DNA from: Pyrenula massariospora
Taxonomy: Eukaryota > Ascomycota > Eurotiomycetes > Pyrenulales > Pyrenulaceae
NCBI GenBank assembly: GCA_021030905.1
Contig: JAGFMI010000005.1
Span: forward strand, 1,302,001-1,366,000
Direction of reading: 5' to 3'
Length of the DNA: 64,000 nt
Position numbers and translations under genes: made by a program
Part shown: piece after piece, positions 1 to 64,000 of the stretch
Position numbering within the stretch: the stretch's first letter is position 1
How the letters are laid out: each line of letters begins with the position of its first letter
Notes under the pieces: generated by a model
What the model was told of the DNA's origin: nothing
Database searches by the model: none
The model's input: the letters and a program-made list of their open reading frames with translations, nothing else

Positions 1-177
1 GGAGATGCTACCGAAGGACAAGTACACCATCTTTGACCGCAAGGAGAGAAAATATCGGAAAGGCCTACACAGTACGTGCGCCGTGTGCAGATTGACTGCC
101 AGATATCTAACCAGCGCTCTCTAGAACTACCTAAATGGACAAGAGTCAGCCAAAGAGTTAATCCTCCCGGCTTTTGA
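1..177 (+). CDS. mrpl31: Mitochondrial large-subunit ribosomal protein, MRPL31/mL60 type (3' part only)
   Basis: This is the C-terminal end of a small mitochondrial ribosomal protein cut by the window edge. Exon 2..71 reads EMLPKDKYTIFDRKERKYRK and then GLH. A 53 bp intron (72-124, GTACGT...CTAG, with CTAAC upstream of the acceptor) splits a Lys codon. Exon 125..177 reads LPKWTRVSQRVNPPGF and stops with TGA. The KYTIFDRK block and the KLPKWTRVSQR.NPPGF ending match the conserved tail of fungal 54S protein L31 (yeast Mrpl31), which sits in the mitoribosome large subunit. The start lies outside the window. Reading-frame continuity across the intron and the family-typical ending make this call fairly safe despite its short length. 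Confidence 0.85.
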
Positions 178-962
178 GGGGTCTGCTTTGGTGCATTTAC
201 AGGCGTTTGACATTGGCGATAAAGATATTGAGGGGGCATCTTAACTGGCGCATACCTTCGACACCATTTGCTCTAAATAAATTTGCAGATTAATCCTGAA
301 TGACCAAAAGAACCAGCTCTTGACGCCGTCTTCGACATCTTCACGCAAACAGTTGCAAGTGACGAGGTGAATCTCAGTACGCCATCGCCCAAAATATCCA
401 GGCTGGTCCTGACTGACTTCAATTGGCCATACTAAAAAACTCGTGGATAGATGGACGGCAAAAGCGCTGGGACGTTTGGTTGAAAGGTTGATAAGTACCA
501 GCTACAGCTATCAATCAAGTCCACGAAGCTTAAAAACGAGGAAGCCTGAGTATCGGGGCTTGCCGCGACTTTCGGAATTCTTCATCATGTGATAATAGCC
601 ATTTGAAAATCCGAAGACAGCTTCGAAATGAAATTGGTAATGGTTGCGTTACCTTGAAGTCAATTCCTTATCCCATGTCTGTCAAACAGTTATGTACCTA
701 ATTGACCGTATTTCACTTTTAGCTCACTGGGTCCTTATACCTGCAGCGCACCTGCCATTCCAAGCACCGGTGACACCAGGGAACTACTAAAATGGGACAA
801 TTTGGCTGCTAGTAGCTGTGATGTCCTCTGTTCGACGTGCTTTGAGATCCTATTTAGGTATCTTCTACAACTTCCGGATGTTGAAGTCTCAACTCTCTCT
901 CTACTTCATTCTTTCGTCTTCTGTTCTTCAAGATTTGCAGAGACCTAGTTGCGCCACGCATC
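178..962. other. Intergenic spacer
   Basis: This holds the 3' flank of the mitoribosomal gene and the promoter and leader of the metalloprotease gene. I see no frame with coding character, no clear tRNA and no repeat. Stops are frequent in all frames. Confidence 0.5.
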
Positions 963-2107
963 ATGGCCACCAACCCTTACAGCTTCTCGCGTTTTCTTCT
1001 TGTTGGCCTTGGTCTCTTCGCTGCCTTGTGTGGCGTCAAAGCTCATCCGTACCGGTGAGTCCAAAGTGAACTAAATCAGATACTTACTTCACCTTTACTA
1101 ACAGCGTCGGTCGTGATTCCAGTTCGGCGAATGATACCTATGACTCTGCAGTTAGCTATTTCACTCAACGAGCTCCTTCGGACTATGATTACCCGGATTT
1201 CGACAACACTGTCTCCGAAGAACACAAGCCAATCCTGACGTTAGCCTTCCGTCAGGCAATGGACATGCTTCGGGTTCTCAATTTGGGTGCAGATGCCGAG
1301 GCACAAGATAACCGCAGACTCTCCGTATCATTCTATCGATACTTCAACATTGGAGACTTTCCGGGAGCCGTTAAAGTCATCCGCGCGATTCTCGGTCCAC
1401 CAGGTAGCCCAGGACCAGGTAATTCATTGTACGCAAGAATGAAATTCGCCGATGGACATCCAGACTGTCATATATATCGTAATCTCAACGCACAATTCAT
1501 CTACGGCTCCAGTGGCAAGATTTACGACGGCGCCATGCTCTTCATTTGCCCGCGTTTCTACGAGTTTCCGGATGCAGAACAGTGGAACTGTGATACTGTC
1601 CGCCAGTACTGGCCACATGTCAATTACTGGATGCTCACAAAGGCGGGTGTAATCTTTCATGAGCTTACCCACTACGACCCAGTAACCCAGCCCGCCAATA
1701 CCTATCCCATCCGAGATCATGGTCCCGCATCGTATGGCCCTTACGGCACGACTCAATACAAGAACCATCTTCCGCCACGGGTCCCTGACGAAGGTGGTGC
1801 ACCTGACGGGTCTACACCGGGCAGTGCACTTCTTAATGCTGATTCTTACACTTGGTTTGTGAGTAGATGACTACTGTCCTTCTTGGCCCATAGCTAAATA
1901 GTAGTACTACAGGTCCTTGACCTCTACTGGACCATTGTCTGTCGTCACGAGTTCGATGAAGCGCCGCCCGAAGCAAATACGGGGTACCCAGATTTTCCAG
2001 GTCATCCGCCTCCACCTGGAGCCAATCCAGAAATTTTTGCACGTAGACAATGGAGGGCAATGATCACCGAAAATGAGACCGACCAAGGATGGCCGGAACC
2101 AGTCTGA
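963..2107 (+). CDS. Secreted aspzincin (M35-like) metalloprotease
   Basis: Three exons (963..1054, 1105..1858, 1913..2107) give a 346-residue protein. The ATG at 963 was chosen because it supplies a signal peptide: residues 1-27 have a hydrophobic core FLLVGLGLFAALCG ending at a VKA cleavage-like site. Both introns are about 50 bp with GTGAGT donors, and frames join exactly. HELTH at residues 216-220 is the HExxH zinc motif. About 57 residues later comes NADSY, the Asp-containing third-ligand region of the aspzincin/lysine-specific metalloendopeptidase group. The tail is Pro-rich with no membrane anchor. The expected role is extracellular proteolysis in nutrition or host/substrate interaction, which is inference from the family. 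It has no apparent partner nearby. It could instead be an inactive homologue, because the GTxDxxYG-type segment is only loosely present (YGPYGTTQY). Confidence 0.78.
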
Positions 2108-2992
2108 ACTTCGAGCCAAGAGCAAAGTATGTCCCATCAGATGTAATTCAAATTAGTCCCTTACTTACACGGCACAGACTCACTCAGGTAATCGTGTCAG
2201 ACGAATTAAGACTTCTGAATGAGAGCAATGGGACTAAGACCAAATTCTGAGAATCCAGAACGCAAGCTCAAATTGTGTATTTTCTATGCGAGCTACTCGC
2301 TCGAAACAACCTGTAACAAAGGCCTCAGATGCCTTTCTAATAGCTCTTTTGATTTTGAATATGACGAATATCCACCTCGCACTCATTACCAGATTCGTAG
2401 ATAATCTACACTTGCAAGGCCTCGCTCACAAGGGGTGGCGAGAGCGTTGATCTATCGCCTGTCCCAATGCGAACTCACTGCAAATAGGATCTAGGATGGC
2501 GTCCCATTTACTTCCGTCCGCTCTGTCAAGATCACATTCATGCTCAAGGGCTCGAATTGTGCGATTTCTATCTCCCAAACTGTCGCCGGTTGTAGATATC
2601 ATGTCAAGCTATACTTTTCAGAAAGTGGTTCATGCTGATGGTGTTTCCTTAGAAAGTTTAGCTTATGTTCGAACCCTCAGCGGTCTTAGCCTCGAGATGT
2701 GAGTATCCATGCCCCTTTCTTATCTTTGATCCCATTTCTAGATCTCGTTTCCGCTTTCATTTTGGGTTTTTGATCTTCAATAACAATGACACATTCTGCC
2801 TTCAAGACCTCGAGGTTCCATGTGTTACTGTCTGGTATCGAAAGATGCATGCCTCTTGAGCTCCCGCAGATAAGGTCACGACCATAGATACTGCTATAGC
2901 ACTCTCGATGCTGGATCGGCCAAGTAGCACCCTAAAATTGGTAGTCAACATCCTATATATCTCCCCTCATAGCCACTTGCCGTAAACAATGT
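2108..2992. other. Intergenic spacer
   Basis: No supported gene. Short open frames (for example near 2496-2702) lack coding character. A TATATAT run lies just upstream of the HET relic at about 2953-2960. Confidence 0.45.
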
Positions 2993-3300
2993 CTCTACAA
3001 CCCCCTCAGACCAGGCTCTCGCCAACTCCGTGTCCTCGACGTCGGATGCCTTTCCAACACCAACGAGCCTGCCCGTTACGGCCGCCTACGGATCTTCAAC
3101 AGAGATCAAAGCCCAAAATTCACTGCACTTTTTCTACGTTTGGGGAACATATTCCCCAAAACGACACATAGTGCACGTGTCCTCGTGGGTCCCCGCCTGT
3201 TGAAGTCACTACGAATTGTCATGCTGCCTTGTACCACCTCTATAAGTTGTCACGCCCCCAGATCATTTGTGTCGATACAATTTGCGGCTATTCCCATTGA
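2993..3300 (+). pseudogene. HET-domain (heterokaryon incompatibility) gene relic
   Basis: Three blocks in three successive frames together resemble the start of a HET domain. Frame 1 (from 2993) reads LYNPLRPGSRQLRVLDV, like the usual '..PL..G..QIRLL.L' opening. Frame 2 (about 3123-3180) reads YVWGTYSPKRHIVHV, matching the hallmark 'ALSYVWG' motif. Frame 3 (from 3196) reads VEVTTNCHAALYHLYKLSRP followed by QIICVDTIC, matching 'VT.NL..AL..LR....P..IWVDAICINQ'. Two frameshifts plus a stop at 3298-3300 break it, and the INQ that normally follows is gone. HET-domain proteins trigger incompatibility cell death in fungi; this copy looks dead. No clear downstream remainder was found. Confidence 0.68.
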
Positions 3301-4474
3301 ACTGCGATGAAATACCTCACAACCATGAGGTTTGTTTCTTACTTTTTGAGGGATTTTAATTTGTATGTGGCCTTTGTCGTTAGTGATATAGGCATCGTAA
3401 ATCTAATTTAAAATCTATCAGTACACCTTGCGAGGCCTCTTTAATCTTTTGTCTACTATCAGTAAGAACTAGGACTATTTTAGGTTCACTACTTCGGATA
3501 TAATTAGTATCAGCGTAGTGCAATTCCGTCTTTGATCCAACATGCCATCGATTGCAAAAATTGCTGTCCGCGTTTGCATTCAGATACTTAACCATCATCA
3601 ACGAAGCATCTATACTCAGATACTTACCGTTTCTCCCCGTGTTCGCCTCGAGCTTCTGAATATGCCTTATATAAGCTCGATTGAACGCTGCTTTCCAGAG
3701 CGCGGCTCACTATTCTGGAACTGGATCATTGAATTTGCTATGCGGAATCAGGAGGTCCTGAAAGCCACAATAATTCAGGTAATTCATGGCCTAGTCGGAA
3801 TTCGGACTTATATCGCTAGGCTAAATGGACACTGATCCCCCCGTAGGATCACTCCTGTTCACTAATAGTTTCTGGCTTATCTTCTCTTCATCAACCTGGT
3901 TGATGGACGACCTCATATTTGAATTTAGCTAAGTTACGGCCTATCTACTGTAAGGCACTTCAGGATCTTTGAAAATCTTGCTGGCAGTAGAAACAGTCGT
4001 AATCCCTCGTTAAACTGGCGATGATAGCATTTGAGTGTTATGGACAGGTCGGTATGTATTACGGTCTTGTCAACAGAATGCCGTCGTGACGACGTGGAAG
4101 TTGTTGAAGCATAAGAATATATAATGCAATAGCTATTGTGATTATAACCGTCAGAATGGTGGAGGGCATCCTGCGACAGAAGTTTCCCGCTTCCGCGCCG
4201 AGCCTGATGTTTTCAGTTGTCCTATGTACAACGACGAAAGAAATTCGTTTCAAGATTAGAATTTGTGCTTTTGGGGTGCCGACGTCCGCCAATGCCATGG
4301 TCATCCGGGAGAAAGTGCGTGCTCAGTAATTCCCCACCCATATACCCATAAGTCATCATTACATAATAAAACATCACAAGAACCTGTCCTTTATACTTAA
4401 TCACATGGTCGGCACCAGCCATTCAAGCCGGGCGCGCGAACATCGTGGAGACCATCATAACATCGCGATCGAGA
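3301..4474. other. Intergenic spacer, AT-rich, 3' of the HET relic
   Basis: No convincing gene. A 97-codon plus-strand frame at 3542-3835 and an 81-codon minus-strand frame at 4304-4059 with one hydrophobic stretch (ILTVIITIAIALYILML) are open, but lack splice or family support. The region may hold further decay of the HET gene. Confidence 0.4.
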
Positions 4475-6462
4475 CTAGGGTCCAACAACCCCTGTCTTGC
4501 AATACTCCTCCATCCTGTCTGCTGGAACTGAATGCTTTTTGTGTAGGTGGTCCACGAGGCTACGCTTGCTGTGTCTCAGCTTGTGTGATTTCAGTTGATG
4601 ACAACCCCAGTGCTGGCATCGATACTGAATACCCGTGCTGTAGATATCCCAGTGTTCGGGATGCTTGCTTCGTAAGCGTCTCCTGCTGACTAGTACCTCA
4701 GCAATGTAGCGAAGTCCTTCTTGAACACGGGTTTGAGAAAGGTAGTTGGCTGTTGCCTCTCTGATAGAGTCCAGAGTTGTCGATCCCCGCCACTCGTCGA
4801 GCTTCATGTCTCCCAATGGAGGAGGGCCGTTCGCCGGCCTTTGAAAGGTGGATCCGCTTCCGTTGAGGGTTTCTGATCCCGACTGGTTTGGTACTGTTGG
4901 CGATTGGTGGTAGGGTACGTTGAAACGGTGGTATATTAGGTGCTCTCGATCATTTTCGAAGATGCGTCTCATGTCATCATGCACTGATTCGGAGTTTGAG
5001 GCAAGCTTTCTAGCAGCTTTAATAAACGAGAGGTACTTCCGTGCGCCGTCTTCATGATACGGTTCTACTCGCTTTGGTATTCCCGTTCCAATGCTTATCA
5101 AAAGCTCGATGCACTTTTTCTCGTTGCTATTCATCTGACAGACTTCAAAAAACATTTCCTTGGTAGGATTGTTGGCTCCAAATCCGCCATCACCGTACTT
5201 GCAGTCGCCGATGGTGATACTGTTGAAATATGTTGGTGCTGCAGAGGTAGCGCGAGCGACTTGCCAGATCGGCACTCTTTGAGAGTAGCCAGGATTCCGT
5301 TCGTGCCGGTTTAGATGTTGATCACCACTAACATTGGGATGATGGTCGTAGCTCCGGAAGAGATATGGTCCCTGACTAAAAAGACCTGTGTCTCCTTCGA
5401 CCCTCTGGCCGCCGAAGGCCACCGCGACTCTGTTCACGTTAGGCGGGCGACTTAAGCGATGCAGGGAAACTCACGTTTTACACATTCTCTCATGGGATAT
5501 AAACAAGTGATCGCCAAAGGGTTGCTTGGGCAGTCTCGTATTCACGACATGTTTGACAACTTCAACGAACCTCTTTTCACTGTACTTATCTCTCGGAAAG
5601 GGTATCGGCCCGCGGATGGAGAAAGTCCTCCCACGGCCGAAGACATATCCACTCATGTTCTCATATTCTTTGAGGGCATCATCAACTGACAAGCGTAGGC
5701 GGCCTAAAAGTATTGCAATCAAGCTTTCAACGCAAGTCAGTTTAGAGCCATGATCGCGATCATTTCCGACTAGGAAACTTACCCTCCCGTGCTAGTTCCC
5801 CCTATATAGTCAAAATAATGACATGGCAGATATCTGTTTCTAAGACCATGACGTCGAGCTTCTTCTTCCGTCTCCTCCCGATGACTGGTGCTCCTTTCTT
5901 CCAACTCCCTTTCCCTTTTCGTCTTAAGCCAATGGCGCAAGGATGTCTCGCGAAGATCTCGAGGATCTCCGTCATCATAAGGCGTGCTCGGCACAAAGTC
6001 ATTAGGATAGAAGCTTGAATGCCTCGTAGCATCAAATTGCCCTTCGTCGATGTCCGGATCTGTTCCGAATTGCTTCTCTTCTTCATTGACAATAAGGCCC
6101 ATGAGCTCCTGGATGATTAGGAGGCTAGAGTAACCGCGGATGCCTCCACCATCTGTCACGCTGTTAGTACACACTCAAAGGTACATAGAAGATAGAACAG
6201 AAGTACCCAAACACAGAATGTTGTGTTTGTGCCACGGTGGGTCGAAGGTGGACGAAGCTGTAGACTGGTCGGAGGCAAATGTGCCTTTACGAGCTTCCTG
6301 TGGACGGCCGTTCGAGACGTTCCAGGAAACAGATGGGCCTTTGACAGCTTTTGACTGTGGTGTCTTGGTCAATCTATCGGAGGGCCAAGTCGCGACGCGG
6401 TCTTCAAAGCGCTCGAGTGGCTCGGGAGACTGGGAGCGCGCTGCACCCCTTCGCGCAATCAT
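4475..6462 (-). CDS. Patatin-like phospholipase with a C-terminal Cys/His zinc-finger-like tail
   Basis: Four exons on the minus strand (6462..6207, 6152..5783, 5723..5475, 5429..4475) give 609 residues. All three short introns join in frame. The ATG at 6462 is the first in frame; the frame stays open only slightly further upstream. All patatin signatures are present and straddle introns: the oxyanion loop DGGGIRG at 86-92, the nucleophile elbow GTSTG near 204-208, and the catalytic Asp motif DGGFG near 368. The family hydrolyses phospholipid acyl esters by a Ser/Asp dyad. After the catalytic domain a polar linker leads to CQHWGCHQLKSHKLRHSKRS and then LVDHLHKKH, a Cx4C...HxxxxH arrangement resembling a degenerate C2H2 finger. 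Fungal patatins occur both as lipid enzymes and as effector domains of NLR-type proteins; no NB-ARC or repeat domain is visible here. Confidence 0.85.
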
Positions 6463-7491
6463 ATTGCACACGCGTTGAATTCAACGCCTGTGATGCATAT
6501 GAACTTATTAAGAAGTCATTCAAGCGGATACACAAGTTCGTAAAACAAAAAGAAGTTGTGAAGATCAAATTGCGGCAGCCAGCCTCGCGACTTTTGAGGC
6601 TCGTCCTCATCTTACGGACCTGGCTCTCTTTGCGGCTCAATTGTACCAAGCTACACCACCGTGATAGCTGAAGAAGCAAAATGCGGTATGTCGACCGCCC
6701 CGTAGCCTTATTGGAGAGCAGCCACGGATGGGCGGAAGGAGCACGCAAGACGTGCTGATAAACCCTCGATCTGACAAGATGAAGACCCAACTTATTGGCC
6801 CATTTCAAGAAAAGTAACACAAAATTTTCCAAGAAGTCCTGGGTCGAGACGCCATTTAAGGCGCCGAGGAGGGAGGGTAGGAAAAGGGGGTTGGAGTGGG
6901 CTTGCCTGCCAATCGCTTCTTGTGGCTCCCCGAACCCAGCATATCTAGCCTTACGGCACGGGACAGCGTGTTCAGCTGAACGGCCGACAAAAGTCCACAA
7001 TTAGTAATAAGATTGCCTCAGGCGGAAGAACATATCGGATGGTAAATGATTGTACAGTCACTGATAGTAAGGCTGTCCATCCGCAATCTTGGAAATAGCT
7101 TTGTACGTCAAGCGTTGGTGGTGCAAGTTGAAACAAATTAATGAAAAAGCTTGAACGCGATGCGATGCAGCCACGATGAAGATGCACCATTATCATTTGT
7201 TACACAAGCGGCCCAGACCTGCGAAAGAGGCAAAGCCACGCAGTGCCACCACACACAATGCAGAGTGTCATGCTTCGCCCCAAAAAAGCCGCATCGGGTG
7301 GCAGGGTTCGTATGAAGAACGATCCGGCTGCCTTACTCCCACGACATCAGACCTTTTCAACAATCTATAGCAACTACAGCCATTTCAAGACTTTTGTTCA
7401 CTCAGACCTTGTCTTGTTATTTTTCAGAGTCTTTGATAGATTGTCGCATTACCTCGTTGACGACTTTTGCCGAGGCCCGAGCGCGTCTGTC
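6463..7491. other. Intergenic spacer with a weak minus-strand open frame
   Basis: This is the promoter side of the patatin gene. A 198-codon minus-strand frame (7000-6404) overlaps it, but has a composition rich in Ser/Leu/Arg/Cys, no motif and no splice logic, so I do not call it. Confidence 0.4.
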
Positions 7492-8171
7492 ATGCCTCCA
7501 AGCGTGCTCTCAAACAAGAGCAAGGGTACCAGCCTCAGAACTAATGGGCAGTGGGACGACGCGGATTCTGTGCTTGTCTTCGACCCGAATAGACAGAGAT
7601 TTCTCAAGGATTCGCTCCAAAATCTGCAAAGGGGTAGGCAACATGGCTTGGTCATGCTTCTTGATGGCTAAATAGCAGCCAGATGAAAATCGTGACAATT
7701 ATACGGTGATACAATTGCCCAGACTTTCAAACACTGTTGAATGTTATCTGGAGGCCAAGGATCCAAATTCTGAGCATATTATCAAGATCTCGATGGGTAC
7801 GATCAATTTGCGAAAATTGGGATTTTCGTTGAACACGAAGAGAATGAGTGGGAAACTCAGGGAGATATACGTGCTAGGAAGAGCCCAAGTACCCCGATAA
7901 CGACTGTTGGTGAGCATGGTACAATTGGTGAAATTCAACGGCCGCAGATTTTGGTGCCGTCCTGGTGGTCAACAATATCCTGATCTTCGGTATCATTCCA
8001 TCGCTCTCAAGATCGCAACGGATAACACCAGACGAGGTTCACTCAAAATTGCCACTTCGGTTCTTTTGGCCCTTTCTGGGCAGGAAGGGTCGAGCAAGAG
8101 GCCACGGGATAGGGGAAGAAAGCTCTGGTGAATATAGCAGAGCGAAAGGAATAGTGGAAGTGGGACGGTAG
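7492..8171 (+). pseudogene. Unrecognised gene or gene remnant, frame broken
   Basis: No family is recognised. An ATG at 7492 opens MPPSVLSNKS and runs to 7633. A 49 bp intron (7634-7682; branch-like GGCTAAAT, acceptor CAGCCAG) joins in frame to DENRDNYTVIQLPRLSNTVE and onward to a stop at 7898. From about 7790 a different frame looks more protein-like (GYDQFAKIGIFVEHEENEWE). Past about 7950 a third frame (VVNNILIFGIIPSLSRSQR) continues to a stop at 8171. Either there are further introns I cannot place (a GTGAGC donor at 7910 is one candidate) or the gene carries frameshifts. I favour decay or an accessory gene with poor conservation. Confidence 0.3.
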
Positions 8172-8223
8172 AGAAGGGGATATTAATTACCTAATCATTA
8201 GATTTTGTTCGTCGTGGTTCGGG

Positions 8224-8614
8224 CTAGAATTTGATTGGTTTGAAAATTGGTCGAACTTTCGAGTGAGCCGCTCGATCCTGGGTCGCGAACGCACTCGTAA
8301 GATCGACTTGGCGTGTACTGTATAGCATGAGCGGTAAAATCTGTCCAGGCTGCTGCGTGTATCAACCTTAGATTTAGTAGGATCCGTCAACATACTTCAA
8401 TAGTGCTTATTGAGCCCCCGAATTCATTCCTACCAACAACTCTTGTGACATGCTTCCGGACCTTGGCCCTCTCTATGTTCTCAATTGATCGGAACTTGAC
8501 TGTAGGTCTTCCGAATATAGTCCCATTAACCCAATCTCTGTGAATCTTCGAAAGGCGGTTCTGTTCTGGCATCGGGAGATTCAGAGGACGAGTGTTCCTC
8601 GCGAGAGAGACCAT
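8224..8614 (-). CDS. Possible small spliced gene, unknown
   Basis: On the minus strand, ATG 8614 opens a 73-codon frame to 8396. A GTATGT donor, a TACTAAAT branch-like element and a CGCAG acceptor define a 43 bp intron (8395-8353). The frame then continues from 8352 to a TAG ending at 8224, giving 115 residues. The protein is basic and hydrophilic with no motif I recognise. The intron is at the short end for fungi, and a possible acceptor (CCATAG) immediately upstream of the ATG hints that a further 5' exon may exist. It lies tail-to-tail with the 7492-8171 locus. Support is only splice geometry and frame continuity. Confidence 0.25.
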
Positions 8615-9380
8615 ACCTATGGAGAATTCAGAGATTCAGGACCTAATCCTGAGACTTGCACTCGTGAGAGGAGTGCGGAGTGGCTTGGGCATAGGTAGTC
8701 TTATAGACACACTTTCGCATGGGATATTGACGGGTTGAGGAACAACAAGCGAATCCCAAGAAAGAGGGAACTAATAGACTCCCGCCGGAGGTGATCTTGC
8801 CACCGAAACCGAGTTCTTGTGACCGTCAAAAAGATCGGGTACCCGGGGTCTTAGTAGACAGGAGAGAAATCGGCGAAGTTAGGTCATCGCTGGAGAGCGC
8901 ATAGCTTGGACTCCCTTATCGACATCTTCACGAAGTTTTATGTCTTGATCATGAGCAGTTGCTCCAAGATGCAGACTATCGACCCTGGCAAGATGCACTG
9001 GTGGTCACTGCAAAAAGTGAGGAAAATGCAAGCTACAAAGGTCACGGTTTGGGGCGGCGCTAGCTAGCCTTCTTGGCTGGACCTCTGTTCTTCTTTGACT
9101 TATCTTCAGAGCAAGATAAGCACACCTCTGGAATATCAAATACCAAGCAGATCGCGGCCGAACGCCAGATCTAGGCCTCTTCTATCGATCTTCTTTCCCA
9201 GGTGTGGTAACTCGCCCACTTCCGCCTACACGAGTCATTGTTTCTGGTAGTTAAGTACATGTTTTTCCTACGGTTTTTGTGTCTCGTACTGTCCTTTGAT
9301 GGCCTACAATGTCGTCGACTATGATTCCAGCCGATGTTGTTACCCAATTTCTATGAACGAGTCTCAGCTGCACTTCTAAA
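8615..9380. other. Intergenic spacer and OYE promoter
   Basis: No supported gene, tRNA or repeat was seen. The segment is upstream of the oxidoreductase gene at 9381. Confidence 0.45.
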
Positions 9381-10832
9381 ATGCCGCGTGTCAATGCAGA
9401 AAAATCGGCTATCGACATTCTGTCCTCTCCCATCACCTTGCCATGCTCTGGGATCACACTTCCAAATCGTTTGGTGAAATGTCCCATGCAGGAGACATGT
9501 GCCAAGCCTCCGAATTTTGACCCTCCAGTTGAGGAGTGGCGCAACATATATCGAACTTGGGCCAACGCAAACTACGGCCTCCTTATCACGGGGCAAGTTC
9601 AGGTAGACATCCGCTTTCTGTCAATTGCCGGCGACGTCGTCTGTCACGAGAAGTCCATCGAAGAGTCAGTCATCAGCAAGTGGAAGGAGTGGGCCAAAAT
9701 AGCACAAAGTTGCGGGACACCATGCGTGGTACAGCTCGCCCACCCAGGCCGGATGAGTCCCGCTGGCGCAGGCAACCGGCCTGCTGACATGCCCGCTCTC
9801 TGCCCTTCGAGTGTGCCCGTCAAGCTAGGCGACACCTGGCTAGATAAATTGGCTCTGGATAAGATTCTAGGAACGCCCAAGGCCATGACACGAGAGGAGG
9901 TTGACCAGGCTGTGGCTAGCTGGGTGCGAGGAGCAAAAGTTGCGAAAGCCGCCGGCTTTGCCGGTGTACAGCTCCACGGAGCTCATGGTTTCCTGCTGTC
10001 TCAATTTTTGAGCCCGCATACCAATCGACGAACAGATGAATATGGTGGATCGCCCAGGAACCGGCTTCGGTTTCTCCAGCGACTCGTCACGGAGATCAGA
10101 GAGGTTTGCCCACCGCCCTTCTGTCTCTCTGTCAAGTTGAACTCGGGAGATTACATGGCAGAAGGTGGTTTGTCGAAAGACGAAGCGTTGGGACAGGTCC
10201 AGTGGCTGCTCGAATGTGGTATGATCGATTTTGTCGAAATCTCAGGTGGAAATGCAGAGCAGAGCACCTCGAAACTGCACAACTCCTTTGACAAGAAGTC
10301 AATTTCCGTGGCCCCAAAGCGCCAAAGTACACGGATAAGAGAAGCCTACTTTACCGACTTTGCGGAGAGGGTCCAGACATTGGGTTCATCGACACCAGTT
10401 CAATTATCTGGAGGCTTCCGCAGTAGAAATGGTATGGCAGATGCCATTGCATCCGGCGCCTGCCAGCTTATTGGGCTCGGTCGGACTGCGGTTCTAGAAC
10501 CATCACTGCCGCGAGAAATTTTACTCAACCCCGATGTCCCTGACGATGCTGCCCTGGCCCTGTCACACATCGTACGGGGTTTGTGGCTGACCAAAGTGAT
10601 TCCCGCCAGAGTGATAGGTGACGGTCTAGGTATCCAGTTCTTCTATTGGAACATGAGACGCCTTGCCGCAGGATTGAAAAGCGATCCGTATGCCAGTGTT
10701 CCTTATGTCTTGTTCATGAATACCCTAGGCGTCCTACACAGCGCCTCAAGGAACCTGAGTGCAGTTGCGTTGAGCTACGTACCGACCAGGATGACCAGGC
10801 AAGGGGGGTTAAGGCCGGTTAGATATAGATGA
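9381..10832 (+). CDS. NADH:flavin oxidoreductase, Old Yellow Enzyme family
   Basis: A single-exon gene of 483 residues. The ATG at 9381 begins an N-terminus that aligns with the family: a (beta/alpha)8 barrel starting SPITLPCSGITLPNRLVKCP. The FMN-binding and active-site segment is clear near 199-225: QLHGAHGFLLSQFLSPHTNR followed by RTDEYGGS. Late barrel strands supply LSGGFRSR and LIGLGRTAV, the phosphate-binding part. Members use NAD(P)H and FMN to reduce activated C=C bonds or detoxify electrophiles. About 80 residues after the barrel form a C-terminal extension containing a moderately hydrophobic segment (VPYVLFMNTLGVL), typical of a fungal subgroup. No redox partner lies next to it, so the substrate cannot be inferred. 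Confidence 0.9.
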   Translation: MPRVNAEKSAIDILSSPITLPCSGITLPNRLVKCPMQETCAKPPNFDPPVEEWRNIYRTWANANYGLLITGQVQVDIRFLSIAGDVVCHEKSIEESVISKWKEWAKIAQSCGTPCVVQLAHPGRMSPAGAGNRPADMPALCPSSVPVKLGDTWLDKLALDKILGTPKAMTREEVDQAVASWVRGAKVAKAAGFAGVQLHGAHGFLLSQFLSPHTNRRTDEYGGSPRNRLRFLQRLVTEIREVCPPPFCLSVKLNSGDYMAEGGLSKDEALGQVQWLLECGMIDFVEISGGNAEQSTSKLHNSFDKKSISVAPKRQSTRIREAYFTDFAERVQTLGSSTPVQLSGGFRSRNGMADAIASGACQLIGLGRTAVLEPSLPREILLNPDVPDDAALALSHIVRGLWLTKVIPARVIGDGLGIQFFYWNMRRLAAGLKSDPYASVPYVLFMNTLGVLHSASRNLSAVALSYVPTRMTRQGGLRPVRYR

Positions 10833-11309
10833 CATTGCTAGTGATTAGATCTCTCTAAATCTGTCGGTAAAGCATTAGCGGTTCCAGGGCGTTAGATTTA
10901 CTCGAGATCTAACGCGAATTGTTCTGCAGTTTTATCCACCAATGTGGTCTGGTTATTTTAAACCGCGAGTAATTATATCTGAGATAGGGACCCCCTTAAA
11001 TAGTCCACCTCATATAGGTCTAGGAAATTTACCAACCCGTCTCCGGAAGAATAGGCTGAACCGCTGCACACATAGAGACGTAGAATTGGAACGGTTTACT
11101 GTATTGTACATGGCGTGCGCTTTCCCCGAAGTAAAATGAGTATAATCTATTACACCTCAAACGCCACGGTAGTATTGACCACCAGTAACCATCCAGCCAA
11201 ACACTTGGCAGTACCAGTATCTGTCACCTCACCATCCCACAGCTAGCCTCCCTCCCATCCAAACCTCATAATACATTACCCTCTCCCCTACCGCTGCATG
11301 CAGCACTCT
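10833..11309. other. Convergent intergenic spacer
   Basis: 3' flanks of the OYE gene (plus) and MCM4 (minus). AT-rich near 10840-11000. No gene seen. Confidence 0.5.
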
Positions 11310-14300
11310 CTACCCAATCGTCGCAGTAACCCTCCTCACAACCCTCCTCCCCCCTTCCCCACCAACCACAACCTTCCCTTCCGCCTCCAACCCTCTGATC
11401 GCCTCCGCAAACTCTTCCCCAGCAACCTCCACCCCACTGCCCTCCCCAACCCTCCGATAAAGCTCAGCATACCTTACACTCATACTCCCACCTCTCCCCT
11501 CCATCCCATCCAACACCTCCACAACGCCTCGTTTCAAATCCTCCATCTTCCTCCTCTCCCCCGCCCCACCCCCCTCAGACAGCAAACCCATATCAATCAA
11601 CCCCGTCCTCACATCCGTCGCCGCCTGTTTAATCGCGCTCTTGATGAGCCTCACCGCCTCCTGCACATCCCCCGCCTCGACTTCGGCGCTGAGCCGCATC
11701 TTCGCGTGCGCCTCGGCCAGTCGGATCATGGACTCGAGCTGACGGGTGGTGGCCGTGATGCGGCGGTCGGAGGCGCGGGGGTCGGAGCCCAGGGAGCGCA
11801 TGGAGACGTAGGCGTTGACGAGGGCGTCGCGGGCCGCGGGGGAGAGGGTGGGGTGGATGGTGCGGCGGGCGTGGGATATGTAGGCTGTGAGGAAGGGGAG
11901 GGGCTGTTGTTTCTGAGTGTTAGTGAAGGGTGGACAAGTGGCGATTGGTCGGAGTTGAGAAAGAGGGGGGTTTAACTTACCAGGACTTCTCGACTGCTCG
12001 CGTTCTCAGGGGTATCTTCCAAATACATGCCAACGAGATGCTTCGCCATCCGGCGGTCGTTCTGCTCATCAATGTTGTCGAGCACGAGGTAGACGAGGTC
12101 GAATCTGCTCAACAACGTTGGGGGCAGGTCGATGTTCTGTGGCACGGGAAGGTTGGGATTGTATCGGCTCCCGATCGGATTTGCGGAGGCCAGGATGCTC
12201 GTCCGGGCGTTCAGGGTGGTGATGATGCCTGCCTTGGCGATGGACACGGTCTGCTGCTCCATGACTTCGTGTAGCACGCTGCGGGTGCTATCGTTCATCT
12301 TGTCGAACTCGTCGATGCAGCAGACGCCGCCGTCGCTGAGGACTAGGGCGCCGGACTCGAGTACCAGTTGGCGGGATTCGGGATCTCGTGTTACGTACGC
12401 AGTGAGACCGACGGCGCTGGAGCCTTTGCCGCTGGTGTAGACACCTCTGGGGGCGATCTTGTGGACGTAGGTCAGCAGCTGGGATTTGGCGGTCGAAGGA
12501 TCGCCACAGAGGAGAATGTTGATGTCGCCGCGGTATTTCGGAGAGCCTCCTTTCTGGAAAGATTTGTTTGTACCGCCGAAGAGCTGAAGTAAGATACCTT
12601 TCTTCACGTCGTCCATTTCATAGATTGAAGGCGCAAGGGACCGAGCGAGGAGTTCGTACAGATCTGGTCGCTCGGCGGTCCTGCGAATTTCGGCCTCTTC
12701 TTCAGCAGTGACCCTGCGAGTCTGTTCTGGGTCCCCGGCTGCAGCTTCGGATATTTCTTGCTCCACGGTGGTGACATCGATCCCTACCTTTCGTTTATCG
12801 GTTTTCTGAACATGAAGGACATCGATAAAAGTTTTGAAAAGAGATTTCACCGTTCGCTGGCGAGGATTGACACGAACAGGATTGCATCTGAATATTCCGG
12901 TCACCGTGATCCGGTCTCCCGCTTTGCAGGTATCTACCAACTCATCGTAGGCGCAGAGCGAGACTGAATGGGGTGTTTGACCGTCAGGAACATTGTCTGG
13001 GGTCTCCTGTAGCTTGATCACCTGCTTATCCGCAAAAGTGCATCTGTTATGGATGATTGACATCGAGTCCCGAGATTTACAGGCCTCTCGTGGACAGACA
13101 GTAGGCTCAGCAATCTTGCCGCGGTCGATGTCAACTTTGACGGTATGGTTGCAAACTGAGCATTTGAAGAACGCTTCCTTCATATCCGGGATAACTGGAG
13201 TCGTCCTTATCACAAGCCCTTTGATTGAGACAAGCTTGTCCATGTCTGGATCACGGTTAGCCTGCACACATACACTTTTCCTATGTACATACCCGCTGGG
13301 TCAAGCTCGCGCATGTTGATAGTTTTGTCGAGTCCGAAGGGAAGCACCTTGTAAATCCGCGTCTCCACATCCTCCATAATGTCAGCTAGCTCGGTCGCCT
13401 GTGGAGTAGGCGTTGGTGCGCCTATGTTGTCACTGCCCATATCAGAGTCCGGCATTGGCGGCATCGAGCTCTCGTTTCTGGCCCTCGAGGCATTCCCCCG
13501 ATTCTGTTGGGATCTTGCAGACTCGTGCCCCTTCACAGCAAGCTCTATCATGACATCCTTAATACTTTGATCCATTAGAGGAATAATTTCCTGAGGATAA
13601 GCATGAAGCTGATGCCACAACTTCAGAGTAGCAGGGTAGGCTTTAAGATTCCGCACATCCAAGTTCAGTCCATTAATTCCGAGTTGACGCATAGTATTCA
13701 ACATTTCGACGTATTCCTTCTCCTCCGCATAGGCGCCCATGGCCTTCGTCTCCTCTTCAGTTGCTCCATCAGCCCACATCCGATACTTGCGTGCGTAGCT
13801 GTAAAGGAAATTCTTGAATGCGCTCATAGAGTCTAGAATGGAGATGTTTGTTCCCCAGATGACTCTCGTGGAGTCGCCGCCTAAAGCCTCTGCCTCAGAT
13901 GTATCTGGGTTAAGATTCGAGAATGTAGCCTCAGACCTAGGATCTCCTTCAGCAATAGGCATACCATCTTCACCAACAAACATTCTTCGTCTCTGATTAG
14001 GGGTGGATCCAAAAGCGTCCGAATGGATGTCTCCTCGGCGTGAAGATATCCTAAGAGTTCCATTGGCGCCAGTCGAACGACCAGAGCGCACGAAGAGACC
14101 ACTGCTACTGGTTGGGGCATCAGATCGAAGATTGCTGGCGTTCCTTGTTGGACTTGAGCTGGAGACATAGCGAATTGGAGACGAGTCTATGCGAGGTTAG
14201 TCTTCTGAATGGATTGAGATCAGGCGCTTCGCATACCTCTGACAGCCGCAGTTCTGCCGGCTCTCGGAGTACCCTCTTCAAGAGGAGCACCAGAGAATCG

Positions 14301-14522
14301 CAAAGGCGAGCTTGGAGCTAAGTTTTCAGCATTTGCTCCTCCTGTCTTCTGACTATCCGCGTCGACAGGAGACGAGCGGTAGAACAACGGTGACGAAGAT
14401 GGGACCGTCTGGCCGGGTGGTTGGCGTGGTGTACCCCTCGAACCCTGTGGGCGAACAGGTGTAGAAGATACGGAACCTCGCTTGGACGACGCTCGTCTAC
14501 GTGTGGAAGCCGGCGAAGACAT
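11310..14522 (-). CDS. mcm4: DNA replication licensing factor MCM4
   Basis: Four exons on the minus strand (14522..14237, 14186..13293, 13245..11981, 11912..11310) give 1015 residues, the expected size for fungal MCM4/Cdc54. The N-terminus is a Ser/Thr/Pro/Arg-rich unstructured tail, the usual target of DDK/CDK. Then come the OB-fold region with a Cys zinc-finger (CSVC...C...C, near 420), Walker [12 protein letters not shown] near 640, Walker B CIDEFDKM, the arginine finger [13 protein letters not shown], and the C-terminal winged-helix tail. MCM4 is one of six AAA+ subunits of the MCM2-7 helicase loaded at origins in G1. The exon 2/3 junction restores [19 protein letters not shown], which is near-invariant and fixes the intron. 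Two ACGCGT boxes upstream suggest G1/S control. Confidence 0.95.
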
Positions 14523-15272
14523 TGTCGTAGCGTTGGATGTGCGCAATTAGAATTTTTCAAGATAGAAGAAGAGTTGGTGCTTGACATCGAGTATTGCTCG
14601 AGGATGTGGAAACCATTGGACGCGTTCATCTGCGCGCACGCGAGACGCGTAAAGTGGTATCGCAAGAGGCATAGCTCGGATTTTCGCGTTCAGACGCACA
14701 GACCCTTCAAAAGCCCAAGGGGAAGGGCGGTTCTCTAATGCAGGTTTGCTGGTAATAAGGGCAAATTTGGACTCTGGATCTAGAAGAATTTTGAATTTGG
14801 ATGGTCATTTGTGATCTGTATCAATTAGGTATGGATATGTGCCTTTTTCAACGTGTTCTACTAGAATTGGACCCGAGCGCGCTCCTGGCGTCTCCTATGC
14901 GTCCGGCTAAACGCGAACTCCTTGAAGCGCTCCATAATGCAACACATTGCCAGTACTTTTGAGACTAAGCAGACCCATCAAGGTCCATATCACGTCAGGT
15001 CTATTCACGTTGCCGTGGGTGGCCGTGGCACCATGCCAACGGATCTGAAAACGCCCAGAAACTCCACCGCAGCAAAAAGATTGAGAATGCTTCCCTGAAT
15101 ACAAAGTGGAAACACTGACAAACCGGGAGGAACACGTCCTCCATTCAAATGCCCAGATTGCCGCTCCAAGTATACCGACCGTCACAAATCGTGAATCCGC
15201 AAGAATGAGAAAGTAAGGGGACTCTTGGGGCCGCATTTGGCAGCCATCCATTTCGAGTCGCAAATGATCCAG
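14523..15272. other. MCM4 promoter and 3' flank of the CBM21 gene
   Basis: A 750 bp spacer between two minus-strand genes. The first 200 bp hold MCB-type motifs. A 118-codon minus-strand frame at 15263-14907 is judged to be 3' UTR of the upstream gene because it has no start context or motif. Confidence 0.5.
14620..14688 (-). promoter_or_regulatory. MCB/E2F-like elements upstream of MCM4
   Basis: Two ACGCGT hexamers lie at 14620-14625 and 14645-14650, with TTTTCGCG at 14681-14688, about 100-165 bp upstream of the MCM4 start codon. ACGCGT is the MluI cell-cycle box bound by MBF (Mbp1/Swi6 in yeasts), which drives replication genes at G1/S. Function here is inferred from motif and position. 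Confidence 0.5.
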
Positions 15273-17667
15273 CTATCCGCGAATAGCGGTAGGTGTATGT
15301 GCATCGCCGAAAAATCCATTTTGCATGGACTGACGGTAGGGGTAGGTAAAAGATGGCGAAGCGGACCGTGAGCCCACATCCAGGCCAGCCATAGGTGTGG
15401 GAGAAATCGATCGAGAGCCTGGAGGACTCAATGTGCTTGCCACCCGTTCGTGCAAAGGGGCTCGGGTTGAAGGCGCCGGATTGACTGGTGACTCTCCGCC
15501 AGAGCCAGAATCAGATCCGGAAGTCTCGTCGTTCGCGCCGTCCATCAGACCCGACGTTGATTTAGTCAACTGCGGTGAGGACTTTGCAGATCCAAACTGC
15601 GTAATTGAATTAGCTGTCAACGTCGGGTTATGCCTCCGCCTTCTTCCGGGTACCTACAAAGCAGTATTTATTGACTAGTTCCTGGTAAGACAATGACTGA
15701 TGGGTTGGTTTCTCAGAAACGAGAGCGGCGGGTTTAGTCGTGTTTTTATTGGCCATTTGAGACCCAAGTTCCTTTCGTTCATTCGCTGCAGAGTCTTGGC
15801 CTGCAGTGCTCGAGGACGCGTGATCTACAGGAGCAATGGAGTCTTCTTCGCGAGCGACCGAAATATCATTATTCCGAGGTTTGAGCCCACTCTTGTCTCC
15901 AAAGACAGCGGCAGCATTTCCCATAGCTGCTTTCATGGATGCGCCGAAATCGTAGCGGTGGCCAAATGCTTGGGGATTTGTAGGCTTCGACCGTTTTGTT
16001 GGTGCATCGGGAACGATGTCATCGTTTCCTCGAGGACCCTTGAGACGTATAGGTGATTCTCCAATCAGAGCGATCGGGGAACGTCCTCGGTCAAAGGTCG
16101 AAAAATCATCGAAGTCAGACCCAAATTCGTCAGAAGACGAGGGTGCAGTATGTGGCCGTACACCAGTGATTGGAGGGGAAGGCTTGCTTCGTGGCAACGC
16201 ATTCAGGGGACGTGATGCAGCGCCTGGCATGCCATTCTTGCCATTCTGCGGTAGAGGTTTCTTGATGAAATCCACTTGATAGTTCATGGAATTGTTGTTA
16301 TCCCAGAACTCTTGACCATTCACCGTGTAGCGAATGCAGAAGAAGAGAGTCTTGTTCTCGAGATTTGTCTGATCTGTGATCTTAATGGAAAACGTAAACC
16401 GGTCGCATCCATCATGCACGAGTTTCTTTCTCACGTCGTTGTTGTATTCAGCAACGATTTCTGAGGTTGTCTTCCAGTAATCGAGCGTGAACCTTGCGAC
16501 GACTTGTTTATGGAAAGCGATGTTCTTGACAGCAACTGATCCGACAAGATTCTGCTTGTCAGAGGAAAGATAGATCTTCTCGACCTTGGCAACATGATGC
16601 TTTCTATCGGTAGCTTCTGAAGGAAAATTTGACAGACGAAGTTCCCATTCAAATGGTGGCCCTCGGTCTCGAGACTTGTCATTGCCAAACGGAAATTCGA
16701 CCTCACTTTCGTACGCATCAACTGGCGATGAGCCAGCACTGACTGCCAGCGGCTTTTCCACCTGATGGAAATGACGGACATGCTCCAGGTGCGAGTCAAA
16801 ATGAACAGCCTTAGAGTAAGTCGGAGTTCCCGGCATGCTAGAGGGACGCTTTTTCAGTGAAGCAGGTCTCAAGGCTGGCTTGACAAGTTCACCAGACTTC
16901 TTGCGAACCATCGGCGGCTTCATCGTCACCGCTGGCTCGTCACTGTCTTCTTCGTCCAAATCATGTGTCATCTGCATCGGAGACTGTACCTGGTTTGCGA
17001 AGTCCAACATCATTCCGGAATCGGTGGATGACCGCGAATGGGAGATCTTTCGGGCTTCTTTAGACAAAGGAGGACGGGTTGCTTGCAGGGCTCGGCTAAG
17101 AACCGGCGCCGACATGCTCTTCGTAAGCTCAGGAGCCATGTCTAGAGCTATCCTCAATTTCTCATTCTCGTCGCCGAGCCTGTTTGGCGAGCCTTCCTTG
17201 CGTTGCTCAATTTGCCTGATTGCAGCCTGGAGCTCTGCCATGTTCTCCACTCCCAGCTCCCGTATCCTTCCTCGCATATTTTCCTCATCGTCACTAGAGT
17301 TATGGGAAGATTCTGGAGGCGATATCAGAGCCCCTGTCGGTATCAACAAATCGCTCACTGGAGGGGGTGACTGGCGAAGGCTACCGTGAGGGTCTAGTTC
17401 CGCCTGTTCTTTAACGCTGCCATTGAGGCCGTGAGAAGCGTTCGTCGGCTGTGAGACCTGGTTTGTGGAGGTCGTCTTTGTAATGGACGGACTCCGGCGG
17501 TGTCTTGATAGGTAGAGCGAAGACGATGTAGATCGAGGTAGGTTGGGTCGGTTGGATGACTGAGGAGAGGAGTTATCGTCGTTATGGTATGAGTGTGAAC
17601 GGCTGAGAGGAGGACTGGAGGATTGAGAACTTGTAGGTGTACGCTGCGAAGGTGGAGTGTAAGGCAT
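15273..17667 (-). CDS. Protein phosphatase 1 regulatory subunit with CBM21 domain (GAC1/PIG-like)
   Basis: Two exons on the minus strand (17667..15658 and 15596..15273) give 777 residues. The N-terminal 280 residues are Ser/Pro-rich and disordered. KAVHF near 289 fits the RVxF PP1-docking motif. A CBM21 glycogen-binding domain follows at about 340-467, with VEKIYLSSDKQNLVGSVAVK, WEL, FTLDYWKT and a typical ending EFWDNNNSMNYQVDF. These proteins tether PP1 (Glc7) to glycogen to activate glycogen synthase. I placed the intron at 15657-15597 because it rebuilds NKYCFFGSAKSSP, a conserved YCFFGS block; an alternative acceptor gives a less conserved join. The C-terminal 100 residues are Ser/Pro-rich. 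The 5' leader is long, with a run of TTTAGG-like repeats near 17855-17900. Confidence 0.88.
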
Positions 17668-20600
17668 TTAAGCAGCGAATCTGTGAATTGGATGTAAGAC
17701 ACGGAGTCTTCGGAGTGAAGAGCACAGCATCAAGGTAGGATCTGGTAGTGGCGTGAGAAGAATGGTCAAATTAAAAGAACTGTACACAAAGCGTCATTGG
17801 ATCAGCGAGAGTTTGCACCAGATGAAGGTCGAGAGTATTGTGCGTGAAGTGGGGAAGGTAAGCTTTAGGTGAATAGGCGGGTTTAGGTGATGTTTAGGCG
17901 GGAAAGGCCGGCAGAGATGTGCTTCGCCCGCAGTCGACGCACTCACCGCTGTATGATCCCGATAGTTCGAAGTCTTCAATAGGGAACTGAGAGGTTTTTA
18001 TAAGGAAACCGCGTCGGCTGTCTATTTTCAAGCTTTCGACGGTCTGTTAGGCAAGAGCAGAACCACGGGGCCGAATGGTCAACCGTTCAGCAATGCTCAA
18101 TTGCACAAGGGAGAAGCGAAGGAGGGATGTTTGGACAAAGTCGACGGGTTTGCTGCCCGGACAAGTCGTTTCTTTGTGTGTTTGTGGCGGAAGATCGTCG
18201 TCGGTCAACAAACAAAGGTCCAGACTTTTCTATGTTCCCAGTATCGGTGCGGAGACGTTTACACCACCCAACCTAGTGATGCAAGAGAAAAGGCTGGCAG
18301 TGGCCGAGGAATGGCGGAAGGGTCGATGACGAGGAGGAGGATGGAGAGGAGGGTGAAGAGGTAGAGGTAAGTATGAGTTTAAGGACGGTGAAGGAGCAGG
18401 GAGGGTTCGGGGGTGACGAGGAGGGTGTTGGATTGCGGCAGCGGTGGGCGAAAAAAACAGTTGAGGTTTGGGGTCTGGCGTGGGGCGCGTGGGCGGTTCG
18501 GATCTACAGGATGGTCTCTAGGCGGCGCCTCTGCACCCCTCTCCCTACTGCCTGGCCCATGCAACTAGGGGAGGGAATTGGGAAGACGACAAGATCAGCC
18601 TGGTGCTCAGATATGCTGCATGAGCTAATCAACGTCTGCAGACACGCTATCTCCTCCCTCTCCTCTCCGGTCCTCGTCGTCCCCACGTTCGACCCCTCCC
18701 CCGTCTGAGGCGTCTGCAGGGCCTGCAACCAAACGCACACCAAGAAGCAGGCAGGCAGGGTGTGCCCGGGATGGATGGCGCAAAAAGGGCCTCCTCTTTC
18801 GAGCCTACGCGGACGTGCCCACCAGAACGCGAGCAATTGGCAGCTGCTTTTACGGCGGCCTGCCAGCTCGAGTGTTCCTCGACGGCAGGAGAAAGCCTTG
18901 CGAGTCTCAGCTAAATCCTGAATTGCCGATAAGAGTACAGATCCAGGACGGCGGTGGCCTTGGGGGCTACCGCGAGCCGAGCGGTCTGCGCCTCCTATCT
19001 TCGGAGGCTCTCCAGACACGAGGTTTGGCGAGATTTATCGTCGAACCCTGGACCGATGCTGGGCTTCCCCAACATTTTCTCGTCGTTCGTGGTGGAGGGG
19101 AGCTTCTCGCTGCTAATGCCACGGACCACCATGAATAATGCCACCGAAGACCATTTCCTCGCGTATCGGAAACCAGCGGCACTCCACCCCACACACGGCC
19201 ATTCTGGGCATGACCGGGGGCCAACATTTTGCGAGACATAAGGCTCAATGACAAGAATGGGCCGGAGTTGGAACTCTGGCCCTCGATGCTCGTCTGGCTG
19301 GGTCAAATTTATCACATTGATTCCTTCGAGTCCTTACCGGCCGCTTTGCTACTTCAGGTGCCTTGAGACCTTGGTTGTAAAAAGCTACACTCTATTTGGA
19401 GCTACTTGTCTTGAGAAACAAGGATTTCGCGTAACGGCACGCCATTATGATGGCCTGAAATTACAGCCTCCTTTACAAGCCGTTGAGCACGGGTTCTAAG
19501 AGATCCAAATTCTTCCTTCAGGATGTGACTGACACGGGACCTATCTAACAACCAAGGAACATACTTACCTCCTATTTCTATGGACGGCGAACAGCCCGAT
19601 TTTCGCCGAAATCTGTAGTCCCCAGGTTGGACTGTCAGGCTCTTGCGGCTTCAGCCCTGGGAAAAAGCAATGGTCTTGCAGGAGGGGGTTTCAAGGATCG
19701 TATCCAAGGAAACGTATCTATACGTTGGAAGGTGCACACCTCACGAGGCTCGATCTGCGATAGGTTTCCGCTGCCGCTGACCTGGAACGTTCTGGTGATA
19801 GAGCTGACGCATGATTCTGGTCCAGTTCCTTTGGTCAAATGGAACTTGAAAAAGGAGTTGAGCAAACTGTAACTAAGCTGGGCAGAGGCTGATCTGTGTA
19901 ATAATTTGTACGTACTGTACAACGTCAGATTTTCGTAGGCCGCCAAACAGCCAAGGACTCGAAGTTGTTACAAGGCAGCCTAAGGCGGCCTGGCCATCTG
20001 CTACACTGCTGGACTTTGCAAAGGCATGGCATCTCCGGACACGTTATCATGCAATTAAGATTTCCCACAGAAAAATCTTTAATGAGAGCGGTGAATGGAC
20101 CTGGCCGAATCAGCGGTCAGGATGTCTCGCTAGATTGCAGGAGATTTTGGCATCAAAGCCTCCGACGTCGTGATAGCGCACGGGTCATGGCGTGCTAATG
20201 CATGGCAATCCCCGTTGGTGGGCCACTCCAGGAGTCGAGACAAAGGCTGCTTGCCGATTGCCGCTGCTGCTGAGTCTGGAGGCTCGTAAGCCCTTGGCCA
20301 CTGGGCAAAGCTAGCCGCTCGTATCATGCACGAGGGATGAACGGCGTGCGCACAGATTGAAACGATCCATGGTCCAGCAAAAGCCGAGATTTGGCCTAAG
20401 AAGTGTATCTTGGAAACCTTCAAAGATCCAGAATAGATCTCAAGACGCCGACTTCTATCAGGACATCGTGGCATGCTCCTCCCACTCGAGTTTTCCGAAG
20501 GCCAATATCTCCGAGCCCCCCACTGTTGGCCGCCAAGCTACAACAGTCCGTGCTTCAGCTTCTAAAATAGAGTCTCTGGGGTCATTTCAACCCTCACCGA

Positions 20601-23600
20601 AAAGGGCAATTAGCTGCCTTCGCCACAAGGAGTTGACGATTGCTTGCTTTCGACGTCAGATCCGGGTTGACATTGTCGGTTACCGATCCTGATGGTAGGA
20701 TACGATGAGACAGGAGCAATAGGGCTCTTCGGCTCCTATCCGGAAACTCGAGGTGGGTATTTGAGGAAAGCGTACTGACAGAAAGTAGATAGCTTCTCCG
20801 AGAGAAGTTCACTGCAAAATTGTGGCTGGATGCCAACCAGGGGGGCATCAAGGAAATCATGGCCTTGTGGACACAAGTTTGTCTTGATGTCTGCAGGGAA
20901 CAGCTCTCTCCACGCTCCACCGCTCCTTGGGCGACTCTCGTACCATCTCCACTTGCTAGAAACTGTCTACCGCCACCATGTCCGCTTTGTTACCTCTCGC
21001 TGCAGCAGATCTTGATACGTTCTCGTTGTCGCCTGATGTTGCCAGACAATGTCTTCGCCAACTCAAGCTCGACGCCGGGGCCGGAATAACCCCTCAACCT
21101 CAACCTCCACACGATGAGCGGCTTCCTGCATAGAGTGCTGATCTTCTGTTCTTGTAGTCGCGCGGCATATGAAGCTTCCGACCACGAATACTTCTCGATA
21201 GGCCCATAGGCTACAGACGTACCTAGCATTATCTTTGCTAGCCAAGGTTACACGCCCGTGGGGGATGGCACCCGCCCCACCGGATTCATCCCCTCATAGG
21301 CCTAAGCCAGCGTTGCGGCAGAAGCGTTTTTCCTTTGTTGAAATGGTTGCCTTATTCGGCATACTTTCGCTCAATAGGTCTTTGGCTATTAAAGACTCGG
21401 TCGAATGAGACTACCTTCCACATTCGTGTCGCCACAATCCCTCGCTTGTTTATTCCGATGGTTACACTATAACGTCGAACAACGTGTGGCAACACACACC
21501 TTGCCATGCGACACAACAGGAGTAAGACCTTGTAGACGTTCGCATTCAAAGTTGAACGCTGACGTCTTTCGGCGCAATTTTCGGTCTCGTCAGAACAAGT
21601 GGCGTAAACCGATTCTTTTACATTGAAAATTTCTGATCAATCTCGGAAGACTATACTCCACCTGATATGCATAATCCACATTGCATTGTCTAGCATCTCC
21701 ATTTCCCCAGATCTTGAGGAAACATGGGGATCTCCATAGTGCTCGTCGACGGCGAGGTCTACCTCGCCACATGTCGCACCAGCCGTCCCCAACAAAATCT
21801 GACAGCGGTGTGTGTGGCTTCCTACGAGGGTGCGCTTCTCCACCCCACCATCCATCTCCAAGCATTGTGAATCAATGCTGCACGTCGCCTGCGAGTCACC
21901 ACGCAGCCATTGACATAGGAGTGGAGGTCGGATTACCTTATCATTCTCCGGGATAAAGACCCATGCTGTCGGGCTACCTGATAGCTACAAGAGCATTTCC
22001 TCTTTAAAACCACCGCATTGCGCAATGGCGATGATCACTGGAATATGAGATGCCTGGGCCACGTACAACCGACGATCAATTGATTAACGACAGACTATGA
22101 GACACGCCCGCGACGATCTGGTGTGACGCTGGCGGGGTCGTGCATCTGCGAACATGTGAAGATCAGTTACACACGAGCTTGGGCCGCGCTCGGGACAGCT
22201 CCCTTCTTACCGAAAATCCCTACCAAGACACCCTAGAGCTTACTACAAATCAACCTGTCTATCCCTTCCAATGCTCCAAGCTATCCTCGATACGAGACAC
22301 TTGTGATGCTTCATTTGATGAACACACCATCATCATGAGTACTGAAGCGCCTTAGCTGTGAACGCAGCTAAAAGGCTCTTCTTCGACATGCACGGGATGA
22401 CTCTACGTCCCTGCTGATCCGGCTCATTCGGAGGCTATCTAAATAATATTGATGCAATCCGTCCAGGAATACATCAAGCTCCTGCACTACTACGGAAACA
22501 ATTCATTATCCGGGCAAAGTGGCGGAAGTAGGAACCAATGAGAAGTTTAAACATTACGCACTTGGTTCAATCTGATCTCCTAGGTATTCTTCAAAAGCCG
22601 ATTTGAAATCCACTACGATGAAACGATGGAGCCTTCGCTTCTAAACGGATCAAGTCACTGACGTGCATTTGGTCAATGGCCTGTCACCTCGCCTCGCCTA
22701 CGCCTCTATTGCAGTGCACGCTTCAATCTGTCTTACAGAACCCGGCTATGGTGCATTTACCATCACGTTCCCCACGTCTCATAGTACTCCTAAGTTGCGT
22801 TTCCTCAGGCCTCTTCAAACGGCTCGTACTGCGAGCTCATTCTACCATTGATTACATATCGGCTTTGACATACAGACATCGGGCGGTCAATTGTAGGCTA
22901 AGAGGACGACTATCCAGAAGCTACATCTAAGGTGAATTCGCTAGCAAAGTGGCGTTGACTTCTTGATGCCCGGTTCCTTCCCTCTAAGACATCGTACTAG
23001 TCTGTGTGCTCTTCTGTGTGCTCTCTATCGTTTCAATTTACGTTTATATATGACATATTCCCTAAAGAACTTGGCGGTATCTCTCAATCGAGGCATCATT
23101 GGTGATCAATGACTTCAGTCTTTACTTTTTCTTGGAGCTACAGCCGGCTGCAAAGATTCCATCTCACTTTGAGATCACCAAGGTGTTTCGACGGTTTGCT
23201 CTGGGAGAATGAGAGTCGGAGCGAAAGGGAATATCACAAAAATGTAGCCACTGTAACACGGATTCTTCAGCTCGAGGACCATGCTTTAGATCTCATCACT
23301 CGACGAGCACTTTGTGGAGGCACTCCTGCTCAACATAGCTTTTCTTAGGTCGCCAACCCCCAGCCCTGATCGGAGTATCCGCTTGGCCTTTTCCCACAGA
23401 AAGCTTTCTTACTCTCTGGGCAGGCCAATGCCTGAGTCCATTTCGGGCAGAAGACGTAGAGCGTTGTGTGCACATGGCATTTCAGCCAGCCATTCACTTA
23501 CATTGCTCCTAGCGAGCCCTCTCTAAAATTTCTTTCGCCATTCTTCTCTTCATCGCGCTCTCTACCTGTAATTTTCAAGCTCACATCAGCCCTTCGTTAT

Positions 23601-24629
23601 GCTATCAGCCTACGATACTGTGACAGTCCACAATGCTATGCAGCTACCCTACTCTTACGTCAAGCGTGCTTGACAAAGTGCCTATCGAACAATTCAATTC
23701 AAGGACATTAAGTAACTCCCATCAAATCTATTTCTGCTCGTGATTCCTATTTCCTTCCTGTACCAATACTCCATTCACTTCACCTTGCCGTCCCAAAATA
23801 GCACCTCCCTTTAAAGAGAAGGACGACCAGATTCTGTGTATTCCTACAGTACCCCGGTCTTTCAACTTCCAGTGCCATGACACTCAATTCTACCACCTAT
23901 CGATATGAACCTTCTCTGGCCACCACCAACACCACTATCGCAAATTGTATACCGTTCGGTTTGAGAGCGCAGCAATCTCACTCAAAGCAACCAGGCCAGT
24001 TGAGTGGCCGTCGTCTCCTCCCTCGGATCCTAACAGCTGACCAGAGCCCAACATATTAAATCGGTCGAGCCCGTAAGAGCCTTTCACATGGCGCTAAGGA
24101 GGTGGTGCGGTTGTCCCGTGGCGGCCGTCAGTGTCATTTTCATCTACAATCCACGCATCGAGGACAATTTTTCGGATTAAAACAAAACCTGTAGAAGGCT
24201 ACCACGAAAAGAGATAAAGCCATCACGGAGCTACCATCACGTCCTGAAGTTCAAGATGCTGCCAAACCTAGATTCAAACCCCATACTGTCGTACCCTTCT
24301 CAGAGCTCACGAATCCCGGCATACTGCTCTCTGAAGGCCGCCAGCTCTATCACGGCCTGGCCAAACCCCCTGAGAAAGCGCTCAAGTCCCTAAGTCACAT
24401 CCCGCCGTCCCTCTTCCCTCGTCCTGCGTCTCACCCCCTTCACACCCCGGCAAATCCTCACCCGTCACCCGCCAGGCACCCTATCCTTAAAACTTGCCCC
24501 TCTGAAAAGAAAGAAATTCTAAAATCTAAAACCTAAAATATACTCTCTAAGAATCTACCTCCCTCTACCATTTCCCCTTCCCCTTCCCCTCCCCATCTCT
24601 ACCTTCCCCCTATCCTCACCATCCTATCC
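17668..24629. other. Gene-poor 7 kb region
   Basis: No gene of recognisable family. The first 500-700 bp are promoter and leader of the CBM21 gene. The longest open frames (111 codons at 20357-20692 plus, 171 codons at 19019-18504 minus) have no motif and no consistent splice partners. Two coding-like stretches deserve mention: a 51-residue frame at 20978 (listed separately), and a stop-free plus-strand frame at about 24196-24534. The latter follows a TGTAG acceptor-like site and reads FSELTNPGILLSEGRQLYHG in its middle, but has no ATG and overlaps the 3' flank of the minus-strand gene. I see no transposase, reverse transcriptase, LTR pair or tRNA. Base composition is balanced and not grossly AT-shifted, so heavy RIP is not obvious. 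Confidence 0.45.
20978..21133 (+). CDS. Candidate small protein (51 aa)
   Basis: An ATG in a very good context (CCGCCACCATGTC) at 20978 opens 52 codons to a TAG at 21131-21133. The product begins MSALLPLAAADLDTFSLSPD and is acidic/Gln-Pro-rich toward its end, with codons typical of the neighbouring genes. It has no signal peptide, membrane segment or known motif. It could be the first exon of a larger gene, but I find no convincing in-frame donor. It stands alone in the 7 kb gene-poor stretch. A chance open frame remains quite possible at this length. Confidence 0.25.
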   Translation: MSALLPLAAADLDTFSLSPDVARQCLRQLKLDAGAGITPQPQPPHDERLPA

Positions 24630-27600
24630 TCAATTCCGATACCCCTCCACCACTACCTCCTGCACCCACACCCTCGCCCTCACGCCGTCCCCCTCCACCC
24701 CCTCCTCAAACAACTTCTCCTCCCCCAGTTCCAGTAGTTTGGCGTCGAGTTGACGTTCGATGTCCCGAACCTCGTCTAGATCCACGGTCTGCGTGCGGAC
24801 CCAGGCGAGGAGGGTGTCGGCGGCGAGTTTGTTGGCGTGTGGGCGGGAGGGGGAGGCTGGCGAAGGGGGTGGCGTTTGGGGGGAAGAAGGAGGAGGGGGA
24901 GGAGGAGAAAGAGGAGCAGAAGAGGAAGGCGCTTCAGGGGCGGGCGTAGTGTCGGCTCCGAAGAGGTCGTCTTCGAGCGCCACATCCTCTCTATGTCTCC
25001 GTTCAGTGGAGCTCCTGCCTTCATCGTCGATCGGGTTGTCGTTTCTGTTGTCAGCTACCTCTCCATTTCCATTTTCGGCAGTCTTGTCATCTCCGTCTTT
25101 AGTGACGTCATTAACTTCTTCCTCGCGAGCCGGATGGTCTTCTTCTCCAACCCCTTTATCACCCCTTTCTTCACCCACCTGCTCAGAAGGCACAACATTG
25201 ATCCTCTCCTCGGTTTTGTTAACAACGTACAACGTCTTCGGCACGAATACTTTCTCCTCGACCGGGCCATGGTACACAATAGCTTGCCTGTCCACCCAGA
25301 AAGAAGCAAAAATCCCCTTGCCGTAACTTAGGCTCATCGCAAGCCTCCCGTCCTTCAGGGTGAATTGCCCTTCCCCTCCATTTCGCAGGTAGGCCGGAGA
25401 CTTTTGGACATCCCTCATAAGCTTCTCGACGCATCGATTCGCTCTCTCCACGTCCAGGGACTCTCCATAAACCTCCTCGACTTCTTCAGGGTTATCGCAA
25501 GTGGTACGAATGCCCTTGACCACATACTCCCAACATTCCTCAGAAATATCCGCTGTCTTCTCTCCCTCTGGCTCAGTGCTGACACGCGGGCAAGACTCTG
25601 CGTGACTTTCAGGCTGGGGTTTGAGCCTAGCCGGAGTCTGGTCGGGCAATAGCTGCCCAATAGGTCGGCAAGCCAAGTCGGAAATATAACGAGCTCGTTC
25701 ACGGCCGCCCTGTTCGAAGATTTTCCGGCCGCCCTGTGTGTCTGTCGGAGATTTCAAGGCCATTTCTGCTCCCTGCCGAGCTGCTGCATCTCGGTTTGCC
25801 TTCTGCCTTTGGACCTTCTTCTCCTCATTTGCGGTTTGTTGGCGCCGAGCGGTTTGTTCTTGAGGCTCGTCTTCATCGCTGGTGATGGAAGCTTCTGAGA
25901 CAGTCGCTGAGAACATGATCTCTTCCAGGGATTCAGCATCTGCGCTGGACGAAGTGGCGGCCTGGAGGTCATATTGTGATATTGTTTGCTCCACACGTTC
26001 TATTCGCTGCTCTTCGATCTCCCTCTTCTCCATTCTGGAGAGCGGACGGGTTCCGGAGCTGGACTTTGGGCCAGACCTAGGTCGTCGAGAGCTGGACCGA
26101 TCATTCTTACTTAAGAGATGACGACGGACAGGTGAGTAGCCTTCTGGTCGATCCCTCTTCTTGTGGTACCTATGCCGGTCGCGTGTCTCTTTATCTCTTG
26201 CTTCCCTCCATTCCCGCTCCACCTGGGTCGCTTCCTCTATTTTGGTCTGCAGATCGGCACATCGATCTTCGCCGAAGAGTTTGTGTCGCCAGTGCCTGAT
26301 AGACTGCTCCGACATTTGACCTTGAAGCATCATTTCATCCATGGGCTGAGTTCTGTCTAAAACCCTTTCTCTGCGACGTTTCATATTGTCTTTGATGTCC
26401 AGTGTTCTCTTCCGGGCACTTCCGCTGGAGACCACACCAGCGTCCAGTGTTGCTCTTGCAAAACGATCTACTTCTCGCAGCTCCTTTTCCATTACCCCTT
26501 GCTTCACATCTGGACAACCATTGGTAATACTCATGAGCATTGCAGTGTCATTAAGGACACAGTCAATGGCATCGAGGTCGCGCTGTCGATCTTTAGCGTT
26601 CTCGTGTTGTATCTGTGTCTCAGTCAATTGCTTCTTTGGCGGAGCAGGGAGAGGCGCTGTCGGGGTCTCAACGGCCTTGTTCGCACTTGCGGCTAGAGCG
26701 CTAAGGCCGCCGCGGCGAGATTCAACACGAAGCGGCTCTTTCTCAGACCTTTGGAGTCCTCTAAAAGCGTTGTTGGGCGGCCGTCGTAAGCCATCTCTGT
26801 CGTTATTAGCTTCTGAAACAGAGAATCGATCCTTAGTAAAAGGGACAAGTGCATTCTGAGACGTCTGGTGTATTTGAACAGGAGGCCGATCATTGAATGC
26901 TGAACGAATTGCGCTTCGATATGTCGGTATATCACGGCGGATTTGATTTGCAGGGTCAAGAGCCGGGTCGCGCCGGATTCTGGCTATGGGAATATTCTTT
27001 TGCTCGTTTGCATAAGCATCGGAGAAGAATCTGCCACCCTCCTCAATGTCATAGTCGTTCCCGTTGGCGGTGTCGTTGCACTGTGCGGATCCAGAATTGA
27101 GGGATAGGGGGAACGAATGAGGCTTTGTAACAGGTGGTTGGAGAGCTTCGTCTCTCTGGCTGTCAGAAGAATCATCAAAACCTGACGCAAAGCTATCTTT
27201 CTTGAGGCTACGCTTCTGCCTAAGCTGCTCCGAGCGTTTTAATTGCTGCTCTTCATCTTCTGCTCGGAATTCGTCCACCGATTCACGCGTAGCCGGCCTA
27301 GAGATGATATCCGCTCCGCTTTCGACAGGAGGAGCCCAGCTGCGTCGACCAAACGGCCCAAGTTCTCGCCCTTCGTCTTCAGAAATCGAACGCTCGGGTT
27401 TCTTCCAATGTTGAGCAGCTCTGTTCAATTCCTCAACCTCTCGATCTTCAACTTTGTCGAATCTAAGAGACTCGTGGTGGGAAAATGATTGAGGTCTGCG
27501 ATGGTTATCGTTAGGCTTGCATTCAACCAATTGCGTGACAATGCTTTGGTCAGGTTCAGCGTCTTGTGGGCCAAGTTCATGACTGGTTCCTTCCCTGTCT

Positions 27601-28290
27601 TCATCACCGCCATTCACAAGAACAATAGAGTCGTCCGAAGGTCGCCGATGCGCTGTTTGGTGGAATTTTCCCGATGATTTCATGACAGACTCTTCTTCAG
27701 AATCGCTAATCGTCATCACAGACCCACACCTGGACTCGTCTTCTTCCGTTGCTGATGTAGCACTAAACTTCCGGTCATTTGCCCCGAAACTCCAGGTTTT
27801 ACTACCACAAGCTGTAGCCTCTTGCGCTGGCGGCCAAGTCCCTTCCATTGGAGGCATTTTGCGTTCCATATTTAAAGAATTTTTCACAGCTTTGTTGAGG
27901 TCGTCGAGTGAAAAACCTTCGGCGTCGTGAGCACCCTTAGGTGGTACTTCATGGAGGTCATAAACGTCCGTACCGCGCAGGTCGATGATCATGACATCTT
28001 GAGAATCTTTCCTTGCTTCTTTGCATCTCCCACGTAGCTCTAAAGATGCTCGACGTTTTCTCCCTCCAATAATGTCAACTGGCTGCGACATGTCGGATCC
28101 CATGTTCGCAAGGGTGGGCTCAGGTGGCCATTTGAGGTTTGAAGATAATGAGTGTAGCTAAGGGAGAGAGTCCTGGTTAGACATAATGCGCTAGCTTCAT
28201 CGGCGATACACTTACGGATGCGCCGGAGCTCATTTCCGTTGCAGGTCTGTCCTTGAAGGGATGTGGACGACTCTGAAATTCGGATGCCAT
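24630..28290 (-). CDS. Large disordered protein of unknown function
   Basis: Two exons on the minus strand (28290..28216 and 28157..24630) give 1200 residues. I extended the long open frame upstream: ATG 28290 opens 25 codons, and a 58 bp intron (GTAAGT...CTTAG) joins in frame to LHSLSSNLKWPPEPTLANMG. The protein is highly charged (RRKR, EE, DR runs) and mostly low complexity. A basic patch GGRKRRASLELRGR follows residue 50, which could act as a nuclear signal. Coiled-coil-like Glu/Arg/Gln stretches occupy the middle. A more ordered block lies late: ISEECWEYVVKGIRTTC ... FASFWVDRQAIVYHGPVEE. A Pro/Ser-rich spacer and an acidic helical tail with LLAWVRTQTVDLDEVRDIER follow. I do not recognise a family. 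Nuclear or chromatin association is only a guess from charge. Confidence 0.8.
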
Positions 28291-30541
28291 GAATCTTGAT
28301 AACAACAACTCTAGCTGTGAGGTTCAGATACGAGCAGGAAGTCCCGCTGCTTGTGGTTTATTCGGAGATGACAAAGATTTCTCGGCGTCGTAGCTGAAGT
28401 AGCGATGAGCGTATCCGGGAGTGTATCAAGGACTCTGCGTTTAATATCGTTGAAAATGTGATCTGAGTGTTCGGTCAACGTTATGGGGCTCGATTAACAG
28501 GGACGACGCTCTAGGTAGTGTTCACAACGAGGATGCGGTACTATCAAACGTCAAGATTAGAGGCTGGAAGACGTGATGTATCCAGAGATAGTAGGAAGCA
28601 GGTTAAGAGACTGATAGAACATTGAAAGAAAAGAAAATAGCGAGGAGAATTATGTACCGATGAGCAACTTGAAGACCTCCGGATTTAGACTGGACCGGAA
28701 ACCGAAGGCGATTTGTCGAACGTTAAAGCTTAAGATAAAAAAAATTGGCTCGGAGGTGTCTGGGATACTATCTTGTTGTGTAATAAAGATGTCAGCGCAA
28801 AGACTTGTAGCCTGGTGACAGTTGAGCAGTCGATACCAGCAAGCCGAAGCACCAGAAGACTCGGTTGTTGGATGCGTTCATGGAGCACTGCGTATGGGGA
28901 TATACGGATGAAAGAGTGTCTCTGCGCGGCGGACGAGTGAGTAAATGTCTTTTAGTGACCTTGTGAGAAGACTGATGGCAAACTGAGAACTTATTGAAGA
29001 AGCTAGGGACAAACCTGGCGGGCGATTGACCATCCATGATACATCCTTCAATCTTGGTTGTGAGAGGCGTAGAGCTTGGAGACTTACTATTAGACGCGGG
29101 TTCATTTCGCAGCTTTTGGACATCTACATTATCGTTCACAAGTATGGTCGAAGAGTGGAAATACAAACTCCTTAGAGCAACTCTTCCGCGCGTACCCTAG
29201 ATAGATATATCGAATCATATTCTCTATCAATAAAATCCTCGGTGGATGCGGAGCAGGTAGTACTAAGTCTTAGCTCAGTGGAGGCGGATATGGACGTGAT
29301 GTGTAGGTTTTTGCTTCGAAATCCGCACGAGGTCGCCTGGTACGAGAATGGCACTGCATTTGTGTAGGTATTATTTAAATGGACCGACAGAAAGGACAGA
29401 ACTGCGACAATAGAGAGCTAGCTTTGGTCTTTCCCTTTTCACAAACGCCACGCAAATTGTTCTGACGAGCGCTCGCATGTTCTTCCACAATGGCATGGTC
29501 GTGTCATGAATCGGGAAGAGATACTTAAACTTTGAACTGGGTCAGAAAACCAGCAGCATGTCAACTAAGCGTAGAGTATCTCGGTGGAGAAACCAGTGGT
29601 CCGAAGGGCAGGAGCAACGGTGACAAGGTGTCAGGCGGGACTGACTTCAGTCGTTGGCGAACAGGAACAAGGAAAGAGGGAACAACCGCCTTGAAAATTG
29701 TGAAATTGGAAATAAGAATAATACAAGTTTCTAGAGAAATCCTGGCGCAAGTGCAACGGAGGGATTTTCGATGAAGGTTCTGGCTTCTGTTACAAACCTG
29801 GGTAGAAGCTCCTGCCTCTAACAATCACAGCAAACAGTCATAAAGAGAGCGAAATAGAGTCTTGGAGCTCTGTGGAAGAGCATATCGATATTGAATCGCG
29901 ACAGCAAATTCTAATCAAATCACAATGAATTGCTAACGTTTTAAAGGATTCCTTTTGCGACCATGGAAAATTTGACTTAACGACAATATTCAGGCAGAAC
30001 AGCGCACAGCTATCAGACTCAAGCATCAGACCGTTGCAGAAGATTTTTCCTTGCTCCTTGGAGACAATTGACGGCTTCGTGCCCGAAGTCGAGTGGTTTT
30101 GAATAGTTGATATTCGGATAGGGTTTGAAACAATCATTGAATGTGATCCATGGAGCGGAGTAAAGTAAAGATGAGAGCGCGCTAGGATCTGAGTCGAACG
30201 ACCTTTGAACAATTATTGGTTGCTGGCAAAGGCAATTTGAAAGATATGGAGCGATCCAAATATTGTATGTTACCACGTTACTCACCGATCCGAGTCATTC
30301 GAAAGTGGCGCTGCGGATTAGTTAATTTAGGCAGCTTAGCGATGCGCGGGGATCTCGACAGGGCTGGTAAACCGACTTGCCGGTCTACACGGAGGCCAAA
30401 TCCTGGTGCTGCCTTTGAACACACACCTCCGTCTCATGGTTAAAGGTCAGGTAAATCGAGGCGTATGAAGATTTTTTGGTCTCCAACGTTCTGTGGTAAT
30501 AGTTCGAGGTTTTCGCTTTACCCCATGCATTTCCGCCGGTC
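28291..30541. other. Divergent intergenic region, 2.25 kb
   Basis: This lies between two divergent genes and probably contains long 5' leaders. Minus-strand frames at 29354-29172 (60 codons) and 29166-28792 (124 codons) are open, the second with a GTAAGT donor near 29094, but they have no motif and do not join cleanly. No tRNA or transposon was seen. Confidence 0.4.
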
Positions 30542-33500
30542 ATGACCACCTCCGCTCCGCCTCCCACAGAGCAGCCTAAGGCCGGTCTTCTCGATCTTGA
30601 GAAGGAACTGGTCTGTTCGGTAAGATGCTTGACTCCTTTGTGTCTCGAGTAGAGACGCAAGATCTAATAAGAGTTTGTTTAGATATGTACAGAGATCCTT
30701 TTCCAGCCTCTTACACTGCTCGATTGCCTTCACACTTTCTGCGGTTCTTGTTTAAAAGAATGGTTCAGTTGGCAGGCTTCAGCTGCCCGCTCCTCCTCAC
30801 AACATACGTCAAATCCCTATACTTGCCCATCATGCCGTGCGAGTGTCAGAGAGGCCAGGCCGAATGCGACTGTCACAACGCTGCTGGATGGGTGGCTAAA
30901 GTCGAATCCGGGTAGCGCAAGGACAGACGCCGAGATGGAAGAACTGCAGGCCAAATACAAACCGGGGGATGATGTTGTACCGAAGCTGAGGGATACCAGT
31001 GAAGATGACAGACGGCGAGAGCACCGAAGGAGACGGAGAAGGCATGGAGAGGGCCATGACATGGACCGTGAAGCCGACGACAATGAGAGGAGGCAGATCG
31101 AAGAAGCAAGGGAAAGGAGCTTGAGAGATCTTCGATTGAGCCCACCAGATGCAGAAAGACGCCATAGGAGCCGAAGTAGCGAGTCTCACGGGTATTCAAG
31201 AGAGGAAAGGCATGCCCACAGGCGCCGGGAAGAAGAGAGGAGACGTCATCGGACACAAGAATCCAGCCCAAATACAGCGGCCGGGGGTGCTGCTCCTTCT
31301 GCAGCTGTACCCACTGCGCGGCAAGCCAGTCAAGCAGATGCGAGACAGCGCGAGAGACAGATTGAGCACCAGGCCAGTCTACGTTCGCTAATGTCGGTTT
31401 CTGATGGGGGTACAGGGGAGATGGAGGAACGGATCCTGAGGCAGATCATTGACGAAGGGCTTCTAGAAGGAATCAACTTGGATGATCTCGATGGTGTGCA
31501 GGAAGACGAATTGAGCGAGAGGATTGCAGAAGCATATAGGAGGAGACATCCCAGTGCCTCTGGCCCATCGCCACGGGCAGAAAGGTCTCCGGCTTCTAAC
31601 ACAATCTCACGGGATAGGACCCCTGATCGTCCAGACTCGAGTTCACGGCAATCACAGGAACGCAGGCATCATTCTCGATCGCACAGTGCAAATACTCAAG
31701 ATTCTGGAACCGAGTCAGGCCAGACCCGTGAGAATGCCTCACGACATCCCCCCGTTGCGAGACCACGTCTGCTTGGCGCTTCCGAAAGCTTGAGTCCACC
31801 GGTCCCAACTACAGCACGGCGACGGCGCGTCTCTGACCAGTCGAGAAGACAGACTTCACCTAATCCACGCACCCAAAGAACATCCTCAGCTGAAGCTGTT
31901 GCTACCCAGGCGGCACGCTCTATAACGGATCTCTCGTCAGCGGATCGTCCATCGACCTCTGACGCAGCTGTCCGGGAGAGGAGATCGCGGCACTCTTCTG
32001 ACACTCGGAGAACAGCAACAGACTCAGAGCATGCACAAAGTGTTTCTCAGATATGGAGAAAAGCTGGAGCACCAAGGGATGATCATCGCATGCAACTTCA
32101 TCATCAAGACCCCACCGAGTCTCCTCAGCATTTATCACCAACACTTGAGCAAGCTCCAACGATGACAGCTTCTTCCCCATTCCCTCCCCCGCGGCAGATC
32201 CATATTCATTCTCGATCACACTCAAATCCAGCTCCTTCGGCCGCAACAATAGCGCCCGCACCAACGTCTACACCTCCGATTCCTGTATCTTCTCTCACCC
32301 CAGCCCCATCTCTGCACGCAGAACCTTCTATCACATGTGTCAGCTGTCAGAAACCAGGAATTCAGCATGAGCTGCACCGTTACTGCAGCCAATGCGATGT
32401 TTCCATCTGTCTTCGCTGCTACAGGTTACGACGTGGGTATAGCTTTGGGACATCTACTATACCTCACTATGGGGCCTTCTCACCAGCAAATGGTCGCTCC
32501 TCTGACCCTGCTCATATTGTCATAGCACGAAAATGGCTCCCTCCACCTTCACCTTCCATTGTACCATCTCCCAACTCCATTCCCGTAGGCCCCGTCCGCA
32601 CAACTTCCGATCCTACCACTCGCATACAGATCGGCCTCTTCTGCGATCGCTGCACTACCAACGCAAATACCTGCTTCTACTCCTGCGGCATCTGCAACAA
32701 TGGCGAATGGGGCTTCTGCCAAACCTGTGTCAACACCCACCACAACTGCACCCACCCACTCCTTCCCATCGCCCTCCAATCCGTCGCTCCGCCAGTCCAG
32801 CCAGAATACATTTCCAAACCGCACCCTCAAGCCCCTTTCCCCGACACAGTCCCTCTTCCTTTAACCGCCACCTGCGCCATCTGCCCCGTCCCCATCCCCC
32901 GCCAAACCCCCTGGCACCACTGCCCCTTCCACTACACCTCCCCCACCGCCGCCGCCCCCGCAGGAACCTCCCCTGGCGACTACAACATCTGCAACCCCTG
33001 CTACACCCGCCTCCTCAAGTCCCGCAAGATCAAACCCGAAGACGGGCCCCAGGGCTGGCACCGCTGCCCCGGCGAGCAGCACGGCGGTGGCGCCAAGGGC
33101 CACCGCATGATCACCATCGCCTACGAAGAATTTGATGATGATGTCGAGCGCCGCGTCGTCCAGCGCGACCTCGTCGGCGGGTGGGCGCTGCGCGAGACGG
33201 ATGCGGGGAGCTGGTCGTGGCGCGAGGTCGATGGGTCGACGCTTACTAAACCCTCGACCTCGACCACGTCGTCGAAGAATAACAATAGCAGTACTGGTGG
33301 TAATAATGTGGCAGGACTACCACCGCCGCCGCCCGCGGGAGGGCTCGGCCTGCACTGCCGCGCGCTGTACTCGTACTTTCCGGACAAGGAGGCGGATCCG
33401 AGTTCGGAGGACGAGCTGGGGTTCCCTCGGGGCGCGGAGGTCACGGAGGCGGAGGATATCAATGGGGATTGGTTCTGGGGGGTTTATGCGGGGGATGTGG

Positions 33501-33550
33501 GGTTGTTGCCCAGGAGCCATGTGGATGTTTTTTCTGGGGGGAGGGGGTAG
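30542..33550 (+). CDS. RING E3 ubiquitin ligase-like protein with Cys-rich repeats and C-terminal SH3
   Basis: Two exons (30542..30619, 30683..33550) give 981 residues. The 63 bp intron falls inside the RING finger; splicing restores C25-x2-C28, C41-x-H43, C46-x2-C49 and C74-x2-C77, a complete C3HC4 set (CLHTFCGSCLKEW ... CPSC). Residues 100-430 are Arg/Ser/Glu-rich and disordered. A Cys/His-rich region follows with three clusters: CVSC...CSQC...CLRC, CDRC...CGIC...CQTC...H, and CAIC...HHC...CNPC, resembling ZZ-type zinc modules. A poly-Ser/Asn linker precedes a C-terminal SH3 fold, about 915-975: ALYSYFPDKE...DELGFPRGAEV...GDWFWGVYAGDVGLLPRSHV. RING supplies E2 binding and SH3 binds Pro-rich partners, so it probably ubiquitinates a specific scaffolded target. 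The architecture recalls animal POSH but is not homologous along its length. Confidence 0.88.
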
Positions 33551-34207
33551 ATTGGGATAAAATGTTTGGGTGATGTGAGGGGATGTTGTTGGCTTGGACG
33601 AAAAAAGTTGTGGTGTTTTGGGGTAGGGGGGATGGTGGATGGTTTTTTAGGTATGATGTCTATGAATATGATTTGGATTGTCTTTAAAGTGCTTGAGTGT
33701 TTTCTGTTCATTAAATCTTGTCCAACGAGGCTGAAAATTTTGTTGATTCGGTATATCTATCCAAATTTCCTTCTCTTGATATCTATATACCTCTATCGAC
33801 AACCTCGAGTTATATACAGAGAAAGAGTCGATCCAAGTCTATACAGAGTGGCTGAGTCATTCCATCTTCCTTCGTGACAGGCGCTCTTTGCTCAAATCTA
33901 TTCAAGACATTAGCCGGTTGCGGCTTGGGTGACGGCTTTTGAGTGTTGAGATGAGGTCAGACTCGGCACCGAAAGGCCTGGTGAATAGTTCTCCATCTCC
34001 ATCAACATTTCGGGGTGAATCTTCACAAGTGGTCGTGGCACGGATTCTGTAGCCTAGATCATAAGGTCTTTCGTAGGATTGAGTCGGTGTTCAGCCTGCC
34101 AGACAGTGCATGTCTGCATGGATTGGAAACCTTGGCTGCTTTGGTCTTGCTCCTGCTAACCATCATCCCTCATATCCGTAATGAGGGTGAGAGAGGCATT
34201 CACACCA
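33551..34207. other. Convergent intergenic spacer
   Basis: 3' flanks of the RING-SH3 gene and the helical-repeat gene. G/T-rich then AT-rich; no gene seen. Confidence 0.5.
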
Positions 34208-36728
34208 TCAAGGCGGAATCGTCCGGTCGATCGCGAAGAGCACATCTCCACTTTCATCCTCGTACCGAGGAACATCTCTCAACTGGGCCCACTGCTCTGG
34301 ATACGCGTCCTCAGCCCACTCCACGGTCGCCGTTTTGTCATACTGCCAGGGTATCGCGTTGTAGAGCGTGGCAATGCTTTCCTCACATTCAGCAGGACGG
34401 CTTAAAATTTATGACAAGGGGAACTTACGTGAAAGCATCAGGCTTCTCCCCAATGACCGATTCCATATCATGCAGCGCTTGAAAGATTTCGTTCTCATTG
34501 ACCAGGCCGACGTCGAGATTGCCTGCCAAGGCTCCAATGTAGGCAATGTAGATGTCCCGATTCACATCAATATCTCTCGCCTTCAGGGTTTGCATGATGG
34601 TTTTGGCTTCGTCTCCTCCGGGTCCGGGGAATTTCTCGCAAGCGCGTAGGACGTGGGCAAATGTATTCCAATTGGGCCCTTCGGTTGAGTTTAAGATCTC
34701 TTCATAGATTTCGAAGCTGCGGTAGGATAGGTCGCAACTAGCATAAGCGGCAATCAAACTGTTCTTGATTTTGAGGTTGGGAGTGATTTCAAGATCAAGC
34801 TTGAGCATGTTGTGGACCAGCTTAAGACCTTCGCGATCCCCTGCGGCTGCTATGCCCATGTAGCATGCGGCATAAGTATCGGCCCGCGGTCGACGGTCCG
34901 GTATTTCACTCTGGCGCATGTGGCCAAATACAAGACAAGCCAAGTCACTGTGATCACGCTTGAAGAACGAGTTCATGATCTCAGTCCTGACCTCAACGGT
35001 GGCGTCTGGATAGAGTCGGCGATACACTTCGTAGATATCCCAGGCTCGCATTTCGTCTATATTGGGGTCCTTACATGCTCGCACAAACTCTTCCTGAATG
35101 GAATCTAAGTCGCTTGTACCGAAATCGCCAACTTTTTCGCGTAACACTTCAGAGAGCCCAGTAAGGTCGCCGTGGCCGATAAGCGCCTTGGTTGCGGCAG
35201 CCATCGTCTCCGGTCCTATTTCTGCATCTCGTTTGATGAGTTCTTCCAACACGGTCATGATTTGCTCACGAGGTACGTCTGTCGCAGAGCAAAGTCCTCC
35301 GAGAAGTTCAGTCACAAGGAGCAACTCCATTTCTGGGGAAACCTCAACAGACTGTAAGTTTTCATAAGCATCGTAAGCTTGGGACCATTCTTGAACGTTG
35401 ATAAGATGTTTAAGCTCAAGTAGAGGAACCTGCTGTGCAGGTTCAAAACCGTTTTCTTGCATATACACCAGCAGCTGAGCGGACATCGCGGTATCTCCTG
35501 CCGGCACATAGTATTCGAGAACGGTTTTGACGTTCGCCCATTGACGAGCACGTCGTTCCGATTCATTTTGCTCATTCGAAAGATCTTTTTCCAGTAGAAG
35601 AGGCACGTCTCTTGGGGGTTTGCCTCTTGTCGACCAAAGGAATTCAATCGCTCGACGTTTTACAGTCGGTTGTGATTCCATTTTTTGGATTTCGTTCATG
35701 ATCATATCCCCATACTTAGCATCGTTGTTTTTTAGAGCAAGCATCACCAAAGTTTTATACGTTTTCGATAAGAGAAAGTTTGCGCCATTTCTATGGAACT
35801 CGTGTAATCTCCTGACTAGAGGCAGGTCGTCCTTTTTAGCGGCTACTGCGATCAAGGAATTGGTCATGTCATCAATCTTCAAACCATTCTTCAATTTCTT
35901 CAAGCAATCCAAAAGTTCGTCTGTTTTCTGCTCTTTTGCCAGCCCCTCCAGTATAGCTCGCCAATTTTGCTTCTGGGAAGTGATAGATTTACTAGGGAGA
36001 AGATTGTTCGAGGTGGTCAACGAATCTGCTTCAAGGAGGCGTCGTGCTTCACTTGCCGATCCGACCTGAGCCAAGATTCCAGTGTATGATTGGAGCGCAT
36101 CAGGCGTCGGCTCTTCAGTCGAGGCTCCCGGATCCGGCGCTTCGCCAGGGGCATGGGTAAGAGCTTCGTAAATGAGTCGCCCAAAGGCCAGTATCGAAGG
36201 AATAGAATCGGTATTCTTGCGGCACATATCCAAGGCTCTTAGTGTCACTGCCAGATCCTCGTTGCTGAGGCCGTTGAATTCGGAAGACCCTTCCGAGTTG
36301 TCTTCTTGAAGAAAATGAAAAGTTTTGGTGGCCACTGCTAGCTGCTTCGGCGTAATTGTTCGTGGCCTGATGCAGCGAGATTTGAAAAACGCCCTGAAAG
36401 CTGCAGCAATCTGCACTTTTGGAAGGGTCTGTGAGTGGGTTCTAATATCTTCGCCTAGCTTCATCATTTGGGAGAGCCCTGGATTGCTCCTATCCTCTTG
36501 TTGAACGTTCTGTCGCATAGCTCTTTTTGGATTCATGCTCAACGGGAAGCCGAACAATGACCTGCGCTGTATCTTCGACCAGTGCCTCCAATCGTGTATG
36601 TGACCTTGATATCGCCATACGGCGCCAGTATGACAACATTGCGGTACGAAGTATGGTTTGTTGGCGAGGATTGCTCGAAAGACATGTCTTGTGAGTTGGG
36701 ATCTCATTTTGCAGTTGATCCGATACAT
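34208..36728 (-). CDS. Mitochondrial helical-repeat (PPR-like) protein, possibly CIA84-type complex I assembly factor
   Basis: Two exons on the minus strand (36728..34429 and 34376..34208) give 822 residues. A 52 bp intron near the 3' end splits a Thr codon; the last exon encodes IATLYNAIPWQYDKTATVEW and about 35 more residues. The N-terminus is basic and Ser-rich without acidic residues (MRSQLTRHVFRAILANK from the second Met), a mitochondrial presequence; translation may start at this Met8. The rest is alpha-helical with repeating units such as ALQSYTGILAQVGSASEARR and TYAACYMGIAAAGDREGLKL that fit degenerate pentatricopeptide repeats. The presequence and length recall the fungal complex I intermediate-associated protein CIA84. 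I hold that identity at about even odds. It shares a 268 bp divergent promoter with the bS18m gene. Confidence 0.75.
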
Positions 36729-36996
36729 TAGCCTGTCACCTGGCTGGTTGGGAAACTGAACGAGGCAGCATTTTCTCGCACTCTAGGAATGTATATGGGT
36801 CGTAGAAGGAAATCATTGAGTTGTAAACGAGATTCATTCGGCGCACTGCAGTCTGATTTCTCAAAGCCGTAGATGACGTCTGTTTTGGAGCACTTGCGCC
36901 AAGCTTTCTGAGCTCAATTCCCTTCTGGGACTTAAATTTTTGCGAATTGAACTCTGCTAATCCCCTGTTGACAACGACGAGCCGCAAATTTCAAAG
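36729..36996. promoter_or_regulatory. Bidirectional promoter of two mitochondrial genes
   Basis: 268 bp separate the start codons of the minus-strand helical-repeat gene and the plus-strand bS18m gene, so the intergenic space must serve both. No TATA box was seen in either direction, as expected for housekeeping genes. Confidence 0.5.
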
Positions 36997-37668
36997 ATGC
37001 CTCCGAGATCTTTATTCTCCCTTATTTCCCGGCCTTTTCCTACTGGCTCTACGATCTGCCATGATTGCAGAGGAAAAATAACCCGAGGTATGACTTAGGC
37101 ACATTCTCCGAGTCTTTGCTGACCTTGCTCCAGCTGCAAGCGCATCGACTTCAACGACGTCTACAGCTATCAGATCGCAGAGAAGGCTTCCCACCGACCG
37201 AGAACGCAAGGTAATGCGCCAAGAGGAGGTGCAAAGAGACCAGCGGTTGAACCTTGATCGGCTACAATATCGCAAGTGGAAGGACGGCGATGTCTATGCA
37301 CCGCATGACCTAAGTTCTGTGGAACAGAAGAAATGGCAACGCAGAAAGCGACCCGAGATGGACGCATTCGATGTACTATCCATGAATCCGGTGGAGCAAT
37401 TTAAGGTGGGGACTCTGTCATCCTCTAACCGTGGAAGAGAGCTAACATGGGGCTCTTATAGAACATGTCCATCATGTCAGAATACATGACAGAGATGGGC
37501 CGTATCAAGTCGTCTAAGGATACAGGTCTTCGGCTCGTCAACCAGCGACGCATTGCCAAAGCCATTCGAAGGTCCATCGGCATTGGCCTTATGCCCAGCG
37601 TCCACAGACATCCAGAAATAATCCAACTTGAGAGAGGTGAGAGACTCAAATTGAATCGAAGAATTTAA
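36997..37668 (+). CDS. rsm18: Mitochondrial small-subunit ribosomal protein bS18m (Rsm18)
   Basis: Three exons (36997..37087, 37134..37405, 37462..37668) give 189 residues. The start gives a basic leader MPPRSLFSLISRPFPTGSTI. Residues about 72-120 read KWKDGDVYAPHDLSSVEQKK, the fungal N-terminal extension. The core NVDMLS-type S18 segment appears as AFDVLSMNPVEQFKNMSIMS, followed by the RNA-binding helix TGLRLVNQRRIAKAIRRSIG and the LMPSVHRHPEI ending. S18 sits on the platform of the mitoribosomal small subunit. Both introns (46 and 56 bp) join in frame. Confidence 0.9.
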
Positions 37669-38178
37669 AGTCAAGGCGTGGTGGTTATCTTGAAGTATGG
37701 CATCTGCCAGATCCTTCTATCGAGTTTGGTGGCAAACGATTTAGTCTAACAAAAACGGCATTCGAAAAAGGAGCTTTGGCTTTGAATTGGGTTTTATGAT
37801 GGGATTGCTGGCGGTCTTCTGGCCTATTCAGGAGCAAAAGGATATCATTCTGGTTGCGCAAGGCATCGTCTGTGGAGTTATGAGAGCGTAACAATCACCA
37901 AAGGGACAACAGGATCAGTGACTCTAAGCAATATGCGTAAAGTAGGGAATAGACCGTAATCTCGTCTGCCTGACGAATGAGCCGAGACCTATAATGGCAG
38001 CCTGGTACTCGTAAACCCCTGCCGGAGCTGGAGTTCGTATCCCACTCGCAACTACTTGCGCCTGCGACTTCTCCGTTGGCATGTTTCAGAGCAGCCAGAC
38101 CGGTTGCCAGAGTTTCCCATCTGCAACTCGATGCCCATGGTTTGCAATCCAGACGTCCAAGTTTGATGTCCGAGCGAC
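37669..38178. other. Intergenic spacer and AIP1 promoter
   Basis: No gene. A GAGTTCGTATCCC string at 38032-38044 resembles a tRNA B box, but no cloverleaf can be folded around it. Confidence 0.5.
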
Positions 38179-40172
38179 ATGGCCCTCAAAAACGGTATAC
38201 TGTCTCCCTCCCAGCTGTCACATGCCACTAATCTGAAGTACCTCCTGTCCAGAGTCCATCTACGCCGCCCTCCCCTCCACCACGCGGGGTCAACCCACAC
38301 AATTATCTGCTGATCTCAAAGGTGAGAGGATTACTTACGCTGTATGTGTGCACTGCCTAGTGATCTTGACCCCTATTCATAGCCCGTTCACGCTAATCTC
38401 TGTATCAGTCGAACAAATCGATCTTCCTCCGCTCAATTGACAACCCATCCCTCTCCACACAATATGTCGGCCACACAACTGCGACTACGGTAGCGCGCTT
38501 CTCACCCTCGGGGTACTACGTTGCCAGCGGAGACGTAGCTGGCACTGTGCGAGTATGGGACAGCAAGGCACCGGTCGGTGAGACTCCTGTTACCAAGGGC
38601 GAGTATTTCATTATCAGCGGGAGAATCAACGACATAGCATGGGACGGAGATTCCCAGAGAGTCATAGCCGTTGGAGACGGCAAACAACGATATGGGCACT
38701 GCATCACAGCCGATAGTGGCAACAGCGTTGGTGAAATAACGGGGCATTCAGCCCAAGTGAATTCGGTCAGCATTCGGCAGCAACGGCCTCTGAGAGCAGC
38801 GACTGTGGGGGATGACAAGTCGTTGGTCTTTTACCATGGCGCTCCGTTCAAGTTCAACACCAGCATTCGGGATAAGCATGCCAATTTCATCTACGGCGTA
38901 GCCTTCAGCCCTGATGGCAGCAATTTAGTCAGTGTTGGAGGAGACAAGAAAATTTGGCTGTATGACGGGAAGACGGGAGAAGTCAAAGGCTCAGTTGGGG
39001 ATGACGGTCATAAGGGCAGCATCTTTGGTGTCTCCTGGGCCAGTGATTCCCACAAATTCGTGACCGCAAGCGCAGATCGGACGGTAAAAATCTGGGACGT
39101 CGAAGCCAACAAAGCCATCCAGACATGGTCAATGGGTGACGAGGGCTCTGTCAGCGTCCCGGACCAGCAGGTTGGCGTCGTATGGCCCTCTGGTCGTAAC
39201 GACGGCACTATCATCTCCCTCTCTCTCAGCGGCGATCTCAACTATCTCGCTGAAGGCACCTCTAAGCCTAATCGAACCGTTACGGGGCTGCAGAAAAGCA
39301 TAACAGCTACCGCAACTTCTTCCTCTACTACTGATCCAACTTTTTACACGGGCAGCTATGACGGTCGCCTTTGCGCGTGGGACACTAACAAGGGTACCGC
39401 CTCTCCTATCTCTGGTTCTGGTCATAGCAACTACATTTCAGGGTTGACGCCCACTCCAACACACCTCTACAGTACCTCATGGGACGACACTCTTCGGGCT
39501 ATTGATCCTAATGCTCAAACCTTTGCTGGAACTCCGCCCATCAAGCTAACCTCTCAGCCCACCTCTCTTACTTCTACTTCCGACTCCCTCATCTTGGTCG
39601 GCAGCGTCCAGTCTACCCAGGTCAACGTGCTCGAATCATCCGGGAGTGAATTTGGCTCCATCTCCTTGTCTTCTCCCGCTACGGCTCTTACATCCAACAA
39701 GGCGACAGCTGCGATCGGCTGTGCAGACTCCTCTCTCCATATTTACAGTGTCTCTCCTAGCCGTGCTCCAAAAGTTCTTGCGAGCAATGCCAAAGTCTCT
39801 GCTGCATCTCTCTCCACGGTTGCGTTCTCTCCGTCGGGCAACCTTCTTGCCGTAGGTGACGCTAGTGGCAAAATCACCGTCTTTCGCTTCACATCCTCGT
39901 CGAACACACTCGAGCAAGTCACAAACCGCTGGACGGGCCACACTGCGCGAGTCACAGGTATAGCATGGAGTACAGACGAGAAGTTTGCGGTCAGTGGCAG
40001 CTTGGACACCAATCTGCATGTGTGGAGTCTGGATGAGCCTGGAAAGAGGATCAAGACACCGAATGCGCATAAAGAAGGTGTCGCCGGGGTGGCATGGTTG
40101 CAAGACGGGAGAATTTTAAGCGCTGGTGCAGATGCCGCGGTAAAGGGATGGAAATATGAAGCGAAGAAGTGA
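38179..40172 (+). CDS. aip1: Actin-interacting protein 1 (WD40, cofilin cofactor)
   Basis: Three exons (38179..38194, 38253..38341, 38409..40172) give 622 residues. The first exon is only 16 nt (MALKN plus one base); splicing restores MALKNESIYAALPSTTRGQP, the conserved AIP1 start, which confirms this micro-exon. Exon 3 begins SNKSIFLRSIDNPSLSTQY. WD units follow: ARFSPSGYYVASGD, VWDS, GVAFSPDGSNLVSVGGDK, SADRTVKIWD, and at the end SGSLDTNLHVWSLD and AGADAAVKGW, consistent with the two seven-bladed propellers of AIP1/WDR1. The protein binds cofilin-decorated actin filaments and speeds their severing and disassembly, acting in the cortical cytoskeleton. Confidence 0.94.
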
Positions 40173-40952
40173 AGAAAAGCATATTCTACCTAGAGCGAAC
40201 CTATAGAATTAAGCTCGAGTGGGAGTGGGACTTCGTCGTTGGTGCCAGGTTGTTGAATTGGACGGCGTAGTTGGTTCGTTATGGAGATGGAAAAGGGGGC
40301 AAGCCTCAAAGATCGTCCCTCTACACTTCTATATCATCATTGGCCATTGGCTGCATAGCTACTTAGTACCTACCTTGTACGGTAATGTTCCATTAAATAT
40401 CGCTGGACGAATTCATTATGCCTCAAATGCCCTATTGCGACGGTGTATATATCTCGATGACAAATTAAATGCCCCCTCACCATTACAGCGAAGGTTGGTC
40501 ATCTCCAATTGCAGATTTTTTTTGGCATCCTCTCCGCAGACTCCATCCGTTCGCCACCACGGGCGGGCACTCTGATGGCTGGATTTAATTGAATCCCAGC
40601 GCCGACACAATAATTGCTCTTTCTTTCATGTTAAACAAGAATCCAGGAAATATAATTAGGGTCGCGGCGGCCATTAGATCGTCCCATTTCTTACTTCGCC
40701 GGTCGAAAGTTTGTATCAACAGATTGCCCACAACTTCTTTTTCAATCCAAGACATTGATGCTATGGTAACCGAGACAGCCTTGTAGTACCCTTCTAGCCT
40801 TATGTGAATGCAAGCTCTCCTTCTGATGACTCTTCAAACTATTATTTGCATCCTTGGGTTTTACACGTGCTAGGGAACTGTATCTGCCACTGAATTGTGC
40901 TTATCTTTAAGCAATATCGTCTCCTTCGGAAAGCTACATCACTCTGCTAATC
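40173..40952. other. Intergenic spacer and 5-oxoprolinase promoter
   Basis: No gene with support; short frames only. Mildly AT-rich. Confidence 0.5.
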
Positions 40953-43900
40953 ATGGGTTCTACGCGGGAGCGAGGGATTCGGATTGCCATTGATCGAGGA
41001 GGGACGTTCACGGACTGCGTGGGGAACCCCGGATCTGGGGATATGAAAGATGACATTATCATCAAGCTTCTGTCTGAAGACCCGTCAAATTACGATGATG
41101 CCCCTCTCGAAGGTATACGACGCCTCATGTCAAAATTTACTGGCAAGGAAGTGCCAAGGGGAGAGCCGCTTGACACGTCCAAGATAGAGAGCATTAGGAT
41201 GGGAACCACCGTCGCGACGAATGCGCTGCTCGAGAGGAAAGGAGAGAAGATTGCGATGGTCGTGACGAAAGGGTTCAAGGACTGCCTGGAGATTGGGAAC
41301 CAGTCACGGCCCAAGATTTTTGACCTCGCCATCGCTCGGCCTGATGTACTCTATCAGAAGGTCATTGAGATTGATGAGCGTGTGACTCTCGAAGATTACG
41401 CGGAAGATCCGGAACGTCATACAACAGAAGTCGATTCTGCAAATTCTGCTCAGAATGACGACCTAGTGCGAGGTCTTTCATCAGAAGCGGTGCGAATCTT
41501 ACAGCGACCTTCACAGGAAAAGATCAGGTCACAGCTACAGGGGCTCTACGACGAGGGGATACGGAGCATCGCAGTTTGTCTGATGCACGGGTACACGTTT
41601 CCTGACCACGAGGCCATGGTAGGCCGGTTGGCACATGAAGTTGGTTTCAAGCATGTAAGCTTGAGCCATGAACTGATGCCGATGATCAAGCTTGTCCCTC
41701 GTGCAACCTCTGCATGCGCAGATGCATATCTAACACCTGCTATCAAGAAGTATATTGCCGGTTTCCAGGCTGGATTTGCTGGCGGCCTTGGCACGGAGAG
41801 CGTCAAGAATGAGACAGGATCTAAAGGCACAAGATGCGAGTTCATGCAGTCAGACGGTGGTCTGGTAGATGTGGATAGCTTTTCTGGCTTACGGGCCATC
41901 TTATCCGGACCAGCTGGGGGTGTTGTCGGATATGCTCTGACTTCATACGACCAAGAGACCAAGACTCCTGTTATCGGCTTCGATATGGGAGGGACGAGCA
42001 CTGACGTGAGCCGGTATGGATCAGGCAGGTACGAGCACGTCTTTGAGACTACAACTGCTGGGGTAACTATACAATCCCCTCAATTAGATATCAACACCGT
42101 GGCAGCTGGAGGTGGCTCAAGGCTCTTCTTCCGCAATGGTCTATTCGTGGTGGGACCAGAATCCGCTGGTGCACATCCTGGACCTGCATGTTATAGAAAG
42201 GGTGGACCTCTCACGGTTACGGATGCTAACCTCTTTCTCGGGCGACTGCTTCCCGAGTTCTTCCCTAAAATCTTTGGCAAGAACGAGGACGAAGGTTTAG
42301 ACGAAAGTGCCAGCGAAAGACTGTTCGAGGAACTAACGAAACAAATCAATACCGAAATCAAAGGATCTAGAGATGAGATGACGGCAGACGAAGTTGCTTA
42401 TGGATTCATCAAAATCGCAAACGAGACGATGACACGACCTATCCGGTCACTTACAGAGGCCAAAGGCCATGACACCTCTCAGCATCGTTTAGCAACCTTC
42501 GGTGGTGCCGGTGGCCAACATGCCGTCGCTATTGCAGAGAGCCTTGGCATCCGACAGATTCTCGTCCATAGATACTCCTCTGTTCTTTCCGCATACGGTA
42601 TGGCTCTAGCTGACGTTGTAGACGAGAGTCAGTCACCGGAGTCTCAAGTCTGGGATGACAAAGGCGATGCAAAATCTAAGCTGAAGGTTAAAATGGAAGA
42701 GCTGAAAGCGAGATCTGCTGCGAGACTAAGGGATCAAGGCTTCTCTGACACCGAAATCGTCTTCGAAGAATATCTCAACATGCGCTACCGCGGGACGGAG
42801 TCAGCATTAATGATTGTCAAGCCAAGCAAAGAGGAAGCAAAAGCAGATTTTGGAGGCGAAGACTGGGCATACAATAAGGCTTTCGTGAAACAACATGAAC
42901 AGGAATTCGGCTTTACACTCCCTGACCGTGATATCATCATTGATGATGTTCGTGTGCGTGGGATTGGGAAGAGCTTTGAAGGTATGGAGAAGACGGTTGA
43001 CCAACAACTTAGGGACTTGAAGCGGAAGGGTGTCGAGTCCAACAAGCAACACGCCACATCAAAAGTCTATTTTGAAGGAGGAAGAAAGGAGACCCCAATC
43101 TATAAGCTCGAAGACCTCGAAGCTGGAGATCAGATTAAGGGCCCAGCCATACTCGCTGATGGTACACAGACCATTGTCGTCAGTCCAGGCTCGTCAGCGA
43201 TCATAATCGAGACCCACGTTGTGATCAACATTGGAGATTCAGAACTTGGGACACCCACTGTAAACACAAAGGATGTTGATCCGATCATGCTCAGCATCTT
43301 CGCACACCGATTCATGGCTATCGCTGAGCAAATGGGAAGGGCCTTGCAAAAGACAAGCGTCAGCACAAATGTCAAAGAGAGACTCGATTACTCGTGCGCG
43401 CTTTTCGACTCGACTGGTGGCTTAGTTGCCAATGCTCCTCATCTGCCAGTCCACCTGGGGAGCATGTCGACGTGTGTGCGTACACAGGCCGAGATCTGGA
43501 GAGGCAAACTCAAGCCTGGAGATGTCATAGTCTCAAATCACCCTGAATTCGGTGGCACTCACCTCCCAGACATAACAGTCATCACTCCGGCCTTCAGCGG
43601 CTCAGACATAATCTTCTACGTTGCCTCCAGAGCCCACCACGCCGACATAGGTGGGATTCTCCCCGGCTCTATGCCACCACACTCCCGCGAGCTCTTCCAA
43701 GAGGGCGCGGCCATCAAATCCGAAAAGCTCGTCTCCGAAGGCCACTTCAACGACCAGCGCATGACCGAGCTCCTATACGACGAACCCGCCCGGTATCCCG
43801 AGTGCAGCGGCACGCGCTGCCTCGCCGACAACATGAATGACCTCAAGGCCCAGATCGCCGCCAACCAGAAGGGCATCAACCTCATCTCGACGCTGATCTC

Positions 43901-45005
43901 CGACTACGGCGAACCCGTCGTCCAGTTCTACATGCGCGCCATCCAAGACAACGCCGCCCTCAGCGTCCGCAACCTCCTCAAATCCGCCGCCCACCGCTTC
44001 CACCACAAACCCCTCCGCGCCACCGACCACATGGACGACGGCAGCCCGATTACTCTCCAGATCACCATCGACCCCTCCGCGGGCACCGCCCTCTTCGACT
44101 TCGCCGGCACCGGCCCGGAGGTCTACGCCAACATCAACGCGCCGCAGGCCGTCACCTATTCAGCGATTATCTACTGCCTGCGCTGCCTCATCTCCGAGGA
44201 CATCCCCCTAAATCAAGGCTGCCTGGCCCCCATCGCGGTCCGCATCCCGCCGTGCTCCTTCCTGAGCCCCTCCGACACCGCCGCCGTCGTCGGCGGCAAC
44301 GTGCTCACCTCCCAGCGCGTCACCGACGTCATCCTGCGCTGCTTCGAGGCCTGCGCCGCCTCCCAGGGCGACACGAATAATCTGACTTTTGGCTTTGGGG
44401 GGAATCTGGCGGGGAAGGGGGAGGCGGAGAAGGGGTTCGGGTACTACGAGACGATTGCGGGCGGGAGTGGGGCGGGGCCGGACTGGGAGGGCACGAGCGG
44501 GGTGCACACGCACATGACGAATACGAGGATTACGGATGCGGAGGTTTTTGAGAGGCGGTATCCGGTGGTGTTGCGGGAGTTTAGTCTGCGGGCGGGGACA
44601 GGGGGTGGCGGCCAGCATCGCGGTGGGGATGGGGTGGTGCGGGATATTGAGTTTCGGAGGGCGGTGCAGGTTAGTATCCTATCAGAGAGGAGGGTGTATC
44701 ATCCGTATGGGTTGCATGGCGGGGAGGAGGGGGCTTGTGGACAGAATATTTGGGTGAGGAAGCTGCCGAAGGGGGGAAAGGGGAAGAAGGAGGGCGAGGA
44801 GTGGGAGTATAGGGAGATTAATCTTGGCGGGAAAAATACGGCGGCGATGCAGGCGGGGGAGAGGATTATTGTTAAGACGCCGGGTGGAGGTGGGTATGGG
44901 TTGTCTGGGGAAGCGAAGAAGGCATTGAGGAAGAGGGATGATCGGGAGGCGTGGAGGAAAGGGTCGCTGGCTAGCAGGGTGGAGACGCAGGAGACGAGCG
45001 TGTGA
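40953..45005 (+). CDS. oxp1: 5-oxoprolinase (ATP-hydrolysing)
   Basis: A single-exon gene of 1350 residues, the usual size for the fused eukaryotic enzyme. The first half is the hydantoinase A/oxoprolinase module with the nucleotide-binding motif DRGGTFTDCV (14-23), MGTTVATNALLERKGE and DMGGTSTDVSRY near 345. The second half is the hydantoinase B module (NHPEFGGTHLPDITVITP, HHADIGG, MNDLKAQIAAN, GGGQHRGGDG). It opens 5-oxo-L-proline to L-glutamate with ATP in the cytosol, completing the gamma-glutamyl (glutathione) cycle. GC rises sharply from about 43,650 to 44,900, so codon third positions change within the gene, but the frame is intact. ATG 40953 is the first in frame and fits family N-termini. 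Confidence 0.95.
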   Translation: MGSTRERGIRIAIDRGGTFTDCVGNPGSGDMKDDIIIKLLSEDPSNYDDAPLEGIRRLMSKFTGKEVPRGEPLDTSKIESIRMGTTVATNALLERKGEKIAMVVTKGFKDCLEIGNQSRPKIFDLAIARPDVLYQKVIEIDERVTLEDYAEDPERHTTEVDSANSAQNDDLVRGLSSEAVRILQRPSQEKIRSQLQGLYDEGIRSIAVCLMHGYTFPDHEAMVGRLAHEVGFKHVSLSHELMPMIKLVPRATSACADAYLTPAIKKYIAGFQAGFAGGLGTESVKNETGSKGTRCEFMQSDGGLVDVDSFSGLRAILSGPAGGVVGYALTSYDQETKTPVIGFDMGGTSTDVSRYGSGRYEHVFETTTAGVTIQSPQLDINTVAAGGGSRLFFRNGLFVVGPESAGAHPGPACYRKGGPLTVTDANLFLGRLLPEFFPKIFGKNEDEGLDESASERLFEELTKQINTEIKGSRDEMTADEVAYGFIKIANETMTRPIRSLTEAKGHDTSQHRLATFGGAGGQHAVAIAESLGIRQILVHRYSSVLSAYGMALADVVDESQSPESQVWDDKGDAKSKLKVKMEELKARSAARLRDQGFSDTEIVFEEYLNMRYRGTESALMIVKPSKEEAKADFGGEDWAYNKAFVKQHEQEFGFTLPDRDIIIDDVRVRGIGKSFEGMEKTVDQQLRDLKRKGVESNKQHATSKVYFEGGRKETPIYKLEDLEAGDQIKGPAILADGTQTIVVSPGSSAIIIETHVVINIGDSELGTPTVNTKDVDPIMLSIFAHRFMAIAEQMGRALQKTSVSTNVKERLDYSCALFDSTGGLVANAPHLPVHLGSMSTCVRTQAEIWRGKLKPGDVIVSNHPEFGGTHLPDITVITPAFSGSDIIFYVASRAHHADIGGILPGSMPPHSRELFQEGAAIKSEKLVSEGHFNDQRMTELLYDEPARYPECSGTRCLADNMNDLKAQIAANQKGINLISTLISDYGEPVVQFYMRAIQDNAALSVRNLLKSAAHRFHHKPLRATDHMDDGSPITLQITIDPSAGTALFDFAGTGPEVYANINAPQAVTYSAIIYCLRCLISEDIPLNQGCLAPIAVRIPPCSFLSPSDTAAVVGGNVLTSQRVTDVILRCFEACAASQGDTNNLTFGFGGNLAGKGEAEKGFGYYETIAGGSGAGPDWEGTSGVHTHMTNTRITDAEVFERRYPVVLREFSLRAGTGGGGQHRGGDGVVRDIEFRRAVQVSILSERRVYHPYGLHGGEEGACGQNIWVRKLPKGGKGKKEGEEWEYREINLGGKNTAAMQAGERIIVKTPGGGGYGLSGEAKKALRKRDDREAWRKGSLASRVETQETSV

Positions 45006-45357
45006 GGATGTGATGAGATGCTATGAGCAATGAATTGTGAGCTTTTCTTTATAAGTCCGAGACGAGAATGATACCAGAGCCTTCGTCTGACGTGCTTCCC
45101 GAGGACGGTCTTGAGGTTCCGTGGTAGGTGCCACCTAGGAACGGATAACAAAATCCCTTAAGCACAGAGAGTATCATAAAGACGTTTCCGCGCTCAGCGA
45201 GGACGACGCGTTTTCGCTGCGTCGAATTGGTACGTGATGCTTTCCAATATAGACATTTGGACTGTCTGCGATATATTTCCTACCTCAATTAGTTTGACAA
45301 CAACGCTCGACGCCTGGCATCATCCTTGAGCCAACAGCCGTTACCATCATTAGGGCA
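45006..45357. other. Convergent intergenic spacer
   Basis: 3' flanks of the 5-oxoprolinase and Sub1 genes. No gene seen. Confidence 0.5.
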
Positions 45358-45965
45358 TCACTCGTCATCCTCTTCCTCTTCCTCACTCGTCGCCTCAAAA
45401 TTCGATTTCTTCGAACCTTTCCTCCCTTTTGGCACTGGAGGATCGTCCTCGTCCTCATCCTCGTCACCGTCTATTGCCTGTTGCGCTTGGGCCGAATGGC
45501 TCGAACCACCACTATCTCCATAGTCTGGTCTTGAGACGCTAACCCCTTTCTTCTTCAAGACTTTCTCGATTGCGGGCAGGGCTTCTATCAGGGCGACATA
45601 TTGTTCCACCGGCAACGAGATACCCTGCGTACGCATATTAGCGAAAATTACGATACGTTTGTCTATCGAGCCGGACTTACCTTCTTGCCAGGCAACGTCT
45701 TACCACCACTCTCGTAATATTCCCTGATGTTCACCATCTGCTTCCCCTTGAACTCCGACACGCCAACCCGTCGCATCTTGGACAGCTCCCAGTAAGGCTC
45801 GCCATTATCGTCTGTCTGCGCTGTGCCATTGGAGCTAAAGTGTCTGCTGGCGGTCGTAGTCCTTGATTTCTTGGTTGGCCGCTCGTCGCTGTCGTCTGCG
45901 ACGAATGGATCTGATTTATCGTAGGATTCTGCGGTCGAGGTGCGTTTCTTGGTTCTTGGCGCCAT
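45358..45965 (-). CDS. sub1: Transcriptional coactivator p15/PC4 family (Sub1)
   Basis: Two exons on the minus strand (45965..45681, 45624..45358) give 183 residues. A 56 bp intron joins GGKTLPGKK to GISLPVEQY in frame. The PC4 single-stranded DNA-binding core spans about 58-122: YWELSKMRRVGVSEFKGKQM, then VNIREYYE and the dimerising helix VEQYVALIEALPAIEKVLKK. The N-terminus is basic (MAPRTKKRTS) and the tail is acidic (DEDEDEDD, EEEEEDDE), the reverse order of human PC4's Ser-rich tail but usual in fungi. The protein binds melted promoter DNA and supports RNA polymerase II initiation and DNA repair in the nucleus. Confidence 0.93.
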
Positions 45966-46498
45966 GTTTAGAAGCTGGAGGAAGAAGGTAGAGAAGGTGA
46001 ATGAGTGGAGGAAGAATGGGAGGAATGACGATTCCTGTCTACGATAGCCGGCTCGGGGTTGATATCTCGGAAGTCAATGTTGCTGGCCACTGGGTGAAGG
46101 GATCTGCGCTGATAGGAGATTGCGATTTTGAGAACACAGCTAGTAGAGGGATCGAAGAGAAAACAAAGCCCCCTCTGAGAATCCACTGTGGAAGGATGTC
46201 TACCTTTAGGCAATGGTAGTCTAATAGCTTCGCGCTGTAGGTAAGAGCTGGCTCGGACTTTCCCCGGGTAACACGCGTTCGCGTCTCGGGCGCACGTGAG
46301 GGGGCCAAGACCGATAAAACCGAGCCTTGACGTAGTCCCTCCAATATCCCGCGCGCAAAGATCTTTACCGCCATCAATCAATCCTACCAACCTTCACAAA
46401 TCCATCTCCCCACCACCCACGCCTCCTTATATCTACGGAACTCATTGATTGAGATCCATCAAACCATCAAAAAGAGACACAACCATACTTCTTTCAAG
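45966..46498. other. Divergent promoter region of sub1 and isu1
   Basis: 533 bp between divergent start codons. A minus-strand 140-codon frame here is not supported by motif or splice signals. CGCG-rich near 46270-46300. Confidence 0.45.
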
Positions 46499-47163
46499 AT
46501 GATGCGCCGCGCGCTCACCCTCGCTCCCCGCACCGCCCGCCATGCCCTTTCAACCACCCCCCGACTCTCCCTCGCACCTCGCGCCATCGCTCCCACCACC
46601 ACCCTCCCATCCCAGAGCCGGAGAACCTACCACGAGAAAGTCCTAGACCACTACTCCAACCCGCGCAACGTCGGCTCTATGGCTAAGAACGACGTCGACG
46701 TCGGCACGGGGCTCGTCGGCGCCCCCGCCTGCGGAGACGTGATGAAGCTCCAGATCCGGGTCAACAAGGACAGCAACACGATCGAAGACGTCAAGTTTAA
46801 GACCTTTGGCTGTGGCAGCGCGATCGCGAGCTCGAGCTACCTGACCGAACTGGTTCGGGGCATGACGTTGGAGGAAGCGGGCAAGATCAGGAACACGGAG
46901 ATTGCGAAGGAGTTGTGCTTGCCGCCTGTCAAATGTATGAAACTCTTAATTTTACGATGGGCTAGAAATGCTGACTAAAATGCTAAACAGTGCACTGCTC
47001 CATGCTCGCCGAAGACGCCATCAAATCCGCCATCTCAAACTACTACACCAAGAACCCCCAGGCCAAAGCCACCGACCTCGGCGGCACCACCGCAGCCCTG
47101 CCCAAGATCGAGATCGAAAAAGTCGCAGAGACCACCAGCTCTTCGCCAAGTGCTACGGCCTGA
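46499..47163 (+). CDS. isu1: Mitochondrial iron-sulfur cluster scaffold protein Isu1
   Basis: Two exons (46499..46934, 46991..47163) give 202 residues. The start (two tandem Met codons) leads into an Arg/Ser/Thr-rich mitochondrial presequence of about 40 residues ending near SRRTYHEKV. The IscU fold follows, with the three cluster-ligand cysteines at C78 (GAPACGDVM), C105 (FGCGSAIASSS) and C148 (KLHCSMLAEDA), plus LPPVK, the Ssq1/Hsp70 recognition motif. The 56 bp intron splits the Leu codon after LPPVK. Isu1 accepts sulfur from Nfs1-Isd11 and iron via frataxin to build [2Fe-2S] clusters in the matrix. The tail after about 175 is Ser/Thr-rich and longer than yeast Isu1. Confidence 0.95.
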
Positions 47164-47813
47164 ATGGATGAAATTGAAAACCGAATCTATATTCCTTATT
47201 GGAAAAAAAATCGGCGTCTAGGTGCGGTTATCCTTTGTCCGGGCAGGAGGCAAAGTCCCACGAAATTGAATTGGCGGGTTAGGGTTTCTTGTTCCCCCTT
47301 TTGAGTATGAATTAGCGGGACGGTGGTATTCGATTTTTCTATTTTCTATTCTTATAGTATAGCTTACGCCTTTGAAGAATACACGAGGTTTCAAGGCTTT
47401 GGATGTTGATGCAGAATCTCCGTTTCGGCTCCGTCGTGCTCCGATCACGTGACACCCCCCCTTTTGTCTCACACATCCATCACCTTGTCAAACCGGAATC
47501 TTCACCAGTACATACTATGAAGTAATATCGAGGTTCTTACGAAGAATCTCCATTATGGATGTCAGCTTCTGTACTCTAACCCCCGAATAACGCGCTGTTT
47601 TCCGCGTCGAGATCGTCTCATCTACCAACCCTGCGTGACACCACACGCATCTTGGATAGCGCTATGAAAGAAAGGAAGCCCAGAGCCCCATCCTAACACC
47701 ATGCATCGCATCGCTGGCATGCAACACCCTCTCCGAGCGCCTGAAAATGCCGTCTTCGCTGTCTAATTCGTGTCGCTCTCATGTCATAACTCGTATCGAC
47801 CCATGTGACCTCA
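47164..47813. other. Convergent intergenic spacer with an E-box palindrome
   Basis: 650 bp between convergent 3' ends. It contains the 8 bp palindrome TCACGTGA at 47445-47452, a bHLH-type site unusual for a tail-to-tail spacer. An 84-codon minus-strand frame (47472-47218) starts just downstream of it but lacks motifs. Confidence 0.4.
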
Positions 47814-49543
47814 TCACAGCTCGGCCATGACATCCTCGTCCAACTCCGCCTCCGCGTTCTTGGACGCCCCTCCTTTGTCACCCATCGCCTCGAGCGCCTT
47901 CTTCATCTTCCTCAGCTGCTCGATGTACTCCTTGCTGATCTCCAGGCGGTACTCTTCGCTCTGGACGTGCTGTAGGAGGGTTGCTAGCTCCGCTCTCTGG
48001 CGGGCGAGGTCTTTGTTGAGGGCGGCTTCGGACTTGGTTTCGGTCTGCGAGGGCAGGAAGCGGAGGATGGGTCCTTGGGAGGGGTCTGAGGAAGGGGAGA
48101 GGGTGGCTGCGAGATCGCCTGAGGAGATGAGGGATGAGATGTAGGATTGTGTTTCGTCGAGGTCGGCGGGGTCGGGCGATGTTCGTCTGGCGACCTGGGC
48201 GATCGACAGGGCGGTGAAGGTCTTTTCTAGGTTGAGGACGGAGAATTTTCGGTGCGCCCAGTAGACTTGCTGCATGAGGCCTGTGTTGCAATCCTGTGAT
48301 CGTGTTAGCAACATTGATCAAAGTAACTAGTAAGATACACATACACCATCCCAAATTCCTCTCCCGTAATGAATCTCTGCTTCTAGCCGAAATGGGTCTG
48401 GGTCCTTGAAGGCGTCTGCGACAACATCATATGGCCGGGAGATTGCTCGAATGGCTTTTGCGCCAGACTGATTTATCGTTCTTGGAAGATCAAGAGGCTG
48501 AGAAGGCATTAATTCTGACCAATAGATAGATGGAATCAAAGACTCAACACACCTTTCCTTTTAATAATATGCCAACTAGAACCCACTTTTTGTAGGCATG
48601 AACCATCACCATGCTCGCGCTGTTGGCGGTCGGCACGGTAAGAACGACTTCAAGACAGAAGAGCGCTTTCCGCCATTGTTGAAGGCCAATGTAAATGAGC
48701 CCACAGTATAGAAAGTACTCCATGTATTCTCGAGAGCTCAATTTGCCGGCGAGCTCTGGATTGGTTCGGAGGTGTGGCGATTGGATTCCCTCTTCTACTA
48801 ATTGTAAATGGTGGGATCGCTGGGTGGTGCCTCGCTCGGGAGGAGATGGGATGTGGTAGATGCCATTGTCTATTACCGGCGGAGCCATGGCATATGCTCG
48901 TGCTGCAAGGCATTGGCGGACGAAAATAAGATGTGTGGAGGTTAGGATGGAAGACGTCGGGTCAAGGCGGAGGATCGCATCTCGAAGAGGGAGGATTGCA
49001 AGGGAAGGCTGCTTGATCAGAAATTGGTCACCTTGATTCAAAAATATGCGACTTACTGCACTCCTGGTATTTGCAGTTCGGGTAACGACCTCGAGCAATT
49101 CTCGAAACTCAACAGAGACGTATTTAATCTGGCTAGGATCAAATTGCTGTAGGAATTTGAGAACGAGGCCCCATAACGGGCCATTTGGATCTAGAGCTAT
49201 AGCAGTATGTGCCGTCGATTTCGCCTTTTTTGTCGAATTCTGTATGTGCGCCCCCAAGATGATGAGGTATGGAATTGTTTGTATGCTGGGGTCAAGTAAC
49301 TAATTGTAAATGCTATCAGTATCTCTTAAGCTTTTGGGAGACAAGTTCTAGCTTGGGCAAGAGATATTTCCCACTCACATCAAGGAAGTCGTCCCCCTCA
49401 AGAGTGCCAGCAACAAGCTTCTCTGGAGACAGCTGGGTAAGATAGTTTGTAATATGCTTAGACTGCCTCTCGTAATCGGCTTCGGGTAGTTCGGAGGGAT
49501 CAAAGGCTTGAAGTTTCGAGAGAAGCTCGTTGCTCTTCGTCAT
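47814..49543 (-). CDS. csn3: COP9 signalosome subunit 3
   Basis: Four exons on the minus strand (49543..49379, 49299..48553, 48497..48345, 48293..47814) give 514 residues. Junctions rebuild conserved text: FLDLLDPSIQTIPYL across intron 1, LLKGKPLDLPRTINQSGAK across intron 2, and WDGDCNTGLMQQVYWAHRKF across intron 3. The middle is helical repeat; the PCI/winged-helix part lies in the last exon (FSVLNLEKTFTALSIAQVAR) with a C-terminal coiled coil (EYIEQLRKMKKALEAMG). CSN3 is a structural subunit of the complex that removes NEDD8 from cullins, controlling SCF ligases, development and light responses in filamentous fungi. Presence of a full CSN3 fits Pezizomycotina rather than yeast. Confidence 0.9.
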
Positions 49544-50389
49544 TGTGAAGCTGAGACGCGTACGTTGGAAGATTAGGCTTCAGTCGTTCGTGGGGCGGGA
49601 GAGGGTTCGAATGATGGGGCAAGGTCACGACGATAGTGTCATTGCTAAGCGACGCTGAATGTATCCGTGATAAACACAGACCAAGGAGCTTTTGTTGTGT
49701 TGGTGATAATTCTCGCGAGGGTAAAGAGGTTTAAAATAAGGCACGCGAGGCTGCAGACGGTCTTTAAAGTTGATATCTCCAATAGAGCTCTTGTCCGTGA
49801 AGCTTGGTGGTTGCCTTAGCAGTATGCAGTCTTGGCATCTCTCGCTCGCCCGCCGCTGCCCCTCATCTCACCTCCAAAGGTACTATGACAGTGCCCTCTC
49901 ACCTCTTGCACAACCTTGTCTTTCTGCCTTTCTAACGTTTCTCGCCACCAATTCTCCAAAAGCTGCAGAAGCGTTACTATTACGCAAGATAGATATCTTA
50001 CACCCTTCCACTTCCTGCGCCACACTAGGGCAAGGGAGGTACTTACCTATTTAGGCACGAAATACAAAAGAGTTGAAGAATTCAAAGTTCAGCTATAGGA
50101 GCAGCCAAGTTGAGATGTTCCCTCCCGATGCGTCCCGCGTCACAAGATCTGATTACTCTTGGACAATAGTATAGATGGTAAGGCGCCTGGCTTCTATCCT
50201 AGTAAAAGCCTTACATACATTTTGTCCGTACTTGAACTTGATGCAGTTCACTACGAAGACTGTGACATTAATGCTCCGAATGCTTTGCGAAGTCAGTCTT
50301 TCTTAGTTTTAAGCCTTCAATAAGACGGATTTAGGCTTAGAGATATATCTAATAGATCTCGGACAGACTATCTCCACCTAAGTTATTGA
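49544..50389. other. Intergenic spacer
   Basis: This holds the CSN3 promoter and the 3' flank of the Zn2Cys6 gene. A plus-strand frame of 76 codons from ATG 49824 (MQSWHLSLARRCPSSHLQRY) has a presequence-like start but no other support. AT-rich from 50,200 on. No tRNA could be folded near 50170 despite a vaguely tRNA-like string. Confidence 0.4.
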
Positions 50390-52180
50390 TCAAGAATTTT
50401 TCATGACTTCTTGTGCCTCGAGGAGCTGAAGATAAACACCTGAATTAATGATTAGATATTAGAGAGATCGATATAGATAAGACAATGTACCTGCAGCATT
50501 CCACCGGGCATCGATTGTAAGAAAGGTCTCTTTTAGCTTTTTCACAACCTCAGATGAGTCGGACTTGTCTCCACCACAGCGCATGTGGACCCCACAAATA
50601 TGGTATGCGAAGAAGAGACACCATGGTGACATATCCTCAGGATTACGACCAAGGAAGCATCGTAGGTCAACTAGGTTTGTATTGATCTTCTCGGTGATTC
50701 GTTGGACGACAACTCTTGCGCGTTGAGAACGGTCTGTGTCAACTATGTTTACACCATCAGAGTGAAGCCAGGGCGTGTACAGAGCAACGAGAGCGCTATA
50801 ATCACGGAGTTAGGAAGAATTGAGAACGGATTATAGCACGTACCTGTAAACAAAAATAATCTGATCATTGTCTGATGAGTCCACATTCCGCGAAGCGGCA
50901 ACCATCGAGTGAAGTGTTCGATCTAATTGTATCCAGACGTCGTCGTGAATCGCCGTATCACTAGAGACCAGACGTAAAACTTGACCCAGCAGTCTCGCGG
51001 CTTGACACAGCAAGGCAAATTTACTCATGTGTGCAGTCATCGGAGAAGACAGTGTAAAGGAATCATCTGATCTCACAATCTAAGGTAATCATAAGCCCAC
51101 AGAAAAACGATAAGATTGTTACGACGTACGCCCTGGTCCCATGCTGCGTCGTCTGCTGGTAAAAGATCATCTAATCCAGGATCTGCTGTTGCAAAGGGTC
51201 TCCCAGGGCAGCCGATACTCACGAAACTATGCTGACCATCAACATTCTTTAAAGGTAGTAGCTAGACTAGCATGTCCACGGTATAAAGGGTGGGGACGAA
51301 CCGGTCTAAAATTACAATCGCCCACCAGACTCTCCTTCTCTCCTCAACCTCAACCAAAGTCAGGACCCTTTTTGATTTTGACGTTCTACTGACATTAATG
51401 CCAAGAGCGTGCGCATAGCGAGCACATGCACCAATTGACAAGAAGGCTGCAGGGTATATAGCATGACCAAGTTCGTAAAGAGCCAAGAGCACCCCGGCTT
51501 GCAAAACTGCAATAGAAAAGATACTAGAGCCTTCAACCTCTAGGTTGAAGTGCTTCGCAGCGTGGTACAGAGGGGTCCGGGGATTCCGCGAACCTGTTGG
51601 GGGTAACGTTGTTATAAGTTTGAGAGAAAGAAGTAGAAGGGCAACGTCTGGTCGAGATTGGAATGATGGCCGAAGGTAAAATTCATAGAATCGTTTTTTA
51701 GAGACAAAAGGCATCCACAAGTGTATGTGTTCGAAAAATTTGGATGCGGTGAGGCGAATCTCATCCATGTCCCCAAGCATACGCAGAATGTGTGCTGGAG
51801 CGGGAGAAGGCGCCGGAGAGATTTCAACCTGGCCATGTTTTAAGATGCCCGGATCTAAGAATAAGATGGTAGGAAAGTCAATGGGTTGAGAATTCGCTCG
51901 ATCATCGTCGACGGAGAAATCATGCCACAATTGGTCGGATGCAGATACAGAATTGCGCTTTTGCTCTGGCTTCACGTATTCGCATGTCAAGTTTCTCCTA
52001 TTCCCATCGTGGTGAGTCGAGCTACGGTGGGCCTGTAAATCATTACCCAATAGTGCCGACTTACTTAGAGCACGACAAACACCTGGGAAGGGCCTTGTTG
52101 CATTTCCTCTTCCGTGTCTTACATGAAGTGCACACTTGCTCCGCCTGATGGGGACCACTTCCACTACTGGAGGTTTGCAT
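50390..52180 (-). CDS. Zn2Cys6 fungal-type transcription factor
   Basis: Six exons on the minus strand (52180..52065, 51997..51302, 51226..51130, 51079..50844, 50795..50491, 50439..50390) give 499 residues. The zinc cluster is complete and spans intron 1: C-x2-C-x6-C-x6-C-x2-C-x6-C, from VCTSCKTRKRKC through CLSCSKRNLTCEY, starting near residue 13. A middle-homology region follows (PFVSKKRFYEFYLRP; CARYAHALGIN; EERRRVWWAIVILDRF), then GCPGRPFATADPGLDDLLPA and a helical C-terminus. Intron 2 uses a GTTCGT donor, which restores DRFVSIGCPGRP. These regulators bind CGG triplets in the nucleus. It is transcribed away from the dehydrogenase at 52556, from a shared promoter with a strong CGG/CCG palindrome, so the dehydrogenase is its likeliest target and autoregulation is likely. 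The last exon is only 50 nt. Confidence 0.85.
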
Positions 52181-52555
52181 GATGTGGAAGGATGGAGTGT
52201 TACCACCTTCTGGCTTTATTTTCCAGGGCGTGATAGGTACATGGAGTGGCAAAGTTGATGTTTGGCTGCAGGAGGTGGTAAAATGAAGAGTAGTGAGTGC
52301 GCTGCTGCAGTGAGCGCAGTATAAGGATTTTTGCGGCTGATCCTGCGGCCGGCTGGCGGCCGCCGACCGGCCGCCATTTTTTATATAAATGGCACTACCT
52401 GCTTTGGAGTGCAGCAATTATTTACTAGGTAGCCATGATCACATACATTTACTGCTCTCGATTAAGCTATTTATCGCGACATAGCTGTGGAAATAGTGCT
52501 CCTTCTTCCCTCACCCACGCACTCTGATACTACTCGTATTTGGACTGCTTGTCAC
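52181..52555. promoter_or_regulatory. Shared divergent promoter of the Zn2Cys6 regulator and dehydrogenase
   Basis: 375 bp between the two start codons. It carries the palindrome at 52345-52374 and, 7 bp further, a TATA-like ATATAAAT within 52382-52390. The TATA lies about 165-175 bp before the dehydrogenase ATG and just beside the palindrome. Confidence 0.6.
52345..52374. promoter_or_regulatory. Near-perfect 30 bp palindrome with three CGGCCG cores (candidate operator)
   Basis: The layout is GCGGCCGG (52345-52352), CTG, GCGGCCGC (52356-52363), CGA, CCGGCCGC (52367-52374). It is symmetric about 52359/52360 except for the 3-base spacers. The hexamer CGGCCG recurs at 52346, 52357 and 52368, exactly 11 bp apart, about one helical turn. 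Each core is itself an inverted CGG/CCG pair, the triplet bound by Zn2Cys6 proteins. Assignment to the adjacent regulator is inference. Confidence 0.7.
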
Positions 52556-53566
52556 ATGGGTCCATATACTACGGCTCATGCCAATCCTCAAGGCGTTGGG
52601 GACGCCAGACCAACCGCCCTCCAAATCATTCGAGATGAGTGCCTCGAGGGTCAACTCGTCGGCAAAGTGATGGTAGTCACCGGCGCAACTTCGGGGATAG
52701 GTGTTGAGACTGCACGAGCATTGTCTGCTACGGGTGCTACTTTGTTCTTAACTGCCCGCGACATCAAGAAGGCCGAGACCGCTCTCGTTGAGATTCTGGA
52801 ACCACCTCGTGTTTCGCTGGTAGAGATGGATAACGCTTCCTTCACTAGTATTCGAATAGCAGCAGCAACGATTCGCAAGAACTCGAACCATCAAGTCAAT
52901 ATACTCGTCAGCAACGCTGGCATTATGGGAATTGAGAACGTCAAGCTCACCGAAGATGGCCACGAGATGCACTTCGCTATAAATCACCTCGGTCATTTCC
53001 TCCTATTCCAACTTCTCAAGCCTGCCTTGCTTGCCAGCTCGACTCCCGATTTTCGATCTAGAGTCGTCGTTGTCGCTTCGTCAGCCCATCGCACCTGCAG
53101 CCTTAACGAAAGTGACAATTATAATTTCCAAAAGGGAGGGTATCATTATGGGCTGGCATATGCAAATTCTAAGCTTGCAAATATCTACATGGCTAACGAA
53201 TTGGATCGTCGCTACGGCCACAAAGGGCTCCATGCGACCAGTCTCCACCCAGGGGGAATCAATACAAACATATCCAGACACCTGGGCAACGAGTTCGTGG
53301 AGCAGATTATGAGCAACGAGAATATTGTCAAAATCTTGAAAAGTGCCGAGCAGGGAGCTGCTACGACTGTTCTTGCTGCAGTCGGAAAAGAATGGGAGGG
53401 TAAGGGGGGAAAGTATCTGGAGGATTGTGAAGAAGCAAAACGTGGTATAGATGACGACGAAGTCTTCGGGGTTGGATACGTTCGCCAGACTTACGACCAA
53501 GAGAGCGAAGAACGCCTGTGGAAAGACTCACTGAAGATTGTTGGGCTGAATGACGACATGTCATAG
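52556..53566 (+). CDS. Short-chain dehydrogenase/reductase (retinol dehydrogenase-like)
   Basis: A single-exon gene of 336 residues. The ATG at 52556 is the first in frame; an upstream GTG extension is ignored. It has the Rossmann cofactor loop TGATSGIG (42-49), the NAG motif in LVSNAGIMG, and catalytic Y202-x3-K206 in LAYANSKLAN, with a preceding Ser in VVVASSAHR. LFLTARDIKKAE after strand 2 suggests NADP(H) preference through Arg/Lys. The best family match is the fungal retinol dehydrogenase 12-like group (WWOX/RDH type), which reduces aldehydes and ketones; the substrate is unknown. It is divergent from the Zn2Cys6 regulator and likely under its control. There is no signal peptide or membrane segment. 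Confidence 0.9.
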   Translation: MGPYTTAHANPQGVGDARPTALQIIRDECLEGQLVGKVMVVTGATSGIGVETARALSATGATLFLTARDIKKAETALVEILEPPRVSLVEMDNASFTSIRIAAATIRKNSNHQVNILVSNAGIMGIENVKLTEDGHEMHFAINHLGHFLLFQLLKPALLASSTPDFRSRVVVVASSAHRTCSLNESDNYNFQKGGYHYGLAYANSKLANIYMANELDRRYGHKGLHATSLHPGGINTNISRHLGNEFVEQIMSNENIVKILKSAEQGAATTVLAAVGKEWEGKGGKYLEDCEEAKRGIDDDEVFGVGYVRQTYDQESEERLWKDSLKIVGLNDDMS

Positions 53567-54286
53567 TGTCGGTCGAAGTGGGATCTGGCCAATAGTCATA
53601 TGTTGGGATTGAACACGACTGACGCATAATTATCAAGCTATAAAATTAGAACGTCAAGATAAGTTGATAGTCCTAGGCATGAGGAGAGGACTGCGTTTAA
53701 AACCGCGAGACAATTATGACTGAGTGACGGCGTCGATCTCTCGCAGAACTTTCTGAACGGAGTGCATATGCTGATTGTCAGCCACAATAAAAGCTCGAAG
53801 CAATGAGATGATGATAATAGCTAGAGACTATGATAAAAATTAGAGATATAGGTAAATATATTGAACGAGATAGGTCACCGGGGGTAGGTAGGTGGATAGA
53901 CAGAAAGGCGTGGCTCATGTGTGGCATGTTTAGGAAGACCGGATTTTGGCCGCGGCGACCAATCGAGGCTTGGCAGCAGAAATCGTCGCTGACTGGATCA
54001 GTAAGCCACGATTTCTGCCACCAAGCTGCCAATGAAATCTGGCACTCTCTTTTCCTATTAAGATCTTAGAGCCCCTTGCGGCTCTAGGCGCTGGCTAAGA
54101 CCCTATCGAATTGAAATAGAGATCTGGTTTAGGCTAGAGTAAAATGGAAATCGTGGTCGGTGTTAGTCATTTTGCATCATGACAAAACCCTATATATATG
54201 GTCTTCTGCACGTTTCGTAACTCGTTCAGTACTGAGCATTCTCTGTTGGAGAACGACCTGCTAGCAAAGAGTCCCGTCCACCTCTA
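53567..54286. other. Intergenic spacer with fold-back elements and TATA box
   Basis: This is the 3' flank of the dehydrogenase and the promoter of the arginase-fold gene. It contains the hairpin at 53970-54032, a second small stem (TAGAGCC at 54067-54073 with GGCTCTA at 54080-54086) and a TATATATAT box at 54191-54199, about 95 bp before the ATG. No gene seen. Confidence 0.5.
53970..54032. repeat. 63 bp inverted-repeat hairpin
   Basis: Arms TTGGCAG (53970-53976) and CAGAAATCGT (53977-53986) pair with ACGATTTCTG (54008-54017) and CTGCCAA (54026-54032). The right arm carries an 8-base bulge, and inner 3-bp pairs GCT/AGC and ACT/AGT close a small loop. The total is about 23 pairs. It could be a MITE remnant, a 3' processing structure or a binding site; no target-site duplication was identified. 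Confidence 0.55.
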
Positions 54287-55243
54287 ATGGCAGCGACCAA
54301 TCATCAAATCTCGGTGATCTATGTCGCTTCGGACGTCGGCTCGATCTACGCAGGGAAATCTCGAGCACCTGATGCCATCAAGAGCGTCGGCCTCGTCGAT
54401 AAGCTGAAGAAAGCCTCGTACAACGTTTCAGAATATGCAGCCTTACCGCAGCCTATCATATGGAGCTCCGCTGAGATTGGACCTAATGGAGCACGTAATG
54501 AAGATCTCGTCGTCGAAGTCTGCCATCGTGTCAAAAACAGCGTCGCCGACGTCCTCTCTTCTTCTCCCTCTCGATCCCCATTCACCTTCGTCGTGGGCGG
54601 CGAGTGTGTCATGACGCCCGCCATCATGTCAGCCTTTGCAAATCACTACGGGCCCTCCAAACGGGTTGGGCTCCTGTACGTCGACGCGGACTGCGACATG
54701 TATGTACCCGGCGAGGCGGGGAACGTGGCGGGGATGGCGGGCACGCACCTAACGCTAAGGTCTGGAGCGCTTGAGAGCATGAAGCCATTTTCTCGACCAG
54801 ACGGGTCGGGCGTCGTGGACAGCGAGAGCATGGTGTTCTTCGGGTTGAATTACGACTCTCCGGCCAACAAGCCGCACCATGTGGGTTATTTACTGGATGA
54901 ACATTTCCGCGTCTTTACGAAAAAGGCTGTTGCGACTAATGCGAAAGGGGCTGCTGAGGCGGCGCTGAAGTGGCTCGAAGGGAGAGTGGACTATATCCAC
55001 GTCCATCTGGATGTGGATGCGATCGACCCGGGCAAATTTCCTTTGTGCAACCTTCCGAGTTTCACCGGCGTCGGTTTTGAGGAGATCATGTCGGCAATGA
55101 AGATTTTTCTCGGGAGTCAGAAGGCCGTAGGACTGAGCGTGGCGGAAGTGAATCCTGATCATGATCCTGGCCTCAAGATGACTACGATGTTGGTAGACGA
55201 GCTCGTGGCAAGTCTTGAAGATAGGATCACATCAGAGCGATGA
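54287..55243 (+). CDS. Arginase/ureohydrolase-fold protein with altered metal site
   Basis: A single-exon gene of 318 residues; ATG 54287 lies after a TATA box. The order of ureohydrolase motifs is kept, but two ligands differ. Motif 1, normally GGDH, is GGEC at 104-107. Motif 2, normally DAHAD, is DADCD at 133-137. Motif 3, LDVDAIDP at 241-248, is canonical, as is the late EVNPDHDP segment. Thus both histidine ligands of the dimanganese centre are replaced by Cys and Asp while the four Asp ligands remain. The flanking GLLYVDADCDMYVPGE text reads as a coherent subfamily rather than random decay. It may hydrolyse a guanidino/amidino compound with a different metal, or be non-catalytic. It lies between the dehydrogenase and the aldo/keto reductase. 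Confidence 0.82.
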   Translation: MAATNHQISVIYVASDVGSIYAGKSRAPDAIKSVGLVDKLKKASYNVSEYAALPQPIIWSSAEIGPNGARNEDLVVEVCHRVKNSVADVLSSSPSRSPFTFVVGGECVMTPAIMSAFANHYGPSKRVGLLYVDADCDMYVPGEAGNVAGMAGTHLTLRSGALESMKPFSRPDGSGVVDSESMVFFGLNYDSPANKPHHVGYLLDEHFRVFTKKAVATNAKGAAEAALKWLEGRVDYIHVHLDVDAIDPGKFPLCNLPSFTGVGFEEIMSAMKIFLGSQKAVGLSVAEVNPDHDPGLKMTTMLVDELVASLEDRITSER

Positions 55244-55403
55244 AATGCTGGTCTCTGGATAGCAATGGCAAGTAAGAGTTCCACACAGCCATTGCTACCT
55301 TATGAATATAGTATAGTAACACTGTTTACTCCCAACTATCTATCGACACCTGGTTTCAGGTATCATGCCGATAGTTAACGGGGTAGGAGAATAGACCTAT
55401 TAT

Positions 55404-56691
55404 CTACCCATTTAGCATCGCCTCATGCTGGCCACCATAGCGCTCCCCAGAAATAGGTAGCGTGTCGAGGATTTTCTGAATCTCAACCAAGTCTTCGTCG
55501 GTCAGCGACGCAGGCTTGCAGTTCTCGATGATGCGTGCCTCCTTGGTGGAGCCAGGGATAGGGATTGCGCCCTGGCGACACACCCAGCCGATGGCCACCT
55601 GCGCCGTGGTCACGCCCTTGCGCTTGGCAATCTGTCCCACCGCCTCGACGAGCTTCAAGTTCTGGTCGAAATTCTCGGGCTTGAAGCGCGGCAGCATGCG
55701 CCGGAAGTCATTCTCCGCCAGGTCGTCGAGCTTGCGTATTTCGCCCGTCAGCCAGCCGCGGCCGATGGGGCTGTATGCCGCGACGGGGATGCTAACTATT
55801 CCATGGGTCAAAGTGTCAGTAGATTGATATTTTGGCGCTTCCGCTTCCTTTTCGAGGAAACAACATACGCTCATGACATGTGTCCGCAATCCCGTTGTGA
55901 AGAGGATCAGGCGTGAATAAGCTCAGCTCGATCTCGACGACTGATATGGGATGTACGGCATGGGCTTTGCGGATCGTGTTCGTGCTGGCTTCGCTCAGCC
56001 CGGCGCCACGGATCTTGCCCTCCTTGACTAGTTCGGCAAGTGCCTTGATTGAAGTTTCAATGGGGACCTTGGGATCAACTCGTGCACACTCAAAGATGTC
56101 GATTGGCTTGATGCTAGGTGGCAACACCTTGACGGCCTCCTCGACAGAAGCGCGAATACCCTCCGCGCTGCCGGTGGGGCCCTCTTTCGGATGAAATGCG
56201 CCTTTGATACTGAGCACGACTTTGCTGGCGTCCTCGGGATACTGTTCGAAGTAGTGCCTGATCAGATGTAGCGAATTTGCCTGGGGCGTGCCATAATGTA
56301 GGCCCTGCATCCAAGTTAGCTTAGATGTCCTATACAGCCTCTGCTTAATGAATCCGTAAGCTGATTAGGAGTCAAGCGAAGATGCTATTCTTCCACTTAG
56401 AAGGCCGCCTTACACCGTTCCAGAAGTTGGCACCCTGCTCGAGCGCCGTCTTCATTGCCTTTACCGCGACTGGGTATTCGACGAGAGCCCACGGGATCGT
56501 CAAACCTGGAGCACGCAGCGTCAACTAGACATTCCCACGTGTTGGCTAAGGTGCTTGTCTTTGGCCTCTGCACCCTGAAACGAAGAAAGAAAGCATGATA
56601 CAACCGGTCGCTCACCTAACATGCCGTACCCAACGGAACCAACGGGCTTGCCGGCAACGGTGATGAGCTTTGCTTTGTCCATGTTTGCCAT
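55404..56691 (-). CDS. Aldo/keto reductase, pyridoxal reductase-like (AKR8 type)
   Basis: Four exons on the minus strand (56691..56616, 56505..56414, 56304..55869, 55795..55404) give 331 residues, the family length. ATG 56691 (MANMDK) precedes the first strand LITVAGKPVGSVGYG. Junctions rebuild GMLGLTIPWALVEY, NFWNGGLHYGTPQANS and CHELSIPVAAYSPIGRG. The last two are diagnostic: WNGG.xYGTP carries the catalytic Tyr of AKR8 enzymes such as yeast/fission-yeast Plr1. VVLSIKG supplies the Lys and DIFECARVDP replaces the usual His segment. The C-terminal NADPH site is IPIPGSTKEARIIENCKP. The enzyme probably reduces pyridoxal or another aldehyde with NADPH. It converges with the arginase-fold gene (160 bp between stops). 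A CGGCCG lies at 56806-56811, about 115 bp upstream of the start. Confidence 0.88.
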
Positions 56692-59026
56692 ATCGTAAGA
56701 TGTCGTGTGGATCCTGTGATGGAGAAAGATAATGAGCGACGACTTCTACTCTGCTTCCCGATACTGCTGGGGAGGAAGGTGTCTCGTAGTCATGATATGA
56801 GACGTCGGCCGGAACACTTCTTCTTTAATGGACGGGAAAGTCTGATAGTAATCCAAGTCCTTTGATCCAATGGCTGAGTTGTACAAGCCATCTAGCATTA
56901 GAAAGGTTTCGTTTATTGAGAGCTGCAGTCGTCGCATGGAGTTTGTTCGTAAATACGCCCAATGTCTTACTCCGGCTTGTTTATCTCCGCAAACCTCAAT
57001 AAAAGCACGACGGAAAAGTCTATCTTTATCAATAGCTTAGTTGTTATGCTCGGGCATAAGTTGCATATTTTTCGAGGCTGTAGATCACAACTTATTAAAC
57101 ATTCAACTGATCTTGCGCTAAGATTTCGTTTTTGCGTAACAGCCTCACTCGCTTTAGGTGTGTTACTTCTGTTACCTTATAATCCTAAGTATTATATTTT
57201 AAAGCCAAAAATCTCACCCGGGGCAGGAATTGCCCAGAACCACCTGAGGGTAAGCGAACTAGAAAGTAACTACGGGAAGTCTACCTGCTGAAATAACATG
57301 ACTAAAGGGTAAACTAGATCATCAAGTCGTGCCTGCCTGTGCCCGCATTCCATGTCAGATTTGGAGGGATAACCGTGTCCTACAAGAACCACGTCTGCCC
57401 TTTACAGTCTACACGCAAGGTAACTTCGACGGCTTTGCTGCGTAGAGCCAAAGAAACTGATCGAGGTCTAAGGTACTCTTGTCTTGTCGCAAAAAAGTCA
57501 ACTTCGAGTTGAACCTTAGTACGCGCGCCAGGTGAAGTTTGCTTTCCTCGGTCGTGCCATCACGAGGCACACTTGCCACTTCCCATTCAGTTTTAATCGT
57601 TGAACATCGCCAATATGAGCTCGTGCGACTCGGGTGACAGGCTGATACGCTGTTGGTGGCATCCAGGTGATGCCGCGGTGATGCCTGGGGTTTGCAGAGG
57701 GTAGAATAAAAGTCTGAGGTGGTTGCTTAGGTGGGGCCCCTTCCCCGCCGAGTGCTGCTGCCGGGAAGTGCCGTAGAGTAGCAGCCACGTTTGGATTTTA
57801 GCTCCATCGTCCATGGCTGTCTCAGCTGTCACAGTTTAAGCAACCTCCTCTGTAGGATCCATTGTTAGAACCGCTTTTTGGTTGTATTCCTCCACTTTAA
57901 GTCTGTCTCTCCTTTGCATCGTCGAACCAGTGACTCAAGGCTTGTGGTGAATGAATCGCACCTCGACGCGGTGTCAGGGACGAGTAGCTCTTTACGAGCG
58001 AAACTTAGACGATCCATTAACAACTGTTGGGATTTGAGTATCAGCTTGCCCTCTCTACGATTCTTCCTATGTTTGATCCTCTTCGCAAAGATTCGAGGCT
58101 ACCCTGCAATAGCGAAGATAGCTTGGAATTCGTGTAGGGGATGAGAGCGACATACACTCAGGTACGTGGTGAGCGTATCAACAAAAACGTATTCGGGGGT
58201 CAAACAATGTTGTTTACAGCGAGATCCAGGTGTCTGACTATCGAACGCGCAACCTTATCTACGAGACAGTCGATCTTTTCAACATTTCGACGAACCTACC
58301 CTCAGTATCGTACCTCGGTGAACTAGCGAACCACTACTTTGTTAAGGAGCACTATATTAGGCTAAGAACAGAATGATGTCTCGGAGATAGATCTAGTGGA
58401 AGGAGAAAAATAACCCAACCTTTCCTTCCCTTCCTGCTGCAAAATAAATTTCAACACCAGAACTACCTAGTACAAGACACGGAGATGCAAACATGTATGT
58501 AGTCTATCTACATGCCACCCATACACCCGACTTTGCCCTGCGCGGCCTTAGTAGAAAAACGTTAAGAGCCTCTTGAACATTATCGCTCAGCACATCTACA
58601 GGTTTATTTAGGGATAGTAGTGTCGACTTGGAGAAAGGTCGAAGAAACGCCTCACAAACTTTCGCTAAAACTGGTGCAGGTGAGGAGGTCTCTTAGAATC
58701 ATTGATAACATCGCTCATTTTTAATGAACTTACCGTTCCAGCTAAGGCAGTATTAATATCATCGCAAGAGAGATAAGTTGATATACAGTGGTCTTATCTA
58801 ACTTTATTCCTACGGGAGATCACAAATTCTACATGATTGGATTGCACTTCGTAAGAGGATGATCAATGAGCGGCGTAATTATCCGACGATAACGAAGTTA
58901 AATAAAGATGAAGCTCAATGAATGAATGAGAAGTCCCCAGTCCAGCATGACAGCAAGTGCTTTCTAATAAATGCGTGGGGAAAGTAGCGAGGAGATTGTG
59001 CTCCTTATCGTAAGAAAATCTAGCCG
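56692..59026. other. Gene-poor AT-rich region
   Basis: The first 150 bp are the reductase promoter. A 109-codon plus-strand frame (56962-57291) and a 90-codon minus-strand frame (57788-57516) are open but show no motif or splice partner. No tRNA, transposase or reverse transcriptase signature was seen. The region from 57,900 on is strongly AT-biased. Confidence 0.4.
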
Positions 59027-59340
59027 TCATTTTTTCTTTTCCCAGGCTAATTTTGCATCTTCTACCATGGCCTTGTCTGTCACTGAGTCCATGAACATAT
59101 CTAGGTCCTCTGCTCTTTCACTGGCTTTTATTTCCCTGTTCTTATCGGTAGTTGTCCAGTTCATGTTGGACCTGTCTTCTTTATCCTTAAGAAAAGCGTC
59201 AAGTCGCTGGGAACGCTCAATATTTTCGCGGCTTGATAATGCACGAAGACTGCCAATGCTGCTTCAATTTATTAGTTTTTTAGCGGTGAAGGAAGATTCT
59301 GAATGCAGTACCCTTGACGTGGTGTTAGACTGCTAGACAT
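59027..59340 (-). CDS. Hidden small gene or 3' exons of one: 87 aa hydrophilic protein
   Basis: The minus-strand frame from 59261 to the TGA at 59029-59027 is strongly coding-like for 78 codons: SLRALSSRENIERSQRLDAF, then charged helical text, ending EDAKLAWEKKK. Upstream, ATG 59340 encodes MSSSLTPRQ. A 50 bp intron (59311-59262; GTACTG donor, CTAAT branch, GAAG acceptor) joins it in frame, giving 87 residues. The product is Glu/Lys/Arg/Asp-rich, probably a single coiled coil, with no known motif. It may be independent or the 3' part of a gene starting at 59722. Codons are as AT-rich as the neighbouring Clr5 gene. Confidence 0.45.
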
Positions 59341-59437
59341 AGTAGCTGATTTTATGCAATTGAGATATCACAAGCCTGGAGGTTATAGTGTTATAGGCGA
59401 GGAGTGTAAAAGCGAGAGTCTCTTGAGGCGAAAATAT

Positions 59438-59722
59438 CTAGACCTTGACTATCCGTTTAGGGAAACTGTCGGCCTTAAATAGATAACGCATGTTCGTGAT
59501 ATTATGTTCTCTACCATCTGATATGTACCGTATGAAGCTCTCCATCATGCCCGTGTGTACCATTTTTAGGGTTTGGGTGACCTCTAAGCTCTCATTGGCT
59601 GCTGCCTGTGTACCATTTTCTGCTGTAGGGACCATTTGTTCTGGATGCCAGATACGGCTAGCGCTAATTTTCGCATGTGACTGCCTCGACCTACGAAGCC
59701 TAGCCAACTTTTGTCCTTCCAT
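59438..59722 (-). CDS. Unknown small protein (94 aa) or first exon, divergent from the Clr5 gene
   Basis: ATG 59722 on the minus strand opens 94 codons, starting MEGQKLARLRRSRQSHAKIS and containing SLEVTQTLKMVHTGMMESFI and MRYLFKADSFPKRIVK. Composition is protein-like and basic at the N-terminus. It begins only 79 bp from the divergent Clr5-ankyrin start codon. Possible donors (for example GTAGAG inside the DGRE codons) could splice it to the 59340-59027 frame, giving one protein of about 160 residues, but I cannot choose among them. No family recognised. Confidence 0.4.
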   Translation of the reverse strand: MEGQKLARLRRSRQSHAKISASRIWHPEQMVPTAENGTQAAANESLEVTQTLKMVHTGMMESFIRYISDGREHNITNMRYLFKADSFPKRIVKV

Positions 59723-59801
59723 CCTCCAAGACAGCTACCTAATCTCAAAGAGAGACTGAGTTCTAGATTTACAGACTGAATTATTGTTCTATACTACTAA
59801 A

Positions 59802-62800
59802 ATGTCGCATGAGCCTCAAAACCAACTGGCTGTGCAATCTTCATGCCGAGCACGTCGTATCCGGGATGAAGAATGGGAACAGCATCGACCAACAATCGAG
59901 AAGCTCTATGGAGAGCAAAACCACTCTAGGACTTTCGTGATTGAGAAACTGAAGCAAGGCGGGTTCGTAGTCACGTAAGTGTCTTATTGATTTACTGTCT
60001 TATGTATTCGTTGTCTTTCTGCAAAATAGCCAGCCCTATCGAATCAGCAATAACACTTACTCTGTAGACAGCGAAAAACAACTTAAGCACATACTAAATA
60101 AATGGAAAATAAAGAAGAAGATTGATAATGCTGATATGGAGCTAATACTGGCCACTAAAAGACAGCGTAATGCTGAAGGCAAAGCTACACAGTTTACATA
60201 CCACGGGTGCGTTGTAAATGAGGAAAAGTTGCAACGTTCAGCAAAGAGACTCAAAGTCTTAAATACTTCTTCTGCTGGTATGTATCAGGTTCCAAGCCTT
60301 TTAATTGACACTGAGTGTTCAATAGGCATGCCATCGTACATTCAAACATTCAGCCCAAGATCTTCAAATCGAAAGCCGACATTAGGTCAAGCCACTCGTA
60401 CAGCTGGCCTTGAAGATTCGAATACAGACAATTTTCCTCCGTCTCCAACGTATAGAGATACACCATGGGATCGTCCATTTCAAGACACATCCTTTTGGAC
60501 AGAGAATCAGGAGAATATTGTGCATAACCCAAATGACAGAAATTTAGGACTCTCTCAACACGAGGACGGTAAAGAGTCATTGGGTAATCAACCAGTTGCA
60601 ACTACACTGAGCGGAAATTTGTTGCTTCCTGATCTACCTGATCTTTTTATTCCGACTGAGAATCGTAATGATTTTGACGAAATTGTTAGAAAGGACCCAT
60701 CAAGCAACGACGACTACATGGCCGACATAGCCCAATGGTCATTACCACCAGAATATCTGAACAGCTGTAATGTACCAGATTTAAGTGCAGGTTTTCCTGT
60801 TCATTTGCCAGATTCAATGTTTACACCATCCCTGGCCACCTGTATACCCGTCCGCGAACCAGTGAGCGGACTTCGCATCGGACAAAGTTCCCTAGCTCAA
60901 AGCGTTGGGAGCGAAGTCATTCCAAATAAGGTCGTATTCCATGGCTCAAACCCAGAGAACACCATCCCTTCCATACAAGTCATAAGGACACTAATTCAGG
61001 ATTTCCAAGATGAACATTTTCGACGATCTCTTTATGTGTTCCTGCGGGATTCATATGGAGTGAATCTCGTGAATGAGATGAAAAGCGAAATTTTGCTGCG
61101 TGGGATAGATGATATTGCTATTTGGGCCTATGAAGCATCTGCAAAATTCCTTAGACAAAAGAAAACACCGTGTCACCTCGGAAACTTTAGTGCCTTACCT
61201 GAAATCGAGTCAATGGAACAATTTGCGGGTCATGATCAGTTTTCACATCAGAATGAAAGTGCATTGGCTAATGCAGATTGCTCAAGACCGAAGAGCACTT
61301 TGATTAGCTATTTTCACGTCCAGGCTCACTCAACGATATCTAGGACTTTACGAACAGAATTACGGCGGACGCCAAAAGTCGCTTTCAACAACGAAGATAA
61401 TGCGCAATTTCACATTGAAATTCTGAACATCCCGGAAGTTAAAAACCGATCAGAAGCTGGAATTCGCTTAAATTTCCTGGGAAGCTTCCAAAATCCTCCA
61501 ATCTATACAGCAATCAAAACTTACAATATTGTTCCGGACGACTCTGAGATCATAAAATGCGTCACCACGAATGATATACAGGGTTTCAAAAAGCTTGTAG
61601 AGGATCGCAAGGCCTCTCCCAGGGATATAGACTCATTTGGCAGCTCCTTGCTCAGTGTCAGCTCTACTTTTTCTCCTAAAGAATCTTGGTTCTGTGTGCT
61701 GACACCAAGGACAGTACGCAATTTTCAACGGCTGTTCAGAAATTTTTCGTTACCTCCTGGAAAATGGCGCAAATGCAGAGCAGTGTAGCTTGTACGAGGT
61801 TTTTTCCCTCAATTCTCGCAAGATAAGTTGTACTGATTTAAGATTTAGATTCTCCCACCTAGCTAGTCTTATAGATTGCATTTGGACTTATAATTTAGAC
61901 TTAACGTTTTGTGGAGGGCTTTACCAAAAACTTCCTACGATGGATTACATCAAAGATATTGATCAATGTAGGTCCATGACAGAAATTGCTCTCGCAAATG
62001 GATGCCTTGTTGAAGATTCAGTCCCCTATAATCAGACTATGCCGAGTCCTTTGTTTAGCATCTGTCGATCAAATGAGCAACATACCACAACACATCAATT
62101 TGCGGATACAGTGGAGCAGCTTTTAGCTGTTGGCTTTGATAAGGAACGGAGAAACGACCAAGGCCAAACACCACTTCTTTTTGCCACGAATGTGACTGGA
62201 ATGTGGTCACTAACGATTGTGAGGCTCTTTTTAGCCGCGAAATTTAACGTGAATGCTATTGACAGTCAGGGACGAACAGCTCTTCATCTTTGCCTTGATT
62301 TCTCTGCGGGTCTCTCTGAATCCTTTCTTGATTTTCATAGACTTTCGACCTCGGCCTTTGAAAAGCAAGCTACCAGTGAAAGCAGTGAGATAGCAGAGGC
62401 TATAGCTGACGAGAATGAAGATGTGACCTGCTTTGATATAGCCGGCAGTGACCAAGAGTCTAGTGTTAGCTTTGCCAGAAGCGAGAACGACGACGATCTC
62501 AGCACTCCTGAGGACACACAGCAGCTGCAACAATGTTATTGGTGCAGTGATCCCGACGGTCTTGATTCGGATGAGCTGAGCATCTTTTATTACTGTGAAG
62601 CTAGAGACACCGACGATCTCGCGATGCCTACTGGTATGTTGGGAGACGACAAATACCAAAAGATTGAGCCAGAACCGTGGATGTGCAAGGCCCGTCAGAG
62701 GCTAAAGCTCCTGTTACTGTTACAGGCTGGTTGCGATCCGAACCTTCTTGATAATAAGGGCGCTTCAACAAGTGATTATGCAAGAGCAGAGCGGCTGTGG

Positions 62801-62947
62801 CCGCAGTGGGAATGGGCTCTTGCACAGACTGGTTGGAGGTACAACAAGGTTACGGATCGGTGTGAGAGGAAAGATGCAACGCCGGAATTCTACTTGGAGG
62901 ATTTTGTCGAACTTTCGGACGGGCCATTGGAGGCCGTCGAACCGTGA
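59802..62947 (+). CDS. Clr5-domain protein with ankyrin repeats
   Basis: Modelled as three exons (59802..59974, 60072..61656, 61715..62947), 996 residues. The Clr5 domain spans about 22-75: WEQHRPTIEKLYGEQNHSRT, then FVIEKLKQGGFVVT, and after intron 1 EKQLKHILNKWKIKKKI, matching the Pfam Clr5 pattern. Intron 1 is 97 bp and ends GTAGACAG; an earlier AG would give a stop. Intron 2 (61657-61714) is inferred because the frame changes there: the join gives SSLLSYAIFNGCSEIFRYLL and then ENGAN, good ankyrin text. Its donor GTCAGC is weak but CTGAC branch and ACAG acceptor are good; a frameshift is the alternative. Further ankyrin units are DQGQTPLLFATN and DSQGRTALHLCLDF, then PNLLDNKGAS. Clr5 was named from a fission-yeast silencing factor; roles in filamentous fungi are largely unknown. 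Base composition is AT-richer than the housekeeping block. Confidence 0.75.
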
Positions 62948-64000
62948 TCAGTGGTCAGCCCTGTGACCATAAGTGTAGGCTGACCCCCTTGGACTGTGCT
63001 ATAGGGACTAAACCCATGGACATCTGTGGTCTGTACCACTCCTGATTGGACAATCAATACAGGGTCCTTGATGGTATAGAGGTACCAGAGGGCTTGGTGG
63101 ATGTCTCTTAGAGAGAGTCGTGCTTAATAGGCTACCTCAGAAATCTTTTGTAGTTCTTACAGTATACATAGTGCTGGTTAATTTTATAGAGGGCTAGACA
63201 CCTCTTAGAGACTATTGTAGAGTTTTCTCTATATTCAACACTCTTGTTGTATATAACGAGAAAAGGAATAAGCGCTCGAGCTAGCCCCCTCCGTGTAGTA
63301 GAAATTTGTTGCGGAACATACCCGGGAGCAGAGGCTCCCCTCCATGTGACTTTGCTTGACAGACAGTCAAGGCTTGTATTTGTTGTATCCCAACCGCGGA
63401 TCTTCTCAACTGTGGATGTGGGTCATCCCAGCTGTGGATCACCCTCTATTTACAGCTGGGCCATCCTATCTACGGATCGCCACTATCACTCTCTAATCTA
63501 CTATTAGGCCTGCGCAGCTTAAATTTAGGCTTCAGAAGATAAATATACTTTAGCTTACTGTGCTGAGAGCAGTGACGGGATCTTGTTCTAGCTAGACCCT
63601 AACGGAGGAGACAATGTTGAAAAATTGCTGCCTGTGTGAGAAAGAAGGCTGGTAGTGGATGATGCTTGAGCCTCCATCACTTGGATCATACGTAATCTTC
63701 AAAGCCACGGTAAAGCGGTAATTGCGCTATCAAATTTTGCGATATTTATGGTCTCACTACCCACTCTGAGCCTCACAGCCAAGTACAAGGCCAACAAATC
63801 GAAAGTTTTGTAAGTAATTGCAAAGCATTATACACTGCGGCCTTGATTGAGAACGCTTGAATAGAGTATACAATGAACAAATTTGGAAAAGTCAGCTTGT
63901 CAGATGGCCGAATTGAATATGGCGTTTTTGACAAAGTAACATGTGAATTAAGCATGGCGCTGCGAAGGTGCAACCGGGTTCCCAGCCCGGAGGACTTTAG
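62948..64000. other. AT-rich terminal region with short imperfect repeats
   Basis: No gene. Between 63390 and 63480 the phrase CTGTGGAT recurs in related forms (CAACTGTGGATGTGG, CAGCTGTGGATCACC, CTACGGATCGCC). TATATTCAACACTCTTG at 63231-63247 is reminiscent of fungal LTRs, but no terminal repeats, primer-binding site or coding remnant could be shown. Confidence 0.35.

Follow-up and report, generated by a model that had tools for sequence, protein, structure and literature searches.

Zn2Cys6 domains read CGG triplets, and a coiled-coil dimerisation element after the zinc cluster is usual in regulators of this family, though not universal. Described systems that come close to the locus analysed here, a promoter in which three CGGCCG hexamers are merged into one palindrome, each share part of its layout. 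One study gives CGGCCG as the target of Rds1, a Zn2Cys6 protein of Saccharomyces cerevisiae (PMC4872168), while a passage naming Rds1 among yeast factors in another does not give its motif (PMC3566590), and the CGGCCG in excerpts of two further papers is primer sequence (PMC3205040, PMC12486835). The Rds1 site thus named has the same six-base core as the array and is read by a Zn2Cys6 protein (PMC4872168), but it is a single CGGCCG, whereas the array has three, helically phased within one 30-bp dyad, and the likeness is one of the site alone.

The spacing of the array has its counterpart in AmyR, which in the relevant study is said to bind single CGG weakly and for which the promoters of most differentially expressed genes are said to hold ">1" CGGN8CGG motif (PMC4943734). 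This spacing is identical to the 11-bp pitch of the array, but the array has three units and is palindromic, and the likeness is one of spacing; the T that AmyR is described there as preferring at position 5 of the N8 is found in one of the four N8 spacers of the array (PMC4943734), and the flanking enzyme here is a short-chain dehydrogenase/reductase (SDR) as against the amylolytic genes of AmyR. The promoter type is matched by the bidirectional terA/terB promoter, which has three sites for TerR, a Zn2Cys6 protein in which an N-terminal coiled coil was undetected and which binds as monomers on CGG half-sites, one or two per site (PMC4360782). What the two loci have in common is a divergent promoter with three sites; TerR, however, binds direct repeats of CGG separated by 5 bases and is stated, as data not shown, not to recognise inverted CGG half-sites, whereas the cores of the array are all inverted and the three are merged (PMC4360782). 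The PglR motif of Fusarium, CGGN3CCG, likewise pairs inverted CGG triplets across a short spacer and is reported as overrepresented in the promoters of a Zn2Cys6-regulated cluster (PMC4872168), but its spacer is three bases against none in the array, and it is spread over a gene cluster where the array is packed into one site. A merged, phased triple was not found in literature searches on CGGCCG with zinc-cluster factors, on Pdr1, or on cooperative Gal4 at GAL1-GAL10. Since a Zn2Cys6 protein, yeast Rds1, is cited as targeting CGGCCG, the kind of site is known and its arrangement unusual: the Zn2Cys6 promoter site, the CGGCCG core and the multi-site divergent promoter are all familiar, and it is their combination in a merged phased triple that is not.

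The array and its flanking genes

The window, the whole stretch of DNA that was analysed, is 64 kb long (C29:1302001-1366000) and comes from a 37.8-Mb genome in 33 contigs, which its introns and the Fungal_trans regulator mark as fungal. The features in and around the divergent promoter are listed in Table 1.

Table 1. Positions in the window of the array, the adjoining promoter element and the two flanking genes
Feature	Position	Strand	Remarks
Zn2Cys6 regulator, exon 1	start codon 52180, exon to 52065	-	intron 52064-51998 (67 bases) splits the cluster
Zn2Cys6 regulator, second exon, Fungal_trans domain	51302-51997	-	PF04082, E 8.8e-12 on 51262-52215
Imperfect 30-bp dyad, GCGGCCGGCTGGCGGCCGCCGACCGGCCGC	52345-52374	.	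holds the three CGGCCG cores
CGGCCG cores	52346-52351, 52357-52362, 52368-52373		pitch exactly 11 bp
Third core with flanks (13-mer), CGACCGGCCGCCA	52364-52376	+	also present upstream of the closest SDR paralog, C12:14581-14593
TATA-like element, TTTATATAAA, palindromic	52380-52389	.	5 bp from the array
SDR gene, divergent	52556-53566	+	PF00106, E 2.4e-24; best PDB match 3rd5, E 1.5e-29

The sequence-only reading had described three CGGCCG cores exactly one helical turn apart, a 30-bp dyad with outer arms, an adjoining TATA-like element, and a position between a Zn2Cys6 gene and an enzyme gene, and all four descriptions hold. Of the 30 positions of the dyad, 26 are symmetric; the symmetry fades toward the margins of the array, with 28 of 40 over a 40-bp span. 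The window holds no other equally spaced triple of a palindromic hexamer, pitches of 6-40 bp considered. CGG triplets stand in a defined promoter arrangement, as expected of a Zn2Cys6 operator, and both the Rds1-type core, in three exact copies, and the AmyR-type direct repeat of CGG 11 bp apart are found; through the 11-bp pitch, CGG-N8-CGG-N8-CGG can be read on both strands. The array lies 164 bp from the ATG of the regulator and 181 bp from that of the SDR gene. The minus-strand frame that runs across the array has no stop between 52417 and 52061; since the regulator start is the first methionine in it, this frame does not make the array coding sequence. Nor is the array mobile or repeated DNA, as the 375-bp intergenic region matches only itself genome-wide (E 0.001) in a search that ignores simple repeats and very common words.

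On the regulator side, the spliced translation has a complete six-cysteine cluster, C-X2-C-X6-C-X6-C-X2-C-X6-C, near the N terminus, while PF00172 on the unspliced, intron-cut fragment reaches 19.8 bits against a curated cut-off of 21; PF04082 scores 45.1 bits against a cut-off of 23. Matches to PDB entries are weak (LAC9, E 0.15; GAL4, E 0.19). In the closest paralog of the regulator (C30; L037 5120-6052) the zinc cluster is followed by a coiled-coil-like stretch, LRNKVQDLEQRL, which the regulator in the window apparently does not have. The next intron is probably 51301-51227, the exon that follows is in frame, and the gene, which runs on leftward, is intact as far as it was read, into this third exon. 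On the other side, the SDR gene is the probable target of the array, and TATATAAA on the plus strand begins 174 bp upstream of its ATG; a TATA-like stretch is present in the closest SDR paralog too, where it begins 165 bp before the ATG. Beside the SDR gene lie genes for an arginase-family protein (54236-55243, plus strand) and an aldo/keto reductase (55404-56364, minus strand).

Candidate modes of binding

The array probably offers a zinc-cluster regulator an unusually dense landing site. The specific reading preferred here, to which we give an even chance, is that the dyad forms a compact array of operators in the promoter shared by the two divergent genes and that a Zn2Cys6 regulator binds it, most likely the one that the neighbouring gene encodes. 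Both strands of every CGGCCG carry a CGG half-site, a pitch of 11 bp brings all half-sites to one face of the helix, and the layout could serve either as three abutting CGG-N0-CCG sites or as CGG-N8-CGG-N8-CGG along one strand.

By a crude, home-made and uncalibrated heptad score the stretch after the cluster reaches 2.8, against 5.9 for the linker of the C30 paralog, and on this measure the regulator appears to be without an obvious coiled coil. The sequence-only reading had proposed cooperative binding of several dimers, as opposed to the single CGG pair that it took to be ordinary for Zn2Cys6 operators. The latter statement is too strong in view of the three TerR sites (PMC4360782) and the ">1" AmyR motif (PMC4943734) given in the passages cited above, and the several dimers are doubtful, both from the crude heptad score and from the packing of three CGG-N0-CCG sites into 28 bp, which may not all fill. 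Monomers on CGG-N8-CGG-N8-CGG, on either strand, would fit the array at least as well, and the lack of an obvious coiled coil by the crude score, together with the TerR precedent, favours phased monomers over three stacked dimers. The earlier interpretation as a whole is supported in part, plausible but unproven.

On the preferred reading, a regulator with no obvious coiled coil would bind as monomers, with neighbours stabilising one another. The array ends 5 bp before the TATA-like element, so bound protein would sit directly upstream of the TATA serving the SDR gene, from where it could activate that gene; if a leftward transcript used the same TATA, the protein would lie at the initiation region and would be expected to damp the regulator's own gene. 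A bolder version, which we consider quite doubtful, is that phasing in the DNA replaces dimerisation in a regulator without a coiled coil and that the cooperative monomers make up a two-way switch around one palindromic TATA, in which the array would activate the SDR gene and block the start site of the regulator gene.

Occurrence in the genome and rival explanations

The exact CGGCCG triple occurs once in the 37.8-Mb genome (no occurrence of the control), and CGGCCG pairs with N5 spacing are found at two places, both inside the array (one for the reversed-pattern control). CGGCCG has a density of about 315 per Mb, from 72 sites in a 229-kb background set that included the 13-mer-bearing loci L036, L047 and L048. 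At a pitch of 11 bp about 0.001 triples would be expected per genome, and at any equal pitch of 6-36 bp about 0.03, the latter being equivalent to about 5e-5 in 64 kb when CGGCCG alone is considered. Phasing and dyad are beyond chance. There is no general clustering of CGGCCG in the genome, as the 107 pairs observed at N0-30 are close to the roughly 116 expected if sites were independent (reversed control, 150), and a genome-wide class of phased CGGCCG arrays was rejected, since near-triples with at most two mismatches number two, the array included, against three for the control.

The third core and its flanks, CGACCGGCCGCCA, link the array to another locus. This 13-mer was spotted by eye before any testing, and 29 paralog loci were surveyed, 19 from the 48 further SDR matches and the full set of 10 further regulator matches. 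The 13-mer lies 282 bp upstream of the ATG of the closest SDR paralog (C12, 50% identity), oriented as it is in the window, and is without a match at 28 of the 29 loci, being found at one of 19 SDR loci and at none of the 10 regulator loci, which rules out the regulator paralogs surveyed as carriers of the array. Genome-wide it has four copies (none for the reversed control; about 1-3 expected from Markov models). The third copy, C31:119858-119870, is 216 bp upstream of a putative ORF in the same orientation, an ORF that starts MADPFSLVASSFAVVG (stop-to-stop, introns ignored), and the fourth, at C7:379928, is antisense in a stretch that is coding-like by eye. The C31 copy has one further base in common with the array in the window.

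An exact 13-base match to the array region was seen in none of 550 other 350-bp windows, one of which has a match of 12 bases; these were drawn from 27 loci and from the window minus 52301-52420, excluding the 13-mer carriers L036, L047 and L048, the loci L006-L008 and L026-L029 that are covered by longer stretches, and L010. A Markov simulation, trained on a set that included L047 and L048, which were fetched for the motif, gave 0.0015 such matches per 350 bp. Homology of the two SDR promoters as a whole is not significant, the alignment being reached by 63 of 1000 shuffles and by 49 of 648 real slices. CGGCCG itself lies within 1.5 kb upstream of the match at 10 of the 29 loci (six of 19 SDR, four of 10 regulator), about what is expected by chance at 315 per Mb. 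A large regulon of the flanked core is not supported, as the 11-mer GACCGGCCGCC has 22 sites against 28 for the reversed control, and 13 of the 18 sites beyond the four 13-mer places fall in a reading frame that stays open over 200 or more of the 333 codons in view, which suggests that these 13 are coding sequence. The shared 13-mer supports a real element to a moderate degree; should there be such an element, its regulon would be small or local.

An unlikely but serious alternative to an operator is that the array is an accident of sequence, a short GC-rich inverted duplication without bound protein whose CGG content merely resembles that of Zn2Cys6 sites. One arm and the centre of the dyad partly entail the third core, so the chance figures overstate the surprise if an inverted duplication took place, and palindromic growth would yield the third core and the phasing together. 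Consistent with such an origin, pairs, near-triples and the 11-mer are not enriched genome-wide, and the triple, unique in the genome, is absent with its spacing from the paralog promoters examined, that of the C12 paralog having one core. An accident would, however, have to account for an arrangement expected about 0.001 times per genome, for its place beside a TATA-like element and between a CGG-reading regulator and an enzyme gene, and for the recurrence of the 13-mer in the promoter of the closest SDR paralog.

Rather less probable, in our judgement, is a real operator with a different Zn2Cys6 binder, either one of Rds1-like specificity or a Ume6-like repressor acting at the middle core on GCCGCCGA (52359-52366), a sequence that we take to resemble the yeast URS1 core. 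A binder encoded elsewhere would suit the SDR paralog on C12, which has the flanked core and beside which no Zn2Cys6 gene was seen (open frames of at least 110 codons in a 10-kb stretch, inspected by eye), and the naming of CGGCCG as the Rds1 site in the passage quoted above (PMC4872168) points the same way; against this, the arrangement of the genes makes the adjacent regulator the simplest candidate. That the dyad folds into an RNA hairpin within a 5' leader, such as that of a regulator transcript starting upstream of the array, and so limits translation, is very improbable: the minus strand does fold well (-26.7 kcal/mol over 44 nt, equalled by two of 200 shuffles), but such folding is common to any GC-rich palindrome, the array is upstream of the SDR TATA and, at 6-35 bp from the TATA on the regulator side, would be transcribed only if initiation were very close or further right, and the paralog promoter that shares the flanked core has one core there.

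Implications and a further Zn2Cys6 promoter

Should the array prove to be an operator for a zinc-cluster regulator, a likely regulator-target pair would have been named for a fungal SDR that is as yet uncharacterised. Three bases make too short a target alone, and for this reason the locus, if real, would provide a natural test case for the specificity of zinc-cluster proteins without a coiled coil, in which phased half-sites could give the cooperativity that dimerisation gives elsewhere. On a conservative view it would be another Zn2Cys6 promoter site, one whose layout is unusually dense.

A loosely similar pattern, noticed post hoc and offered as a lead only, occurs at C11:2669911-2669949 (L042 4911 and 4944), where two CGGCCG are 33 bp apart, or three times 11. 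They begin 114 and 81 bp before what seems to be the ATG of a second Zn2Cys6 gene, a paralog 33% identical to the regulator, and a third CGGCCG is located within the first codons of that gene. About 1 kb past it, on the same strand, is a frame that by eye is SDR-like (L042 7860-8618).
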